Of a stretch of 64,000 bases of DNA, positions 1 to 64,000 are shown in pieces. Below the pieces are notes generated by a model. That model was not told the origin of the DNA. It did not search any database and saw nothing but the letters and a program-made list of their open reading frames with translations. This stretch comes from Marinobacter iranensis. Lineage in GTDB: Bacteria > Pseudomonadota > Gammaproteobacteria > Pseudomonadales > Oleiphilaceae. Position 1 is the first letter of the stretch, and each line of letters opens with the position of its first letter. The stretch covers positions 274,707 to 338,706 of the forward strand of contig NZ_JANCMW010000003.1 of the NCBI RefSeq assembly GCF_029207565.1, given 5' to 3'. The position numbers and the translations under genes are program-made.

Positions 1-215
1 TTGATGCTCGCGGCAGCACGCCGGGCAGACGGCGGCAACAGGTTCATGATCGCCAACGCGATCATGGACTTACCGGAGCCGGATTCGCCAACAATGCCCA
101 GGGTCTCGCCACGTTTCAGGTCCAGGCTGATACCCCTCACCGCTTTCAGCGTCGCCGAATCGGTGGGTATCTCGACGGACAGGTCCTGGATATCCAGAAT
201 GGATGCCGTACTCAT
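1..215 (-). CDS. Peptide-type ABC transporter ATP-binding protein (partial, N-terminus only)
   Basis: Only the first 71 or so codons are in the window; the gene runs off the left edge. The ATG is at 215 on the minus strand and the protein begins MSTASILDIQDLSVEIPT. A Walker A motif GESGSGKS is visible near residue 45, with the typical OppD/DppD start. It should hydrolyse ATP to power uptake through the two permeases encoded just upstream (217-2076). Its start lies one base beyond the permease stop, so it is translated from the same operon. The substrate cannot be told from the sequence; di- or oligopeptides are the family norm. Confidence 0.85.
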   Translation of the reverse strand, partial: MSTASILDIQDLSVEIPTDSATLKAVRGISLDLKRGETLGIVGESGSGKSMIALAIMNLLPPSARRAAASI

Positions 216-216
216 A

Positions 217-1158
217 TCAGTTCCTCCGATTGGTAACAGTGACATCGCGGACTCCATCACCCAGCAGGTTGATGGCAATCACCAGGATAAACAGGGCAAT
301 GCCGGGCAGGATCACCAGCCAGGGCTGGAAGAACATGGCGGTTTTGCCTTCGGCGATCATCAGGCCCCAGGAAGGAAGCGGAGAAGGAATGCCCAGCCCC
401 AGGAAGGAAAGCGTTGCTTCATTCAGAATGGCCACCGCCACTTCCAGGGTGAAAATCACCATGATCTGGTTCACCAGGTTCGGCAACACTTCACGCACCG
501 CTATCTGGAACTTACTGCAGCCCATGGCGTTGGCGGCGGCGACAAAATCCAGTTCCCGCAATCGCAGCGTCGCGGACCGGGTCACCACCAGGTAGAACAC
601 CCAGTGGGTGGCACCGATCACAAAGATCACCACGGTGACGGACTGGCCGATCACGAACACCAACGCCATGATCAGCAGCAGGCTCGGCACTGCCAGTTGG
701 CAGGTCACCAGGAAGTTGACCGCCTGATCGATCCAGCCGCCGAAGTACCCGGCAATAAGCCCCAGGGTGACGCCGATCACAGCGCCGATAGACGCAGCCC
801 CGAGCCCGATGGTCATGGAAATGCGGGCACCGTGGATCAGGCGGCTGAGATAATCCCGGCCCAGGTGGTCAGTGCCCAGCAGATACTCCCAGCTTCCGCC
901 CTCGGTCCACACGGGGGGCAGCATGCGAAGGGACAGGTTCTGCATGTACGGGTCGTGCGGTGCCAGCCAGGGCGCGAACAGCGCGAAAACGGCCATCACC
1001 AGCAGAATACCGAAACCAATCTTCAGGCCATGATGTTTGCGGGCCCGCTTCAGGGCCGCCATGGTGGGGCTTAGCCCCAGGCCGGCCTCATCATGCCCTG
1101 GTGGTGTTTCAACGGAAGCGATGCTGGCATCGCTGAGTGTTTGTCTTGTTGTCATCAT
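217..1158 (-). CDS. Peptide-type ABC transporter permease, DppC/OppC family
   Basis: This 313-residue inner-membrane protein has an N-terminal cytoplasmic stretch of about 45 residues, a first membrane segment (GFGILLVMAVFALFAPWLAP), the OppC_N element HDPYMQN, then the BPD_transp_1 region with further hydrophobic segments. The EAA-type loop that docks the ATPase lies around residues 205-225 (AAANAMGCSKFQIAVREVLP). It forms the translocation pore with the permease of 1159-2076. The stop of the upstream permease abuts its start, indicating one transcript. Alternative start: the second ATG three bases downstream. Confidence 0.92.
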   Translation of the reverse strand: MMTTRQTLSDASIASVETPPGHDEAGLGLSPTMAALKRARKHHGLKIGFGILLVMAVFALFAPWLAPHDPYMQNLSLRMLPPVWTEGGSWEYLLGTDHLGRDYLSRLIHGARISMTIGLGAASIGAVIGVTLGLIAGYFGGWIDQAVNFLVTCQLAVPSLLLIMALVFVIGQSVTVVIFVIGATHWVFYLVVTRSATLRLRELDFVAAANAMGCSKFQIAVREVLPNLVNQIMVIFTLEVAVAILNEATLSFLGLGIPSPLPSWGLMIAEGKTAMFFQPWLVILPGIALFILVIAINLLGDGVRDVTVTNRRN

Positions 1159-2076
1159 TCACCCCATCCGGATCCGAGGATCAAGCCAGGCGTTGATCAA
1201 GTCAGCCGCCAGCGTGAGCAATACAAAGGTCAACACGAATATCAGGATCAGCGACTGCACCGTGGGGATATCCGAGTTGAAGATGGACTCCACCGCCAGC
1301 CGGCCCAGCCCGTTCATGCTGAAGACGGACTCGGTGACCACCGAGCCGCCCAATTTATGCCCGAGCTGCACCGCCAGCACGCTGACGATGGGCAGCAGCG
1401 CGTTGCGCATGGCCTGCTGCAGGATCAACTGGTAACCCATGAAGCCCTTGGCGCGGGCTGTGCGGATGTAATCCGACGACAGCACATCCAGCAGGCCAGT
1501 CCGGGTCAGCCGCATCACGGCGGGCACAGAACTGGCGCCCAGCACCAACGAGGGCAGCACGTAGTGTTTCCAGGTGGCGTCACCGGAAACCGGAAAGATC
1601 GGGAAGGTGACGGCAAACAGGATGATGAGCATCAGCCCGAGCCAGAAATTGGGTATGGCCTGGGCCGACACCGCCGTTGACAACGCGAGGCGATCCACCC
1701 AGCTGTTGGGCTTGAGGGCGGCACTGATGCCCAGGGGCAACGCAATCACAACCGTCACCATCAGCGCCGACAGTGCGAGCACAATGGTCACCTTGGCGTG
1801 CTCCTGGATCAGCTCAACCACCTGCTGCTTCCAGAAATAGCTCTTGCCAAAATCCCCCTGGAGCACACCCCCCAACCAGTCACCGTATTGCACCAGCACC
1901 GGCCGATCGAAGCCGTACTGCTCACGGATGTCGTCCACCATTTCCTGGGGCGCATCCTCGCCAGCAATGGTCTGGGCCGGGTCGGTGGCGAAATGAAACA
2001 GTGCAAAGGTTCCGAAGGACACGGTCAGGGCCACCAGCAGTGCCATGAACCCTCTGCGCAGGACATAGTTCAACAT
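1159..2076 (-). CDS. Peptide-type ABC transporter permease, DppB/OppB family
   Basis: A roughly 305-residue integral membrane permease with about six hydrophobic segments, and an EAA loop (YIRTARAKGFMGYQLILQQAMRN, in part) typical of DppB/OppB. It pairs with the DppC-like permease downstream. I chose ATG 2076 because GGAGG lies eight bases upstream. A GTG at 2082 would overlap the stop of the binding-protein gene by four bases but sits too close to the Shine-Dalgarno sequence. Either way translation is coupled to the binding protein. Confidence 0.92.
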   Translation of the reverse strand: MLNYVLRRGFMALLVALTVSFGTFALFHFATDPAQTIAGEDAPQEMVDDIREQYGFDRPVLVQYGDWLGGVLQGDFGKSYFWKQQVVELIQEHAKVTIVLALSALMVTVVIALPLGISAALKPNSWVDRLALSTAVSAQAIPNFWLGLMLIILFAVTFPIFPVSGDATWKHYVLPSLVLGASSVPAVMRLTRTGLLDVLSSDYIRTARAKGFMGYQLILQQAMRNALLPIVSVLAVQLGHKLGGSVVTESVFSMNGLGRLAVESIFNSDIPTVQSLILIFVLTFVLLTLAADLINAWLDPRIRMG

Positions 2077-2078
2077 AA

Positions 2079-3620
2079 TCACTGCCTCCAGGTGGCTTGC
2101 CAGAACCGGGGAACGCCGTCTTTGGGCACGGAGAATTCCAGCTCGGGCGTTAACAGGAAGTTCTGGCTGTAGGAAAACATCGGCACCCAGTAAGCCTGCT
2201 CCGCAATCCGGTTCAAGGCCTGGCGGTACAGGCGCTTGCGTTCATCGGGATCGATGGTTTGTTCGGCCGCGATCACCGTGTCGGCAAGCGCTTCATCGCC
2301 GCTGTAATTGCGGGCGGAATTGGCGGCGAAATGAACCCCGGTGGAGGCCGAGGCATCCGCCGTGCCGCCGCTGCCATACGAGGCGAAAAACGCCTGCATG
2401 TCCTTGCTGTTGCGGACCTTGGAAAACACGTTCAGCTTCACGAACCGCAGGTCCACATCCAGGCCTATGGCTTTGAGGTTGCTGACCACCGCCTCGGCGA
2501 TGATCTTTTCCCGGTAGGCCCAGAGCTTGAAGGAAAACCCGTCCGGGTAGCCTGCTTCGGCCAGCAGTTGCTTCGCTTTTTCCGGGTTATAGGGATAGTG
2601 CGGGCCATCGGCGTTGCAACCGAATTGCCGTGGGTGGCAGGCGAAATGAACCACCTCGGCACTGCCACGCACCAGGTATCTGGTGATTTCCTCGCGATTG
2701 ATGGCGTGGTTGATCGCCTGGCGCACCTTGAGCCTGGTAAACGGCGACTCCGGGTCGGTGTAACCGGCAGCATCAAGGGTGATGTAACCAATGCGGATAT
2801 CGTTGCCTTCCAGGCGCTTCACCCCTGGCAAATGGCTGACGTTATCAGCCACATCCGGCGGCACATCCATCATGATATCGATGCCACCGCTGAGCAGTTC
2901 CGCCTGCTGCGTGCCCTGGTCCGGTATCACCCGGAACACCATATTCCTTATGGCCGGGTTTGCCTTCGGGCTGTCCCGGTAGTAATCCTCGAAGCGCTCC
3001 AGAACAATCTCACGCCCGGCTCTGAATTCCGTGACTCTGTACGGACCGATCCCGTTCAACGGCTGCTCGTCCGTCTCGCCCCCGGCCTCATCGTAAGTAC
3101 CGTGCTTGCGCAGCGGTATGCTGATAGCCATATCGCGCAACGCCATGGGATAGGGCAGTTTCAGGTTAAAGCGGACTTTGCCGGGGCCGAGCTTTTCGAC
3201 GCTTTCAAGCCAGCTGCGGATAACCGGGCCACGGCTGGTGTCCGACTCCTCGTTGATCACCCATTCGAAGGTGTAAACCACATCTTCCGCCGTCAGCGGG
3301 CTGCCATCGTGAAACACCACGTCGTCCCGCAGCATAACCTCAAGCCGGGTGTCTGATACCCATTCATAAGAGGCAGCCGCCAGGGGCACAAACTCCAGGG
3401 TTTGTGGGTCCACGAAGAACAGGCCGTCGTCGGTCAGCCGGGAAAGAATCAACCCCTCGCGCTGGATGGAATACAGCCGGTCAACGGTGGTCAGCGGCTT
3501 GGAAAGCGCGACCACGAGCCTGTCGTCTTCCGGGCCAGCGTTGGCATGGAAAGGCAGCGCACACAAGGCAAGCAAACCAATAAGGCAGTTACCGAAAGGC
3601 ACCGGGGGCCGGATCCTCAT
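2079..3620 (-). CDS. Extracellular solute-binding protein, family 5 (peptide ABC importer)
   Basis: A 513-residue periplasmic protein with a signal peptide (hydrophobic core CLIGLLALCALPF, likely cleavage after HANA). It has the SBP_bac_5 hallmarks: LRDDVVFHDGSPLTAEDVVYTFEW (in part) early in the mature domain, GIGPYRV mid-protein, and VRQAINHAINREEI in the second half. It delivers substrate to the two permeases encoded downstream on the same strand. The gene is first in the operon; about 150 bases of non-coding DNA separate it from the LysR gene, which reads the same way. Ligand unknown; family members bind peptides, opines or nickel chelates. Confidence 0.92.
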   Translation of the reverse strand: MRIRPPVPFGNCLIGLLALCALPFHANAGPEDDRLVVALSKPLTTVDRLYSIQREGLILSRLTDDGLFFVDPQTLEFVPLAAASYEWVSDTRLEVMLRDDVVFHDGSPLTAEDVVYTFEWVINEESDTSRGPVIRSWLESVEKLGPGKVRFNLKLPYPMALRDMAISIPLRKHGTYDEAGGETDEQPLNGIGPYRVTEFRAGREIVLERFEDYYRDSPKANPAIRNMVFRVIPDQGTQQAELLSGGIDIMMDVPPDVADNVSHLPGVKRLEGNDIRIGYITLDAAGYTDPESPFTRLKVRQAINHAINREEITRYLVRGSAEVVHFACHPRQFGCNADGPHYPYNPEKAKQLLAEAGYPDGFSFKLWAYREKIIAEAVVSNLKAIGLDVDLRFVKLNVFSKVRNSKDMQAFFASYGSGGTADASASTGVHFAANSARNYSGDEALADTVIAAEQTIDPDERKRLYRQALNRIAEQAYWVPMFSYSQNFLLTPELEFSVPKDGVPRFWQATWRQ

Positions 3621-3773
3621 GTCTCCTCCTGTTGTAATTATTGGAGCACTTGATCGTTATAGGGTTCGCGTGAAGATCAAGGGTTGGAAATCAGTCTAGG
3701 CAGGCCCGATTGATTTTAAAATTGAATATAAGTCATATTTCTATGCAATTAATGCATCTAAAACGCAACGACT

Positions 3774-4715
3774 TCACGTAGCCCCCGAATCGCGGGCCTC
3801 CCCGCCCGTCAAAGTCGCGTGCTCACCCAGGGCAGACGTCACTTCTTCCTGCAGGCACCGCACCAGGCTGGTGGTGGCCGGTGTTTCTTCAAAGCCTGGA
3901 GGGAACAGCAAGACGAACTGCAACCGGTAATTCGGGCTCAACGGGCGCAGGCAGAACCGTGACTGATCCACCGCCAGGGCGGCCAGACGGTCAATAATCG
4001 TAACCCCCAGGCCTTCCACCACCATCTGGCAAGCCAGCACACTGGACGTGGTTTCAATCTTGCAATCGAGGCTCACACCGGCAGCGTGAAAGATTTCTTC
4101 CATCTGGAAGCGCGGGCGCAACCCTGGCGCCAGGGCAATGATGTCGTGCTCGGCCATCTGTGACGGCGAGACAGTTTCCAGGGCCTCAAGGGGATGGCCG
4201 CGGGGAATCATCACCATGGCGTCGGTATCAAAGAAGGGCCTCTGGATAACCGACGGGTGATTACAGGGCTTGGTCAATGCAACCGCAATATCGTAGTGAC
4301 GGCCCGCCACCCATTGTTCGATGTCGCGGTGGCCGCGCACATCCACACTGAAGCGCTGGTCCGGATGCTCCCGGACAAACCGGGCCAGCGCAGGCGACAC
4401 CAAGCTGTTGGCCAGTCGGGCAAGGGCCACAATACGCAGGGTACGGGTACCGCCGGCCTTGATCTCCTGCACAATGCGGGGCAGGTCATCCAGGTTCGAC
4501 AGGATCTTCTCGGTTTCCCGGTAGAACTCCTTGCCCTCAGGGGTCAGCACCAGCCGGCGCTTTTCCCGTTTGAACAGTTTCAGCTTCAGTTCGTCCTCCA
4601 GCGTGGAGATCAATCGGCTGGTGGCGGGCTGGCTCAGGTTCATTACCGACGCTGCCGCCACCAGGGAACCGTGAATCACCACCGCGCGGAAGCACTTCAA
4701 CTTTTTGATATTCAA
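3774..4715 (-). CDS. LysR-family transcriptional regulator
   Basis: A 313-residue LTTR. The N-terminal winged helix-turn-helix covers residues 1-60 (LKCFRAVVIHGSLVAAASVMN, in part, then LSQPATSRLISTLEDEL), followed by a linker helix and a periplasmic-binding-protein-like effector domain. It sits between the ABC operon and a divergent porin gene at 4917, so either is a plausible target, and the 200-base divergent spacer to the porin is the more typical LTTR arrangement. The inducer is not deducible. Confidence 0.93.
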   Translation of the reverse strand: MNIKKLKCFRAVVIHGSLVAAASVMNLSQPATSRLISTLEDELKLKLFKREKRRLVLTPEGKEFYRETEKILSNLDDLPRIVQEIKAGGTRTLRIVALARLANSLVSPALARFVREHPDQRFSVDVRGHRDIEQWVAGRHYDIAVALTKPCNHPSVIQRPFFDTDAMVMIPRGHPLEALETVSPSQMAEHDIIALAPGLRPRFQMEEIFHAAGVSLDCKIETTSSVLACQMVVEGLGVTIIDRLAALAVDQSRFCLRPLSPNYRLQFVLLFPPGFEETPATTSLVRCLQEEVTSALGEHATLTGGEARDSGAT

Positions 4716-4916
4716 TGGCTTCTCCTATTTACATGCAGAAAACGCATATACCTATCTAATGTTTTCAATTTACATAGGTATCAATAGTAGCCGATAAAGT
4801 AAGCGTGGAAAGCGCCATGAGACCAGACTGACAACAAAGACCCGTCTCAAACTGGCCGAATACAAACAGGTGAACTCTGCGGATGAAACCTTACAAAACA
4901 AGAAACCGGAGGCAAT

Positions 4917-6170
4917 ATGAGGTGTTTCAAATCACTGCTGGCGGCTGGCATTGCCGGCCTGACGGCACTCCCCGCATCTGCGCTGGAAGTTGAGGTGGGT
5001 GGCCAGGTAAACCGCGCCATTATGTACGCAAAGGATGGTTACAGCGCCAACAACCTGGGCGTGGGATCAGACACCGAGTTCTACCATGTGGATAACAGAA
5101 ACAGCCCGACGCGCTTCAACATTGGCGGCACCCAGAGACTGTTTGATGGCTGGACAGCTGGCGCACTCATCGAAGTCGGTGTGTTTTCCAACGCGTCGAA
5201 CGACGTGGACCCGGATGCCAAGAACACCGGGCCCGAGGTTGATGAGCGCATCACCGATGCCTTTGTGGATACGCCTTACGGCAAACTGACCCTCGGTCTG
5301 GGTGAAGGCGCTGCCTACAATTCGGGTCGTCGGGATTATTCCGGCACGGGTGTGATCAGTTTCCGTAACCCTAATCTGATCGGCGGCAGCCTTCGTTACA
5401 AGCTGAAATCATCCTCCTTCAAGCGCAGATTTGATAGCAGTGGCAACTTCACTGGCAATGAGCCATTCGACCTGGCGAATCCCGCGCAGAACGAGTCGTC
5501 CATTTCCGGCAGTATTCGTGACTATAACTTTGAAGGGCGCCATAACCGGATCCGCTACGACAGCCCCCGCATCGGCCCCGCCACGGTGTCTGTCAGTGCT
5601 GGCCACGACGGTGAAGACGGGCACAATTCCGTCGTGCAGCTGGGTGTTAAATCCGGCCTGCGGGTTCCGGGTGGCCGCATGCTGGTCGGCTTGGGCTATT
5701 CCCGTGCGACGCAGAACAATGAAGACCCGGGCGGCTCCGACGGAGAGGACGTGAACATCTACGGTGGTTCGGTCTCTTATTTTCACAGTGATACCGGGCT
5801 GAACCTGACACTGGCCGCTGTTAACCGGGCGCAGGAACTGACCGAAGAACAGGCAACGGACACGTTTGATGCGACGAACTCAGAGCTCGGACAGTTCCGC
5901 TACGTCAAACTGGGCTATCGCCCGAACCGACAGCACGCCTTCGACATTCATTACGGCGAAACCCGCGACCGCAACAAGGAAGACGAGAAAGGCTCTGTGA
6001 TCGGGGTGGGCTATGTCTGGAGCCCCACGGACATGTTTGACGTCTATGGTGGCGCCAAGATACACAGCTTCGAGCGCGCCGAATGGTGCACCACCTCCGG
6101 AAGAACCTGCTACAACCCGAAATACGAGGACATTACCCTTGTAACAACCGGTCTGCGTGTGAAGTTCTGA
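4917..6170 (+). CDS. Gram-negative outer-membrane porin
   Basis: A 417-residue protein with a clear signal peptide (KSLLAAGIAGLTALPASA, cleavage before LEVEVGGQ). The mature part begins with the strand typical of general porins (GGQVNRAIMYAKDGY) and consists of alternating amphipathic strands rich in Tyr and Gly, ending in the C-terminal signature TTGLRVKF with terminal Phe required for BamA recognition. Shine-Dalgarno CCGGAGG precedes the ATG. It is divergent from the LysR gene at 3774-4715, which may control it, and a Rho-independent terminator follows at 6235. Length and layout match trimeric 16-strand porins. Confidence 0.92.
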   Translation: MRCFKSLLAAGIAGLTALPASALEVEVGGQVNRAIMYAKDGYSANNLGVGSDTEFYHVDNRNSPTRFNIGGTQRLFDGWTAGALIEVGVFSNASNDVDPDAKNTGPEVDERITDAFVDTPYGKLTLGLGEGAAYNSGRRDYSGTGVISFRNPNLIGGSLRYKLKSSSFKRRFDSSGNFTGNEPFDLANPAQNESSISGSIRDYNFEGRHNRIRYDSPRIGPATVSVSAGHDGEDGHNSVVQLGVKSGLRVPGGRMLVGLGYSRATQNNEDPGGSDGEDVNIYGGSVSYFHSDTGLNLTLAAVNRAQELTEEQATDTFDATNSELGQFRYVKLGYRPNRQHAFDIHYGETRDRNKEDEKGSVIGVGYVWSPTDMFDVYGGAKIHSFERAEWCTTSGRTCYNPKYEDITLVTTGLRVKF

Positions 6171-6234
6171 CCGGGCGGTAGGGTCCAGACCCGGCCCTGC
6201 CCTTCTCCACACAGCATTATCGTTGTGACCTTCT

Positions 6235-6257
6235 GCCCCTCCTGTAGGGGCTTTTTT
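6235..6257 (+). terminator. Rho-independent terminator downstream of the porin
   Basis: A perfect 6-bp stem GCCCCT/AGGGGC with a CCTGT loop is followed by six T residues, 65 bases after the porin stop. It lies between the porin and the convergent LysR gene. Confidence 0.85.
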
Positions 6258-6308
6258 GTCTGATGAAGGGCTGCTCAGACCAGTGCCGCACCGCCACGAC
6301 ACTGTTCA

Positions 6309-7199
6309 TCACCTCAAATCAGCAAACGCGTCCTTCACATGCCCGGCGAGCGCATCGTTGACCGGGTTGCTGCCGCTTCGTACCAGCGCGATCTGGTATT
6401 CCGCCAGCGCAGGCAGGCCTTCCCGGTCGAGTTTTCGCAAGGGAGGGCGCACAAGGCTGAGCGGAAATGGGGCTACTGCCAGGTCCGCCAGCATGGCGGC
6501 TTCCTGGCCAAAACAGTTATCGCAGGTATAGGCAACACGGTAAGCCCGGTGGGCCCCATCCAACGCATCCAGGGCTGCCCGGCGCCAGACACAACCATGA
6601 TTGGCCAGGGCCACCGGCAGAGGCGACCGATTGGCGGCAATACCCCCTTCGCGACCAGCCCACACCAGGGGTTCGGTGTGTACCACTTCACCCCGCCACT
6701 CCTGGCCTTCGTTGCCAATGGTGATCAGCACCATATCCAGCTCCCCGGCATCCAGGCGGTCCAGGTTCTGCTGGCTTGAACCTACCATCACATCCACCTG
6801 CACGGCCGGATAGGAGCGCGCGAACTGGGCCAGTACTCCTGGCAGAATACGGCTACCGATGTCGTCAGAGGTACCAAAGCTGACCCGGCCTGCCAGGGTG
6901 GGTGTGAGAAACTGCTGTATCGCCTCCTCGTTCAACCGCAACAGTCGTCGCCCATACCCAAGCAACACCTCGCCTTCCGGCGTCAGCCTTACGTGGCGGG
7001 CTTCCCGCACAAACAAGACATGCCCAAGGATTTCCTCAAGGCGTTTGATCTGCATGCTCAAAGCCGAGGGCGTGCGGAAGACCTGTTTTGCGGCCCGGGT
7101 AAAGCTGCCGCTCTCGGCAATCGCCACAAACGTCCTCAGCACATCGGTATCCAGCAGGGGAATGGCCTCACGGCTGATCACCGGGTTTGAACTGTCCAT
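6309..7199 (-). CDS. LysR-family regulator, LrhA/HexA-like
   Basis: A 296-residue LTTR with HTH in residues 17-76 (LLDTDVLRTFVAIAESGSF then RTPSALSMQIKRLEE), which is the LrhA/HexA/PecT subtype pattern. It is divergent from the DUF1127 gene at 7342 across a 142-base spacer. LrhA-type LTTR genes paired with a DUF1127 gene recur in proteobacteria, so the neighbour is the likely target (inference). Convergent with the porin. Confidence 0.9.
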   Translation of the reverse strand: MDSSNPVISREAIPLLDTDVLRTFVAIAESGSFTRAAKQVFRTPSALSMQIKRLEEILGHVLFVREARHVRLTPEGEVLLGYGRRLLRLNEEAIQQFLTPTLAGRVSFGTSDDIGSRILPGVLAQFARSYPAVQVDVMVGSSQQNLDRLDAGELDMVLITIGNEGQEWRGEVVHTEPLVWAGREGGIAANRSPLPVALANHGCVWRRAALDALDGAHRAYRVAYTCDNCFGQEAAMLADLAVAPFPLSLVRPPLRKLDREGLPALAEYQIALVRSGSNPVNDALAGHVKDAFADLR

Positions 7200-7341
7200 A
7201 ACGCATCAACCTTTCAATTTTCCTTAATGCACATGTTAAATCTTTTCGTTTGTTTGATCAAAGTTGACGTTGCATGCTTGTAGAAGGTGCCCCGGCAGAC
7301 CCGCCGGGTTTCCCCCATCAATGATCAAGGAGCGCTTCGAA

Positions 7342-7767
7342 ATGTGCAGCCAACAAGAGTTTCGCCGCCCCCGGTTGCTTCCGGACTCCCCCGTCAAGCC
7401 ACCCGAGTTGGAGATGTATATGCCAGCAACACCACCACTGGCGTTCATGGCAACAGTCGAGTTCTGGGTCAAGATCTTTCGGCGCAGGCACCATTTCCGA
7501 CGCCTGTTTCTAGCCCTGCTGAAGGAAGAGGACCAGATACTGTCCGATATCGGTTTCGAGCGGAAGGACATTCAGTGGGCGCTCAGGCTCCCGCTGAAGG
7601 TAGACGCACTCAAGGCCCTGGAAGCCTGCCGCAAGGCGCGAAGAGAGAGCGAAATGCCAGTGGAACGGGTGATCAGGTCCGGGCCAGCGCAACAATGCCC
7701 GGATACTCGTGTATCCGAACCACCGGTTCGGCGGGCGCGTGCTGAACCAGAGAGCACACCTCATTGA
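7342..7767 (+). CDS. DUF1127-domain protein
   Basis: A 141-residue, strongly basic protein. ATG 7342 is chosen because AAGGAG sits nine bases upstream; an ATG at 7321 has no such site. Residues about 44-100 match the DUF1127 (YjiS-like) pattern: an aromatic/basic helix WVKIFRRRHHFRRLFLALL, then LSDIGFERKDIQWALRLP. Family members are short and some bind RNA or regulators; that function is not evident here. The C-terminal 40 residues are low-complexity and overlap the 3' end of the convergent gene at 7673-8347 by 95 bases, so the tail may be non-native read-out. Confidence 0.75.
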   Translation: MCSQQEFRRPRLLPDSPVKPPELEMYMPATPPLAFMATVEFWVKIFRRRHHFRRLFLALLKEEDQILSDIGFERKDIQWALRLPLKVDALKALEACRKARRESEMPVERVIRSGPAQQCPDTRVSEPPVRRARAEPESTPH

Positions 7768-8347
7768 CCATCGCCTCGGCCACGGTGGCCGCCTCGATAC
7801 CGCGAAACTTCTCCAGCGGGCCGATCAGCGCACGGTTGATGAAAGGCATGGCTTTCATGCCCAACGCTTCAGCCGTGCGGTGTTCGTCCCGATCACCCAG
7901 AAGCAGGCTGGGCTGGTAGATGGACAGGCAGGGATAACCCAGCGCCTTTACGCCATCTTCCAGCTCGCCTTTTACCCGGTTATAGAAAACGGTGGAGGAG
8001 GAAGAGGATGCGATGGCGGACATCAGAACAAAGGCCTTTACCCCATTGGCATGGCCAAGTTCGGCGGCTTTCATAGGGTAGCCAAAATCCACCTTGCGGA
8101 ACTGCTCGCGGGATCCGGCTTTTTTGATGGTGGTGCCGAGGCAACAGACAATGGCATCCACCGCGAACAGTTCACTATGCTCATCAAGGCGATCAAAATC
8201 GATCTCCTGCTGGTGCAGCTTTTCATGGCTCAGCGGTAGCATCCGGCGTACGGGAGCGATAACCGACGAGACCTCGTCCCGGGCCAGCAGGCCTTTCAGT
8301 ACCTTGCCACCGGTCAAACCAGTGGCACCTAACAGCATCACCTTCAT
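7673..8347 (-). CDS. NAD(P)-binding oxidoreductase, atypical SDR (YbjT/HTATIP2-like)
   Basis: A 224-residue protein with an N-terminal Rossmann motif MLLGATGLTGGKVLKGLL (GxxGxxG) and later AIVCCLGTTIKKAGS and AFVLMSAIASS, as in the CC3/TIP30-like atypical short-chain dehydrogenases. The ATG at 8347 follows GAGGGAG and overlaps the stop of the upstream Nmad3-like gene by four bases (ATGA), so the pair is translationally coupled. Substrate unknown. Confidence 0.85.
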   Translation of the reverse strand: MKVMLLGATGLTGGKVLKGLLARDEVSSVIAPVRRMLPLSHEKLHQQEIDFDRLDEHSELFAVDAIVCCLGTTIKKAGSREQFRKVDFGYPMKAAELGHANGVKAFVLMSAIASSSSSTVFYNRVKGELEDGVKALGYPCLSIYQPSLLLGDRDEHRTAEALGMKAMPFINRALIGPLEKFRGIEAATVAEAMVNEVCSLVQHAPAEPVVRIHEYPGIVALART

Positions 8348-9186
8348 AGAATCTCCCTCAACCACGAAACAACACCCGGATTCCCGATAGTATCCAACAC
8401 AAACTCCTGCCCCCGCGAGGCACTTTTCAGGTAGCAGTGCTCCCCATGCCGGGACCAGCGCGCCAGGTTACTGTGAAAACTCATCGCCGTATCCGCCGAC
8501 TCCGGAAAGAAACAAGCAGGCAGGCGCCATTGTGTGGTGGAGGTTGCATCCGGCGCCGTCAAACGAAAGCGATCTTGCAGGCTGTCGAACACCCCGGCCC
8601 CTGGCAAGCCGGTTGATCGACCATCAAGCTGCAAGGTATCGGAGGCCACATACAGGGTATTCCCGCCATCCGGCTGACCGTGGAAATGCGGATGGTAACG
8701 GGCCCACCGCAGGTCGCTGGCAGACAGCTCATCGATACAGTGCACCTCGCCGATCTGCAGCCAGCCCCACAACCCGTGAAACGGGCGGGCCTGTTTTACA
8801 AACGTCCAAGCCCTGCCCTGCTTTTCCACCTCGCGGAACAGGCCGAAAAACAGGAACAAATCCCCCACGCCGACCTGTTGTTTACGAAGGTGCCCCTGGG
8901 CCGCGCCGGACTGTCCCAGGCAGGGCCGCCAGCCCGCTTCCCGGGGATACACGTCGGCGATCAGGTCCGGGTCCAGGTGGGCTTTGCGAGTGCCACCACG
9001 CCGGTCGCCGGTCAGGTTGGCGACCAGTTTGCCCACATTCAGGCCATTGTGATGAATGTCCCGGTAGGCAATCCGGGAACGCGAATCCGGGATTGGCAGG
9101 GTGTAGAAGGTCCTGTCCGGGAACACCGGGCTGGGGCAACCACCCGCGGAAGAGTCAAAGCCTTTGCGGCTGAGGATCAGTTTCAT
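8344..9186 (-). CDS. Nmad3-like protein (nucleotide modification-associated domain 3)
   Basis: A 280-residue protein beginning MKLILSRKGFDSSAGGCPSP and continuing with LPIPDSRS. This start (RKGFDS, GG-PSP, LPIP) is characteristic of the Nmad3 family that Aravind and colleagues linked by genome context to DNA or nucleotide modification. Other conserved-looking features are the aspartate-rich segment HLDPDL and GDLFLFFGLF. No biochemical function is established to my knowledge. It is the first gene of a two-gene unit with the downstream NAD(P)-binding protein. No base-modification enzymes are adjacent, so its role here is open. Confidence 0.75.
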   Translation of the reverse strand: MKLILSRKGFDSSAGGCPSPVFPDRTFYTLPIPDSRSRIAYRDIHHNGLNVGKLVANLTGDRRGGTRKAHLDPDLIADVYPREAGWRPCLGQSGAAQGHLRKQQVGVGDLFLFFGLFREVEKQGRAWTFVKQARPFHGLWGWLQIGEVHCIDELSASDLRWARYHPHFHGQPDGGNTLYVASDTLQLDGRSTGLPGAGVFDSLQDRFRLTAPDATSTTQWRLPACFFPESADTAMSFHSNLARWSRHGEHCYLKSASRGQEFVLDTIGNPGVVSWLREIL

Positions 9187-9299
9187 AAACGCATTTTAAG
9201 GCCAGGGAACGGACCGCAACCATATCACGCCATGGAAAAGCAGTTTAAACTGGCCGGAATAGCAGACTGGCCCACCCGCTGATTCAACGCCCATTGCCC

Positions 9300-10373
9300 A
9301 TGACTGATTTTGAAACCCTGAACGCGCTGCAGGCAGGCTTGGAAGGCTGGTTTTATCCCGGCATAACTGCCCTGCTTTCCGTTGTATTTACCTTCCTGGT
9401 GTACAAGGGCGTGCTGGCCGTCGTTCAACGGTTGACCCGCAGCAGGACCGTTCCCCGGCTCTTCCTGGATGCCTCTTCGACCGCCCTGGGCGTTGTCATT
9501 GCCCTCGTGGTGCTCAACGGTGTGCTGGAGGCAGCCTCGCCCGACTTGCCGCTGCTAAGCCACTTTCAGCACGCGGCAACCCTGTTGCTGATTGTGGCGG
9601 TCACCTGGGCCCTGGTCCGCTGCACCTCCGCTATCGGCGATGTTATTGTCTCCCTGAATCCGGTACTGGAAGGCCAGTGGAAACGCGCCCGCAAGGTGGA
9701 AACGCAAACGCGGTTTCTGGTGAGGGTGCTGAACATTCTTATCGTCATTGTGGGCCTGGGCGCGGCGCTGGTGACCTTCGAGCCGGTTCGCCACCTGGGC
9801 AGCAGCCTGCTGGCGTCGGCGGGTATTGGCGGCATTATTCTCGGCTTTGCCGCCAAGCCGGTGCTGGGCAACCTGTTGGCGGGCATGCAGATCGCTTTGA
9901 CCCAGCCATTCCGCATCGACGACGTGCTCCATGTGCAGGGCGAGTGGTGCTGGGTGGAGGAGGTGACTGCAACTTACGTGGTGCTGAGAGTGTGGGACCT
10001 GCGGCGGCTGGTGGTGCCGCTGCAATGGTTCATCGAGAATCCGTTCCAGAACTGGTCAAGGAACGACACCGAAATGATGGGAACGGTGTTCATCAACGTC
10101 GATTACTCCATGCCCATCGAGCCCCTGCGCACCGAGTTCGACAGGCTTCTGAAGCAGGCGCCAGAGTGGGACGGCAAGACCAACATCGTACAGGTGACCG
10201 AAGCGGCCGATACCAACATTCAGGTGCGCTTCCTGTTGAGCGCCAGAGATTCAAGCGCCCTGTGGAATCTCCGCTGCGCAATCCGCGAGGGCCTGATCAC
10301 CTTCATCCAGGAGCAGTTCCCCGAGCACCTTCCGCGCGTCCGCGCCAGGCTGGTGGAAAAGCCGGAGCAGTAG
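9300..10373 (+). CDS. Small-conductance mechanosensitive channel, MscS family
   Basis: A 357-residue inner-membrane protein. Hydrophobic segments lie near residues 18-40, 60-80 and 85-105. A pore-lining TM3-type glycine/alanine-rich helix follows (LLASAGIGGIILGFAAKPVLGN in part) and then the beta domain (QPFRIDDVLHVQGEWCWVEEV). It opens on membrane tension to release osmolytes. ATG 9300 is preferred over an in-frame TTG at 9294. The gene is divergent from the Nmad3-like gene and convergent with cheV. Confidence 0.9.
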   Translation: MTDFETLNALQAGLEGWFYPGITALLSVVFTFLVYKGVLAVVQRLTRSRTVPRLFLDASSTALGVVIALVVLNGVLEAASPDLPLLSHFQHAATLLLIVAVTWALVRCTSAIGDVIVSLNPVLEGQWKRARKVETQTRFLVRVLNILIVIVGLGAALVTFEPVRHLGSSLLASAGIGGIILGFAAKPVLGNLLAGMQIALTQPFRIDDVLHVQGEWCWVEEVTATYVVLRVWDLRRLVVPLQWFIENPFQNWSRNDTEMMGTVFINVDYSMPIEPLRTEFDRLLKQAPEWDGKTNIVQVTEAADTNIQVRFLLSARDSSALWNLRCAIREGLITFIQEQFPEHLPRVRARLVEKPEQ

Positions 10374-10376
10374 CGA

Positions 10377-11261
10377 TCAGCCCCGCTCTGCTCCACGCAG
10401 CATAGCGTGCAGCAACTCTTCCGCATCAAACTTGGTCAATGCCTCGTCCGCGCCCACCTGTTTGGCGTAGCTCACGCTCATCTCGCTGTTCAGGGAGGTG
10501 TGAAGAATGATGTACGGTTGCTTCAGCGAACTGTTGTCCCGCACATTAAAGGTCAGCTCATAGCCGTCCAGCCCTGGCATTTCGATGTCGCTCACCAGGA
10601 CATCAATGGGCTTGCCTTCGCCGTCGGAGTTGAGCATCAGATCCAGCGCATCCTGGCCGTTGGTGGTCACGAAATAGCTCACATCCTTGCTGTCCAGCGC
10701 GTCGGACAGCTGCTTTCGCGCTACCTGGGAGTCATCCACAAGCAGTATGTTCAGGCCTTTCAGGGTTTCCCGCTGCACGTCCGTCAGTGCCACGTCACGG
10801 GGATTGACGGACTCAGGGTACACCCGCGCCAGCAGCAGTTCCACATCCAGCAACTGAACAATCTGGTCCTCAATGGTCACCAGGCCGGTGATGAAGGCCC
10901 GGTCGCCCAGGCTCTTGGGCGGTGGCGTCACATCCTTCCAGTCCGTCTCGACGATCTTCCGCACGCTGCGCACCAGGAAGCCGATTTCCCGGCGCTGGAT
11001 GTCGGTTATGATGATGGAGGCGGTCTTGCGTTCTTCAACCGTCAGTGGCGGATAGCCCACCGCTGCCGCCATATCGATCACCGGCACCGCCGAACCCCGA
11101 AAACTCATGGTGCCGACCACCGCTGAATGGCTGTGGGGCAGCTTGGTCAGCGGCACAAAGGGCATGATCTCCCGGATTTTCAGGGTGCCCAGGCCAAAGG
11201 GCCTATGGCTTGTCAGATAGAACAGCAACAGTTTCTGGGGGTGCTTGGTGCCCTCGGCCAT
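10377..11261 (-). CDS. cheV: Chemotaxis coupling protein CheV (CheW-like plus receiver)
   Basis: A 294-residue protein with a CheW-like domain (residues about 8-155, including IREIMPFVPLTKLP and MSFRGSAVPVIDM) and a C-terminal receiver domain. The latter has NILLVDDSQVARKQL, the phospho-acceptor Asp in LVSDIEMPGLDGYEL, a conserved Thr (HTSL) and Lys (LTKFD). CheV couples chemoreceptors to CheA and may buffer phosphate flow. It stands alone, away from any che operon in this window. Confidence 0.93.
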   Translation of the reverse strand: MAEGTKHPQKLLLFYLTSHRPFGLGTLKIREIMPFVPLTKLPHSHSAVVGTMSFRGSAVPVIDMAAAVGYPPLTVEERKTASIIITDIQRREIGFLVRSVRKIVETDWKDVTPPPKSLGDRAFITGLVTIEDQIVQLLDVELLLARVYPESVNPRDVALTDVQRETLKGLNILLVDDSQVARKQLSDALDSKDVSYFVTTNGQDALDLMLNSDGEGKPIDVLVSDIEMPGLDGYELTFNVRDNSSLKQPYIILHTSLNSEMSVSYAKQVGADEALTKFDAEELLHAMLRGAERG

Positions 11262-11376
11262 AACCTTGTAACCTGTCTGGATCTTTGCGAGAAGTATAAC
11301 AGGCCGACAATATCATGCCGGCCCACCTGAAATTGTAAGATTTTGCAGCCGCCGCGCTACCCGAGATGAACGCCCG

Positions 11377-12381
11377 ATGAAGAACCTGACCTTCTCTTCC
11401 CACTACGCCAGGTCCGTCCTTTACGGCCTGGAGAAGGCGGGCGGCTATTCCGATGAACTACTACGTAATAACGGCATTGACCCGGAATTCATTAACTCAC
11501 CACGAGCGCGGGTGCCCACCGAACAGTTCATTCGCCTGTTCCGCCTGGTGTGGGGCAAGCTGGATGACGAATTCATGGGCCGCACCAACCAGCCCTGCCG
11601 TGTAGGACACTTCCATCTGATGGGGTCGCTGGTGGTGCACAGCGACAACCTGGAAGAGGTGATCCGCCAGAGCATTCGCTGCTACCGGCTGTTTTCCGAC
11701 GACATTGTGATTGAGCTGGACACCAGCGGCGAGGATGTGGAGCTGAGCATCACCCACCGCCACCCGGAGCTGGACCCGGACAACTTCCTGGTGGAGTGGC
11801 TGTTGCTGGTATGGCACCGCCTGGTGGGCTGGCTGATCGGCCGCAAGATCGTACTCAGTCACGCCACTTTCCAGCATGAACTGCCGGGCCACTTCGATGA
11901 GTACCGCTTCGTATTTCCCTGCCAGTGTTTCTTCAATCGCGACCGCAACAGCCTGTTCTTCAGCCGCAACTACCTGGATATGCCGGTGACCCGCACGCCG
12001 GCGGAGCTGGACGACTTCATCTCCCAGTCACCCCGCAAAATGCTGATCTGGACCGATGAGGATGACAGCCTGACCACGCGGGTGCGGCAGATCCTGGAAA
12101 GCGTGGAAGACGAACGGTTACCCACCCAGGAGCAGATGGCCGGGCAACTGCACATGACGGCCTATACCCTGTCGCGGAAGCTGAAGGCGGAGGGCAGTTC
12201 CTACCAGAAGATCAAGGACAACCTGCGACGGGACCAGGCGGTGATCATGCTCACGCGGCAGAACCTGACTGTGTCGGAGATTTCGTCACAGTTGGGGTTT
12301 GCCGAGCCCGGCGCCTTTTCCCGTGCCTTCAAGCACTGGACCGGGCTCAGCCCACTGGCCTACCGTAAGCAGGACCAGTAG
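11377..12381 (+). CDS. AraC-family transcriptional regulator
   Basis: A 334-residue protein. The N-terminal portion (about 1-230) resembles the Arabinose_bd domain of OruR/ArgR-like AraC regulators. The C-terminal double HTH (about 240-334) contains LPTQEQMAGQLHMTAYTLSRKL (in part) and the second-helix motif ISSQLGFAEPGAFSRAFKHW, followed by TGLSPLAYR. It ends 12 bases before the stop of the convergent thiolase gene. The adjacent acyl-CoA unit is a possible target, but nothing in the sequence proves it. Confidence 0.93.
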   Translation: MKNLTFSSHYARSVLYGLEKAGGYSDELLRNNGIDPEFINSPRARVPTEQFIRLFRLVWGKLDDEFMGRTNQPCRVGHFHLMGSLVVHSDNLEEVIRQSIRCYRLFSDDIVIELDTSGEDVELSITHRHPELDPDNFLVEWLLLVWHRLVGWLIGRKIVLSHATFQHELPGHFDEYRFVFPCQCFFNRDRNSLFFSRNYLDMPVTRTPAELDDFISQSPRKMLIWTDEDDSLTTRVRQILESVEDERLPTQEQMAGQLHMTAYTLSRKLKAEGSSYQKIKDNLRRDQAVIMLTRQNLTVSEISSQLGFAEPGAFSRAFKHWTGLSPLAYRKQDQ

Positions 12382-12393
12382 TTTCCAGAGGTT

Positions 12394-13575
12394 TTACAGC
12401 AGTTCGATCGCCACGGCGGTACCTTCCCCGCCACCAATGCACAGGGACGCCACACCGCGTTTGAGGCCACGCTGTTTCAGGGCGTTGATCAAGGTGATCA
12501 TGATCCGCGACCCTGAGGAGCCAATGGGATGGCCGAGGGCGCAGGCGCCTCCGTGGACGTTGACCTTGTTGGCATCGAGCCCAAGCTCGTTGATGGCGGC
12601 CAGGGTGACCACGGCGAAGGCTTCGTTGATTTCGAACAGATCGACGTCGTCGCGGCTCCAGCCGGCTTTTTTCAGTACCTTTTCGATGGCACCGATGGGC
12701 GCGAGGGTGAACTCGGCCGGCAGGCGGGCGTGGGTGGCGTGGGCGACGATTCTGGCCTGGGGCACCAGGCCACGGGCGTCGGCTTCGGCCGCAGAGGCCA
12801 GTACCATAGCGGAGGCGCCGTCGCTGATGGAGCTGGCGTTGGCGGCGGTAACGGAGCCGTCTTTGGCGAAGGCCGGTTTGAGATGGGGGATTTTCTCGGG
12901 TTTGGCCTTGCCGGGTTGTTCGTCGGTGTCGACTTCGGTGTCGCCGCCACGGCCGGAGACGGTGACCGATACGATTTCATCCCGGAACCAGCCATTCTCG
13001 ATGGCGGCAAGGGATTTCTGCAGTGAGCCGATGGCGAATTCGTCCATGGCCTGGCGGCTGATGTCGTATTTGTCGGCGGTGCGCTGGGCGAAGACGCCCA
13101 TGAGGCCGCCTTCGTAGGCGTCTTCGAGGCCGTCGAGGAACATGGAGTCCATGATCTGGCCGTGGCCCATGCGGTAGCCGCCGCGGGCTTTGGGCAGCAG
13201 GTACGGTGCCTGGCTCATGTTTTCCATGCCGCCGGCGACCATGATGTTGTTGGTGCCGGCTTTGATCTGGTCGTGGGCCATGATGACGGCTTGCATGCCG
13301 GAGCCGCACATTTTGTTGACGGTGGTGCAGCCGCTGGAGTCGGGGATGCCGGAGGCGCGGGAGGCCTGTCTCGCCGGTGCCTGGCCGAGGCCGCCCGGCA
13401 GTACGCAGCCCATGATGACTTCCTGGATGTCTGCCGGTTGCAGGCCGCTTCTTTCGATGGCTGCTTTGATGGAGGTGGCGCCCAGGTCCGGGGAACGCAC
13501 GGAGCTCAGGTCGCCCATCATTCCGCCCATGGGGGTTCTGGCGGAGCCTGCTATTACTACGTCGTTGCTGTTCAT
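12394..13575 (-). CDS. Acetyl-CoA C-acyltransferase (thiolase)
   Basis: A 393-residue thiolase. The nucleophilic Cys is C90 in CTTVNKMCGSGMQ; the C-terminal signatures GHPIGSSGSR and CIGGGEGTA carry the His and second Cys. It cleaves 3-ketoacyl-CoA with CoA. The start MNSNDVVIAG is chosen over an in-frame extension because the extension reads through the hairpin repeat at 13603-13712. It is the last gene of the minus-strand unit ligase-SDR-dehydrogenase-thiolase. With the HSD17B10-like SDR, a role in 2-methylacetoacetyl-CoA (isoleucine-type) or short-chain cleavage is plausible (inference). Confidence 0.93.
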   Translation of the reverse strand: MNSNDVVIAGSARTPMGGMMGDLSSVRSPDLGATSIKAAIERSGLQPADIQEVIMGCVLPGGLGQAPARQASRASGIPDSSGCTTVNKMCGSGMQAVIMAHDQIKAGTNNIMVAGGMENMSQAPYLLPKARGGYRMGHGQIMDSMFLDGLEDAYEGGLMGVFAQRTADKYDISRQAMDEFAIGSLQKSLAAIENGWFRDEIVSVTVSGRGGDTEVDTDEQPGKAKPEKIPHLKPAFAKDGSVTAANASSISDGASAMVLASAAEADARGLVPQARIVAHATHARLPAEFTLAPIGAIEKVLKKAGWSRDDVDLFEINEAFAVVTLAAINELGLDANKVNVHGGACALGHPIGSSGSRIMITLINALKQRGLKRGVASLCIGGGEGTAVAIELL

Positions 13576-13602
13576 TTCTTTAATCCTCTGATTTCGGTGC
13601 AA

Positions 13603-13712
13603 GGCCGTGTGGGTGACCTTCCTCCGGGACACGCTGTAAATACGTCCCTGTACGCTCGACAAAAGCCATCCATGGCTTTTGACGGTCCCGGAGGAAGGTC
13701 ACCCACCCGGCC
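13603..13712 (-). repeat. Long-hairpin intergenic repeat, copy 1
   Basis: Outer arms 13609-13630 and 13685-13706 are perfectly complementary over 22 bp, extended by GGCC on both sides. Read on the minus strand, the loop holds an inner hairpin (CAAAAGCC, ATGGAT, GGCTTTTG) and then the core GAGCGTACAGGGACGTATTT followed by ACAGCGTGT. The core is shared with copies at 36371, 37735 and 43221, but the arm sequence is unique. It lies between co-directional acyl-CoA dehydrogenase and thiolase genes, oriented with their transcription. Confidence 0.9.
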
Positions 13713-13742
13713 CCCAGATTGTGAGACGGATGTTCGTCTTGG

Positions 13743-14894
13743 CTATGCTTTACCCAAGACAGACCGGGCAATAATTTCTTTCATTACTTCGGATGTACCG
13801 CCGTATATTCTCTGTACCCTCGCATCGATAAACGCTCTCGAAATCGGGTACTCGCTGGTGTAGCCGTAACCGCCAAACAACTGCAGGCAACCATCCGCTA
13901 CCCGGCACTGCATTTCTGTGGCGCTGTACTTGGCCATGGAGGCGGTCGGGGCGTCGAGTTCGCCTTTTTCGTACAGTGCGATGCATTCGTCGACGAAGGC
14001 GCGGTTGACGCGGCAGTCGGTTTCCATGCGGGCGATTTCGAAGCGGGTGTTTTGCAGTTGGGCCAGTTTCTGGCCGAACAGTTCCCGTTCCTGGGCGTAG
14101 TTAATCGTAAGGTCCAGGGCGCCGCGGGCGGCGGCGACGCCGAGGGCGCCGATGACCAGGCGTTCGCGGGGGAGTTCGCGCATGAGGTACATGAAGCCCT
14201 GGCCTTCTTCGCCCAGCAGTGCCGACGCAGGGATGCGCATGTCGGAGAAGAAGAGTTCCGAGGTGTCGCCGGAGTGTTGGCCGATTTTGTCGAGGTTGCG
14301 GCCTTTGCTGTAGCCCGGTAATGAGGTGTCTACCAGGAACAGGCTGATGCCACGGGCGCCGGCTTTGGGGTCGGTTTTGGCGGCGACGATGACCATGTCG
14401 GCGTGTTGGCCGTTGGTGATGAAGGTCTTGGAGCCGTTGAGGATGTAGTCGTCCCCGTCTTTCACGGCACTGGTACGGATGGCCTGGAGGTCGCTGCCGG
14501 CGCCGGGTTCGGTCATGGCGATGGCGCCGACGGCTTCGCCGGAGACCATTTTGGGCAGCCAATACTGGCGCTGTTCCTCGTTGCCGATGTGGCTGAGGTA
14601 CGGCGCGACGATGTCGGAGTGGACCATCACGTTGGTGGACAATGCGCCGAAGCCCATGCGGGCCATTTCTTCGCCTACCACCACGGAGTACAGGAAGGGC
14701 GCGCCGCAGCCGCCCCAGTCTTCGGGTACGTCGACGCACAGCATGCCGGCGTTGCCCAGGGTGTTCCAGAGTTCCCGGGGAACGATGCCGGATTTTTCCC
14801 AGGCTTCGTAGTGGGGGGTCACCTCGGTTTCCAGGGCCTTGATGACGGATTCCCGGAACATGTCGAGCTCTTCTTTATCAACAACGCTGGTCAT
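13743..14894 (-). CDS. Acyl-CoA dehydrogenase
   Basis: A 383-residue FAD enzyme with the usual three-domain layout. The signature AIAMTEPGAGSDLQAIRTSA (in part) is followed by the FAD-contact FITNGQHADM, and the C-terminal helix bundle contains QLFGGYGYTSEYPISRAFIDAR (in part) and IYGGTSEVMKEI. It oxidises an acyl-CoA to 2-enoyl-CoA, passing electrons to ETF. ATG 14894 follows AAGGAG at six bases; the upstream in-frame ATG at 14921 lacks this. Chain-length specificity is not readable. The neighbouring SDR, thiolase and ligase make a near-complete beta-oxidation set, lacking only an enoyl-CoA hydratase. Confidence 0.93.
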   Translation of the reverse strand: MTSVVDKEELDMFRESVIKALETEVTPHYEAWEKSGIVPRELWNTLGNAGMLCVDVPEDWGGCGAPFLYSVVVGEEMARMGFGALSTNVMVHSDIVAPYLSHIGNEEQRQYWLPKMVSGEAVGAIAMTEPGAGSDLQAIRTSAVKDGDDYILNGSKTFITNGQHADMVIVAAKTDPKAGARGISLFLVDTSLPGYSKGRNLDKIGQHSGDTSELFFSDMRIPASALLGEEGQGFMYLMRELPRERLVIGALGVAAARGALDLTINYAQERELFGQKLAQLQNTRFEIARMETDCRVNRAFVDECIALYEKGELDAPTASMAKYSATEMQCRVADGCLQLFGGYGYTSEYPISRAFIDARVQRIYGGTSEVMKEIIARSVLGKA

Positions 14895-14926
14895 GGTTGT
14901 CTCCTTCAATTGCTTGGGCACCGGAA

Positions 14927-15688
14927 TTACCGGGGCGCCATTCGCAGGGCGTTGTCGAGGCGGATTACCTCGCCGTTGAGGATCGGGTTACGCACCATCT
15001 GGTCCACCAGCATGCCGAATTCCTCGGCCTTGCCCAGGCGTTTGGGGAACGGCAGTGTGGCGGCCAGGCTGTCCTGCACTTCCTGGGGCATGCCGGCCAT
15101 CATCGGGGTCATGAAAATGCCCGGTGCGATGGTGTTTACGCGGATGCCTTCCCGCGCCAGTTCCCGTGCGGACTGCAATGTCATCGCCACAACGCCGCCC
15201 TTGGAGGCGCTGTAGGCGGCCTGGCCGATCTGGCCTTCAAAGGCCGCAACAGAAGCGGTGGATATCACCACGCCCCGTTCGCCATCGGCGTTGGGTTCGC
15301 GCTGGGCCATGTCGGCGGCGGCCAGGCGCATGATGTTGAAGGTGCCTACCAGGTTAACCTGGATAACCTTGTTGAAGTTCTCCAGCGGCATGGGGCCGTC
15401 CTTGCCGAGGATCTTGGCGGCGGGCGCGATGCCGGCGCAATTGACGGCGATGCCGCACAGGCCGTGGGCGTCTCGGGCGGCTTTAACAGCGGCTTCGGCG
15501 CTTTCGGCGGAGGACACGTCGCACTCGATGAACACGCCACCAATGTCCCTGGCGACGGCTTCGCCCTTCTCTTTCGACAGGTCGAAAATGGCCACTTTAC
15601 AGCCGGCCGCGGCCAGTGCGCGGGCGGCGCCTTCGCCGAGGCCTGAAGCGCCACCGGTCACAATGGCTGGTACACCTTGAAATTCCAT
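14927..15688 (-). CDS. Short-chain dehydrogenase, 3-hydroxyacyl-CoA dehydrogenase type (HSD17B10/IvdG-like)
   Basis: A 253-residue classical SDR with the NAD motif VTGGASGLGEGAARAL at residues 11-26, the aspartate FDLS after beta-2 giving NAD preference, NCAGIAPA, and the catalytic Ser...Tyr-x3-Lys in STASVAAFEGQIGQAAYSASKGG (in part). The motif PFPKRLGKAEEFGMLV and its length match type-10 17-beta-HSD / 3-hydroxy-2-methylbutyryl-CoA dehydrogenases, a step of isoleucine degradation. It sits 32 bases upstream of the acyl-CoA dehydrogenase start in the same direction. Confidence 0.9.
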   Translation of the reverse strand: MEFQGVPAIVTGGASGLGEGAARALAAAGCKVAIFDLSKEKGEAVARDIGGVFIECDVSSAESAEAAVKAARDAHGLCGIAVNCAGIAPAAKILGKDGPMPLENFNKVIQVNLVGTFNIMRLAAADMAQREPNADGERGVVISTASVAAFEGQIGQAAYSASKGGVVAMTLQSARELAREGIRVNTIAPGIFMTPMMAGMPQEVQDSLAATLPFPKRLGKAEEFGMLVDQMVRNPILNGEVIRLDNALRMAPR

Positions 15689-15877
15689 GTCTGTCTCCTG
15701 GTATCAGCATCGCCGGCGCAGCCCCAAAGGCCCGCCGGCAATCCGTTCGAATGTGGATATGGGATCAGTCTGTCTCAGTCACCTCCTGGGCGCCATGACA
15801 TAACCGGGCAGGAAATTTGATAAAAATTGACACCCCGGGGTCAAAACCGCGCCGGCCCCGGGGCTTACAGCAGGCGG

Positions 15878-17506
15878 TCAGAGCTTTTTTGCGTCGTCCC
15901 GCAACACGAACTTCTGGATCTTGCCGGTGGAGGTTTTTGGCAGTTCACTGAACACAATGGTCTTGGGTACCTTGAACTTGGCCATGCGCTCCCTGCAGAA
16001 GGCGATGATGTCGTCTTCACTGACATCCCCGGCCTCCGGCTTCAGGGTCACGAAGGCACAGGGCGTCTCGCCCCACTTCTCGTCCGGCCTGGCCACCACG
16101 GCGGCTTCGAGGATATCGGGGTGGCGATAGAGCACGTCTTCCACCTCAATGGTGGAGATGTTCTCGCCGCCGGAGATAATGATGTCCTTCAACCGGTCCT
16201 TGATCTCCGCGTAGCCATCGGCGTGCCACACCGCCAGGTCGCCGGTGTGGAACCAGCCGCCCCGCAGGGCTTCCTCGGTGGCCTTGGGGTTTTTCAGGTA
16301 ACCCTTCATCACCGTGTTGCCACGCAGGAAAATCTCGCCGATGGTCTTGCCGTCTTTCGGCACCGCTTCCATGCTCTCCGGGTCCCCCACCATCATGCCG
16401 GCCAGGGTGTGGTAACGAACCCCCTGCCGCGCCTTGATGCGGGCTCGGTCTTCCACCGGCAGGTCGTCCCATTCGGATTTCCAGGCGCACACGGTGACCG
16501 GGCCATACACCTCGGTCAGGCCGTAAACGTGGGTCACGCGGATGCCCATCTCTTCAATCGCCTCAATCACCTTGGCCGGGGGCGCGGCGCCGGCGGTCAT
16601 CGCCTGCACGGTATGGCTGAAGCTGGATTTCGAGGCTTCCGAAGCACCCAGCAGGGTATTCAGCACAATCGGCGCACCGCACATATGGCTGACCTTGTGC
16701 TCACTGATCAGCTTCAGGATCTTCTCCGGGTCCACCTTGCGCAGGCACACATGGGTGCCGGCAAACGCGGTGATGGTCCAGGGGAAACACCAGCCGTTGC
16801 AGTGGAACATCGGGAGGGTCCATAGATAGACGGGATGCATGCCCATGGACCACACCGCCTGATTGCCCATGGCGTTCTCATAGGCCCCGCGATGGTGGTA
16901 CACCACTCCTTTCGGGTTGCCGGTGGTGCCGGAGGTATAGCACAGCGAGATCGCATCCCACTCATCCGCCGGCATCTGCCAGTCAAATTCCGGATCGCCG
17001 CTGGCCAGGAAAGCCTCGTAGTCCAGGCCACTCACCTGGGTGCCACCACCGCCGAGTTCCGGATCATTGACGTCAATTACCTGCGGCGGGTTATCCAGCA
17101 GGCTGACGGCTTCATTGATAACCTCGCCAAACTCCCGGTCTGCAATCAGCACCTTGGCTTCGCCATGCTCCAGCATGAAGGCAATGGTCTTCGCATCCAG
17201 GCGGGTGTTCAGCGCATTCAGCACCGCGCCCAGCATGGGGACACCGAAATGGCATTCCAGCATTTCGGGAATGTTCGGCAGCATCGCCGCCACCGTATCC
17301 CCCTTGCCAACCCCCTTCGCGGCCAGGGCGGACGATAGCCGGCGGCAGCGCTCATAGGTTTCTCGCCAGTTGCGGCGAACCTTGCCATGGATCACAGCCG
17401 GGTATTCCGGATATACGCTGGCGGTGCGCACCAGAAAATCCAGCGGTGTCAGGGTCGCGTGGTTTGCATCGGTGGGCTCAAGGCCCTGATCAAAGATCGA
17501 AGCCAT
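15878..17506 (-). CDS. AMP-forming acyl-CoA synthetase
   Basis: A 542-residue ANL-superfamily ligase. The P-loop [12 protein letters not shown] lies near residue 195, with the A5 motif YGLTEVYGP, the hinge-region KDIIISGGENISTIEVED (A8) and the C-terminal PKTSTGKIQKF containing the catalytic Lys (A10). It activates a carboxylic acid via acyl-AMP. The overall pattern resembles AlkK/DmdB-type medium-chain or methylmercaptopropionate ligases. A 189-base gap with a CCCCGGGG palindrome (about 15832-15841) separates it from the SDR gene, so it may have its own terminator or share a promoter. Confidence 0.92.
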   Translation of the reverse strand: MASIFDQGLEPTDANHATLTPLDFLVRTASVYPEYPAVIHGKVRRNWRETYERCRRLSSALAAKGVGKGDTVAAMLPNIPEMLECHFGVPMLGAVLNALNTRLDAKTIAFMLEHGEAKVLIADREFGEVINEAVSLLDNPPQVIDVNDPELGGGGTQVSGLDYEAFLASGDPEFDWQMPADEWDAISLCYTSGTTGNPKGVVYHHRGAYENAMGNQAVWSMGMHPVYLWTLPMFHCNGWCFPWTITAFAGTHVCLRKVDPEKILKLISEHKVSHMCGAPIVLNTLLGASEASKSSFSHTVQAMTAGAAPPAKVIEAIEEMGIRVTHVYGLTEVYGPVTVCAWKSEWDDLPVEDRARIKARQGVRYHTLAGMMVGDPESMEAVPKDGKTIGEIFLRGNTVMKGYLKNPKATEEALRGGWFHTGDLAVWHADGYAEIKDRLKDIIISGGENISTIEVEDVLYRHPDILEAAVVARPDEKWGETPCAFVTLKPEAGDVSEDDIIAFCRERMAKFKVPKTIVFSELPKTSTGKIQKFVLRDDAKKL

Positions 17507-17595
17507 ACAGGTCTCCTGGTGTTGTTTTTCAACACCTGACTATAGGGCACAGCCGACGTTTCAGCGAGCCCCCGAAGCCGCTCCCCTCCCTGACC

Positions 17596-18951
17596 TCAGG
17601 ACTGGTTCAGTCGCGCCATCGCATCCAGTAACTCAGACGTCTTTTCCCTCATCAGGGCAATATCCCCCCGTGACTCCACATTCAGCCGGACCAGCGGTTC
17701 GGTATTCGACATCCGGAGGTTGAAGCGCCAGCGCTCAAATTCAACACTCAGGCCATCAACGTGGCTGACAGACAACGCGTCCGCGCCGTAAATTTTCTCG
17801 ATGGTACTAATCAGCCGGGCGGGATCATCAACAGTGCGGTTGATTTCGCCGCTGGCGGGATAAGCCTCAATACGGGCATCGATCAACGATGACAGCGGCT
17901 GACCGGTCTGGCAAAGCCGCTCGGCAACCAGGAGCCAGGGAATCATGCCGCTGTCGCAGTAGGCAAAGTCGCGGAAATAATGGTGGGCACTCATCTCGCC
18001 CCCATACAACGCATCTTCCTCGCGCATACGCTGCTTGATAAACGCGTGCCCGGTCTTGCTCTCAATGGGAGTACCGCCCGCAGCCAGAACCAGGTCACGG
18101 GTGTTCCAGGTCAGCCGCGGATCGTGAATGATATTGCCACCACCAACCTTACGCAGGAACTGGTCGGCCAGCAGGCCCACAATATAGTAGCCTTCGATAA
18201 ACCGGCCCTTCTCGTCAAAGAAGAAACAACGGTCGTAATCGCCATCCCAGGCAATGCCCATATCCGCGCCTTCGCGCAATACCGCCTCGGCCGTGACCGC
18301 CCGGTTCTCCTCAAGAAGCGGGTTCGGAACCCCGTTGGGGAAATGCCCGTCCGGTTCATGGTGCAACCGCACGAACTCGAAGGGCAGCCAGCGGGCCAGC
18401 GAGTCGATGACCGGGCCTGCGCCGCCGTTACCGGCATTGACCACCACCTTCAGCGGCTTGATCGTGCTCCCGTCGATATAACCGAGTAAATGATGGATGT
18501 AATCAGGCTCCACATCCAGGTTCTCCGAGCGCCCGGGAACCGGCGCGTCCTCGAACGGCAGGGATACCCTGTCGCGAATGATCTCAAGGCCATTATCCGA
18601 GCTGATCGGGCGCGATTCGCGGCCCACCAGTTTCATACCGTTGTGGTCCCTGGGGTTGTGGCTGGCCGTTACCATAATGCCCCCATCCATGTTGTAGTGG
18701 CTGGTGGCAAAATAGATCTGCTCGGTGCCACACAGACCGACGTCGTAGACATCCGCGCCGGCGGCCATCAGCCCGGAGTTCAAGGCGGAGGCAATCTCGG
18801 GGCTCGATAAGCGGATATCGTACCCCACCACAACCCGGCGAGCGTCGGTCAGCTCCACGTAGGCCCGCCCGATTCGCTCTGCCAGCTCAGGGTTCAACTG
18901 CTCGGGCACCCGGCCGCGCAGGTCATAGGCCTTAAAACAGGACACGTCCAT
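17596..18951 (-). CDS. algC: Phosphomannomutase/phosphoglucomutase AlgC
   Basis: A 451-residue cytoplasmic enzyme interconverting mannose-6-P and mannose-1-P (and the glucose equivalents). The phosphoserine loop is TASHNPRDHNGMK, the metal loop DGDYDRCFFFD, and the sugar loop GGEMSAHHYF; the phosphate-contact segment RMSNTEPLVRLNVE closes the protein. It starts MDVSCFKAYDLRGRVPE like pseudomonad AlgC. It feeds GDP-mannose synthesis by the AlgA encoded just upstream. In P. aeruginosa algC is unlinked to the alginate operon; here it is the most distal gene of the cluster. Confidence 0.95.
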   Translation of the reverse strand: MDVSCFKAYDLRGRVPEQLNPELAERIGRAYVELTDARRVVVGYDIRLSSPEIASALNSGLMAAGADVYDVGLCGTEQIYFATSHYNMDGGIMVTASHNPRDHNGMKLVGRESRPISSDNGLEIIRDRVSLPFEDAPVPGRSENLDVEPDYIHHLLGYIDGSTIKPLKVVVNAGNGGAGPVIDSLARWLPFEFVRLHHEPDGHFPNGVPNPLLEENRAVTAEAVLREGADMGIAWDGDYDRCFFFDEKGRFIEGYYIVGLLADQFLRKVGGGNIIHDPRLTWNTRDLVLAAGGTPIESKTGHAFIKQRMREEDALYGGEMSAHHYFRDFAYCDSGMIPWLLVAERLCQTGQPLSSLIDARIEAYPASGEINRTVDDPARLISTIEKIYGADALSVSHVDGLSVEFERWRFNLRMSNTEPLVRLNVESRGDIALMREKTSELLDAMARLNQS

Positions 18952-19035
18952 AGCTGTTTCTCCGTCAAACCTTTAATCAATGGCGTGGCCCGCTATGCCG
19001 CCGTCAGCAGCTCTGCACAACGGGCCGCACTGGTC

Positions 19036-20499
19036 TTACACCTTTTCCGACATCACCGGAATCCGCTCTTCCTCCACCTCTGGCTTGGGCGTCACACGAC
19101 CGTAGCGATCATCCAGACGCTCGATGTCATCCTCGCCAAGATAAGCGCCGGACTGTACTTCAATCAGTTCCAGAGGAATGCGACCGGGATTGAACAACCG
19201 GTGTACCGCACCAATAGGGATATAAGTGGATTCGTTTTCCGACAGCAGAAACGTTTCCTCATCACGGGTAACTTCAGCGGTACCCCGCACGATGATCCAG
19301 TGCTCGGCACGGTGATGATGTTTCTGCAAAGACAAACGCTCGCCGGGTTTGACGGTTATGCGCTTAACCTGGAACCGGTTACCCATATCAATACTGTCGT
19401 AGCTACCCCAGGGGCGATAAACCTGGCGGTGCGTGCGGGTTTCCATGCGTTGCTCGCCGTTCAGGCGCTTCACCAGTTTTTTAACGTCCTGTACCTTGTC
19501 CCGGTGGGCAACCATTAACGCGTCCTTGGTATCGACAACCACCAGGTCTTTCACGCCCAACATGGTTACCAGCTTGTCCGACGTATGCACCAGGCAGTTA
19601 CTGCTGTCTTCCAGGCAGGCGTCGCCAAGAATCGCATTGGCGTGCTCGTCCTTATCGGTCACATCCCAGATAGTGGACCACGAGCCAACGTCGCTCCAGC
19701 CAGCGTCCATGGGCACCAGCAAGGCTTTCGAGGTTTTCTCCATGACCGCATAGTCGATGGAATCATCCGGGCAGTGCTCGAATATTTCCGCTGGAATGCG
19801 GGTGAACTCCATATCCCGCTCAAGGCTTCGGGCTGCCAGCAGGCAGGTGTCGTAAATATCCGGGCTGTGTTTCTTGAGCTCAGACAGATAAGTATCAGCC
19901 CGGAACATGAACATGCCGCTGTTCCAGTAGTAGCCACCGGCGGACAACAACGCAGCGGCTTTTTCAGCGTCTGGCTTCTCGATAAACCGGGAGACCGGGC
20001 GGGCTGCGCCAGGCGCGTCTACCGAACGGCCGGTGGCAATATAGCCGTATCCGGTTTCCGGTCGGGTGGGTTTGATACCAAACAACACCAGGCCACCGGC
20101 TTTGGCTGCTTTTTCACCGTGAGCCATGGCTTGCTGGAATGCCTCGACGTCTTCGATGGCATGATCAGCGGGCAAAACCAGCATGATGGCCTTGGGATCT
20201 TTGCGCGCCACTTCGATGGCAGCCAGCGCCACCGCCGGCGCGGTGTTGCGGCCAAACGGCTCCAGCAGAATCGACATGGGTTCTCGGCCAATGGCCTCCA
20301 ACTGCTCTTTGACAATAAACCGGTGCTCGTTGTTGGCCACCACTACCGGTGCCTCGGTGTTGTCCACTGGCAGCCTGCACAGGGTCTCCTGCAACATGCT
20401 CTGCTCCCCCACCAGCGGAAGGAACTGCTTGGGGTAGGCCTGGCGCGACAGAGGCCAAAGCCGTGAACCGTTACCACCTGAAAGTATGACTGGAATCAT
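19036..20499 (-). CDS. algA: Bifunctional mannose-1-P guanylyltransferase / mannose-6-P isomerase AlgA
   Basis: A 487-residue protein. The N-terminal nucleotidyltransferase begins MIPVILSGGNGSRLWPLS, with the pyrophosphorylase loop. The linker FIEKPDAEKA and the C-terminal type II isomerase cupin (HHHRAEHW, then IPIGAVHRLFNPG) follow. It carries out the first and third steps of GDP-mannose synthesis, with AlgC in between. AAGGAG is followed by two ATGs; the second (20499) has the better seven-base spacing and gives the standard start. Confidence 0.95.
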   Translation of the reverse strand: MIPVILSGGNGSRLWPLSRQAYPKQFLPLVGEQSMLQETLCRLPVDNTEAPVVVANNEHRFIVKEQLEAIGREPMSILLEPFGRNTAPAVALAAIEVARKDPKAIMLVLPADHAIEDVEAFQQAMAHGEKAAKAGGLVLFGIKPTRPETGYGYIATGRSVDAPGAARPVSRFIEKPDAEKAAALLSAGGYYWNSGMFMFRADTYLSELKKHSPDIYDTCLLAARSLERDMEFTRIPAEIFEHCPDDSIDYAVMEKTSKALLVPMDAGWSDVGSWSTIWDVTDKDEHANAILGDACLEDSSNCLVHTSDKLVTMLGVKDLVVVDTKDALMVAHRDKVQDVKKLVKRLNGEQRMETRTHRQVYRPWGSYDSIDMGNRFQVKRITVKPGERLSLQKHHHRAEHWIIVRGTAEVTRDEETFLLSENESTYIPIGAVHRLFNPGRIPLELIEVQSGAYLGEDDIERLDDRYGRVTPKPEVEEERIPVMSEKV

Positions 20500-20586
20500 C
20501 ATTCTGCTCCTTTGCTCTTTAATGACGTACCGCAAAAACGTCAGTTGACGTCTTCATCAGGGCGTTCCGTGGAAACCGGAGCCCTG

Positions 20587-21771
20587 TTACGAACGCTTGC
20601 TAAGCTTGATGTTGCTGGGTGGATTTGGCTGCGAGCCTTCGGGCCACAGCGGGTTTATTCGGTACAGGAAGGAAATGTCGCCACCCAACCGGGTGGACTT
20701 CATGGGCTGCAACTCCTCCAGGAAAGCCGGCATACCCTCAATGGGCCCCCAGGTGGCCTGCCAGGGTTCCATCCAGGCCAGAGACCAGGATTTATAAAGC
20801 CCGTCGACGACCTGCTCGTCGCCGGTAATGCTTTCTATCCGCTCCGGGTCTTCCAGGCCCCTGACCACGTTCTGGACCATGTCCGGGAATACATCCTGAT
20901 AACTGTCATACACGGAATTGCCGTTTACCTCGGCAAACACCGCAATCATGGTCAGCGGCTGCATGGCGTAGTTCATGTACTCCAGAGCACGGGTTTCGCG
21001 GCTCAGTTCCCTTGGCAGATAGCCGTCCTCATTAATCTGCCCCATGGCTTCATCGAACTTGGCCAGAGACCAGTTCCAGTCGTCGCAGTCCTGGGTGGCA
21101 ACCGCTGACGACATGACGGCCCAGGCCGCCCAGTAATCGTGATTGTTGACCTTGCCGGGGTCCCGGTCGGTGTAGTACTGGCGGACACCATCGCTCAAGC
21201 TCAGGAACCAGTCTTCAATTCGACGGGTTTGTTCTGGGTCCATTGCGGTTTCCGGGGCAGAGGTCTGCATCCTGAGATAGGCGTTGGCAGCGGCCGCAAG
21301 CGCCCACTTACGTACCGCCTGACCAACATGATTGATGTCATCGGTCAGCAACGCGTCGGCTGAAGCCCAGTCATCAAGGTTGTCCAGCACGCAGTTCAGT
21401 GCCTCGGCACCATCACCATCCACCTGGTAATCATCAGCCGCAGCTATGACCGCCTTCTCAAAGTTGCGGACTTTACTGGTCGCCGCCTTGTACTCTTCAT
21501 AGGCCTCTTCATTCAGCTCGTTCCGCGCGTCGTCGCTACCCTGGTACTTGCTGGTAAGCGACAACGAGCCGGTGTGGGGTTCCACCCGATCGCAGTCATA
21601 CTCGCCCCCCTCGTCCACTTCGGGAACCTGGTAATAGCCCACCGGGGCACGGAGCTCCCCGTTCAGGCATTGGCCGGCGCTTGCGCTGCCCACACCAAAT
21701 GCCACGGAGACCGTCACGGTCAGCAGTGAGCGGCTCCATTGTCGATATTCCGGACGTAGTCGGATTCGCAT
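20587..21771 (-). CDS. algL: Alginate lyase AlgL, poly(beta-D-mannuronate) lyase
   Basis: A 394-residue periplasmic PL5-type lyase with a signal peptide ending around GVGSASAG. The (alpha/alpha)n barrel contains the catalytic motif VNNHDYWAAWA and the downstream RETRALEYMNYAMQPL, which supply the Asn/His and Arg/Tyr of the active site. In alginate producers it clears polymer misdirected to the periplasm. ATG 21771 is preferred (AGAGG six bases upstream) over an ATG at 21777. It follows algX in the operon. Confidence 0.94.
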   Translation of the reverse strand: MRIRLRPEYRQWSRSLLTVTVSVAFGVGSASAGQCLNGELRAPVGYYQVPEVDEGGEYDCDRVEPHTGSLSLTSKYQGSDDARNELNEEAYEEYKAATSKVRNFEKAVIAAADDYQVDGDGAEALNCVLDNLDDWASADALLTDDINHVGQAVRKWALAAAANAYLRMQTSAPETAMDPEQTRRIEDWFLSLSDGVRQYYTDRDPGKVNNHDYWAAWAVMSSAVATQDCDDWNWSLAKFDEAMGQINEDGYLPRELSRETRALEYMNYAMQPLTMIAVFAEVNGNSVYDSYQDVFPDMVQNVVRGLEDPERIESITGDEQVVDGLYKSWSLAWMEPWQATWGPIEGMPAFLEELQPMKSTRLGGDISFLYRINPLWPEGSQPNPPSNIKLSKRS

Positions 21772-21804
21772 GATCATCCTCTCTATGCGTTGAATGAATG
21801 TTCG

Positions 21805-23229
21805 TCAGATGTCCTGACGCCGACAGATTTTCGTGGTCACCGTCAATCCTTCAGTGACTTGCTCAGGCTTGAGCTCAAGGTCCAGCGACATGAACAACTC
21901 ATCGTTCCAGTCGGGCCCTTCGGGAAGCTCAAAAACAAACCGACCGGGGGTATCAACACGGTCGCCATACTCCATGTCAACGCGATCCTTGCGCCCGAAG
22001 ACGTACCAGATGAAGGCATCAACCTCTTTCACTCCCGGGTCACTGAACTGCAGATCGACGACGTATTCATTACTGGGCATCTCGATGAACTGGCCGCCAC
22101 CGTTGTAAAGCACTTCGGTGATCCCGGCCTTGATCGGCGTGGTTTTCTGCAGCACAGGCTTCTGGTTCTCGCAGGCGCCGCTGATCATCGGCGTAACCTG
22201 GCGATAGAATTCCGCGCTGTCGAGGTTGTGATACCCCGGCACCTCCCAGATCATTATCTTTGGCGGCGACTGTCGGAAGTTGTCGGAAAGCAGGTACTCA
22301 AACATTGAGCCGTCATAACTGCCACCAGCTACCGCAACGTTGAGAACCTCCACACCCAGGAACTCCTGCAGGGCACCGACAAAATTGTAATCCTGAGCGC
22401 CTTTACTGTTACTGGTGCCCACCAGCGTGATGGGGGGCAACCCCTGATCACCGAACAGGGCGCTGGCTTCAGCAGACTGGCCGGTGCCCGAGGATTCGGT
22501 GCGGAACTCGTCCACATACTGGGAGCCGTAATCGAAGCCGCAGATCCGCTTTACCGCATCCTGCAGTGAACCGTCTTTTCTGATCAGACCGGAACGGCGA
22601 GTGACGAACTCCTGCTGCGACAGCGATTGATAGGCCGGCATCTGCTTGATGCGCTCGGCTACAACCTTCGCCGTCCGGCGGGCGCCGTAGGGCGTCCAGT
22701 GGTGATCACGCTTGAAATAGAAAGCGTCCTCACGGGGCTCTTCGTCCAGCAGTGGCGTCAAATCCGGAACCACCAGCCCGGCCTGACGGAACCTTCCCAA
22801 GGCATCGGCGTAGCTCTTACGGGCGACGTTCCAACTGAAAGGCACCGGTGATGTCGACGGTAAATGGTTGGGATGGACCAACCCTTTTGTCGGCTGGAAC
22901 ACCATCACCAACTCAGTACCAGTGGTTTCCTTCAGGTGTCGGGCAAAGCGCTTCAGGTGTTTCAGGCCCTCCAGGTTCGGCCCGAACTGCTCAACCAGTT
23001 CGGCCTCCGAACGAAACAGCCAGCCATCCTTACCCTGTACCAACATCTTGAAGTTCTTCAGATAATTGGTGTCGTAACTGGATGGGTACGCCGTCAGCGG
23101 GCACAGATCACAGCAGCGCTTGATGTCATATTCAGGCAGCTCTGTGGCGCTGGCGTTCAACCCAGCACCGCTAAGCAACCCGAACAGGGCCAGCGCCCAC
23201 AGTCCACGGCCTCTGAACACCTGCTTCAT
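21805..23229 (-). CDS. algX: Alginate O-acetyltransferase AlgX
   Basis: A 474-residue periplasmic protein, the same length as P. aeruginosa AlgX. After the signal peptide comes an SGNH-like acetyltransferase domain with D175-x-H177 in FKRDHHWTPYGA and the nucleophile S273 in LVGTSNSKG. The C-terminal 110 residues form the carbohydrate-binding module. It transfers acetyl groups to mannuronate in the periplasm. The start overlaps the algF stop by four bases. Its position after algF, rather than after algG, is a rearrangement relative to Pseudomonas. Confidence 0.95.
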   Translation of the reverse strand: MKQVFRGRGLWALALFGLLSGAGLNASATELPEYDIKRCCDLCPLTAYPSSYDTNYLKNFKMLVQGKDGWLFRSEAELVEQFGPNLEGLKHLKRFARHLKETTGTELVMVFQPTKGLVHPNHLPSTSPVPFSWNVARKSYADALGRFRQAGLVVPDLTPLLDEEPREDAFYFKRDHHWTPYGARRTAKVVAERIKQMPAYQSLSQQEFVTRRSGLIRKDGSLQDAVKRICGFDYGSQYVDEFRTESSGTGQSAEASALFGDQGLPPITLVGTSNSKGAQDYNFVGALQEFLGVEVLNVAVAGGSYDGSMFEYLLSDNFRQSPPKIMIWEVPGYHNLDSAEFYRQVTPMISGACENQKPVLQKTTPIKAGITEVLYNGGGQFIEMPSNEYVVDLQFSDPGVKEVDAFIWYVFGRKDRVDMEYGDRVDTPGRFVFELPEGPDWNDELFMSLDLELKPEQVTEGLTVTTKICRRQDI

Positions 23230-23879
23230 ACCGACGTATCCACCCGGTTTTCAGCAACGACCAGTCTGGGCTTGCCGCCAACATCAATCGCAAAAACGCT
23301 GAATACCTTGCCGCGCTGAAGGTTGATCTCGCCGGTCGTGGCAAGCGCCTGGTTACTCTGGAATGCACCCAATGCGATATTCACGGCGTTGATCTCGCGA
23401 TTAGCCACATCCAGGGAGTCCACTGCGTCGATTACGGCAACCTTGCCATCGGACGTCTTCAGGGTGACGCCACCAGTGCCGGTCAGGTTGTAGAAAGAAA
23501 GCAATGCCTTGCGTGGGTTGTCGAAGGCCACATCTTTCATCACTTTCATCTCACCGGAACCAAGCACCACCACGGTATAGAACTCGTTCTTTTTCATGGC
23601 AACGGACGTCTGCTGCCCGCCTACCTCTACCTGGTACCGACCTTCCGGCAGGTAGATGTAGGGGCTTGCTTCCAGCGGCGATACCTCCTTGATCATCTTG
23701 TCACCAATAGTCGCCTCGGCCAGCGCGCCACTGGCATCCGCATTCACAACACGGATGAACGCAGCCCCATCCGGGGCTTCAGCGGCATACAGTGCATCCT
23801 CTCCGGCCTGGGCCATGTTCATGGAGATCAGCAAACTGCTGATCAGGGCAAAAAAAGCGGTATGCATCAGTGCTCTCAT
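23226..23879 (-). CDS. algF: Alginate O-acetylation protein AlgF
   Basis: A 217-residue periplasmic protein with signal peptide (FFALISSLLISMNMAQA) and two beta-rich halves, matching AlgF in size. It is needed for acetylation with AlgI and AlgJ. Three ATGs lie close together; ATG 23879 has GAGG nine bases upstream and gives the standard length. Packed between algJ and algX. Confidence 0.92.
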   Translation of the reverse strand: MRALMHTAFFALISSLLISMNMAQAGEDALYAAEAPDGAAFIRVVNADASGALAEATIGDKMIKEVSPLEASPYIYLPEGRYQVEVGGQQTSVAMKKNEFYTVVVLGSGEMKVMKDVAFDNPRKALLSFYNLTGTGGVTLKTSDGKVAVIDAVDSLDVANREINAVNIALGAFQSNQALATTGEINLQRGKVFSVFAIDVGGKPRLVVAENRVDTSV

Positions 23880-23890
23880 TTTCATCATCC

Positions 23891-25042
23891 TCAGGGGTTG
23901 GTTTCGGAACGGCTATCCGCTTGTGCGGTCAGCATTTTGTCTGCCTGGCGGAACCAGGCCTGAGCCTGTTCGGACTCAAGTGGCCGTGCCAGGTAACGCT
24001 CGGGAAATTCCCAGATCACCAGTTGTGGCGGTTGGTCCCGGAAGTCGGAAGAGTTGAGGTAATTGACCATCGGCACGATGGGCCCGTCGCCCTCTTCGGC
24101 CACGTTGATCAGGTCCTGGCCCAGATGCTTTCGCAAGGCACCGGGAAAGTCCCACAGCTCATTGGCGCTGTAACTTGTACCTACCAGCACCGTGTTCGTT
24201 GAGTCCTCGCCAAACAGAGTGCCGGCATCCGCCTGACCATCACTGCTGGCGCGTGTGGTCCTTGGCTTCAGTTGATCAGGCGCCGGACCAAACTCGGTGA
24301 ACGCCGGGGCCACCGGGATGTAATTCAGCAGGTCACCGCGATGCTGCACAGGCTGGCCAACCGACGTCACAAAGGCCTGCTCGCCCCAGGCCAGGCCATT
24401 GAACCGGTTACGGATAAACTGGGCGGCGCCTTCGGCGAACAGGTTTGCACCGGTCGGAGACCAATGGGTATCCGTCCTCAGAAAAACGGACTTACCGTGA
24501 CGCTGCGCCTGCTCCAGCGCGGGCTTCAGTTCCGGAGCCGGGATACCCGCCCCTGCCAGCGACTGCTGGAACAGGTCATACAACGACACCATCACCGGCT
24601 CGGGATGAATACTTCCCAGCTTTTCCGAATGGATGCGGGCCTTGGCTGGCACCACCAGCACAACCAGCGGAATGCCTTCGGCCAACAAATAGTCGGCGAT
24701 TCGGTGAACACGACGCAGGTTACGGTTGACCACCTCCGCGTCACGGCTGGCCGGGTAGATTTCCTCGTCGGTGAACAGCCACTCATCCTTACCAACCACC
24801 ACGCCCTGACGACCCTCGTCAAAAAGCGTGTAATTGATAGCGGCCCAGAGGTTGGTTCCCAGATCCTTGGCCGGGAACTGCTCGTCGTAGTGGCTTTCCA
24901 GGCTTCGGGCCAATTCACCGTTGACCGGACTGAGCTCTTTTTTGGCCTCGTAGCCCAGCAGGGGCCTCAAGGACAGCACGCCCAGAGCCAGGACCAGCGC
25001 CATGAAGAGAAAAGCCGTGATTCGTGCGGACGTTTTGGTCAT
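23891..25042 (-). CDS. algJ: Alginate O-acetyltransferase AlgJ
   Basis: A 383-residue protein with an uncleaved N-terminal signal anchor (residues 9-28) and an SGNH-like periplasmic domain paralogous to AlgX. Catalytic residues are D191-x-H193 in LRTDTHWSPTGAN and S290 in VLVGTSYSANE. It receives acetyl from the AlgI system. ATG 25042 follows GAGG at nine bases; in-frame TTG/GTG codons upstream overlap the algI stop. Confidence 0.94.
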   Translation of the reverse strand: MTKTSARITAFLFMALVLALGVLSLRPLLGYEAKKELSPVNGELARSLESHYDEQFPAKDLGTNLWAAINYTLFDEGRQGVVVGKDEWLFTDEEIYPASRDAEVVNRNLRRVHRIADYLLAEGIPLVVLVVPAKARIHSEKLGSIHPEPVMVSLYDLFQQSLAGAGIPAPELKPALEQAQRHGKSVFLRTDTHWSPTGANLFAEGAAQFIRNRFNGLAWGEQAFVTSVGQPVQHRGDLLNYIPVAPAFTEFGPAPDQLKPRTTRASSDGQADAGTLFGEDSTNTVLVGTSYSANELWDFPGALRKHLGQDLINVAEEGDGPIVPMVNYLNSSDFRDQPPQLVIWEFPERYLARPLESEQAQAWFRQADKMLTAQADSRSETNP

Positions 25043-25053
25043 CAATTCCACCC

Positions 25054-26472
25054 TCAAAACTGGAAATACAGGAATGGTGAAAAGCTTTCAGCGGACAGCT
25101 TGAGCACTGCCAGGCCAAAAACCGGAACCAGCAATGGAGCGACAGCAGATCGCCAGGCGGGCACAACCGGGAAAAGACCACGGTGCCCCAGCCGGTCCCT
25201 GGCTCCCATTAGCGCGATCACGCCATACGCCACAGCCAGGATGGCCAGGTTCAGATCCCGGATTCCCTGGAGAAAGACACTGCTAAGCCCCGCCCCATCG
25301 AAACTGAACATGGCGCCGTAGAAGCCAAAGGCTTCCGTCAGCGTGCTGGCCCGGAAGGTGACCCAGCCGAGCATTACGAAGAGCAACGTCAGCGCCCAGC
25401 GGAAGAAGCGGAACCCCGATGGGCTACCAGACACACCCAGTGCCCGCTCTATCGACAGCAGCAACCCGTGCCAGGCTCCCCACAGCAGGAACGTCCAGTT
25501 GGCGCCATGCCAGAGTCCGCCAAGCAACATGGTGAGCAGCAGGTTGCGGTAGGTTTTGACGGTGCTGTCGCGGTTGCCCCCCAGGGGGATGTACAGATAG
25601 TCCCGCAGCCAGGTGGACAGGCTGATGTGCCAGCGGCGCCAGAATTCGGTAATGCTCTGGCTGATGTAGGGCTGGTTGAAATTCTCGGTAAACCGGAACC
25701 CCATCATCAGGCCCAGGCCAATGGCCATGTCGGAATAACCGGAAAAGTCGAAATACAACTGCGCGGTGTACGCCAGGATCCCCAGCCAGGCGTCCGCCGT
25801 GGTGGGGTCAGACAAGGCAAAGGCACTGTCCGCCAGCGGGGCAATGGAGTCGGCGATGAACACTTTCTTGATGAAGCCCTGCATGAACCTGACCGCCCCC
25901 TCACCGAACTTTTCCAGCGTATGGGTGCGGTAGGTAAACTGATCCGCCAGGTCCTTGTAGCGCAGCACCGGCCCCGCAATCAGCTGCGGGAAGAGCGCAA
26001 TGAACGCCGCGAAATCGATAAACCGTCGGGTCGGGTCGGTATCCCCACGGTAGACATCCACCACATAGGAGATCGCCTGGAAGATGTAGAAGGAAATCCC
26101 GATTGGCAGGATGATGTTCGCCATTTCCAGGGGCTGGCTGCCAGCGGCAACCAGGAGATTATTCAGGCTATCGACGCCGAAGTTGGCGTACTTGAAATAG
26201 GCGAGTGTGGCCAGATCGCCACCCACACCAACAGCCACCCACTTCCGGGCCTTTGCGGTCCCGATACCGGCGCGATGTATTCCCAGACCGATGACATAGT
26301 TCCAGAGCGTCACCGCCACGAACAGCAGCAGGAAATCCACCCGCCACCAGGCGTAGAACGCGTAGCTACCGATCAGGATAACCAGTGAGCGGTGCCTGAA
26401 CGGTGTCAGGTAGTAGAGGCCGAGAAAGGCCGGCAGGAACAGAAACAGGAAAATGTTGGATGAGAAAACCAT
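25054..26472 (-). CDS. algI: Alginate O-acetyltransferase AlgI (MBOAT)
   Basis: A 472-residue polytopic inner-membrane protein of the MBOAT family. The invariant catalytic His lies in LLGGLWHGANWTFLLWGAWHG (in part) and the upstream Asn/Tyr region in YLYIPLGGNR. It moves acetyl across the membrane for AlgJ/AlgX. It follows algG with a one-base gap; in Pseudomonas algX and algL separate these two genes. Confidence 0.95.
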   Translation of the reverse strand: MVFSSNIFLFLFLPAFLGLYYLTPFRHRSLVILIGSYAFYAWWRVDFLLLFVAVTLWNYVIGLGIHRAGIGTAKARKWVAVGVGGDLATLAYFKYANFGVDSLNNLLVAAGSQPLEMANIILPIGISFYIFQAISYVVDVYRGDTDPTRRFIDFAAFIALFPQLIAGPVLRYKDLADQFTYRTHTLEKFGEGAVRFMQGFIKKVFIADSIAPLADSAFALSDPTTADAWLGILAYTAQLYFDFSGYSDMAIGLGLMMGFRFTENFNQPYISQSITEFWRRWHISLSTWLRDYLYIPLGGNRDSTVKTYRNLLLTMLLGGLWHGANWTFLLWGAWHGLLLSIERALGVSGSPSGFRFFRWALTLLFVMLGWVTFRASTLTEAFGFYGAMFSFDGAGLSSVFLQGIRDLNLAILAVAYGVIALMGARDRLGHRGLFPVVPAWRSAVAPLLVPVFGLAVLKLSAESFSPFLYFQF

Positions 26473-26473
26473 G

Positions 26474-28066
26474 TCAGTTCTCCGCCTGCGTTACCTGCCC
26501 CGATACCACGGCCGAGGGCTCAATAAACACCGCACGGCTCTGGTTCCTCAGAGCATCGAAGATCTGCATCTGGTATTTGCCGAGCACGCCCTCAAAGTGG
26601 ATACCCACCTCTGATCTGGGGAATCGCATACCCACGTCATACAGCGCGATATAGGCGGGGTTGTCCGTAGACAGGGGACCGCTGGCATTGGACACCAGTT
26701 CGCCGCCCACCACTCTCATCGACACTTCGTAGTCGTAGAAATCTTCCTTGAAGTTGCGATCGGTGGCGGACAGGTCCTTCAACTGGCCGTAGATGCCCCA
26801 GGTACCGTTGAGCACGGCAACATTGTGGTAGACATCCACATTGCTGCTGTTCCTCACTCGGATGCCGTTGCGCAGATTATTCATCACCCGGTTGCCCCAG
26901 AGCAGATTGTCGGGTGACTCGTAAAGCCCGATACCATCGCCCTGGTTGTCATAGGAAACGTTGTTGGCCACCACGTTGTTGCTGCTCTGGCGGTCCAGCA
27001 CGATGCCGGACAGGCCATTGTTATAGCTTCGGTTTCCAACGATCCAGCTGTTATTCACCTCGCGGGAAATAATGATTCCATGTTTCTCACGGGTGCCATA
27101 CACCTCGTTATTGGCAATGATCAGCCCGCTGGAATAGTCGTGGGGATCGATGCCATACACGATGTTGTCGCGGTAGACGTTGTTGACGATGGCAACATCT
27201 TCCGCCTCGTAGCAGTAGAACCCGTAGTAGAGATCCTCAAAGGTGGAATCAATCAGCCAGGCATGGGGCGCCTTGCGCTTCAATTTGGCATTGTCGTATT
27301 CGGAATACTGGGCCACGGTGAACCCGTAGGATTTACTCTGGAGATACCCAAGATTGGCCATGGTGGTGCCGAGAATGAAATTCTCGCTGCCGCCCCAACC
27401 CACGTAAAAAGGCCGGAAGCTGCCTTCTTCCTGAAACGTTGCCGGACCATCGGCCTCCTCACGCCAGCCAACAATCTTGCTATCAATGGCAAACAGCCAG
27501 CCGTCGTTGGCAATGAAGGCGCCCCGTTCCTCGGAAAGCCGCAGCGTCTGGTCACGCATGACCAGCGTGGCATCCTGTCGGACGGCCAGTGGCAAACGGA
27601 TGATGTAAGTGCCGTCGTCGGTGCGTTCCATGTAGCGCTGGTCATTCACCTGGCGGTACACATCGTCCAGAGTCACCTTGCCGCGATTGATCAGAATTGC
27701 CTGAGGGTGTGAGAACTGACGGATCACCCATTCGCGCGCCCGGCCCTCATCCACGAAATCGCCGAGCGCACTGACATCACCGATACGCTCCACCGTTACA
27801 TTCGGTGGCGTGTCTGGCCGGCTGGCCAGCCGTGCCTCGACGGCATCACGGCTATACGCCGACACATCGGGAATTTCCGGCTCAGGCCGATAAAGGTCCT
27901 CGCCGGACTTTATCTCAATGCCATAGTCCCCGATCTCAGGCGCAATCGCCGGGGGCGCATTCACCGTTTGGGCATCGCCGGCACTGCCGGCAGCAACTCC
28001 CTGCATTGGCAGAATCAGTGCGGTAATCAGCAGACACAGTACCCACTTGGTTTCTCGAGCTTTCAT
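26474..28066 (-). CDS. algG: Mannuronan C5-epimerase AlgG
   Basis: A 530-residue periplasmic right-handed beta-helix protein with signal peptide (LLITALILPMQGVAAGS). The CASH-type helix repeats (residues about 290-430, rich in NN and V-turns) contain the active-site motif YGIDPHDYS. It converts polymeric mannuronate to guluronate and belongs to the export scaffold with AlgK and AlgX. Ten bases separate it from algE. Confidence 0.95.
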   Translation of the reverse strand: MKARETKWVLCLLITALILPMQGVAAGSAGDAQTVNAPPAIAPEIGDYGIEIKSGEDLYRPEPEIPDVSAYSRDAVEARLASRPDTPPNVTVERIGDVSALGDFVDEGRAREWVIRQFSHPQAILINRGKVTLDDVYRQVNDQRYMERTDDGTYIIRLPLAVRQDATLVMRDQTLRLSEERGAFIANDGWLFAIDSKIVGWREEADGPATFQEEGSFRPFYVGWGGSENFILGTTMANLGYLQSKSYGFTVAQYSEYDNAKLKRKAPHAWLIDSTFEDLYYGFYCYEAEDVAIVNNVYRDNIVYGIDPHDYSSGLIIANNEVYGTREKHGIIISREVNNSWIVGNRSYNNGLSGIVLDRQSSNNVVANNVSYDNQGDGIGLYESPDNLLWGNRVMNNLRNGIRVRNSSNVDVYHNVAVLNGTWGIYGQLKDLSATDRNFKEDFYDYEVSMRVVGGELVSNASGPLSTDNPAYIALYDVGMRFPRSEVGIHFEGVLGKYQMQIFDALRNQSRAVFIEPSAVVSGQVTQAEN

Positions 28067-28075
28067 GAGTTCTCC

Positions 28076-29518
28076 TCAGAACCGCTTCGACAAGTCCACG
28101 ACCACCCGATGCCTGGTGTCATCAGCCTCATCCCCATAGGCATCACCCGGCATGAAAACACCCCCGCGCAGACGGACATCGAACGCCGCCCAGGAGGTTG
28201 AGGCACTGTCTCCGTAGTACCCCAACACCAGGTCCACCGACTGGCCCAAATCATCACTGGCCCCGGTAAACCCCGGCTCGACGAGATCGGAGCGCAGGGT
28301 TCCGGCCTCATCGCCCAGCCAGTAGCGGTGGTACAGCAGGTTGGCATCCCAGGTATCCCGGTCAGACAACGCGGTATAGAAGGTGAATACCCGGAGATTG
28401 GTCCACTCAGGCTGAATGGCTTCACCGAAACGCTGGACCTGGGAACGGGTACCGGTAAATCGCGAACGGTTACTTTCCAGACTGGTTTGCCGGAACGCAT
28501 CGCTCTCGCCTGGCTCACCACCGCCGGAGGCTACCGCGCCATGGGCGCCGATAACCCAGCGCGGCATATCCAGTAACTGGGCACGCGCACCAAGGTCCGC
28601 CGCCCAACCGGAAACATCACGTTCATGGGTGCTGTAGCCACTTGGGGCGCCGGGGTCCGTGCCGACAACGGTGTCGGTACCGTTGACCGCCGCCACCGAA
28701 GCGAAGTACTGGAAGGCATCGTGTGAGTGCCAGTCAAAATAGTTCCGGTCGGCCTGAACAGCTGTCCAAGTCAGTGAGTCAGTAAAGCTGTCGTCCACGG
28801 CCTGGCCACGCGCCGCAAACTCGTCCGCCTGGTCGCCGTAGCCCTGGCCATGGGTGGCCAGAAAGCCCAGGTAATGGCCTTTCCGCCATTGCCAGCGGGT
28901 GTGGGCAAAGAAGCGCCCGATGTCCTGCTCATCCTCCTGAAGCTCGTTGTCGTCCGTTCGCAACTCGGCGAATTTCTGGGCAACGCCCACCGTGGTGTCC
29001 AGCAACGAGGTATCGAAAATCCAGCGCACGAGGGTGATGTCGTCGTCCCACCACATGCCGCTATCTTCTTTCAGGCGCTCACGACCGAAGCGAATCGACT
29101 CGCCCGGATAGTCGCTGAGGCCGTTGTAATCCAGCCAGGCTTCCCGAAGGGCAAAAAACCCATCGGTGGTGGTGCCACCAATTTCATCGCTAACGTCCAC
29201 CTGCCCGGTGGCCGCGAACGCCTGCAGGCGCAATTTCGAACGCCAGTGAGGCGACAACTGCCATACCCACTCAGGCTTGATATCAAGCCCCGCTTCGTTG
29301 GATTTGGTCGCGCCATTGGGGCCCAGCCCAAGGCGACGATCGCCTTCACTGATGAAGCTGAGCTTGGATCTCACGTTTTGCTCAACCAGCCGCGGGTAAC
29401 CCTGGTCCGCCCCGGCTTCTCCGGTTGACTGCGCCATCGCCTGCGCCGCACCCATTGACGCCAGACAGCTGATGGAAAGCGCGAGGCGTGTTAGTCGATA
29501 ATTCGTCATAAGCTGCAT
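28076..29518 (-). CDS. algE: Alginate export outer-membrane porin AlgE
   Basis: A 480-residue protein with signal peptide (LALSISCLASMGAAQAMAQ) and an 18-strand beta-barrel pattern; it ends in VVVDLSKRF with a terminal Phe. RLGLGPNGATKSNEAGLDIKP near the start and GMWWDDDITLVRWIFDT are AlgE-type barrel and constriction segments. It exports alginate through the outer membrane. Start ATG 29518 follows AGGAGG at nine bases. Confidence 0.94.
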   Translation of the reverse strand: MQLMTNYRLTRLALSISCLASMGAAQAMAQSTGEAGADQGYPRLVEQNVRSKLSFISEGDRRLGLGPNGATKSNEAGLDIKPEWVWQLSPHWRSKLRLQAFAATGQVDVSDEIGGTTTDGFFALREAWLDYNGLSDYPGESIRFGRERLKEDSGMWWDDDITLVRWIFDTSLLDTTVGVAQKFAELRTDDNELQEDEQDIGRFFAHTRWQWRKGHYLGFLATHGQGYGDQADEFAARGQAVDDSFTDSLTWTAVQADRNYFDWHSHDAFQYFASVAAVNGTDTVVGTDPGAPSGYSTHERDVSGWAADLGARAQLLDMPRWVIGAHGAVASGGGEPGESDAFRQTSLESNRSRFTGTRSQVQRFGEAIQPEWTNLRVFTFYTALSDRDTWDANLLYHRYWLGDEAGTLRSDLVEPGFTGASDDLGQSVDLVLGYYGDSASTSWAAFDVRLRGGVFMPGDAYGDEADDTRHRVVVDLSKRF

Positions 29519-29523
29519 TGAGC

Positions 29524-30900
29524 CTATCCTCCTTGTTCCGTAGTCTTTGCCGGGCCGGAAGCGCCTTGAGCGATCATCTGGCGACGGGCGGCACGTTCTT
29601 GCTTGTAAAGGGCCTCGGCCCTCATCTCGGTGTGCTCCGGCAGTGTCAGCACCATCTCCACCATCAGTTCCTTGGCCCGCTCAACGCCCCCTTCCAGGGC
29701 CAGCAGCGCAAAACTCCACGCATAAAGCCGGTTAACCTCTATTCCCCTGGCTTCCCAAAAGAGTTCGGCAAGGACGTAATCGGCCTTCGGGAAGCCCCTG
29801 CGAGCTGCCGCCAGAAGATGCTTCTTGGCCTTCTCAGGCTCTGGTTCACCGAGGTATCCGCGTTTGTAAATGCGCCCAAGCAGGTATTCCGCCGAGGGAT
29901 ACTTTTCGCGCGCCTCCATGGCATAGCGGACCGCTTTTTCAGGATCAGCCGGCACGATGCGGCCCCGTTCATAGGCGCGGGCCAGGGAAAGGGACGCTTT
30001 CAGGTCGCCGTTGTCCCGCGCCTGCCGGAGCATCTCAATCACCACGTCCGGTTCGGCCAGGTAGTTGTTCTCCATGATCAGCTTGGCGCGGGCCGTCAGG
30101 GCGGGCACGTAATCAGGGGTCAACAGGAGGTACAACTCGTTGGTGGTGGACACCTGCTTCCGCGGGGATTCGTCGTCCGAGAGCCAGCGCGCAAACGTGT
30201 ACAGGTCACGGTCTTCAATGCGGCCCTCGTCCCAGGCCTGTTTGGCACGTTCAACCAGTGCCTCGAGATCCTCATCACGTCCCTCCACCAGATACACCCT
30301 GGCCAGCAGCTGGAAGCATTCAGGGTGGGCTTCGGCAATGGGTGCACACAGACTTTCAATCTCGTCCGTGCGCTCAGCGAACTGGCCAGTCGTCACGTAG
30401 TAACGGGCCAACGCCACATCGCCTTTCGGATCGCCGGCGGCACGGGCCTGCTCGATCAGTTCGAGGGGATTGCCGTTGGGAAACTCATTGGGAAAATTGA
30501 TGTACAGGTTGACCAGCGGAATCAGCGCCGTCTTGTCGCCTGCCGCAAGCGCCTTCCGGAGGTAGCGAGCACCATTGGCCCGCTCCTCCGGGGTGTCGCC
30601 TTCCCGGGCGTTCATCTTGCCGATCCGGATGGCGGCCCGCTCGCTGCCCTGTTCAGCAGCCTTGCGGTACCAGTCCAGCGCCTGCTTACGCGCCGCTGGC
30701 GTGTCCTCCTCGGCATACAGGTCGCCCAGTTCAACCTGGGCATCCATCAGGCCAAACCGTGCCAGCTCTTCCAACTGCGCCCGTGCGTCCTGAACGTTGC
30801 CTTCGGCTGCGGCTTTCTCCGCCCGCTGAACGTCGGGGAGGTTACCGCAACCGGACAGGGCCAGAGTGAACAGGCCGGCAATGCACGCAACTCGCATCAT
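29524..30900 (-). CDS. algK: Alginate biosynthesis lipoprotein AlgK (Sel1/TPR)
   Basis: A 458-residue outer-membrane lipoprotein with lipobox LALSGC and Sel1-type TPR repeats through most of the length (for example ALDWYRKAAEQGSERAAIRIG in part, ARYLRKALAAGDKTA, ARAYERGRI). It localises AlgE and bridges it to the inner-membrane polymerase. ATG 30900 follows GAGGGAG at nine bases; the TTG further upstream lies in the end of alg44. Confidence 0.94.
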   Translation of the reverse strand: MMRVACIAGLFTLALSGCGNLPDVQRAEKAAAEGNVQDARAQLEELARFGLMDAQVELGDLYAEEDTPAARKQALDWYRKAAEQGSERAAIRIGKMNAREGDTPEERANGARYLRKALAAGDKTALIPLVNLYINFPNEFPNGNPLELIEQARAAGDPKGDVALARYYVTTGQFAERTDEIESLCAPIAEAHPECFQLLARVYLVEGRDEDLEALVERAKQAWDEGRIEDRDLYTFARWLSDDESPRKQVSTTNELYLLLTPDYVPALTARAKLIMENNYLAEPDVVIEMLRQARDNGDLKASLSLARAYERGRIVPADPEKAVRYAMEAREKYPSAEYLLGRIYKRGYLGEPEPEKAKKHLLAAARRGFPKADYVLAELFWEARGIEVNRLYAWSFALLALEGGVERAKELMVEMVLTLPEHTEMRAEALYKQERAARRQMIAQGASGPAKTTEQGG

Positions 30901-30914
30901 GCTATGCAACTCCC

Positions 30915-32096
30915 TCAACCTTCCGAGAACCGGTCAACGACCTTCTGCAGGCTCGGCAGCCGGAACTGGTCAACCGTGACCCCGATGGGGCGCCCGATCG
31001 CTTCGCTCGGCAGTGGTTCATCAGACTCGATAGACGCACTGATAACGTCGATCAGCCCGCCCTGGGCCTGGGAATTCACGTAAAGGGACGTAATGCGCCC
31101 TGTCTGCTCTATGCCACTGGGTAGCCGCAGCGTCACCTGCTGCCCTTCTTCCAGTTTTTCACCCTGGTCAAAGGGGAAGTTGGCAACAACGTGGGCAGAC
31201 GAATCCATGGGTGCCATAACAGCGACTTGTTCACCCTTGGTCATGTATTGATCCTGGGCCGCCCTCAGGTTCAGCACCTTGCAATCACAGGGGCTGGTGA
31301 TCGTTCCCCGAACCCGCTGGTCCAGCAATTCCTCAATCTGGCCAACGCTGTAGTTGCCCTCACCAACCAGGTCATTCACGTAAGACATCATCGGCGCGTC
31401 AAAGGTAGCGACAGGCTCGCCCGCTTTAACCTGCTGGCCGGACTTGACCAGCGTGGTGACCTTGGCGTCTTTGGGAATGGTCAGGGGAATTTGCTCTGAC
31501 GCCACCATGGCGGACTCCGCCTTGGTCACGAAATAGATATCCCACAGTTCGGAGGCAACAAAACTGACAGCCCCCAGGCCAATCACCATCACGATCAGGC
31601 TTCCCACCATGGCCCGGACCTTGCCGAAGAACCCAAGGTCATTGCTGCCCTTGCCTTTGCGGGCCTTGGTAAAGTTTTCGCGGGACAGAGTGTTGAGTAC
31701 GTCTCCGGCGGAAACCACTTCACCGCTAAGGAACGCGGTAATGAGGTATCGCAGGGCCGAAACCTCCCGGGGTCCCAGGTTCTGGAACTCACACCCGCAG
31801 CGATCATTCATCGAATCAAAACTGCGCGGAACAAAGCTCACATCGATGGCAAGGTCAAAGCCGTCAACCTTGAACACCAGGCGACCCTTGTAGACCCGGC
31901 CCTGACGAAAGGACTCCAGGCCCGTGTTGACACTGAACCCGCCGGCGGACAGATCGGCCACCGGAAAGTTGTGGGTTGAGCCGCCAAGGCTAACAAACAG
32001 CTTGGCCGGAATTCGTACCCGGGCATACTGTCGCTGTGCTTCGGATTCATGGACAAACTGCGGTTCAATATCTGCCCTACTTGCTGCCATATTCAT
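30915..32096 (-). CDS. alg44: Alginate co-polymerase Alg44 (PilZ domain)
   Basis: A 393-residue inner-membrane protein. The cytoplasmic PilZ domain (about residues 15-120) contains the c-di-GMP motif RQYAR and LSAGGFSVN. One transmembrane helix follows near residues 160-180 (MVGSLIVMVIGLGAVSFVAS). The periplasmic part is membrane-fusion-like (VKSGQQVKAGEPVATF, then a hairpin and VMAPMDSSAHVVANF). It couples c-di-GMP sensing to Alg8, so polymerisation should be post-translationally controlled by c-di-GMP. ATG 32096 follows AAGGA at eight bases. Confidence 0.95.
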   Translation of the reverse strand: MNMAASRADIEPQFVHESEAQRQYARVRIPAKLFVSLGGSTHNFPVADLSAGGFSVNTGLESFRQGRVYKGRLVFKVDGFDLAIDVSFVPRSFDSMNDRCGCEFQNLGPREVSALRYLITAFLSGEVVSAGDVLNTLSRENFTKARKGKGSNDLGFFGKVRAMVGSLIVMVIGLGAVSFVASELWDIYFVTKAESAMVASEQIPLTIPKDAKVTTLVKSGQQVKAGEPVATFDAPMMSYVNDLVGEGNYSVGQIEELLDQRVRGTITSPCDCKVLNLRAAQDQYMTKGEQVAVMAPMDSSAHVVANFPFDQGEKLEEGQQVTLRLPSGIEQTGRITSLYVNSQAQGGLIDVISASIESDEPLPSEAIGRPIGVTVDQFRLPSLQKVVDRFSEG

Positions 32097-32160
32097 TGCT
32101 CTGATCCTTGTGTGTTGTCCCAACGACGATTGGTGTACATAAGAAAAACCTCCCCTTGCG

Positions 32161-33645
32161 CTATACCAGCTTCATAACCACCGCCAGAAAGACGCTGCCC
32201 GCGGAGAACGTCATCACTCGTGACGACCAGCGGTTCATGCGTTGCTGGAACGACGCGTTGTTGGCACTGAATCGGGTTTTCTGGCGTGTCCACGACTGGC
32301 GATCGAGCCGGAAAAACACATAGATCTTCACCAGCGACCCGAAAATCTGGTTGAAATAGAGAATGAACGGATAGGCCGGCCCGACCGAATGCCCGGTGGT
32401 GATGAGCAGCATGGTCAGCACCAAACGGGTAAGCCCGATCCACAGCAGATAGGCCACCAGCACAATCCCGGTGTACTTGATGGCGGCGACAATAGCCGCT
32501 GTCAGCCCCAGGATGCTGGTCCACATGGAAATGCGCTGGTCATACAGCACGTAATAGGTGAACCAGCCAAGGCGCCACGGGCCAAGCTTGGTCGCCCGTG
32601 AATTCTGCCGCAGGGAATTGCCATACCAACGAAACATCAACTGGCGGGCGGAGCGGATAAAGCTGGGATCAGGCGGATGCTCCACCGTGCGGATGGTGGC
32701 GTCCGGCACGTAGAAGGTGTCGTAACCCAGGCGCATCATGCTGTACCAGCTGGACTTGTCATCGCCGGTCAGGAACCGGAATTCGCCAAGCCGCCAGTGC
32801 TTGAGGGAGTCGTACTCCACGTCGCTGATAAATTCCGGACGGGTAACCACGCTGGCCCGGAACACCGACATGCGGCCCGTCAGCGTCAAGACCCGGTACG
32901 ACAACCCCATGGAACACATATTCATGTGGCGCTGGGCAAACCTCAGCTTGTGCCACTCAGACATCAGATAGCTGCCACGCACCTCACAAAACTCGTTGGT
33001 GGTCAGCGCGCCAATATTCGGCATCAGCCGGAAGTAGGGCGCGGTCTTACGAACCACACCGGGTTCCAGGACGGTATCGCCGTCCACCACGGCCACTACC
33101 GCATGTTCATCGGGCAGGTCCCGTGAAATCGCCCGGAAGCCATATGCCAGCCCGTCCCGCTTACCAGTGCCCGGAATGCGCACGATCTTGAGCTTGATGT
33201 GGCCCGGGGGGGCCAGCTTCCGCCACATCGCCCGCATCAGCATTTCATCGGAAAGCTCAACCACCGACGCAACCACCGTGGTTGGCCAGCCGCACTCAAC
33301 GGCTTCCCGGATAATGGAGTCGTAAACCATGGCGGTGGTGCCGGCGTCGATACGGAAGCTGGTCACCATCAGATAGACGTGGGATGGAGCGGCGTTCTCG
33401 CCCAACGCCATCGCCCGGCGACGAATCCGCGGAAACACCCACTTGAGGAAATACATCGCACGCAGAAAATGCGTGAAACCAACGGAGTACCGCCAGATAC
33501 CAATCACCCCGATGACCAGAAGGAAATGGGCGCCGCCCCGCACCGTATAGGTGGTGGGCAGGGAGATTGCCAACGCCCCCAGCAGGGAGAGAAAAAGCAA
33601 CCAACCGCCTGTTCTGGACACTGTATTGTCTGCGATATAAGACAT
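32161..33645 (-). CDS. alg8: Alginate polymerase glycosyltransferase Alg8
   Basis: A 494-residue GT2-family inner-membrane synthase, the same length as P. aeruginosa Alg8. Membrane segments lie near both termini. The catalytic domain has [14 protein letters not shown] (DxD), TNEFCEVRG, and [10 protein letters not shown] with the TED-like base. It polymerises GDP-mannuronate into mannuronan. It sits downstream of algD with a 94-base gap, and is followed by alg44. Confidence 0.95.
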
Positions 33646-33739
33646 GCCGTGCGTTCCTGAAATAACGTTCCGTGCTTTTCCCCAACGGACGCCCTGGCAC
33701 CGCTAAAAGCATCAGGGCATCACGCAGGGAATTGAAGGC

Positions 33740-35050
33740 CTACCAGCAGATGCCTTCCAGCACCTCGGTGGTTGTCGTTTTCATGAACCCGACCAGATCC
33801 ACCACCCGCTTACCTTCAGGAACTTCGGAAATCACCGTCTCGAAGAGCTCATCGTTATTGCCCACCACGATCACATCGGCGTGATCAATCACGCCGCGCA
33901 GGTCGCTGTGCATGAGGTTCGACAGGTGCGGAATCTTCTGGTTGATGTATTCGCGGTTAGCGCCGTGGGTTCTGGCGTAATCCACGTTGCGATCGAAAAT
34001 CTGCAGGTCGTAGCCCTTGCCAATCAGCATCTCCGCCAGTTCCACCAGCGGGCTTTCACGGAGATCATCGGTGTTGGACTTGAAACTCAGGCCCAGCATG
34101 CTGACCTTGCGGCAGCCATAGCTGGTGAGAATCTTGAACGCGTGGGCGACCTGCTCGTTGTTGCTGCTCATGATCGAACTCAACAGCGGGTGTTTAACGT
34201 CCATCTGGTTGGCGCGGTAGGTCAGTGCCCGCACATCCTTTGGCAGGCAGGAACCGCCGAAGGCAAAGCCCGGGCGCATGTAATAGCGTGAGATGTTCAG
34301 CTTCTTGTCCTGGCAGACCACGTCCATGACATCCCGTCCGTCCACACCCATCGACTTGGCAATATTGCCAATCTCGTTGGCGAAGCTAACCTTGGTCGCG
34401 TGCCAGATGTTGCAGGTGTATTTGATCATCTCGGCAACCTCAATGGGCTTGCGGATGATGGGGGCATCAAGGTCTTCGTAAATCCGCGCCAGGAACTTTC
34501 CGGATCGCTCATCAAGCTCTCCGATCACCGTCATCGGAGGATGGTCATAGTCCTTGATGGCCGTGCTCTCACGTAGAAACTCCGGGTTGACACAAACACC
34601 AAAATCAACGCCGGCGCGCTTTCCGGACGCTTTCTCCAGCGCCGGAATCACCACATCACGAACCGTTCCGGGCAGAACCGTGCTGCGCACCGCCACCAGA
34701 TGCCAATCACCCTTGTCCCGCAGGGCATTGCCGATATCACCGCAGACTTTTTCCACGAACTGCAAATCAAGATCGCCGTTCGGTTTGCTGGGCGTGCCGA
34801 CACAGATCATCGACAACTCACTCTCCTGAACCGCGACGTGGCCATCGGTAACGCCATTGATAAACCCATTTTCACGACCGGCCCGGAGCAACTCCTCCAG
34901 CCCCGGTTCCACAATCGGCGACCTGCCACTGTTAATCAGATCAATCTTGATGGACGAAACATCCACACCAACAACGTGATGGCCTCGCTGGGCAAGACTG
35001 GCGGTACACACCGCCCCGACGTAGCCCAAACCAAAAATACTGACACGCAT
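33740..35050 (-). CDS. algD: GDP-mannose 6-dehydrogenase AlgD
   Basis: A 436-residue enzyme, the same length as P. aeruginosa AlgD. The NAD motif is MRVSIFGLGYVGAVCTASLA and the catalytic Cys is in FAFGGSCLPKDVRALTY. It oxidises GDP-mannose to GDP-mannuronate, the committed step. A longer in-frame extension to 35320 is rejected because homology begins at MRVSIFG. It is the first gene of the alginate operon, preceded by a non-coding stretch of about 850 bases. Confidence 0.96.
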   Translation of the reverse strand: MRVSIFGLGYVGAVCTASLAQRGHHVVGVDVSSIKIDLINSGRSPIVEPGLEELLRAGRENGFINGVTDGHVAVQESELSMICVGTPSKPNGDLDLQFVEKVCGDIGNALRDKGDWHLVAVRSTVLPGTVRDVVIPALEKASGKRAGVDFGVCVNPEFLRESTAIKDYDHPPMTVIGELDERSGKFLARIYEDLDAPIIRKPIEVAEMIKYTCNIWHATKVSFANEIGNIAKSMGVDGRDVMDVVCQDKKLNISRYYMRPGFAFGGSCLPKDVRALTYRANQMDVKHPLLSSIMSSNNEQVAHAFKILTSYGCRKVSMLGLSFKSNTDDLRESPLVELAEMLIGKGYDLQIFDRNVDYARTHGANREYINQKIPHLSNLMHSDLRGVIDHADVIVVGNNDELFETVISEVPEGKRVVDLVGFMKTTTTEVLEGICW

Positions 35051-35862
35051 ATCCTTAACTCCCCTGACTGTCATCCAACGATTCCCTGCTAGCGAACCGT
35101 CCTGAATCCAATTGTTGGTTAACTGGCGACACTCAAAAGGCGACGCAACAAACGCTCGCTCCCGAAAGAAAAAGCTCTTTCGTGAACTTTTTGACGATGC
35201 CGATGTCCACTTACGAGCAACCAGACACAACGCCAAAAACGCTAGCCCAATGTCCCTTTCGAACGTCCAGTTTGAATTGGGGGAACACGGTGGCAGACGA
35301 ACCATTGGGAAATGGCTCACTTCGTCCGCGGCGCTCCAACAGCCAGAAAACTATCGTAACTAAACGTTAAATGCCTGTTACGGAATGATAATTTCAAATA
35401 TCCACAGCAAATACATGTCTCTAATTTTGGTGTGGCGCGTCCTGATACGGATGGGTTGTAGCCGATTGAGCGAAGAGAAAAAATTCAGGGATGGATACTC
35501 GATATGTATGCTGGAAAGGCACATATTGAAGGAAAGAATGCGCCTTGATATTTCGTAATCGCAAAAAAAGAAAGATAGATATTATCAAATCGAATCAGGC
35601 GCTAAATTTTGGATGGAACCCGGTTGGAATCCCTGTCGTTATACAAGGCTGTAAAAATGAAATGGCCGCCCTGCCATGGTGCATTTTCGGCAAATCGTGC
35701 CGGTTCTTTGCCCAGCCCACCGTTGTTTCCATGAGCTCGATAGCAATTTCCACGCTACATACCGCCGCGCCGCCTCTCACCCGAACCTGACGCTCCACCA
35801 GTTACACTGACTGCAATACTCTGATGCCTGCCTGTTGAAAATGGACCCCAAAAATACTTTAC
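35051..35862. promoter_or_regulatory. Long non-coding region upstream of algD and liuR
   Basis: No convincing gene is seen in this region of about 810 bases; short reading frames here lack homology and a ribosome site. It should contain the algD promoter (minus strand) and possibly distal activator sites, as algD leaders do in pseudomonads. I looked for an AlgU-type promoter (GAACTT, 16-17 bases, TCTGA) on the minus strand and did not find a clear one. A CGTAAC/GTTACG inverted repeat at 35355-35382 is a candidate operator. The 35380-35640 part is notably AT-rich. Confidence 0.5.
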
Positions 35863-35874
35863 GTTTACGTAAAC
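35863..35874. promoter_or_regulatory. LiuR-type operator upstream of liuR
   Basis: The perfect 12-bp palindrome GTTTACGTAAAC lies 36 bases before the liuR ATG, within a wider TTTACGTTTACGTAAACTTTA context. Its form (TTTACG/CGTAAA arms) agrees with the binding motif described for the MerR-type regulator LiuR in proteobacterial leucine-degradation operons. It is presumably autoregulatory and controls the downstream liu genes. Confidence 0.75.
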
Positions 35875-35909
35875 TTTATCTAACCTAAGTCTAAAAAAGG
35901 GACACTGCC

Positions 35910-36356
35910 ATGGACATCAAGAAAACATACAGCATCAGTGAGCTCGCCAAAGAGTTCGACGTGACAACCCGAAGCGTGCGCTTCTACGAAGACCAGGGCC
36001 TTCTGCACCCCACCCGGCGGGGGCAGACCCGCATCTTCAGCTCGAAAGACCGGGTACGGTTAAAGCTGATCCTGCGCGGCAAGCGCATGGGCTTTTCCCT
36101 GTCGGAAACCAAGGAGCTGTTCGACCTGTGGGACGAAACCCTCAGCGGTAACGAGAAACAGCTCCTGCTGATGCTGGACACCTTAGCCAATAAACGGGCG
36201 CAGCTGGAACAGCAGAAAAACGACATCGCCCAGGCGGAAATGGAAATGGACACAGCAGAAGCACGGTGCCGAGAGGCCCTTGCCGAACTGCAAAAGAAAA
36301 AGCGTCAACAGAAAAGGGCCACAAAAGAAGAGCCCGAATCTATTGAACAGAAATAG
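35910..36356 (+). CDS. liuR: MerR-family regulator LiuR of leucine/isovalerate degradation
   Basis: A 148-residue MerR-type protein. The winged HTH occupies residues 7-75 (YSISELAKEFDVTTRSVRFY in part, then EDQGLLHPTRRG). It is followed by a dimerisation coiled coil (residues 85-135) and a Lys/Glu-rich tail. There is no metal-binding cysteine pattern, so it is a metabolite-responsive type. It lies directly upstream of liuA and downstream of its probable operator at 35863. Confidence 0.92.
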   Translation: MDIKKTYSISELAKEFDVTTRSVRFYEDQGLLHPTRRGQTRIFSSKDRVRLKLILRGKRMGFSLSETKELFDLWDETLSGNEKQLLLMLDTLANKRAQLEQQKNDIAQAEMEMDTAEARCREALAELQKKKRQQKRATKEEPESIEQK

Positions 36357-36370
36357 TGGCGGACACCGGA

Positions 36371-36474
36371 GCGAGCGGATATCGGTTTCCGAAACCGTGC
36401 GGAGCCATGGATGGCGGAGCCCGAGCGTACAGGGACGTATTTACAGCGTGTTTCGGAAACCGATATCCGCTCGC
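36371..36474 (+). repeat. Long-hairpin intergenic repeat, copy 2
   Basis: Arms 36371-36395 and 36450-36474 are perfectly complementary over 25 bp. Between them are GCCATGGATGGC and the family core GAGCGTACAGGGACGTATTT followed by ACAGCGTGT. It lies between liuR and liuA in the orientation of transcription. The arms share no sequence with those of the other copies. Confidence 0.9.
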
Positions 36475-36520
36475 GGAGCCCGCGACCAACTCCAGTCTCG
36501 AGAGTAAAAGGTAGCCAACA

Positions 36521-37687
36521 ATGAAATCACAATACTCAGAGTTCAATTTCGGCCTCGGCGAAACGCTCGATATGCTCCGTGGGCAGATCAACGGATTTGC
36601 CGCCAGCGAAATCGCACCTCGCGCCGAAGACATTGACCGGGAAAACCTGTTCCCCAACGACCTTTGGAAAAAGTTCGGCGACATGGGCCTGCTGGGCATT
36701 ACCGCCGACGAAGCCTACGGCGGCTCCGGCATGGGCTACCTGGCACACGTCATCGCCATGGAAGAAATCAGCCGCGCATCGGCCTCTGTTGGCCTGTCTT
36801 ACGGTGCGCACTCCAACCTGTGTGTTAACCAGATCAACCGCAACGGCACCGACGAGCAGAAAGAAAAGTACCTGCCCAAGCTCATCAGCGGTGAACACAT
36901 CGGCGCCCTGGCCATGTCCGAACCCAACGCCGGTTCCGACGTTATCTCCATGAAACTCAGCGCCAAAGACGCCGGCGACCACTACGTGCTCAACGGCAGC
37001 AAAATGTGGATCACCAACGGCCCCGACGCCAACGTGTACGTCATCTACGCCAAAACCGACCCGTCCGCCGGCCCCCGGGGCATCACCGCTTTCATCGTCG
37101 AACGCGACACCCCGGGATTCACCCAGGCCCAGAAGCTGGACAAACTCGGCATGCGCGGCTCCAACACCTGTGAGCTGGTGTTCGAAGACGCCAAGGTACC
37201 CAAGGAAAACGTCATGGGCGGCGAAGGCAACGGCGCCAAAGTCCTCATGAGCGGCCTCGACTACGAACGCCTCGTCCTCTCCGGCGGCCCGCTGGGCATT
37301 ATGCAGGCAGCCATGGACACCGTGGTTCCCTACATCCGTGAACGCAAACAGTTCGGCCAGGCCATCGGTGAATTCGAACTGGTCCAGGGCAAAGTGGCTG
37401 ACATGTACACCTGGATGAACACCGCCAAATCCTACGTCTACATGGTCGCCATGTCCGCCGACCGCGGCAACACCACCCGTAAAGACGCTGCCGGCGCGAT
37501 CCTGTATTCCGCCGAAATGGCCACCAAACTGGCCCTCGACGCCATCCAGCTGCTGGGCGGTAACGGCTACATCAACGAATACCCGACAGGCCGCCTGTTG
37601 CGTGACGCCAAACTGTACGAAATCGGAGCCGGCACGTCCGAAATCCGCCGGATGCTGATCGGCCGCGAGCTGTACCTGAACAACTAA
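36521..37687 (+). CDS. liuA: Isovaleryl-CoA dehydrogenase
   Basis: A 388-residue FAD enzyme converting isovaleryl-CoA to 3-methylcrotonyl-CoA. The acyl-CoA dehydrogenase signature is [20 protein letters not shown] and the C-terminal [21 protein letters not shown] (in part). The catalytic Glu specific to isovaleryl-CoA dehydrogenases is E249 in [16 protein letters not shown], a location different from ordinary acyl-CoA dehydrogenases, which supports the specific name. It is the first enzyme of the liu operon. Confidence 0.95.
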
Positions 37688-37734
37688 GGGTGGTAGCTGC
37701 GGAAATGTCGGCAGCCAGCACCCAGGCATATCAA

Positions 37735-37840
37735 GGCGCTGGTGGGTGGGGCTTCCGGAACCGTAAAAAACAGGGATGTTTTTTACGAGCCTACAGGGAC
37801 GTATTCACGGCGTGTTTCGGAAGCCCCACCCACCAGCGCC
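37735..37840 (+). repeat. Long-hairpin intergenic repeat, copy 3
   Basis: Arms 37735-37761 and 37814-37840 are complementary over 27 bp with one position that becomes a G-U pair in RNA. The loop holds an inner hairpin GTAAAAAAC/GTTTTTTAC around AGGGAT, then GAGCCTACAGGGACGTATTC and ACGGCGTGT. It lies between liuA and liuB, oriented with transcription. Confidence 0.9.
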
Positions 37841-37873
37841 GAGGCACGGACTAAAAAAACGGACTAACAAGCC

Positions 37874-39481
<1,608 letters not shown>

Positions 39482-39495
39482 CGGAGGACAACGCC

Positions 39496-40299
39496 ATGAC
39501 CGAACAGGAATCAGCGGTACTGCTCAACCAACGCGCCAAAGGCGTCACCGAAGTGGTGCTGAACCGCCCGGACAAACGCAACGCCTTCGACGACGTGATC
39601 ATCCAGCAGCTGATCACCGCGCTGGAAACCGTGAACGCCGACGACAACACCCACATCGTCATCCTGCGTTCGGAGGGCAAACACTTCTCCGCCGGGGCGG
39701 ACCTGGGCTGGATGCTCCGCATGGCGGACAACACCCGCCAGGAAAACCTGGACGACTCGCGGGAACTGGCGCGGCTGATGGACACCCTGAACCACCTCGG
39801 CAAACCGGTGATCGGCCTGGTACAGGGTGCCGCTTTCGGCGGCGCCGTCGGCCTGGCCGCCTGCTGCGACATCGTACTGGCCACCGAAAAAGCCAGCTTC
39901 TGCCTGAGTGAAGTGAAGCTCGGCCTGATACCGGCGGTGATCAGCCCCTACGTGGTGCGCGCCATCGGCGAACGCCAGGCCCGGCGCTACTTCATCTCCG
40001 CCGAGGTATTCACCGCCCAACAAGCCGAACACTTCGGCCTGGTGCACGAAGTGTGTGAAGACGTAGCTGCCATGGACCGCCGCTGCGACGAACTGCTGCT
40101 GCAGCTTGCCCTCAACGGCCCCGAGGCCATGCAAGCCGCCAAGAACCTGGTGTTCGCCGTCAGTCACAAAGTCATCGGCAAAGACGTTATCGACGACACC
40201 GCACAACGCATCGCGGACATCCGGGTGGGTGCCGAAGGGCAGGAAGGCCTCAGTGCCTTCCTGAACAAGCGCAAGGCCAACTGGGTTCCAGAGGAATAA
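39496..40299 (+). CDS. liuC: Methylglutaconyl-CoA hydratase
   Basis: A 267-residue crotonase-fold hydratase turning 3-methylglutaconyl-CoA into HMG-CoA. Oxyanion-hole signatures HFSAGADLGWM and GAAFGGAVGLAACCD are visible, then FCLSEVKLGLIPAVISPYV. ATG 39496 is chosen for its GGAGG seven to eight bases upstream; an in-frame GTG at 39478 lies inside the end of liuB. Function is assigned largely from its place in the liu order. Confidence 0.93.
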   Translation: MTEQESAVLLNQRAKGVTEVVLNRPDKRNAFDDVIIQQLITALETVNADDNTHIVILRSEGKHFSAGADLGWMLRMADNTRQENLDDSRELARLMDTLNHLGKPVIGLVQGAAFGGAVGLAACCDIVLATEKASFCLSEVKLGLIPAVISPYVVRAIGERQARRYFISAEVFTAQQAEHFGLVHEVCEDVAAMDRRCDELLLQLALNGPEAMQAAKNLVFAVSHKVIGKDVIDDTAQRIADIRVGAEGQEGLSAFLNKRKANWVPEE

Positions 40300-40304
40300 C
40301 AACC

Positions 40305-42308
40305 ATGTTCAGCAAGATACTCATAGCCAACCGTGGCGAAATCGCCTGCCGGATTATCCAGACCGCCCATCGCATGGGCATTCGCGTGGTCGCCGTTTAC
40401 TCCGATGCCGACGCCGACGCACGCCATGTCGCCCTGGCCGACGAAGCCTTCAACATCGGCCCGGCACCCAGCTCCGAGAGCTACCTGAAAGCCGACAAGA
40501 TCATTGAAGTGGCCAAAGAAAGCGGTGCCCAGGCTGTTCATCCGGGCTACGGCTTTCTCTCCGAGAACACCCAGTTCGCCGAAGCCTGCGAAGCCAACAA
40601 CATCGTGTTCATCGGCCCGCCCTCTTCCGCTATTGCAGCCATGGGCTCCAAATCCGCCGCCAAGGCCATTATGGAAAAAGCCGGCGTGCCCCTGGTGCCG
40701 GGTTACCACGGTGACGACCAGTCCCCGGACACCCTGCGCAAAGAAGCCGAGAAGTGCGGCTTCCCGCTGTTGCTCAAAGCCGTCGCCGGCGGTGGTGGTA
40801 AGGGCATGCGGGTTGTTGGACGCATGGAAGACTTCGACGATGCCCTGGCTGCCGCCAAACGGGAATCGAAGAACGCCTTCGGCAATCCGGACATGCTCAT
40901 CGAACGCTACCTGACCCAGCCACGCCACGTGGAAATCCAGGTGTTCTGCGACAAGAGCGGTAAAGGCGTCTACCTGGCCGAGCGGGACTGCTCGGTGCAG
41001 CGCCGCCACCAGAAAGTGCTGGAAGAAGCCCCGGCCCCGGGCCTGAGCGAAGACACCCGCAAAGCCATGGGCGAAGCCGCCGTCAAAGCCGCCCAGGCCA
41101 TCGACTACGTGGGCGCCGGGACCGTGGAATTCCTCTACGACGTGGACGGCCCCTTCTTCTTCATGGAAATGAACACCCGCCTGCAGGTAGAGCACCCGGT
41201 TACCGAAATGGTCACCGGCCAGGACCTGGTGGAATGGCAATTGAAAGTGGCCTGGGGCGACCCGCTGCCGCTGGAACAGAGCCAGGTAAAAACCCGGGGC
41301 CACGCCCTGGAAGCGCGCATCTACGCCGAAGACCCGGACCAGGACTTCCTGCCCGCCACCGGCAACCTGCGCTACCTGAGTACTCCTGATGAAAGCGCGC
41401 ATGTGCGGGTGGATACAGGCGTCACCGAAGGCGACGACATCAGCATCCACTACGACCCGATGATCGCCAAACTCATCGTGTGGGACGAAACCCGGGACCA
41501 GGCCATCAATCGCATGGTCCAGGCCCTGGAGCACTACCGCATCGCCGGCGTGAAAACCAACATCCGCTTCCTCCACGCCCTGGCCGACGCCCAGCCGTTC
41601 CGGGAAGCCGACCTGACCACCGGCTTTATCGACGACCACCGGGAGCTGCTGTTCCCGAAATCGAAACTCGACACCCACAAAGCCCTGGTACTGGCCGCCG
41701 GTTTTGTACTGGAACAGCGCAAATCCCGGGAAGTCATCAGCACCGACCCCTGGTCGCCGTTCGGCCGCCAGAACAGCTGGCGCATGAACTCCGAATACGC
41801 CCAGCCCCTGCAACTGCAGGTGGGTGACGACATCCACGAACTCAAAGTGCTGGAACGGGACGACCGCTACCAGGTATTCGTCGGCGGCAGCGTGTACAAC
41901 CTCACCGCCCGCCTGGACGACGACTACCTGCAGGCCGTCATCAACGGCCACCGCATCAGCATCCACGGCAACCTGCACAACGACCAGCTGGTGCTCTTCT
42001 ACGAAGGCGACACCTTCCAGTGCATCCTGTACCGGGAAACCTACGGCTTCGAAGAAATGGCCGGCGAAGGCAGCCTGGCCGCCCCCATGAACGGCGCCAT
42101 CGTCGCCGTGCAGGCCAAAGTGGGCGACAAAGTCACCGCCGGCCAGAGCCTGGTGATCATGGAAGCCATGAAAATGGAACACGCCATCAAGGCCCCCGCC
42201 GACGGCGTGGTCACCGACATCTTCTTTGCCGAAGGTGACCAGGTGTCCGAAGGCGCCGAACTGATCGCCATCGAAGTCACCGCAAACGCGGAAGAGGAGG
42301 CAAGCTAA
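40305..42308 (+). CDS. liuD: Methylcrotonyl-CoA carboxylase, biotin (alpha) subunit
   Basis: A 667-residue biotin-dependent carboxylase subunit. It has an N-terminal biotin carboxylase ATP-grasp domain ([18 protein letters not shown], glycine loop [10 protein letters not shown], catalytic [16 protein letters not shown]), an alpha-specific BT domain (about 470-580), and a C-terminal biotinyl domain with EAMKMEH, biotin on K623. It pairs with LiuB. The last base is shared with the liuE ATG, so the genes are coupled. Confidence 0.96.
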
Positions 42309-43216
42309 TGGCCTTTCCCGACAAAGTCAGACTGGTTGAAATGAGCCCCCGGGACGGCCTGCAGAACGAGCCCGGCCCGATCATCGCCACCCACATCAAA
42401 ACCGAACTGATCGAGCGCCTGGCCGACTGCGGGTTAAACCACATCGAAGCCGCCAGCTTCGTGTCGCCGAAATGGGTGCCACAAATGGGCGACGCCGCCG
42501 ACGTCATGGCCGGCATCAAACGCAAACAAGGCGTGCGCTACTCCGTACTCACCCCCAACCTCAAGGGCTTCGAAAACGCCCTCGCGGCCGGGGTAGACGA
42601 AGTGGCCGTCTTCGGCGCTGCGTCCGAGTCCTTCAGCCAGAAAAACATCAACTGCTCCATCGCCGAAAGCCTCGAACGCTTCATACCCGTGATGGAAGCC
42701 GCCAAACAGCACCACATACCCGTACGCGGCTACGTCTCCACCGTACTGGGCTGCCCCTACGAAGGCGACATCGCCCCCGAACAGGTCGCCAAAGTCGCAA
42801 AAGCCCTGGCCGAACTCGGCTGCTACGAAATCTCCCTCGGCGACACCATCGGCACAGGCACCCCGCTAAAAGCCAAACGCATGCTGGAAGCCGTCGCCGC
42901 CGAAGTACCCATTGAAAAGCTGGCCGCCCACTTCCACGACACCTACGGCCAGGCACTGGCCAATCTTTACGCGGTATTGGAAGAAGGCGTAAGCGTCATC
43001 GATGCCTCAGTAGCAGGCCTCGGCGGCTGCCCCTACGCCAAAGGCGCCTCCGGCAACGTTGCTACCGAAGACGTGCTATACCTTCTGAACGGATTGGGAA
43101 TAGAAACCGGCGTCGATCTAAACAAACTCGTCACAACCGGCGAATGGATCAGCGAACAGTTAAAACGCCACAACGGCTCCAAAGTAGGCCAAGCATTAGG
43201 CGGTAACTGCAAATGA
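42308..43216 (+). CDS. liuE: Hydroxymethylglutaryl-CoA lyase
   Basis: A 302-residue TIM-barrel lyase cleaving HMG-CoA to acetoacetate and acetyl-CoA. It shows [14 protein letters not shown] near the start with the catalytic Arg-Asp, [15 protein letters not shown] with metal His residues, and the signature [19 protein letters not shown] (in part) with the catalytic Cys. It completes the liuABCDE set. Confidence 0.96.
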
Positions 43217-43220
43217 TCGA

Positions 43221-43328
43221 GTGGGGAGCGGGCCTGGTTGTCCGGGACCGTAAAAAACAAGGATGTTTTTTACGAGCCTACACGGACGTATTAACGGCGT
43301 GTCCCGGACAACCAGGCCCGCTCCCCAC
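43221..43328 (+). repeat. Long-hairpin intergenic repeat, copy 4
   Basis: Arms 43221-43248 and 43301-43328 are perfectly complementary over 28 bp. The loop has an inner hairpin GTAAAAAAC/GTTTTTTAC around AAGGAT and the core GAGCCTACACGGACGTATTA then ACGGCGTGT, very like copy 3. It begins five bases after the liuE stop, upstream of the AhpD-like gene. Confidence 0.9.
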
Positions 43329-43358
43329 CGCACCAAACCCGCAGTCTAGGAGCATAAA

Positions 43359-43934
43359 ATGAACAAGAAGAGCGTAGTCGCCCTGGACCTCCCGATCCCA
43401 GAGATCAGGGACATGCCAGAAGACACCCAAAAGTACTTCCAGATCTGCCAGGAAAAACTAGGCATGATCCCCAACGTACTCACCGCCTACAGCCAGAACC
43501 TCAAACAGTTGGAAGGCTTCACCCGCCTCTACAACGAACTCATGCTGGGCGAAGGCGAACTGACCAAACTCGAGCGAGAAATGGTCGCCGTCGTGGTGTC
43601 TTCCGAGAACAAATGCTTCTACTGCCTGGTCGCCCACGGCGCCGCCGTCAGAGTACTGAGCGGTGACCCCCAACTGGGCGAACACATGGTGATGAACTAC
43701 CGCAGCGCCAAACTCGACAAACGCCAGCGGGCCATGCTCGATTTTGCATCGCACCTCACCCGCTCACCGGCCACCGTCACCGAAGAACACATCCAGGCCC
43801 TGCGGGATGTCGGCCTGAGTGACAGCGGCATCTGGGACCTGAGCAACCTGATCGGCTTCTACAACATGTCCAATCGCGTGGCCATCGCCAGCGATATGCA
43901 ACCAAATACTGACTATCACAGCCAGAGTCGCTAG
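43359..43934 (+). CDS. AhpD-like (carboxymuconolactone decarboxylase family) peroxidase-related protein
   Basis: A 191-residue all-helical protein with the redox motif C86-x2-C89-x3-H93 ([11 protein letters not shown]), as in the peroxidase-related subgroup of AhpD/CMD proteins. The partner reductant is unknown. It stands between liuE and an acyl-CoA ligase in the same direction; such proteins commonly accompany acyl-CoA catabolic genes, but no specific role follows. Confidence 0.88.
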
Positions 43935-43983
43935 CAGATTCCACACTGCTTGCCCTCGACCACAACAACAATGGAGGCAGACA

Positions 43984-45672
43984 ATGAACCAGACTCTACC
44001 TAGCTACACAAGCGGTACCTCCGAAGTGCCCCTGCTGGGCATGACCATCGGCGAAATGCTCGACCGCACCGCCGCGAAATACCCAGATACCGAAGCCCTG
44101 GTCGCCCTGCACCAGGACATCCGCTGGACCTACAAAGAATTCCAGCAAAAAGTCAACAAAGCCGCCCGCGCCTTCCTGGCCATCGGCGTTGAACGTGGCG
44201 ACCGGGTGGGCATCTGGTCCCCCAACCGCTACGAGTGGACCGTCACCCAGTTTGCCACCGCCAAGGTCGGCGCCATCCTGGTAAACATCAACCCGGCCTA
44301 CGGCACCCACGAACTGGAATACGCGCTTAACCTGTCCGGCGTGCGCTTCCTGGTATCGGCAGACAGCTTCAAAACCTCCGACTACCGCAAGATGATCTAC
44401 GAACTGGCCCCGGAACTGCAGGCCAGCCAGCCCGGCAAACTCAAGTCCCGGCGCCTGCCAGAGCTTGAAGGCGTGATCAACCTGGACCAGCGCAGCCACG
44501 AAGGCATGTGGACCTGGAACGAATTCGTCAAGCTCGCCAGCGACGCCACCCAGCAACAACTGGACGAACGCCAGGGCGTGCTGCAGTTCGATGACCCCAT
44601 CAACATCCAGTTCACCTCCGGCACCACCGGCAACCCCAAAGGCGCCACCCTCACCCACCACAACATCCTCAACAACGGATACTTCGTGGGCGAGAGCCAG
44701 CGCCTGACCGAGAAAGACCGCCTGGTCATCCCCGTACCCCTGTATCACTGCTTCGGCATGGTCATGGGCAACCTGGGCTGCATCACCCACGGCTCCACCA
44801 TGATCTACCCCTCCGAGGGCTTCGAACCGAAAGCCGTGCTGCAAGCGGTACACCAGGAAAAGGCCACCGCCCTCTATGGCGTACCCACCATGTTCATCGC
44901 GGAACTGGGCGACCCGGAGTTTGAGAGCTATGACCTCTCGCACCTGCGCACCGGCATCATGGCTGGCTCCATCTGCCCGGCGGAGATCATGAAGAAAGTA
45001 AACAGCAAGATGAACATGAAAGAAGTTCAGATTGCCTACGGCATGACCGAAACCAGCCCCGTGTCCACCCAGACCAGCTCCCTCGACCCGTTCGAGAAGC
45101 AGGTAACCACCGTGGGCCGCACCCAGCCGCACCTGGAAACCAAAATCGTCGACCCCGCCAACGGCAACATCCTGCCCCGGGGCGAAACCGGCGAACTCTG
45201 CACACGCGGCTACAGCGTAATGCTGAGATACTGGAACAACGACGAAAAAACCAGTGAGGCCATCGACGAAGCCGGCTGGATGCACACCGGCGACCTGGCC
45301 AACATGGACGACGAAGGCTACATCCAGATCGTCGGCCGCATCAAAGACATGGTCATCCGCGGCGGCGAGAACATCTACCCGAAAGAAATCGAGGAATTCC
45401 TCTACACCCACCCCTCCATCGAGGAAGTGCAGGTAACCGGCATCCCCGACGACAAGTACGGCGAAGAACTCATCGCCTGGGTAAAACTGGCCCCGGACGC
45501 GGACCCGGTCACCGGCGACGAACTGCGGGAATTCTGCAAAGGCAAAATCGCCCACTTCAAGATCCCCAGGAACTACAAGTTCGTGGATGAATTCCCGATG
45601 ACGGTTACCGGGAAGATCCAGAAGTTCAAAATGCGGGAGATTTCTATTGAGGAGATGGGGTTGAAGAAGTAA
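43984..45672 (+). CDS. AMP-forming acyl-CoA synthetase (liu-linked)
   Basis: A 562-residue ANL-superfamily ligase. It has the P-loop [52 protein letters not shown] and the C-terminal [14 protein letters not shown] with catalytic Lys. It probably activates isovalerate or related short branched acids for the liu pathway (inferred from location). A strong terminator follows at 45701. The last 270 or so bases of this gene recur as a decayed copy at 59192-59440. Confidence 0.93.
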
Positions 45673-45940
45673 GACCCCTCTTCCAGCCCGTTCCTATCTC
45701 AAACCCCAGCCATGTGCTGGGGTTTGTGCTTCGTGCACTCTGCGTATACGCTTCTAGAGAAACGGGAATCATACAACGCGCTCGGTTACTGCGCGGTGGG
45801 GTCACAGCAATACTGGACAGTCGCTTTTCAGCATATTGATTTTCGGTCGCTTTTTGATAATTCGTTTTCAAGCAAAGTTGCAATAATGAAGCGGTCGAAT
45901 TTTTGCCGGGACTCCGATCACCATCAAATTTCTGTTGAAA
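45402..45940 (+). repeat. Direct repeat bracketing the accessory island, proximal (intact) copy
   Basis: The 3' end of the acyl-CoA ligase gene plus about 265 bases downstream recur in the same orientation at 59192-59690. Shared landmarks include GGAAGTGCAG, GACGAACTGCGGGAATTC, AACCCCAGCCATGTG, CTGCGTATACGCTTCTAGA, CAGCATATTGAT and ATAATGAAG, in the same order. Identity is high in the coding part and drops toward the distal end. Confidence 0.85.
45701..45725 (+). terminator. Terminator hairpin downstream of the acyl-CoA ligase
   Basis: A perfect 10-bp stem AAACCCCAGC/GCTGGGGTTT with a CATGT loop. The 3' T run is short (TTTGTG), and A residues on the 5' side allow bidirectional use. The copy in the distal repeat is damaged (loss of four stem bases near 59470). 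Confidence 0.75.
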
Positions 45941-45952
45941 GGGTAGGTTCGC

Positions 45953-46627
45953 GTGTTTCAACCAGTCTCTCTTGCCGAATTAGAAGTGCCGATTGTTGCT
46001 TGGGATGCGTATGAATGGGTTCAAAATCTGCTCGAACGCTACCACTACGATGATGAATCGAGACGGATACTTCAACTCGGCAAAGGTACTGTTTCTAAAA
46101 TTCTTGAAGAAGTTCTGCCTTTGGCTGTGTATGCCAAGGAGAGGATAGATTTTGAGAACGTATATCTCCATTATTTCGCGAGCAGTTCTCAGTCTTTCGA
46201 CGCTGAGTTCCGAACCGGAAAGGGCGAATTGGTAGAGCGAACAGAGGTGACCATTGCTATAAACGGTTTTGAAGAGCAAATTCGCCGAGAAACTATTGAG
46301 CAACATGGCTGGAGCCCGGGGTTTGGGCTAAATGAATACATTGGTAGTGTTCGAAACCGAGAGATCCCTGAGCCCGAGCACAGACTTCACGGGCAGGAAG
46401 AAGCTGTGGAGAACCTCAAAAACCTAGTTGCATCCGCATATTCGAAGAAACTTGAAAATATCGATAAGTATCCGGGTACGTCCTTGCTAATTGGAGTTGA
46501 TTGTTTTGTACTGAATTCCACATCGGAATTCCAAAAAGTAATCTCGCCAGTGGTTGGCCTCAAAACCCCATTTGAAGCGGTGAATATTGTGGATACGAAT
46601 GGACGCTTCTACCATTGTCACAAGTAG
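45953..46627 (+). CDS. Hypothetical protein, first gene of the island
   Basis: A 224-residue soluble protein starting at a GTG with AGGG upstream; no signal peptide or membrane segment. It is acidic, with helical N-terminal half (WVQNLLERYHYDDESRRILQ in part) and a C-terminal stretch LIGVDCFVLNSTSEFQKV. I do not recognise a family. It follows the proximal repeat directly and lies about 145 bases upstream of the graspetide precursor, so it may be a separate insertion. Confidence 0.6.
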   Translation: MFQPVSLAELEVPIVAWDAYEWVQNLLERYHYDDESRRILQLGKGTVSKILEEVLPLAVYAKERIDFENVYLHYFASSSQSFDAEFRTGKGELVERTEVTIAINGFEEQIRRETIEQHGWSPGFGLNEYIGSVRNREIPEPEHRLHGQEEAVENLKNLVASAYSKKLENIDKYPGTSLLIGVDCFVLNSTSEFQKVISPVVGLKTPFEAVNIVDTNGRFYHCHK

Positions 46628-46772
46628 CCGTTAACAAAACCAAGCTCAGCGGCGTCTACTACATTGTGACCTCGCCTCTACTCCTTGGATGCACATGTTG
46701 GTGGAGCCATACGGGCGGTTCAAATAGTCTCAAAGAATATTTGCCGTAAGATTTAACGGAGGTAAGTTAAAA

Positions 46773-47204
46773 ATGACCAAGCCGGTAATATTTGACTACG
46801 CGTTTAAGCAAAGACCTGGAGGGTTCGACAGAGTCGTATATAACTACGATGATGACATAAATAAGGTCGATGGAATAAGTCTTGTTAAGCAAAGCCGAGC
46901 GGCTTCACTGTACTTGACCAAGACAAACACTGAAAGGGAGTCGGATGACAACCCAACTCATACTGCCTTGGGAATGATAACCAAGACTGATGTTGTCCGA
47001 GAATCGGATGACGCATCCTATGAGGAAATGCTTGGAGCCCTGACCAAAACAAAAGTAGAAAGAGAATCAGACGACGATCATTTTGAAACGTCGATAAGTC
47101 TTGGCATCCAAACAACCGCTACTCTAAAATATAATAATGCTAACACAATCCCTCTTGTGATGCTCCTTACCAAGACTGAAAGTAATCGAGAATCAGATGA
47201 TTAA
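46773..47204 (+). CDS. Putative multi-core graspetide (omega-ester/amide RiPP) precursor
   Basis: A 143-residue peptide with a leader of about 45 residues (FDYAFKQRPGGFDRVVYNYD) and four copies of the 11-residue motif T-K-T-x3-R-E-S-D-D at residues 49-59, 70-80, 91-101 and 133-143; the protein ends exactly on the last D-D. Thr/Lys donors followed by Glu/Asp acceptors in a repeated core are the layout of graspetides, where an ATP-grasp ligase forms ester or amide macrocycles between side chains. The ligase gene overlaps the end of this gene by eight bases. AGGAGG-like GGAGG precedes the ATG at 46773. The DNA is AT-rich compared with the liu genes. Confidence 0.8.
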   Translation: MTKPVIFDYAFKQRPGGFDRVVYNYDDDINKVDGISLVKQSRAASLYLTKTNTERESDDNPTHTALGMITKTDVVRESDDASYEEMLGALTKTKVERESDDDHFETSISLGIQTTATLKYNNANTIPLVMLLTKTESNRESDD

Positions 47205-48183
47205 AAATAATGTCTTAGTAATCACTAACAAAGAGGACGTAACAGTTGACTTTGTCATTGAAGCCCTCAAGGTAAATAAAATAAATTACTACAGGTTTAA
47301 TACTGAAGATATTGGATCAAATATTAGCATATCTTTTGATTCGGCCGGGTATGCTCTATTCGACCACAAAAAATCGAAAATTATCAAAATAAATGAATTT
47401 GGATCAATTTACTTCAGACGACCTAAACTCCCACCTCCAATGCCCGGCTTAACTATAGGCGAGCAGCAATTTTATTTAAACGAAATATCAACCTACCTAG
47501 AGGGAATTTATCGAAACTTATCGTCAAATTTTTGGTTAAATTCGGTTTTTGACATTCGAATGATTGAGAATAAACCATATCAAATTGAACTAGCAAGGAG
47601 TATTGGCTTTTCAGTCCCTAGTTTCTGCGTATCCAACAACGTCAACATATGCAACGATTTTTTCAGAAAACATGATTTCTGTATATTTAAACCCCTGAAG
47701 GTAGGCTTGATAGAAGAGCCTGAAGGCGTAGGTAAAGTTCTATACACGACAAAAGTCGACTCCAACTTCATTGAAAAAATAAAAACAAATGGAGCAATGC
47801 CTATTTATCTTCAACAGCAGGTTATAAAGAAATGTGACATTAGAGTCACGTTGGTTGGAAACAAAATATTTGGGGCGAAAATATTGTCTCAAAACTCAGA
47901 CATAAGCCGAGTCGATTGGAGAAGATCAGATTCAATGCTTGCACATGAAAAGGTCGATATACCTTCGAAATTGAAGGATAAGTGCCTAAGACTTTGCAAG
48001 CTCTTCAACCTCAATTTTGCCGCAATAGACTTCGTGCTAGATAATTCAGACCGTTTCTGGTTTCTGGAAATCAATCCAAATGGACAGTGGGCATGGATTG
48101 AAAGTTTACTCGGCTACCCAATAAGTAATGAAATTGCAGAGTTGCTAGCATCGGGAGGGAAGGATGATCGGACAAATCATTGA
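47197..48183 (+). CDS. ATP-grasp RiPP ligase (MvdC/MvdD-like graspetide maturase)
   Basis: A 328-residue protein. The N-terminal pre-ATP-grasp part begins VLVITNKEDVTVDFVIEAL and includes FGSIYFRRP, the region that binds the leader in MvdD-type enzymes. The ATP-grasp part carries FCIFKPLKVG, QQQVIKKCDIRVTLVGNKIF (D-x-R-V-x-V) and the C-terminal magnesium motif FLEINPNGQW with NFAAIDFVLD before it. It should phosphorylate acceptor Asp/Glu side chains in the precursor and close rings with Thr/Lys. Its start overlaps the precursor gene and its end overlaps the membrane protein gene, indicating a three-gene operon. Confidence 0.85.
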   Translation: MIKNNVLVITNKEDVTVDFVIEALKVNKINYYRFNTEDIGSNISISFDSAGYALFDHKKSKIIKINEFGSIYFRRPKLPPPMPGLTIGEQQFYLNEISTYLEGIYRNLSSNFWLNSVFDIRMIENKPYQIELARSIGFSVPSFCVSNNVNICNDFFRKHDFCIFKPLKVGLIEEPEGVGKVLYTTKVDSNFIEKIKTNGAMPIYLQQQVIKKCDIRVTLVGNKIFGAKILSQNSDISRVDWRRSDSMLAHEKVDIPSKLKDKCLRLCKLFNLNFAAIDFVLDNSDRFWFLEINPNGQWAWIESLLGYPISNEIAELLASGGKDDRTNH

Positions 48184-48874
48184 ATCTATATGGCCTCGTT
48201 TGGAAGGCTCCCCTGTTGCATACGATGATTTTCTTGATAATGATACCGAAATCCCAGAAGAAAATCTTGAAAAATCGATCGAGTTTGCGATTTTAATGTA
48301 TGAAAAGCAAAAAGAGCGTGTTTCGACCATTGAATCGAAATCTAGTATTTACCTAGGTTTTTTCGGAACTGTAATAGCAATTCTATTTTTCGCACTGAAA
48401 GACTTATTTTTTAAGGTAGAGAGTGGTATCGCTTATGACGTTGCGATAATGTTTGGCGGGATCTTAATAATATATATATTACAAGTTATGCACTATGCGA
48501 TTAAGGCGTTGGAGCGGAGAGGATACCATAGCATCGATGAATCCGAATTTTTACATGGCGACAAGCGTAGAATCGCCGTTGACTTGATCAATAACGTGAA
48601 GAAAAACTATGACGTGATAAATGCAAAAGTAGATTGCATGACGATGGCACATGAGTTTACCAAGCGCATATTATGGATGATACTAATCGCAGCAGTAGCA
48701 CTTGTCATTTTACCACTCACAAAATATAGCTCTGTCACTTTAGTCACTGATATTAAAGCATTATCGCTAGAGTTTGATCTGAGACTTTCTGATTATATTC
48801 TCACATTAGTTGTTGCATGGCTAACAGTAAGTCATTACCAGATTTTAAAGATAAAGAATAAAATCAAGAAATGA
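48164..48874 (+). CDS. Membrane protein of the graspetide cluster
   Basis: A 236-residue protein with four probable membrane segments: about residues 63-82 (SIYLGFFGTVIAILFFALKD), 90-110 (DVAIMFGGILIIYILQVM), 169-187 (ILWMILIAAVALVILPLT) and 212-228. An N-terminal cytoplasmic region is rich in Asp/Glu. It overlaps the ATP-grasp gene by 20 bases. I do not recognise a family; export of, or self-protection against, the peptide is a guess from context. Confidence 0.65.
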   Translation: MIGQIIESIWPRLEGSPVAYDDFLDNDTEIPEENLEKSIEFAILMYEKQKERVSTIESKSSIYLGFFGTVIAILFFALKDLFFKVESGIAYDVAIMFGGILIIYILQVMHYAIKALERRGYHSIDESEFLHGDKRRIAVDLINNVKKNYDVINAKVDCMTMAHEFTKRILWMILIAAVALVILPLTKYSSVTLVTDIKALSLEFDLRLSDYILTLVVAWLTVSHYQILKIKNKIKK

Positions 48875-49307
48875 TATCATCGGAATTCGAATCATTCCGA
48901 ATACCAAGCTTGGTACATATAACAATCAACTGCGCGACGTATGGACCCCTCTGCGATGTCAGCCCGTTACTTGGTTCGCGAAGTGGTCTGAGTACGGCGG
49001 AAGATTCAATGTCGGATGTCACGAACAAGCTTGCCGAGTTGGTCACTGTCTAGCGCTGAGGCATAAACATGCTAATTTCGCTATACCCCACCAGCCCTTG
49101 TTCTAACCAAAATGGGCAGCACGACAGCCAACACTCCGTGCCTTTTGTGTTACTCCTCACTATCGCTCAAAACTTAACACAGAAGGCGCTCCGTGCTGGC
49201 TGTGTCTGCGCTGGACGTTAGGCGTCGATCAGAGTAAGTAATCGAATCATGGCAATATAGACTGACGATGAGCTGCGAGGCATTGTTGCAAGGAATGAAT
49301 CGACCGA
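48875..49307. other. Intergenic region between graspetide cluster and TIR operon
   Basis: No credible gene is seen in this 433-base stretch. It separates a plus-strand cluster from the 3' end of a minus-strand operon and contains the attC-like palindrome at 49101-49223. Base composition returns toward higher GC after about 48.95 kb. Confidence 0.6.
49101..49223 (+). other. attC-like imperfect palindrome (possible integron recombination site)
   Basis: The right end is GTTAGGC at 49217-49223, a perfect GTTRRRY core. The left end is TTCTAAC at 49101-49107, one mismatch from RYYYAAC. Between them, ACAGCCAACACTCCGTGCC...TTTTGTGTTA on the left matches the reverse complement of TTAACACAGAAGGCGCTCCG and TGCTGGCTGTGT on the right with bulges. 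The length of 123 bases is in the attC range. No integrase gene or second convincing site is visible. Confidence 0.45.
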
Positions 49308-50627
49308 TCATGCCGTAGCTTGTTCCAACGCAGCTTCAATTTTCGAAATCCAGCTGCAGTCAATTCCTCTACTTTCCCGCGCTTCTCTTATCATCCTTAG
49401 ATTATTCGCCGTAGTCTCTGGCTCCCATTTTTCTCTCATTGATGCTATAGCCATCCCCAGAGCATTTTGAGCTCTTACCTCATCTTGAGCCAAAACGTGT
49501 ATTTCTAGCTCTGTCGCATGATCCCAGTAGTCAGGAGCCTTACTAGCCAAGCGTCTCTTTACCGAATAAGCAACCACTGGAATAAGTTCCTCTTTTCTTG
49601 TGTCAGGAGGATCTGAACATTCCATCAGTGTTACAGCGTTGATGCCAGGGTACGCATCTCTCCAATCCGACTCAAAGCCCTGGAGGTATGCATCAATAGA
49701 CTTGCGTAAAAAGGCTGCCGCTACTGAACTCTGATCCGCCTTCGTCTTAGACCACTGATCCTTATATACTCGCCCTAAAATACCATTGGTCTCACTGCTA
49801 GGCCCATGAATTTCGATAATCTCGGTTAGCACCGACTCCGCCTCTCTGTGGCGCCCTAACCTATTCAGTGCGACCCCTAACTGCTCTTGAACAAGGATTG
49901 TTTGCTTTAGCGGCACGGCCATTTGATTGACTAAATCAATCATAGCTTGCCAGTCTTTTACTGCCCTATAAGATAGAAATATATCAATAACAATCGCTGG
50001 ATCAGCATCGACTATATCAATCTGATTTTTAACGACATCAACTGCTTCACTACCTTGTTCTCGAGCACGTCTCAAACGTTCCTTCATGGACTTTGAATAC
50101 TCAACCATACCTCGGAAAGCGTCTGTCTTCAGCCTTTGGAGGTCAGGGCGCGGCACATCTGTCAGCAGTTGGTACAGTGGACTATCGTCCGCAGGATCTC
50201 GGCAAGCCTTAAGTCTTTCTGCTAGTAATTGGCTGACATCATTAGCATTTTTCGGAAACCCATAGTCATCGACATCGTAAAGTATGGCTCTTAATGGAGA
50301 TACATCAAATGGAAGTCGCATACCGCTTCCGGCGATCGGCACGGTGCTATAGGGTCTCACACCGTGCCTTATTCCTAGCTCGTAAAAAACATTAGCATTG
50401 GCTGTTGTGAGGTCTGCAACCGCATAATCACACATCATTAGGCGTTCAAACATAGGCTTATGTATAATTCCGCCAATGATTTCCTCATCAGCTCTTATAG
50501 GCTCCAGATTTGCAGCCTCGATTGCGGGAGCAATTATCTCTTTGTAAACCGAATCAAATTCGACAACACGCCCATTTTCATCGGATTTCCTTCCGAACGG
50601 CATCAACACAAAGCAATAGGGCCTCAT
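49308..50627 (-). CDS. TIR/deoxyribosyltransferase-like N-terminus fused to TPR/TRAFs-binding-type region
   Basis: A 439-residue cytoplasmic protein. Residues 1-120 start CFVLMPFGRK and contain ADLTTANANVFYELGIRHG (D72, N79, E83), the pattern of TIR/NDT-like nucleotide hydrolase folds found in conflict systems. Residues about 210-439 are helical and TPR-like (QEQLGVALNRLGRHREAESVL in part), with NGILGRVYKDQW, resembling the DUF4071/TRAFs-binding family. It is the last gene of the minus-strand operon, 122 bases after the small TIR-like gene, with its own ribosome site AGAGGA. It could be an effector or a sensor; the sequence alone does not decide. Confidence 0.7.
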   Translation of the reverse strand: MRPYCFVLMPFGRKSDENGRVVEFDSVYKEIIAPAIEAANLEPIRADEEIIGGIIHKPMFERLMMCDYAVADLTTANANVFYELGIRHGVRPYSTVPIAGSGMRLPFDVSPLRAILYDVDDYGFPKNANDVSQLLAERLKACRDPADDSPLYQLLTDVPRPDLQRLKTDAFRGMVEYSKSMKERLRRAREQGSEAVDVVKNQIDIVDADPAIVIDIFLSYRAVKDWQAMIDLVNQMAVPLKQTILVQEQLGVALNRLGRHREAESVLTEIIEIHGPSSETNGILGRVYKDQWSKTKADQSSVAAAFLRKSIDAYLQGFESDWRDAYPGINAVTLMECSDPPDTRKEELIPVVAYSVKRRLASKAPDYWDHATELEIHVLAQDEVRAQNALGMAIASMREKWEPETTANNLRMIREARESRGIDCSWISKIEAALEQATA

Positions 50628-50749
50628 TGTTTCTTTCCTCTACTTATGTGTTAGAAGCCCTTGAAACTTTTTTGCTCCAGAGCTATAGACGAATAATATT
50701 GGTCTTTGAGAAAGAGACGCACTTTTGCCAACGTTCCTTTGAACTCCTA

Positions 50750-51217
50750 TCACTCCAATTCGTCAGCCAGTTTGGCCCACGCCACAGTCTTGATATTTCC
50801 TGTAAGCCAATCAGGGCTCTTTCCACCAAGATGTTCTCCTGAATGAACTGCAATGACCCGCTTTCCGAGTTCAAGGCTTTTCTGGACTTCCCAAGCGACC
50901 CACTGACTCTGTGCAGTGTTTTCGGAGATGTAAACGACCGTTGTGGAAGAGCGTGCAATTCGCTCCGCTATCTTGCGTCTAATATAGTCTGCTTGTTCAC
51001 TATCATATGGCTTGCGTACTGAATGATCGCTGAACTCAATATCGCTATTCTCGTTCTTGGCGTGAGCTCGAAGCAAGTTTACGTCGTCGATGTCTTCGGC
51101 TGCAAAACTGATGAATACGTTCCTTTTGCCACCCTGGAGCGCGGCTTTTGCCTTCTCCTCCAGCGACCGAATGTCCCCAAGTCTATTCCATCCTCCACCG
51201 CTACTGCTGCCACCCAT
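50750..51217 (-). CDS. Small TIR-like protein (ThsB/MTH538-like)
   Basis: A 155-residue protein. The TIR-like core runs from residue 33 (NVFISFAAEDID) through SSTTVVYISENTAQSQWVAW to GKRVIAVHSGE, as in the Thoeris ThsB/DUF1863 family, where such proteins make NAD-derived signals. The candidate catalytic Glu is E110 in WVAWEVQKS. The N-terminus is a flexible MGGSSSGGGW tail, unusual and possibly functional given the adjacent QueC-like gene. GGAGG lies 10 bases before the ATG and the QueC stop is five bases upstream. Confidence 0.8.
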   Translation of the reverse strand: MGGSSSGGGWNRLGDIRSLEEKAKAALQGGKRNVFISFAAEDIDDVNLLRAHAKNENSDIEFSDHSVRKPYDSEQADYIRRKIAERIARSSTTVVYISENTAQSQWVAWEVQKSLELGKRVIAVHSGEHLGGKSPDWLTGNIKTVAWAKLADELE

Positions 51218-51222
51218 TTTAT

Positions 51223-51813
51223 TTAGGCCTCCTCAAACTTAAACTCTTTACAAGCAATACACCGACCGCAGGCTTGTTCCCCCCCCATGTGACATGAGTA
51301 GGTATTCCGTATTCCTTTTTGTTGAGCAAGCATGACGACGTCTTGTTTGTGGAAAGCCGATAAAGGAGCAAGTACCTTGATGCGTCTTCCCATGCAAAGC
51401 ATGATCATCTGTTCAGCTTCGCCGAGGAAGGCCGCCGTTTGGTCAGGAAACAAGCTAGTGTCTTCGTGAAGAAGTCCAATCGACACAGCATCTGCTCCAA
51501 CTTGGTATGCATGAGCCGCAGCTATCAAAAGAAATAGCATGTTACGCCCGGGCGTGAATGCATCGTCGACCACGTTGAGATTAACGTCAGTAAGTCCCGA
51601 ACGGATTAGCGCACCAAAGCCAGAAAGACCCGCAACCATCGGCTCAGGCAAATTCAATGCAGCCATGGCGCTACGACAGGCCGCGAGCTCTTGGTTACAG
51701 GACCGCTGCCCATAGTCGACAAACAGGGGATGCTGGTGTAAACCCTCTTCTTGGGCAAGCTTGGCGGCAAGGGTCGAATCGAGCCCACCCGAAACAAGTG
51801 TGACGATGCTCAT
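51223..51813 (-). CDS. QueC-like 7-cyano-7-deazaguanine synthase homologue (Cap9-type)
   Basis: A 196-residue PP-loop protein with SGGLDS at residues 8-13, VDYGQRS, TPGRN at 87-91, and a C-terminal zinc site C174, C182, C185, C188 (ACGRCIAC), all as in QueC. It is somewhat shorter than housekeeping QueC (about 220-230). No queD, queE or folE is present, so it is not a preQ0 operon. The partners (TGT-like and OGG-like genes) are those of type IV CBASS, in which the QueC homologue is called Cap9. It overlaps the OGG-like gene by four bases. Confidence 0.88.
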   Translation of the reverse strand: MSIVTLVSGGLDSTLAAKLAQEEGLHQHPLFVDYGQRSCNQELAACRSAMAALNLPEPMVAGLSGFGALIRSGLTDVNLNVVDDAFTPGRNMLFLLIAAAHAYQVGADAVSIGLLHEDTSLFPDQTAAFLGEAEQMIMLCMGRRIKVLAPLSAFHKQDVVMLAQQKGIRNTYSCHMGGEQACGRCIACKEFKFEEA

Positions 51814-52517
51814 ATCTTTACGGGCTCCATTGTTCGGCTAGCTACACGCATAACAATCCATATTGCCCAGTCCAGTAGCCCCACGGGGCAATCTAAGGTG
51901 TCAGAGTGCTCACGCAGCGCAGCTTCAGACCGGTTGTACTGAGCGATAGTGGCTATAGAAAGCTTGGTTCCATTATAGATGCCAAGTTCTTTCATGTAAT
52001 TCAGCACGTGCCGATCCAGTATAGCGAGATCGTAACTCACGCCCGCATTGCGCAAGAACATACTTGCCTGTTTAGGACCCAGCCCCGGGGCATTTGCAAC
52101 GAACCAAGCCCTGGCGTCTGTGGCGTCACGAAAACTCCCGACAAGAGCACGGAGCGAGCATGCCTCCGTAGTCACTGCCACGCGGGTGGAAGCGAGATGC
52201 CGAGCGCGTGCAGCGGGAAAACGGTATGAACGGAGTCGACCCGCTACTGATAAAGGGGTACTCAGAACTTCGACGAGACGAGGTGTTAAAAACTCTGGAT
52301 CGTGACAATCGCCCAAGAGAAGACCTTCTTCATCAATCGCGTCGGCCGCAGCAGCTGCTAGAGGGTACGGCACTTGGCTGCTCAAGACGCAAGACGACAA
52401 CTCCCACCACAAACGCCGCTCGTCCGGCGGCTCGCAGGGTTGCGAGACGCGAGCCAAAACATCTGGGCAAATAGCTGCAACAGCACTCATTAACCGCCCG
52501 GAATCGTAAGAAATCAC
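51810..52517 (-). CDS. OGG-type HhH-GPD glycosylase/lyase homologue (Cap11-type)
   Basis: A 235-residue protein with the helix-hairpin-helix motif PGLGPKQASMFLRNAG and the downstream AILDRHVL. The catalytic Lys and Asp of OGG-type bifunctional glycosylases correspond to K149 and D168, both present. Housekeeping OGG proteins act on 8-oxoguanine in DNA; in type IV CBASS the homologue (Cap11) is an ancillary protein of unknown substrate. It overlaps the TIR-TGT gene upstream and the QueC gene downstream by four bases each, so these three proteins are translated as a block. Confidence 0.82.
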   Translation of the reverse strand: MISYDSGRLMSAVAAICPDVLARVSQPCEPPDERRLWWELSSCVLSSQVPYPLAAAAADAIDEEGLLLGDCHDPEFLTPRLVEVLSTPLSVAGRLRSYRFPAARARHLASTRVAVTTEACSLRALVGSFRDATDARAWFVANAPGLGPKQASMFLRNAGVSYDLAILDRHVLNYMKELGIYNGTKLSIATIAQYNRSEAALREHSDTLDCPVGLLDWAIWIVMRVASRTMEPVKI

Positions 52518-53917
52518 TTGAAGAGCCTCGGAATCTGTTTTTTAAGATAACTCACCATCTCCCAGTCAGTCAGTCCTACCACAAACGCCTCCATGTTATC
52601 GTCCATTACAGCTTCTCTAAGACTTTGCGCAAAATTGGTAAAGTAATCGAGATTGTGAAACGCAACCTTGCCACCATAATCAATATCCGGATCTTTCAGC
52701 GCCTGAGTTGCTGTAGCTGAATCGCTTACCTCAGTCTGATATTTGAAGAAGTCAAAGTGCTGAAAGTGATGAAGTCGATTCTTATCACGATCAACTACCA
52801 TACGGCACCACTCGAGGCCATCAAAAGTATCTGCACCCGCTGCCGTCAATATTGCAACACTCCAAGGGTTTCCGGTACCAAGAATGTGCAATGGCTGATA
52901 GAACGGTAGTTTATTTAGCTCTTTCCTGATCGATTGGACCATTAGTGCGCGAGCAATAAGACCAGGACCAAGCTCTCGTTCTGGAATGGCTATTAGCTTT
53001 GGCTCAAGCCGGTCTGCAACTTCCCGAACGATTTTTGGAATGTGGTCAAGCTTATACCCGCCTGATTTTAGACTTGGAGCATGAATGATCGGGAGTACAG
53101 AAGCATCGGTGAAAGATCTGTCACGCTCCACTGCCATAACAATCTCCTCAATGGCACGATCTGGATCGTGTTTCGGACCCATTACGTCGAAGCAAAATGC
53201 CCAGTCATGCGGGGTTTGACCAAGCGCCTCTTCCAAATCAGGCTTCTTCCATCTCCGTGTGCCCAAGCGGGATGCTTCGTAATTGCCGGAGTCAATCAGA
53301 ACGAATCCGCCGTTTTTTCGATATTCTGTTAGCTCCTCGATTAAGGCTTGCGGTTTGCGGCGAGTGACCAAGTCGTAAGCCGAGACTAGAATAGTAGGTG
53401 CCTCAAAGACTCGTAGCGCTTGTAGGGCCTCAACCGGCACTAGTTGCGTCTCATGTGACGAAACTGACAAAAAAAGTGTGGGTAGCTGCACCTTGCCGTC
53501 GGCAATCGCTGGGGGTCTCTGAGGCTTGGCTCTAGGCGGTACTGCAAGATCTAAACGCCGTTGCAGTTGCAAAAGTCCGGGGTGGTCGACCTCACCATTC
53601 CACCCACGCAGATCGGAGCAACTATAAGAACCGAAGGAATAGGGCGGATCGCTATCATCAATCCGGGCTGGCAAAATTTCAATGCCATGCTTTTCGCCTA
53701 GCCTTAGCTCATCCGTGACAGTACTCTTGCTTCGAGCAGAGACAGAGAAAAGCGCTACAATGCAGCTCGCCTTCGGAATCTCTGCTTCAATCACCTTATC
53801 AAAGCGCCCTATGATCTTGTCATCCCACCAAGCCTCCCAACGCTCCGATAGAACCTTGTAAAGCTGTTCCGCAACCGTTTGGTCTTCCCTTGCATACACG
53901 ATATATATATCTGCCAT
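52514..53917 (-). CDS. TIR domain fused to tRNA-guanine-transglycosylase-like domain (Cap10-type)
   Basis: A 467-residue protein. Residues 1-125 are a canonical TIR domain: DIYIVYAREDQTVAEQLY, WEAWWDDK, and the candidate NADase Glu E70 in STVTDELRLG. Residues about 145-460 match TGT folds. DSGNYE (D209) stands where TGT has DSGGFQ, D244 in FCFD where TGT has its substrate-binding Asp, and D366 in ADTFDGLEW where the nucleophile Asp lies; HILGTGNPWSV matches the TGT phosphate-binding loop. The CxCxxC zinc site of tRNA TGTs is not seen, so it is unlikely to be the housekeeping enzyme. The fusion joins an NAD-cleaving module to a base-exchange module. Confidence 0.82.
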   Translation of the reverse strand: MADIYIVYAREDQTVAEQLYKVLSERWEAWWDDKIIGRFDKVIEAEIPKASCIVALFSVSARSKSTVTDELRLGEKHGIEILPARIDDSDPPYSFGSYSCSDLRGWNGEVDHPGLLQLQRRLDLAVPPRAKPQRPPAIADGKVQLPTLFLSVSSHETQLVPVEALQALRVFEAPTILVSAYDLVTRRKPQALIEELTEYRKNGGFVLIDSGNYEASRLGTRRWKKPDLEEALGQTPHDWAFCFDVMGPKHDPDRAIEEIVMAVERDRSFTDASVLPIIHAPSLKSGGYKLDHIPKIVREVADRLEPKLIAIPERELGPGLIARALMVQSIRKELNKLPFYQPLHILGTGNPWSVAILTAAGADTFDGLEWCRMVVDRDKNRLHHFQHFDFFKYQTEVSDSATATQALKDPDIDYGGKVAFHNLDYFTNFAQSLREAVMDDNMEAFVVGLTDWEMVSYLKKQIPRLFK

Positions 53918-53940
53918 GAGATACTGAGCACCGGCTGAGT

Positions 53941-55107
53941 TTATTTACTTTCTATGCCAGGACCGTTCACCGTAGCCCAAGCAGCAAAATAAAGTGCTGA
54001 GACAAAATCATCAGTGACCACAATGTCGGCTTCTATGCTCGATAGACACGCTGGATACGAACATTCTTCCCGCAAAACGACAACTGAGGCTCCCGAAGCT
54101 TTTGCAGCTTGAGCCAGTTCGGCCACACCCTCACGAAGCCCATCCGCTAAAATAAGCACCGAAGCAGCAGGTTCGCGAGATCGGGCACCCAACACTTGGC
54201 AAGTGACATCGACTCCGAGCTCTCGCAGTAGGAACCGTGCCTCTTCCATGGTATAGCGCTGCCCGATGGTGCCAACCGAACCTTCAAGCGCAACCACACC
54301 AAGATCAGAAGATTTCAGCGGCACCAGATCACGAAGTTCGTCATCTTCGAGTGGTAGCTGGCCAGAGCCACAGTATGCTGCGACCGAACGCGATGCCTCA
54401 TTAGCAGCTTTCTTTGCCGGCAATCTTTTCTCTGCCCAGCAATGTGCAAAAATCGCACTGAACACATCGCCAGTACCAATTTTGAACACACGCGACGAAC
54501 GGTAAGCAGGAATGTGTGCAGCCTCATAGCCACGCTCAAAGACCATTGCGCCTCGAACCCCTCTCTTCGCAACAACGACTGAAGCATCTTGGTTTTCCAT
54601 GAGATACAAAGCCGCCAAATTTAGGTCTTCAATTCCAGTAGCTGACCTAAGCTCAAGTTCGTTGAGCACAATTGCCAGCTCTCTCGCTACAGATCCGTTC
54701 TTATGAAATGGAACCGGGGTTCGCCAAGTCTGCGGATCGTATACAGCGCGGTGCGCATCTACGACGGCATCTCCTTCAAGAAACCCGAAACGTAGAACTG
54801 CTTCTCCACTAACTTGAAGTGGTGGCTGAGGTGTAATCTCATTGGGGTCAGGCTGGATATTTGGTCGAGAAAGAGGGTGGAAATACGCAAAAGCAATATC
54901 AGTCGGACGCGGATTAAGACGTACATTGATTCCCAGCATCTCTAGTGACGCAGCACCTTCACTGACAACACTTTGTGAGTATGTGTGGAGAGTGCTGCTC
55001 TTCGAAAGAGCGGAAACTGCTGCCGCTGCACGGCCTCCGGAGCCAAATACTGCATCCCAAGGAGGAAGACAGCATAGCTCGCGGTAGAGCCCCCCGGCTA
55101 TATGCAT
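53941..55107 (-). CDS. PfkB-family kinase with C-terminal nucleoside deoxyribosyltransferase-like region
   Basis: A 388-residue protein, the first gene of the operon. Residues 1-250 follow the PfkB/ribokinase pattern: an N-terminal IAGGLYRE start, FGSGGRAAAAVSAL, then the anion-hole and catalytic motif KIGTGDVFSAIFAHCW with D214 as the likely base. Residues about 270-388 (VVALEGSVGTIGQRYTMEEA then ELGVDV) resemble nucleoside 2-deoxyribosyltransferase-like folds; this second call is weaker. It might phosphorylate and handle a nucleoside or ribose product of the TIR/TGT proteins. It is separated from the TIR-TGT gene by 23 bases. Confidence 0.72.
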   Translation of the reverse strand: MHIAGGLYRELCCLPPWDAVFGSGGRAAAAVSALSKSSTLHTYSQSVVSEGAASLEMLGINVRLNPRPTDIAFAYFHPLSRPNIQPDPNEITPQPPLQVSGEAVLRFGFLEGDAVVDAHRAVYDPQTWRTPVPFHKNGSVARELAIVLNELELRSATGIEDLNLAALYLMENQDASVVVAKRGVRGAMVFERGYEAAHIPAYRSSRVFKIGTGDVFSAIFAHCWAEKRLPAKKAANEASRSVAAYCGSGQLPLEDDELRDLVPLKSSDLGVVALEGSVGTIGQRYTMEEARFLLRELGVDVTCQVLGARSREPAASVLILADGLREGVAELAQAAKASGASVVVLREECSYPACLSSIEADIVVTDDFVSALYFAAWATVNGPGIESK

Positions 55108-55411
55108 TCGTTTTCCCCGGCATGCAATATTGCGCTCACAGTCTCATCCCGAAATTGTTGCCTGGAGAACACCGTCTCCAATTCGCCACGCAAAAGTATT
55201 TTGAAAGCGTAGCCCTTTCAGACAGATATCGCCAGGCCAGAACGTACTTTCTCCAAAAAAGCTAATGCTGAGGTAAGCGGCGGGGTGCTGGTCATGCGAG
55301 TGTGGATAGGCAGCTGTGAGCGACTTAACTGGTTTCACTATTTTTAGAAACTCGTGCTCTCAGTATTCGATTAAATGAGCCTTATCCAGCTTCATAGGAG
55401 GTTCCCAAATA
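55108..55411. promoter_or_regulatory. Promoter region of the TIR-QueC-TGT operon
   Basis: No gene is seen in these 304 bases. The minus-strand operon starting at 55107 must be transcribed from here, and the end of the upstream immunity gene lies at 55412. I could not identify a definite promoter or operator. Confidence 0.4.
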
Positions 55412-55666
55412 TTAGCTCAATAACCCGGGTAACCCGTTCCGGGTGCGCCATCCCTTGACGATTTCAAGGATTCGCTCTGGCGTTGCGTCAGCCGGATTCT
55501 CTGGGTAATAGATCAAATCAGACCCTAACGGGTGCCCCGTAACCTGGATAAAATGCTCCAACAACTGATCCTGATACTCCTCCGATCCATTGGCCTCAAC
55601 TATGTCGACCAATAGATCAAGAAACTCGGATTCCGTGTACTCACTGAACTGGTCTTTACGCTGCAT
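55412..55666 (-). CDS. Colicin/pyocin-type immunity protein (Im2/Im9 family)
   Basis: An 84-residue acidic protein, the usual length for DNase-colicin immunity proteins. It shows YTESEFLDLLVDIVEANGSE, the helix II segment, and the toxin-binding helix III motif GHPLGSDLIYYPENP with the paired Tyr53-Tyr54, followed by IVKGWRTRNGLPG. These bind and block HNH nuclease toxin domains. No cognate nuclease is in the window, so it appears to be an orphan immunity gene, placed last in a T6SS effector-immunity row. Confidence 0.92.
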   Translation of the reverse strand: MQRKDQFSEYTESEFLDLLVDIVEANGSEEYQDQLLEHFIQVTGHPLGSDLIYYPENPADATPERILEIVKGWRTRNGLPGLLS

Positions 55667-55732
55667 GGTAATTGCTACCGAGATATCTTCGGCTGTGGTT
55701 CTCAGGCACCGGCGTAAGTCCAGACAGAACCC

Positions 55733-56350
55733 CTACCAACCGTCCAGTTTGATCCCGTGCTCTTTGAGATACTCGCCCTCTTCTTCCAAATATTCGTCCA
55801 CCCATTGAGAGTAGTCCGACTTTTCGTTGTTAAACGGTCTGGCCTTATAGCGCCCAACCTCAATCGCATTTTCTCCACGGTTCATGATCCAGACAACCAC
55901 TGTTCCACCTGGAGCAAGCCCCAGAACGAGCGTATCTCGGGGACGTTCCGCTATCTCACCATAACTTTCAAAGGGTGCGACTTCTTTCATCTTTTCCACG
56001 ATCTCGTCGGCATTTTCCAGCTTGATCACGGCCTCATAGGATTGCTGCTCTGCAAAAGAAAACCAACGGATGAGAAATAACTCGGGGGTAGCCTTCCATT
56101 GCGCCCCGGAAAATGGGGGATGTTTCCAGCAACATGACACGATCCCGAAAGGGCGGCGCCATCCAATATCCTCGGACAAAGATTCGATAAAGAACTTATC
56201 AACCCATACGTCATAATGCTCCGGGGCCACCACGCCAATGCTTCGATATGTCGAGTTTGGCCCTGGCATCGACCCGTCCGATTCTGTTTGCTCAGAACAG
56301 CCTAAAAGAACCAATACACAAAAGCTGAACAAGAAGTGCTTAATACTCAT
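55733..56350 (-). CDS. DUF2931-like lipoprotein, probable T6SS lipase immunity (copy 2)
   Basis: A 205-residue lipoprotein with lipobox LVLLGC, a close paralogue of the gene at 56549-57166 (shared VAPEHYDVWVDKFFIESLSE, in part, RRPFGIVSCCW, IRWFSFAEQQSYE, NRGENAIEVGRY). DUF2931 lipoproteins are commonly encoded next to T6SS lipase effectors and act in the periplasm as immunity proteins. ATG 56350 gives the lipoprotein signal start with GGGA upstream; the longer reading frame above it runs through the effector-tail remnant. Confidence 0.82.
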   Translation of the reverse strand: MSIKHFLFSFCVLVLLGCSEQTESDGSMPGPNSTYRSIGVVAPEHYDVWVDKFFIESLSEDIGWRRPFGIVSCCWKHPPFSGAQWKATPELFLIRWFSFAEQQSYEAVIKLENADEIVEKMKEVAPFESYGEIAERPRDTLVLGLAPGGTVVVWIMNRGENAIEVGRYKARPFNNEKSDYSQWVDEYLEEEGEYLKEHGIKLDGW

Positions 56351-56369
56351 GATATTTCCCATCAATCCA

Positions 56370-56520
56370 CTATCCCTTGTTTGGGTGGATGGGCCAGCGG
56401 CCATCTTTGGCGAAGCTGAAGGGGTATAGCAGGCCCATTTCCAGGTAATGGTCGGAACGGTCCAGCCATTCACGGAAGAGCTCGAGCAAGTTACCGGACT
56501 CGCCCCTGATTATGCGAAGA
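56370..56520 (-). pseudogene. Remnant of the 3' end of a second PAAR-DUF2235 effector gene
   Basis: The minus strand encodes a fragment RGESGNLLELFREW joined directly to SDHYLEMGLLYPFSFAKDGR and ending IHPNKG. Both pieces match the intact effector at 57183-59066 (about residues 413-426 and 599-626), with the intervening 170 or so residues deleted. It lies just upstream of immunity copy 2, exactly as the intact effector lies upstream of copy 1, showing that an effector-immunity pair was duplicated and the effector lost. Confidence 0.8.
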
Positions 56521-56548
56521 CCAACTCCCAACCCTGGAACCATGCGAG

Positions 56549-57166
56549 CTACCAACCTTCCAATGGGACGCCATGTTCTCGGATATACTCGCCGCTATCG
56601 CGCATATAGCGCTCAGTAATTTCACGGTAGTGCTCTGGGTGTGTTTCTACCTTTCTTGACTCATATCGCCCAACCTCAATCGCATTCTCCCCGCGGTTCA
56701 TGATCCAGACCACTACCTTTCCGCCGGGCGCCAGCCCTAGCACCAGGTTATAACGGGGGCGTTCAACTATTTCGCCATAGCGTTCGAAAGACACTGGCTC
56801 TTTCATCTTCTCCACAATTTCGTCCGGATTTTCCAGTTTGATCACGGACTCATAGGATTGTTGCTCTGCGAACGAAAACCAGCGGATAACAAACAGCTCT
56901 GGAGTGGTTTGCCATTCTGCACTGGACAGCGGCGCACTTTTCCAGCAACAAGACACGATGCCAAAAGGGCGGCGCCACCCAATATCCTCGGACAGGGATT
57001 CGATGAAAAACTTGTCAACCCAGACATCGTAATGCTTCGGAGCCACAACACCGATACTCCTATAAGCCGTGTTTGGCCCATACCTCGGTCCCTCAACGTC
57101 TTTTTGCTCCGAGCACCCCAAAAGAACCAGAACACACAAGCTGAGCACGTAGAGCTTAGTCCTCAT
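56549..57166 (-). CDS. DUF2931-like lipoprotein, probable immunity to the adjacent lipase effector (copy 1)
   Basis: A 205-residue lipoprotein (lipobox LVLLGC) with the same domain as copy 2. ATG 57166 has GGAG six bases upstream; it begins 16 bases after the effector stop. Outer-face or periplasmic immunity fits the site of action of T6SS phospholipases. Sequence differences from copy 2 are concentrated in the middle and last 40 residues, as expected if each recognises a different effector variant. Confidence 0.84.
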   Translation of the reverse strand: MRTKLYVLSLCVLVLLGCSEQKDVEGPRYGPNTAYRSIGVVAPKHYDVWVDKFFIESLSEDIGWRRPFGIVSCCWKSAPLSSAEWQTTPELFVIRWFSFAEQQSYESVIKLENPDEIVEKMKEPVSFERYGEIVERPRYNLVLGLAPGGKVVVWIMNRGENAIEVGRYESRKVETHPEHYREITERYMRDSGEYIREHGVPLEGW

Positions 57167-57182
57167 GATATTCTCCATCGAC

Positions 57183-59066
57183 TCACTGTCCCTTGTTTGG
57201 GTGTATCGCACGACGACCATTTTTGGCTGGCCTGAAGGGGTATAGCAGCCCAATCTCCAGGTAATGGTCGGAATGGTGAATGTACCGTTGTTTTAGTAAG
57301 GCTTTGGACTCCGACGCTATCAGCAACTCTTTGCCATGCCAGACGTGCGCAGCGAGGTTTCTGGCTATGGGCATTAATTCCTGTGGGAGCACCAATTGAG
57401 GGTTGTCCGTTGGTATCGGCTCGAATGGTACGCCTACATCCACCGCCAACTTGTGCATCAGATATAAAGGAATGCGTGAATATTCCCCACGCACTTCACG
57501 ATTTAGCCAGAGATGCAACGCTACGTCACCGCCTGTCAGGCTTGGCTGGGTAGGTTTCATCGGCAGACGCTCCTGTTCAATATCAAGGGTGGCCAGCGGG
57601 TTGTGTTTGCCTATCCAGCCCTCGCTTTTTATCAAAGCCCGCTCATGGAGCATTCGGGAGAACTCCATACTGGATTCCGGATCACGACGAGCCTTTCCTG
57701 TAATCACTACGGGCGGGCGAACTTCGATATGCTCCTGAAACCGGTCCGGGTAGCCACCGCCAATATCGGAATGCGCTCCCGGCAATACCCATTCACTGAA
57801 ATTCTTGGGCAAGTTGCCGGACTCACCCCTTAGGCTGTTTAAGGAGAAATTGTGCCGGCGCTCATCCCGGGCCACGAACTGAACTGCTCTTTCAACCTGC
57901 TCCGGCTTTATATTGACATTGATACGACCGGTTCTCTCGTCGTGGGCGGAGAAATCCAGGTTACCCAAATCGGCAATACCCGCAACTGTATCGAACAGGC
58001 CGAGAAAGCGAACTGTGATTCTCTTCGGCCAGGGAACGCCTTCCCGTCTAAAGGCTTTGGCCAAAGCCCCTTCATAGCCGCCAGACAAAGACCCGGTCGT
58101 ATCATGAACCTCCCGGCTCACAAAATGACGGGCGGTTGCTGCTCCACGGCTGAAGCCGAATACATCGAGGACTAATTCATCGATCGATTCCTTGACGGAG
58201 CCGGCAATTTCAAACACCAACTTTTCGCACCCACTGTCGATCTTTTTTAGTGCGCCCTGCTCGCCAAGCCCGAGCCCCATACTCTTATCATCATCGGGTT
58301 CACCGGACTTTGTGCCAACCCCCGACACGTAGGTGGATAACCGGTATATCTGTTCGCCACCTTCACCTTGGGATCCAGTCCTTTGATACAAATTTTCAAG
58401 TTTGGAGACATTGGTTTCGGCATTGAGATAACTGCCCTCCATAAACTGCGACAGCTCATTACCGCACTCTTCTTCCGACATGGCTCCAGCAGCATTGGCC
58501 GTCAGGCATTCATCCATTTGTCGTTGGTAGGTCTGGGTGTTGTTGCGGTTGTTGCCGGTGCCATCAAAAAAGATGCCTGCTTCCACCCGGACTTTGGGGC
58601 GGTCCTCTTCTTCGGATGACTCATCCGGTGATTCGTCAGGCAGCCCTTCGTCGATCAACGCGCCTTTCTGCGCTGCCCGGCGCACAAATTCCAGAGGGTC
58701 TTTGTCCAGCAGTTCTTTTGCCGTTGGTGTGAGTTGGCCCTTGTCATCCAGGGCACCGGCGACCGCAAAATCGACGACTGGCGCGGCGGTGGTGGCAACG
58801 CCAAGAATCACCCTTGGATTACCACTAACAATTGAACCGCCATGGTTGGTGGGGCTTCCGAGATACGCCACGGGCATGCCATCGGCAAATGCCATTGGGT
58901 ATCCCTGGGTGATCATGGCACCACAGCCCGTGACATCGCCCACACGGGCAACGGGTTTGCCTTCAACAAGGATACTGGAGCCGTTTGGCAGGATGGGGGT
59001 AGAACCGTGCCCTTTGATCGGGCAAACATGCATGTCGCCTACGCAGGCGGTGATGAGCTTGCTCAT
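57183..59066 (-). CDS. T6SS effector: PAAR domain fused to DUF2235 lipase (Tle-like)
   Basis: A 627-residue protein. Residues 1-95 are a PAAR domain (HGSTPILPNGSSILVEGKPV in part, RVGDVTGCGAMITQG) that caps the VgrG spike. After an acidic linker (140-157) comes the DUF2235 alpha/beta hydrolase: FFDGTGNN at 167-174, the nucleophile elbow G304-F-S306-R-G308, and GAHSDIGGGY at 430-439. DUF2235 members include Tle1 phospholipases that attack membranes of rival cells. Two immunity-type lipoproteins follow. No vgrG or tss genes are in the window, so it rides on an apparatus encoded elsewhere. Confidence 0.9.
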   Translation of the reverse strand: MSKLITACVGDMHVCPIKGHGSTPILPNGSSILVEGKPVARVGDVTGCGAMITQGYPMAFADGMPVAYLGSPTNHGGSIVSGNPRVILGVATTAAPVVDFAVAGALDDKGQLTPTAKELLDKDPLEFVRRAAQKGALIDEGLPDESPDESSEEEDRPKVRVEAGIFFDGTGNNRNNTQTYQRQMDECLTANAAGAMSEEECGNELSQFMEGSYLNAETNVSKLENLYQRTGSQGEGGEQIYRLSTYVSGVGTKSGEPDDDKSMGLGLGEQGALKKIDSGCEKLVFEIAGSVKESIDELVLDVFGFSRGAATARHFVSREVHDTTGSLSGGYEGALAKAFRREGVPWPKRITVRFLGLFDTVAGIADLGNLDFSAHDERTGRINVNIKPEQVERAVQFVARDERRHNFSLNSLRGESGNLPKNFSEWVLPGAHSDIGGGYPDRFQEHIEVRPPVVITGKARRDPESSMEFSRMLHERALIKSEGWIGKHNPLATLDIEQERLPMKPTQPSLTGGDVALHLWLNREVRGEYSRIPLYLMHKLAVDVGVPFEPIPTDNPQLVLPQELMPIARNLAAHVWHGKELLIASESKALLKQRYIHHSDHYLEIGLLYPFRPAKNGRRAIHPNKGQ

Positions 59067-59191
59067 GGTGAGAGTTCCTTTCTCTTACAGGTTGCCTCCT
59101 GGCTACCCGGTGTTTAACTATACCTAGCGATTCATGAATATAGCATGCTGGATACTTCATAACATTGCGGGTAATTCATGTCAGACATCGC

Positions 59192-59440
59192 CTACACCCC
59201 CACCATTGAGGAAGTGCAGTAACCGGCATCCCCGAAGACAAGTACGGCGAAGAACTCATCGCCTGGGTGAAGCTGGCACCGGATGCGGATCCGGTCACCG
59301 GCGACGAACTGCGGGAATTCTGCAAAGGCAAGATCGCCCACTTCAAGATCCCCAGGAACTACAAGTTTATGGATGAATTCTCGATGACATCACCGGGAAG
59401 ATCCAGATGCGGGAGATTTCTATTGAGGAGATGGGGTTGA
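59192..59440 (+). pseudogene. Decayed 3' fragment of the acyl-CoA ligase gene
   Basis: Near-identical to the last 270 bases of the gene at 43984-45672 but lacking its upstream part. It has a one-base loss at the GCAG/TAACC junction near 59219 that shifts the frame, a small change near 59385, and a nine-base loss in the KIQKFK region. There is no promoter or start. It is the marker for the distal island boundary. Confidence 0.9.
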
Positions 59441-59690
59441 ACTATGGCCCTACCTCAAACCCCAGCCATGTGCAGGGTTTGTGCTTTGTGTATTCTGCGT
59501 ATACGCTTCTAGAAAAGCTAAAATCATACAGGGCGCTTCGTTATTACGCGGTGGATCAGGAATACTGGTTAGCGGCTACGCAGCATATTGATATTCAGCT
59601 CCTTTTTTATGATTCACTTACTGACAGAATTATATAATGAAGTAGTCAGATCTATATCAGGAGTCTAACCACCATCAGATTGGTTAGATC
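59192..59690 (+). repeat. Direct repeat bracketing the accessory island, distal (decayed) copy
   Basis: Matches 45402-45940 in order and orientation: ligase gene tail, damaged terminator hairpin, CTGCGTATACGCTTCTAGA, CAGCATATTGAT and ATAATGAAG. Divergence and small indels show it is old or came from a related strain. Confidence 0.85.
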
Positions 59691-59707
59691 ATTAGGAATA
59701 CGATGAC

Positions 59708-60076
59708 ATGTACCGATGGATGAGAAATGCTGGTGGGGTTCTGATGATCTCTTTGGCCACTGTTTTTGCGGTTGTCGAAGGATGGGATATATCCACGACG
59801 CTGAATAATAAAACTAATAATCGCTTGCAAGAGCAATCTATCCAAATTAACGAAGATGCCTCTGATGAAAATAGGCTGGAAATTGCTCAAATAAAAGTGC
59901 AGCTGGAAAATATGTCACAGATCGATGATTTAAACGTGAGGTCTCCTGGCTGTAGATGTATCAAGAGAGAAAACGAGGGTAAGCAAGTTTGGTTAATGTG
60001 TCCAACCAAAGGCCCAGTCTGCGATAGCAGAAACCGTACTCGGTGTGAAAATGAAAATCCTGGCTTTGAGTGTTGA
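59708..60076 (+). CDS. Hypothetical small exported protein with Cys-rich C-terminus
   Basis: A 122-residue protein with an N-terminal hydrophobic segment (GGVLMISLATVFAVVEGW) that could be a signal or anchor, a coiled-coil-like middle, and a C-terminal 45 residues with six Cys (GCRCIKRE, LMCP, GPVCDS, RCENENPGFEC), suggesting disulphides outside the cytoplasm. No family recognised. Confidence 0.5.
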   Translation: MYRWMRNAGGVLMISLATVFAVVEGWDISTTLNNKTNNRLQEQSIQINEDASDENRLEIAQIKVQLENMSQIDDLNVRSPGCRCIKRENEGKQVWLMCPTKGPVCDSRNRTRCENENPGFEC

Positions 60077-60156
60077 TTTAATAAACGGCTGCTGGTGGAG
60101 CATAACCCAGGAGCGTCCACTGCACCGGTGTAGGTCTAGGCTACAGGGAGAGCGTC

Positions 60157-60795
60157 ATGTCTTGGAATCCCGAGAAGTTCCAGAAGGATATCGGAGAATG
60201 GTTAGTAGCATTCAACTCTGGATTCTTATCTGATGCCGCCAAGTATCTTGGCGATCCAAACGGGGAACGAAATAAATCATTACAAGCACTTAGTAGCCTT
60301 GATGTAGTTAAAATTAAAAAAAGGTTGGATGGTATTATTTCACAAATTGAACTAGTATTAAGAAATCACTGCGAACAATGTATGATAGAAAGTAATTACC
60401 CCGAAAAAGATATTAACACTATACTGAATAACTATTTTTATACAGGATGTATTCACTCAAAAATAATTGGCGAATTTAACTCCACATTATCTCAGTTAAA
60501 CAACCTTGCAATGCTGGCTCGATCTCATCTCGAAGCACTAAATAGAAACTCAGGTTTGGATGGGTTCCTGAAAGGATTATTTACTGGATATACAAACCCA
60601 ATAGATGGCGCAGCACATGCTTTCGGAAAAGGCTCTATGCAAATGGAAGTCGATTCCAGCAATCAAGCGTTTAATAAAGCTGCCATACTTGTGGGCCAAT
60701 CCATAGATTCTGTATCCGAATCTCTGAAGGTTATCGTGCTTGAAGTTTGGAACGCCTTTGGCGCTTACTTGGAAGAAAATGCTAATTATGGCTGA
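60157..60795 (+). CDS. Hypothetical protein, helical
   Basis: A 212-residue protein preceded by AGGGAG. It is mostly helical, without signal peptide or membrane segment, and has four Cys in the middle (HCEQCMIES and YTGCIHSK). AT-rich codon use. No family recognised. It follows the Cys-rich small protein at about 80 bases and may be co-transcribed. Confidence 0.5.
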   Translation: MSWNPEKFQKDIGEWLVAFNSGFLSDAAKYLGDPNGERNKSLQALSSLDVVKIKKRLDGIISQIELVLRNHCEQCMIESNYPEKDINTILNNYFYTGCIHSKIIGEFNSTLSQLNNLAMLARSHLEALNRNSGLDGFLKGLFTGYTNPIDGAAHAFGKGSMQMEVDSSNQAFNKAAILVGQSIDSVSESLKVIVLEVWNAFGAYLEENANYG

Positions 60796-60908
60796 CAACC
60801 CTAACATAGCAAAGCACTCGGACTTGGAAAAGCTGTCATTTTTTGTTCCAAGAAGGCGTCCAACTTTACCAAGCCGGTGTCAAAGCGTCAGAAAAAGGAG
60901 TTTGCTTC

Positions 60909-61118
60909 GTGAGAAACGTATTTTTTGCAGCAATTTCGATAGCTTTATTGGCAGGCTGTTCCGAAAAAACTGAAAAGGTGAACGCCTGTATTGAGCGCGG
61001 AGTTGAGTATTTCAAAGAAATTGGTTCGTATCCGACGTTATCCTCTGCTCCAAATAAGGGGCGTAACGCTGAGGAAGTCGCTCTTGAACGATGTAACCGC
61101 ACAACCACGGCGTTCTAG
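60909..61118 (+). CDS. Small lipoprotein
   Basis: A 69-residue lipoprotein starting at GTG 60909, chosen because AAAGGAG lies eight bases upstream and the signal starts there: VRNVFFAAISIALLAGC with lipobox LLAGC. The mature part is 50 residues with two Cys. Function unknown. Confidence 0.6.
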   Translation: MRNVFFAAISIALLAGCSEKTEKVNACIERGVEYFKEIGSYPTLSSAPNKGRNAEEVALERCNRTTTAF

Positions 61119-61142
61119 AAATAATTTTGGAGACTGTATTTC

Positions 61143-61601
61143 TTGGGGGAATATCAGTTAAGCCTTATGTCGAAATCTGACCTACAGAGCAAGAGTTACC
61201 AATGGTGGCGGTGGCTATTCGTACCGATAGTGCCGCCAATTGTAGCTGTGGCGGCGGCATTTGTATTCCACTGGGTACAGTGGGTAAGCATGAAGTTTTT
61301 TGGTGGCTATTCTGAAGATGGTTGGGGAGTACTTTACATCGCCCCTTTGTTTACGGCCATCATGTTCGGTTGGTCTTATGCTTGGATTGCTTCACTAATA
61401 GCACCTTCTAGGAAATTTCCAGCAAGCTTGGTTATGTCGATCTTGCTCGGTGCATTGTGCACATTCGCATCTGTCGTTGCGATAACTGGAGAACAATTCC
61501 CTGCCTACCAGGCTATCAACGTTTCTATAATGACTTTAGCTGCGGTAGGCGGCCTGACAGGCGCTCTTTTGCAAATATGGAAGAATGGCGGAACACTCTA
61601 A
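61143..61601 (+). CDS. Hypothetical four-helix membrane protein
   Basis: A 152-residue protein (TTG start with GGAG ten bases upstream; an ATG at 61167 is an alternative) with four probable membrane segments near residues 24-43, 65-85, 92-112 and 122-143. No family recognised. Confidence 0.5.
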   Translation: MGEYQLSLMSKSDLQSKSYQWWRWLFVPIVPPIVAVAAAFVFHWVQWVSMKFFGGYSEDGWGVLYIAPLFTAIMFGWSYAWIASLIAPSRKFPASLVMSILLGALCTFASVVAITGEQFPAYQAINVSIMTLAAVGGLTGALLQIWKNGGTL

Positions 61602-61728
61602 TAGTGGTGCATCCATCAGAGGAATTTAACAAGGTTAAGCCAGGCACAGCGACGGCTTATCCACTGCGGCTTCACCCCACTCCCAATGGCAAAGCCCCGC
61701 ATACTGGAGGCGTTTAAGTGGTTGAACG

Positions 61729-62886
61729 ATGATACAGATTGAAGGCGAGGCGACTATAAGCGACGGCCGCCAGGTGATTTCGGTAGGTGTTTCCTTTGAC
61801 CTTGTGCAAGGCCGCTGCCTGATATCTGAGAACAATGCAGGGACTAGTGAAAGGCTCCTTGGCTTCTCTTTGGCCACGAAGGATGAGGTGTTTATAGAAA
61901 ACGTTCACCTCGAGGTTGGAGATAGTGAGCTTTTTACCGAAGAATTAGGCCCATTTTTCCTGTCATCGAGTAATCAGGCTGAACCAACAGAGGATAGGGG
62001 TATCTCCGAATCGGGCCTAGCAAGCGTACTGGGAATTGATTCGCATGCTGTTGGTGTCGATGAAGTCGAGCTTAGGCCATTTAGTTCTAGGCTCGACTTT
62101 CAGGTTGTCAAACCCCGCATGGATGACGGTTCTGAAATCCTGCTCCATTGTGATCCACGAGTAAAATTTGATTGCTCTATAGAGCTCGATGGGGAGAAAG
62201 TTCGGGTACATACGTTCCGCTGCGGTACGGTGCTATCAAAATATGTGCGGTGTTTTAGCTCAAGCCTTGATCTATCGAGATATACGAACCAGCTTCGGAC
62301 AGCCGTGTCTTTATTCCTAAGAAGAAGGGCCTTTCTTCATTTTGTTAGAACTCAGTCAACAGTTAGCTTAAACCTAACGCAGCCTGACCAGGCGATATCG
62401 TATGGCGTCTTGGTGGATAGCCCTCACCACTATGAAGAAATCCTTGGAAGATTAGCCGCCGCCTCTTTGCGACCGAGAAAACATTTTCTTATCGAAGCGT
62501 TTTCCAATCCGGGAACTATAGAGGTTAGGATTTTGAACGCATTCGTTCATCTCGAACTCGTAGATGGAGGTAAGACCCTATCGGCGAACCGGTTGGCTTC
62601 AGTTTTAAATATACAAAGGGAGAGCGCTGATGCGCTCGTTTATATGCGCAATGTCATGATTCACGATGGTCTCAGCGTCCGTGATGCACTTGTAGAAACA
62701 CGACGCCGTTTCAAAACTAGGCGAGGTGGTAAGACAGAGGCGGAAGTAATTGAAAAAGCATTTCAATCGGAATCTCCACATGGAAATTTTTATGCTGCGC
62801 TAATGGATGCGTTTTCTGGGCAGTTGGTCAGAGAAATCGGATTTTCGAGCGACTGGGTCAAACGGAAAACAGCATTGTCGCTGTGA
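61729..62886 (+). CDS. Hypothetical protein with HEPN-like R-x4-H motif
   Basis: A 385-residue cytoplasmic protein. The N-terminal half is beta-rich; the C-terminal third is helical and contains ALVYMRNVMIHDG, with R307-N and H312, the R-x4-6-H pattern of HEPN RNases. The layout (beta-rich N-terminal domain plus C-terminal HEPN-like helices) recalls ApeA-type abortive-infection proteins, but similarity is at motif level only. A preceding 130-base spacer has no gene. Confidence 0.5.
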   Translation: MIQIEGEATISDGRQVISVGVSFDLVQGRCLISENNAGTSERLLGFSLATKDEVFIENVHLEVGDSELFTEELGPFFLSSSNQAEPTEDRGISESGLASVLGIDSHAVGVDEVELRPFSSRLDFQVVKPRMDDGSEILLHCDPRVKFDCSIELDGEKVRVHTFRCGTVLSKYVRCFSSSLDLSRYTNQLRTAVSLFLRRRAFLHFVRTQSTVSLNLTQPDQAISYGVLVDSPHHYEEILGRLAAASLRPRKHFLIEAFSNPGTIEVRILNAFVHLELVDGGKTLSANRLASVLNIQRESADALVYMRNVMIHDGLSVRDALVETRRRFKTRRGGKTEAEVIEKAFQSESPHGNFYAALMDAFSGQLVREIGFSSDWVKRKTALSL

Positions 62887-62984
62887 AACCGCTATAAATG
62901 GAAAACTCAATACCTGGGAAAATGTAAACAGATCTATTTTCCATCTCAAATGAAATGTGACAACAGAAAGGAGTCTCTCGGCCG

Positions 62985-63467
62985 TTGCGTACAACATTAT
63001 CGGTGATATCTATGTGCCTGTTTTCTGCTTCGCCTGTGATCGCTTCTGTAGATAACTCGGAGCTCAAGGTATGTCTCGCTTACTCAGATAGGGGCGGCCA
63101 GCTTGATTGCTGTGCCGAGTTCGGAATTGCCAAGTCAGATTGTGGTGATGAGGCCCGAGGAGTACCTGGCGCTACCGAGTCACAACCTGATAGCGATTCA
63201 TACTTTTATTGTAAATTCCACAACTTGGATGGCTCAGGGGAAGATATCGCCAGGTGGGGCAAAGGAACTGACTTCAATTTTGTGCCCAACAAAAATATAT
63301 GGGAATGGCGTACTGAATACACGATTCAGTCGATTGATTCGACTGGAGGCTACTATCAGAGGTCGCTGAATCCAGTTTTCAAAGACCAGGTTGGTAAGTG
63401 TGGTCCGGAAATCGAAGTGGAATATAAAGGAAGAATGAAAGAAATCATCGAGAAGTATCGCAAGTGA
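62985..63467 (+). CDS. Hypothetical secreted protein
   Basis: A 160-residue protein with a signal peptide (TTLSVISMCLFSASPVIA, cleavage before SVDNS). The mature part has five Cys (VCLAYS, LDCCAEFG, KSDCGDE, YFYCKF and GKCGPE regions). Start at TTG 62985, with AGGAG 11 bases upstream; no better start is visible. Function unknown. Confidence 0.5.
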   Translation: MRTTLSVISMCLFSASPVIASVDNSELKVCLAYSDRGGQLDCCAEFGIAKSDCGDEARGVPGATESQPDSDSYFYCKFHNLDGSGEDIARWGKGTDFNFVPNKNIWEWRTEYTIQSIDSTGGYYQRSLNPVFKDQVGKCGPEIEVEYKGRMKEIIEKYRK

Positions 63468-63511
63468 CGCACAACAAGTTGGCGGAGGGAGCCTCCACAA
63501 AGGACAGACGC

Positions 63512-63928
63512 ATGGTCATAGCTGAAACACCAAGGTTATTACTACGCGAGTTTTCATCGGAAGATGTTGGCGCACTCGCGGAGATTCTTGGTGATCCAAA
63601 GGTAATGGAGTTTTCCACCAATGGGCCATGCACCGAGGATGATACCCGGCAGTTTATCAACTGGTGCCAGGGCTCTTACCGGGATCATGGTTTTGGTCAG
63701 TGGGCCATTGTCGAGCGTCTTTCCCGAGCAGTGATTGGTTTCTGCGGGTTGAGCCACGTAGAGCTGGATGGTGCTCAGGAAATTGAGATTGGCTATCGCC
63801 TTGCGCCTAGTGTATGGGGGCGAGGCTTGGCGTCAGAGGCTGCGAAGGCGGCGTTGGAGTATGGCTTCTCGCACTGTCACATTGACTCGATCATAGCGAT
63901 CATCGCTACCCGCCACGTGGCTTGGTAA
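63512..63928 (+). pseudogene. GNAT-family acetyltransferase, truncated at the C-terminus
   Basis: 138 codons from ATG 63512 (AAGGA seven bases upstream). It starts MVIAETPRLLLREFSSEDVG and has the acetyl-CoA-binding region YRLAPSVWGRGLASEAAKAA, typical of RimJ-like N-acetyltransferases. The family normally continues after the I-x-S-I-x-A-I strand with NxxSxxVLEKxGF; here it breaks off into IATRHVAW and stop. The final 40 or so residues are missing, probably through insertion at about 63905-63935. Confidence 0.75.
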
Positions 63929-64000
63929 TCCCCCCGAAAAAAAGCGGTTTTCAAAAGTAGAATTTTCCGTAAGCTAAACGCAGGGAGATTCTGCATGAAG
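63929..64000 (+). mobile_element. Possible left end of an insertion sequence
   Basis: Immediately after the GNAT breakpoint the sequence changes to CCCCCCGAAAAAAAGCGGTT, and 60 bases later CAGGGAGATTCTGC precedes ATGAAG at the window edge, a ribosome site and start for a gene running out of the window. This layout resembles the left end of IS3-family elements, whose OrfA often begins MKK. Only the edge is visible, so identity is unproven. Confidence 0.35.

What the first reader, a model, noticed from the sequence alone, without database searches (positions are those of the whole stretch)
49308..55107. CD-NTase-less operon joining the type IV CBASS trio (QueC/TGT/OGG) to TIR proteins and a PfkB kinase
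Six minus-strand genes with four-base overlaps or short gaps encode PfkB-NDT?, TIR-TGT, OGG-type, QueC-type, ThsB-like TIR and TIR/NDT-TPR proteins. QueC, TGT and OGG homologues are the named ancillary set (Cap9, Cap10, Cap11) of type IV CBASS, where a CD-NTase supplies the signal. No CD-NTase or usual CBASS effector is present here; three proteins with TIR or TIR-like folds are present instead, as in Thoeris. I infer an antiphage system in which NAD-derived signalling replaces cyclic nucleotides and deazaguanine chemistry conditions it. Catalytic residues are present in TIR (E70), TGT (D209, D244, D366), OGG (K149, D168), QueC (SGGLDS, four Cys) and the kinase (D214). I know of no described system with this set.
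Basis: partly seen in the sequence, partly recalled or inferred. Interest (0 to 1): 0.95.

Follow-up and report, generated by a model that had tools for sequence, protein, structure and literature searches.

The report
Glycine-tailed TIR deazaguanine immune operon
This gene cluster, whose four core genes recur in the same order in distantly related bacteria, pairs a QueC-type enzyme with a TIR immune protein whose tail begins Met-Gly-Gly; the enzyme is predicted to attach a modified guanine base to that tail, which would extend a protein-tagging step known from one type of CBASS defence to an unrelated signalling enzyme.

Summary
The window carries a minus-strand run PfkB > TIR-TGT > OGG > QueC > TIR > TPR-S without a CD-NTase. 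The core TGT-OGG-QueC-TIR recurs in that order in 59 of 63 fetched loci from several phyla. No CD-NTase was found in them, while a true type IV CBASS locus was detected. MGGS is the N-terminus of the type IV CBASS CD-NTase that Cap9, a QueC relative, tags with deazaguanine (PMC13279940). I infer that the TIR replaces the CD-NTase as the tagged protein, that the Cap10-like TIR-TGT binds the tagged tail, and that an NAD-derived signal or NAD loss acts through ASK1-like TPR-S, SLATT or TIR effectors. Tag, signal and phage defence are untested. Against it: 8 of 50 system-bearing genomes lack QueD and a convincing QueE, and this QueC scores closer to canonical QueC than to Cap9. The papers I could search do not describe the system; the main preprint's body is not held.

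The parts
53941..55107 (-). PfkB/ribokinase-like kinase (388 aa) with a C-terminal Rossmann-like domain of unsure family
52514..53917 (-). TIR-TGT fusion (467 aa); predicted Cap10-like reader of the modified tail with its own TIR domain
   Evidence: best solved match Cap10 9ntn (5.4e-7), then archaeosine TGT 1iq8; PADLOC type IV TGT; profile match to Cap10 P0242 over 269 columns
51810..52517 (-). OGG-type HhH glycosylase/lyase-like protein (235 aa)
   Evidence: Ogg-HhH; nearest solved relatives are N-glycosylase/DNA lyases such as 3fhg; K149 in 61 of 61, D168 in 60 of 61
51223..51813 (-). QueC-family enzyme (196 aa); predicted to modify the TIR N-terminus
   Evidence: QueC; ATP, base-recognition and zinc residues conserved; own clade apart from Cap9 and canonical QueC
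51228..51234 (-). GAGGAGG, Shine-Dalgarno-like, about 10 bases before the TIR ATG; supports the MGG start
   Evidence: sequence printed
51173..51217 (-). MGGSSSGGGWNRLGD tail of the TIR; Gly2 is the predicted acceptor
   Evidence: MGG in window plus 58 of 58 intact loci and frameshifted L004
50750..51217 (-). ThsB-like TIR protein (155 aa), predicted catalytic Glu E110
   Evidence: ThsB_TIR 1.3e-23; W106, W109 and E110 in 59 of 59; that this Glu is catalytic is recalled from other TIRs
49308..50627 (-). TPR-S protein (439 aa), predicted sensor/effector, TIR/NDT-like N-terminus

Best explanation
This is a conserved gene cluster with the core (TIR-)TGT, OGG, QueC and MGG-tailed TIR, most likely an anti-phage system, in which the QueC-type enzyme is predicted to join a 7-deazaguanine base (from CDG, 7-carboxy-7-deazaguanine) to the N-terminal glycine of the TIR. 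Shown by the calls: fixed gene order without a CD-NTase, Met-Gly-Gly at the start of the TIR after QueC, and kept ATP, base-recognition and zinc residues in QueC. Inferred by analogy with type IV CBASS: Met1 is removed, QueC conjugates the base to Gly2, and the Cap10-like TGT domain binds the modified tail, docking the TIR onto TIR-TGT. Inferred without a direct analogue: docking brings two TIR domains together and licenses NAD+ cleavage once a phage trigger arrives, and the product or the NAD+ loss acts through the TPR-S protein here and through SLATT, CAP12-type TIR or other TPR-S fusions elsewhere. OGG and the kinase would supply, tune or remove the tag; their role is the least certain step.
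For: Order TGT-OGG-QueC-TIR on one strand in 59 of 63 loci. QueC-adjacent TIR starts MGG in the window and 58 of 58 intact loci, while the rest of the tail varies in sequence and length; QueC stop to TIR start is -14 to +21 bases, median 1, in 58 loci. Controls: 0 of 32 other TIRs in these loci (near-copies included); 23 of 886 other ORFs have any MGG start within 40 codons. 116 of the 120 best TIR homologues start MGG as called. In a true type IV CBASS locus, L073, the CD-NTase next to Cap9 and Cap10 starts MGGSGGGFF. Published: Cap9 joins CDG to the CD-NTase N-terminal glycine, motif MGGS, and G2D blocks defence (PMC13279940); Cap10 binds that N-terminus (PMC11996544 abstract). QueC F122 (59 F, 1 Y of 60) and D124 (60 of 60) stand at Cap9's Y115/D117 base-recognition pair, which QatC has lost. 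Cap10 of L073 finds in 72,556 plasmid records only itself and 11 of the 13 TIR-TGT records. TIR E110 in 59 of 59. Own genome has QueE, QueD-family genes and a canonical QueC.
Against: Of 50 system-bearing genomes 42 have a QueD-family gene, 3 of these only by weak matches, no more than 232 of 299 in the phylum sample; in the 8 without it a QueE model gives nothing in 7 and a weak hit (1.5e-4) in one, and one of the 8, L011, is an isolate with an intact core. By score this QueC is nearer to canonical QueC (2pg3 5e-19, 3bl5 3e-14) than to Cap9 (9nto 2e-13), and it is not in the Cap9 clade. TIR-TGT keeps the transglycosylase Asp residues, so it may do more than bind. The TIR relatives are close kin, so part of the MGG conservation is shared descent. 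No modification, signal or defence was measured.
Confidence: 0.62

Rival explanations
1. The QueC, TGT, OGG and PfkB proteins handle free or nucleic-acid 7-deazaguanines, for instance sensing or excising deazaguanine bases of phage DNA or host tRNA, and this chemistry triggers the TIR proteins, which are not themselves modified.
For: OGG and TGT catalytic-type residues are kept; QueC scores nearest to canonical QueC; a PfkB-type kinase is directly upstream in 37 of 59 loci.
Against: It does not explain the MGG start of the TIR after QueC, the same tail on the type IV CBASS CD-NTase, or the Cap10-like TGT. The residue after the first zinc Cys is His in this family and Tyr in canonical QueC; by my reading of the numbering that Tyr is Y189, whose loss inactivates E. 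coli QueC (PMC13329287).
Confidence: 0.15
2. The cluster makes a diffusible 7-deazaguanine-containing nucleoside or NAD analogue: QueC and the kinase prepare the base or ribosyl part, TIR or TIR-TGT exchanges it with nicotinamide of NAD+, and the TPR-S protein senses the product.
For: TIR and TGT are both glycosyl-transfer folds and sit in one protein in 51 of 59 loci; the kinase fold is close to ribokinase and nucleoside kinases.
Against: TIR on the TGT is dispensable: L047, L056, L057, L058 and L060 have TGTs of 319-339 aa next to the MGG TIR. PfkB is absent in 22 of 59. Again the MGG tail is unexplained.
Confidence: 0.13
3. The cluster is not a defence system but a regulated metabolic or stress module.
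For: No phage experiment exists here; the window neighbours are a graspetide-like cluster and a PAAR protein, not known defence genes.
Against: Sporadic (1 of 61 genus genomes, the own one), on 13 plasmid records, in a lower G+C stretch (49.7% against 59.3%), with swapped CBASS/Pycsar-type effectors near the core in other loci.
Confidence: 0.07

Closest known systems
Type IV CBASS (Cap9 QueC, Cap10 TGT, OGG, CD-NTase)
   Same: QueC-family enzyme, Cap10-like TGT and OGG beside a protein that starts MGG
   Different: The MGG protein is a TIR, not a CD-NTase; no CD-NTase in the loci; the QueC is a separate clade; TIR domain fused to the TGT in 51 of 59 loci
qatABCD (QatC QueC-like, QatB with MGTS N-terminus)
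   Same: QueC-family enzyme plus a partner with an N-terminal glycine motif (PMC13279940)
   Different: QatC-specific extensions and Thr/Thr pocket are absent here: 196 aa, F122/D124 kept; no QatA, QatB or QatD match
Thoeris (ThsB TIR, ThsA effector)
   Same: ThsB_TIR domain; NAD-derived signalling is likely
   Different: No ThsA match among the ten ORFs scanned; the TIR carries an MGG tail and QueC/TGT/OGG partners
QueC cluster 4 of PMC13329287 (QueC with PfkB-NDT)
   Same: QueC with a PfkB-type neighbour; His after the first zinc Cys
   Different: Spacing YGQ(x)5E and CH(x)6C as in Cap9, not YGQ(x)6E and CH(x)5C; TGT, OGG and TIR present; NDT domain of the kinase not confirmed

Membership tests
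Type IV CBASS | CD-NTase in the operon | tested here: not met
   21 CD-NTase queries against 2392 ORFs of 100 aa or more in 73 loci hit only L073; profile without L073's own protein still finds it at 1.4e-11; own genome without PF18144 match
Type IV CBASS | Cap9-clade QueC | tested here: not met
   30 sampled system QueCs form one clade (SH-aLRT 96) apart from 26 Cap9 rows (99); quick tree without bootstrap
Type IV CBASS | Cap10-type TGT | tested here: met
   as homologue: (L057 TGT 3e-24); most copies carry an extra TIR domain
Type IV CBASS | OGG-type protein | tested here: met
   Ogg-HhH by Pfam; no PADLOC match
Type IV CBASS | Partner with MGGS-type N-terminal glycine | tested here: met
   on the TIR, not on a CD-NTase
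Type IV CBASS | N-terminal deazaguanylation of the partner | not testable with these tools
   needs mass spectrometry
Thoeris | ThsB-type TIR | tested here: met
   ThsB_TIR, PADLOC ThsB 2.7e-15
Thoeris | ThsA effector | tested here: not met
   no ThsA match among the ten window ORFs scanned
qatABCD | QatA, QatB, QatC, QatD | tested here: not met
   only a weak QatC match (0.023) of the QueC; no others among ten ORFs
QueC cluster 4 (PfkB-NDT pair) | PfkB fused to NDT next to QueC with YGQ(x)6E and CH(x)5CxxCxGCxK | tested here: inconclusive
   kinase two genes away; NDT not found in 25 of 25, partial profile match; spacings differ
TPR-S / MAP3K TRAF-binding proteins | TPR-S plus MAP3K_TRAF_bd domains | tested here: met

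The most novel reading that the evidence does not exclude
The deazaguanine carried on the TIR tail is itself the ADP-ribose acceptor: the TIR cleaves NAD+ and the fused TGT, a transglycosylase with its three Asp residues kept, transfers ADP-ribose to the tethered base, making a new kind of base-ADP-ribose signal or switch that OGG and the kinase then release or process.
Probability: 0.1. Interest if true: 0.97.

Novelty: new variant of a known kind. Interest (0 to 1): 0.86.

Why it matters
N-terminal deazaguanylation is reported for the type IV CBASS CD-NTase and suspected for QatB (PMC13279940). If the TIR here is the acceptor, the same tag controls an unrelated immune enzyme, and QueC-family proteins would be general licensing enzymes for glycine-tailed immune proteins. 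That gives a sequence rule (QueC neighbour plus Met-Gly-Gly tail) with which to predict further substrates, and one co-expression and mass-spectrometry experiment can test it. It would also join deazaguanine metabolism, TIR/NAD signalling and an ASK1-like sensor in one bacterial system.

Tried and rejected
Rejected: a CD-NTase hidden near the core; the system as a Cap9-clade type IV CBASS; the gene set as a one-strain accident; the kinase C-terminus as a Pfam-recognisable NDT (a 94% partial profile match covers the end of the kinase part and the first part of the following domain).

Led nowhere: Rfam and tRNA scans of the window (0 hits); TIR-TGT in 50,697 phage records (none); viral contigs gave one confirmed locus, L064, out of 32 pattern matches and one partial Cap9-like stretch, L074 (not studied); a 172-residue Cap9 piece in 398 Pseudomonadota genomes at 1e-15 (0, no positive control, so it shows nothing); enrichment of QueD (none). 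The N-terminus of the TPR-S model and the C-terminus of the kinase model were not folded or searched apart, so their folds stay open.

Papers. Seen in parts: PMC13279940 (parts 1-3 of 6, and a term search); PMC13329287 (parts 1-2 of 5, section 8 and a term search). Abstract only: PMC11996544 (its body is not held). Passages: PMC9503650, PMC8195603, PMC10952713, PMC12948488. PMC7699616 only in a listing. Searches for an earlier description: TIR, QueC, TGT, OGG, CBASS, at least four, 0 papers; TIR+QueC+defense, 2 papers; deazaguanine+TIR domain, 6 papers, of which two were read in passages; deazaguanylation, 4 papers, 3 listed; two of tRNA-ribosyltransferase, TIR domain, anti-phage, 91 papers, 10 listed and none opened. 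None that I saw describes the set; papers asked for by DOI are not held. An earlier mention elsewhere cannot be excluded.

Rows dropped before counts: L085 and L088 gave no ORF under my QueC motif filter and are not in the tree; 29 loci plus the window and 26 Cap9 rows were sampled for it; L004 (frameshifted TIR) is not among the 58 intact loci; of 33 control TIRs one was the window's own TIR and was taken out; one search took 50 of the 54 loci first asked for (L044, L046, L055, L059 left out); L110 is a doubtful CD-NTase ORF and was, with L092, left out of the profile.
Full report
What is there. On the minus strand of the window lie a PfkB-type kinase (53941-55107), TIR-TGT (52514-53917), OGG (51810-52517), QueC (51223-51813), a ThsB-like TIR (50750-51217) and a TPR-S protein (49308-50627) (domains). 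OGG overlaps both neighbours by four bases; the TPR-S gene stands 122 bases further on. The run lies in a lower G+C stretch (49.7% against 59.3% for bases 1-45000), and the TIR is found in 1 of 61 genomes of the genus, the own one, so recent acquisition is likely.

Is it conserved? A profile of the TIR-TGT fetched 60 loci from one-per-species genomes and one from viral contigs; two plasmid loci were taken from the 13. In 59 of these 63 the order TGT, OGG, QueC, TIR is kept on one strand. The exceptions are L048 and L053 (cut by contig ends), L061 (a fragment) and L063 (divergent, without OGG, QueC and TIR). Record titles and tree labels place them in Pseudomonadota, Thermodesulfobacteriota, Nitrospirota, Bacillota, Acidobacteriota, Gemmatimonadota, KSB1, Paceibacterota and one 6.6-kb Micrarchaeota MAG contig, which may be a binning error. 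Of the 59, 51 have a TGT of fused length, 37 have PfkB directly upstream, 38 have a TPR-S hit over 200 bits and 30 have a second TIR. Five complete loci (L047, L056, L057, L058, L060) have a TGT without TIR domain but keep the TIR gene after QueC, so that TIR is the constant one. In 398 Pseudomonadota genomes the PADLOC type IV TGT model rang in 6: five, the own genome included, are TIR-TGTs by my profile; the sixth scores 30 bits.

No cyclase. Twenty ORFs from PF18144-hit loci (one, L110, doubtful) and the CD-NTase of L073 were run against 2392 ORFs in loci L001-L073. Only L073, a type IV CBASS locus on a Pseudanabaena plasmid, was hit. A profile built without that protein still finds it (1.4e-11), and 20 of the 21 are found by another, so the method can see CD-NTases. 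The own genome has no PF18144 match.

The key feature. The TIR that follows QueC begins Met-Gly-Gly in the window, in 58 of 58 intact loci and in frameshifted L004. Behind the two glycines the tail varies: MGGSSSGGGWNRLGD in the window, MGGGGGYSGRDLSQ in L055, MGGSRSNRSFSPKE in L060. My choice of start codon favoured an M-GG start where several were possible, but the same liberty gave 0 of 32 for other TIRs in these loci and 23 of 886 for other ORFs; 56 of the 58 starts are ATG, and a GAGGAGG stands about 10 bases before the window's ATG. Among the 120 best TIR homologues, 116 start MGG as called and two of the other four have MGG one or nine residues on. The CD-NTase of L073 starts MGGSGGGFFS. 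PMC13279940 (parts 1-3) says that Cap9 joins CDG to the N-terminal glycine of the CD-NTase, motif MGGS, that QatB has MGTS, and that G2D blocks defence in both. The preprint abstract says that Cap10 binds that modified N-terminus. Two unrelated proteins, CD-NTase and TIR, thus carry the same glycine tail beside a QueC and a Cap10-like TGT. This is the main ground for the mechanism proposed.

Can the QueC do it? It keeps SGGxDS, Y34 (58 Y, 2 F), Q36, E42, R90-N91, K156 and the four Cys in 60 of 60 rows, and F122/D124 where Cap9 has Y115/D117, the pair that recognises the base. E. coli QueC Y131F kept partial activity at that place. After the first zinc Cys it has His, where the 9 canonical rows have Tyr and the 26 Cap9 rows Glu. 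Spacings YGQ(x)5E and CH(x)6C match the Cap9 motifs given in PMC13329287; the His matches its cluster 4. By score it is nearer to canonical QueC (2pg3 5e-19) than to Cap9 (9nto 2e-13), though below the NCBIfam cut-off for QueC (122.6 against 150.3 bits). In a quick tree the 30 sampled system QueCs form one clade (96), apart from 26 Cap9 (99) and 9 canonical (96) rows: a third lineage, not a Cap9. The own genome has a canonical QueC beside a QueE and QueD-family genes, so CDG should be available there.

Against it. Among 50 system-bearing genomes 42 have a QueD-family gene, three of them (L031, L034, L035) by weak matches only, no more than 232 of 299 in the phylum sample. In the eight without it a QueE model found nothing in seven and one weak hit in the eighth. 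Six of the eight are MAGs, bins or uncultured assemblies and one (L004) has the frameshifted TIR, but L011 is an isolate with an intact core. Either such cells import the base, or the donor is not always CDG. Modification, signal and defence could not be tested here.

Verdict. The glycine tail turns it into a specific, testable mechanism. The locus is not a member of type IV CBASS, Thoeris or Qat by the tests made; it most likely works like type IV CBASS with a TIR in place of the cyclase.

Noticed in passing
46773-48874 +: A 143-aa peptide with four TKTxxxRESDD repeats, an ATP-grasp maturase of MvdD/GRASP type and a 236-aa protein with weak 2TM matches: a likely graspetide cluster with a multi-core precursor.
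   Followed up: partly
55733-59066 -: A 627-aa protein whose start looks like a PAAR protein (my reading, no family search) followed by two similar lipoprotein-like ORFs (56549-57253, 55733-56473): a possible secreted effector with immunity genes.
   Followed up: no
L071:4161-6785: Neotabrizicola plasmid with a 443-aa PfkB-like/NDT protein next to a QueC and a 220-aa protein: the pair that PMC13329287 calls cluster 4.
   Followed up: partly
L005, L009, L011, L018, L021, L025 and others: A second ThsB-like TIR starting MGLPRTFVGFSSTD recurs in these loci, several times near the TPR-S gene: a single glycine after Met, not MGG.
   Followed up: no
L045:6805-10777: The TIR-TGT of Pseudomonas gessardii is split into two ORFs about 2.4 kb apart, as if interrupted by an insertion.
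   Followed up: no
L085:1-4494: Bradyrhizobium plasmid with a DpdA/DpdB, QueE, QueD, QueC run, the DNA-deazaguanine type of locus.
   Followed up: no
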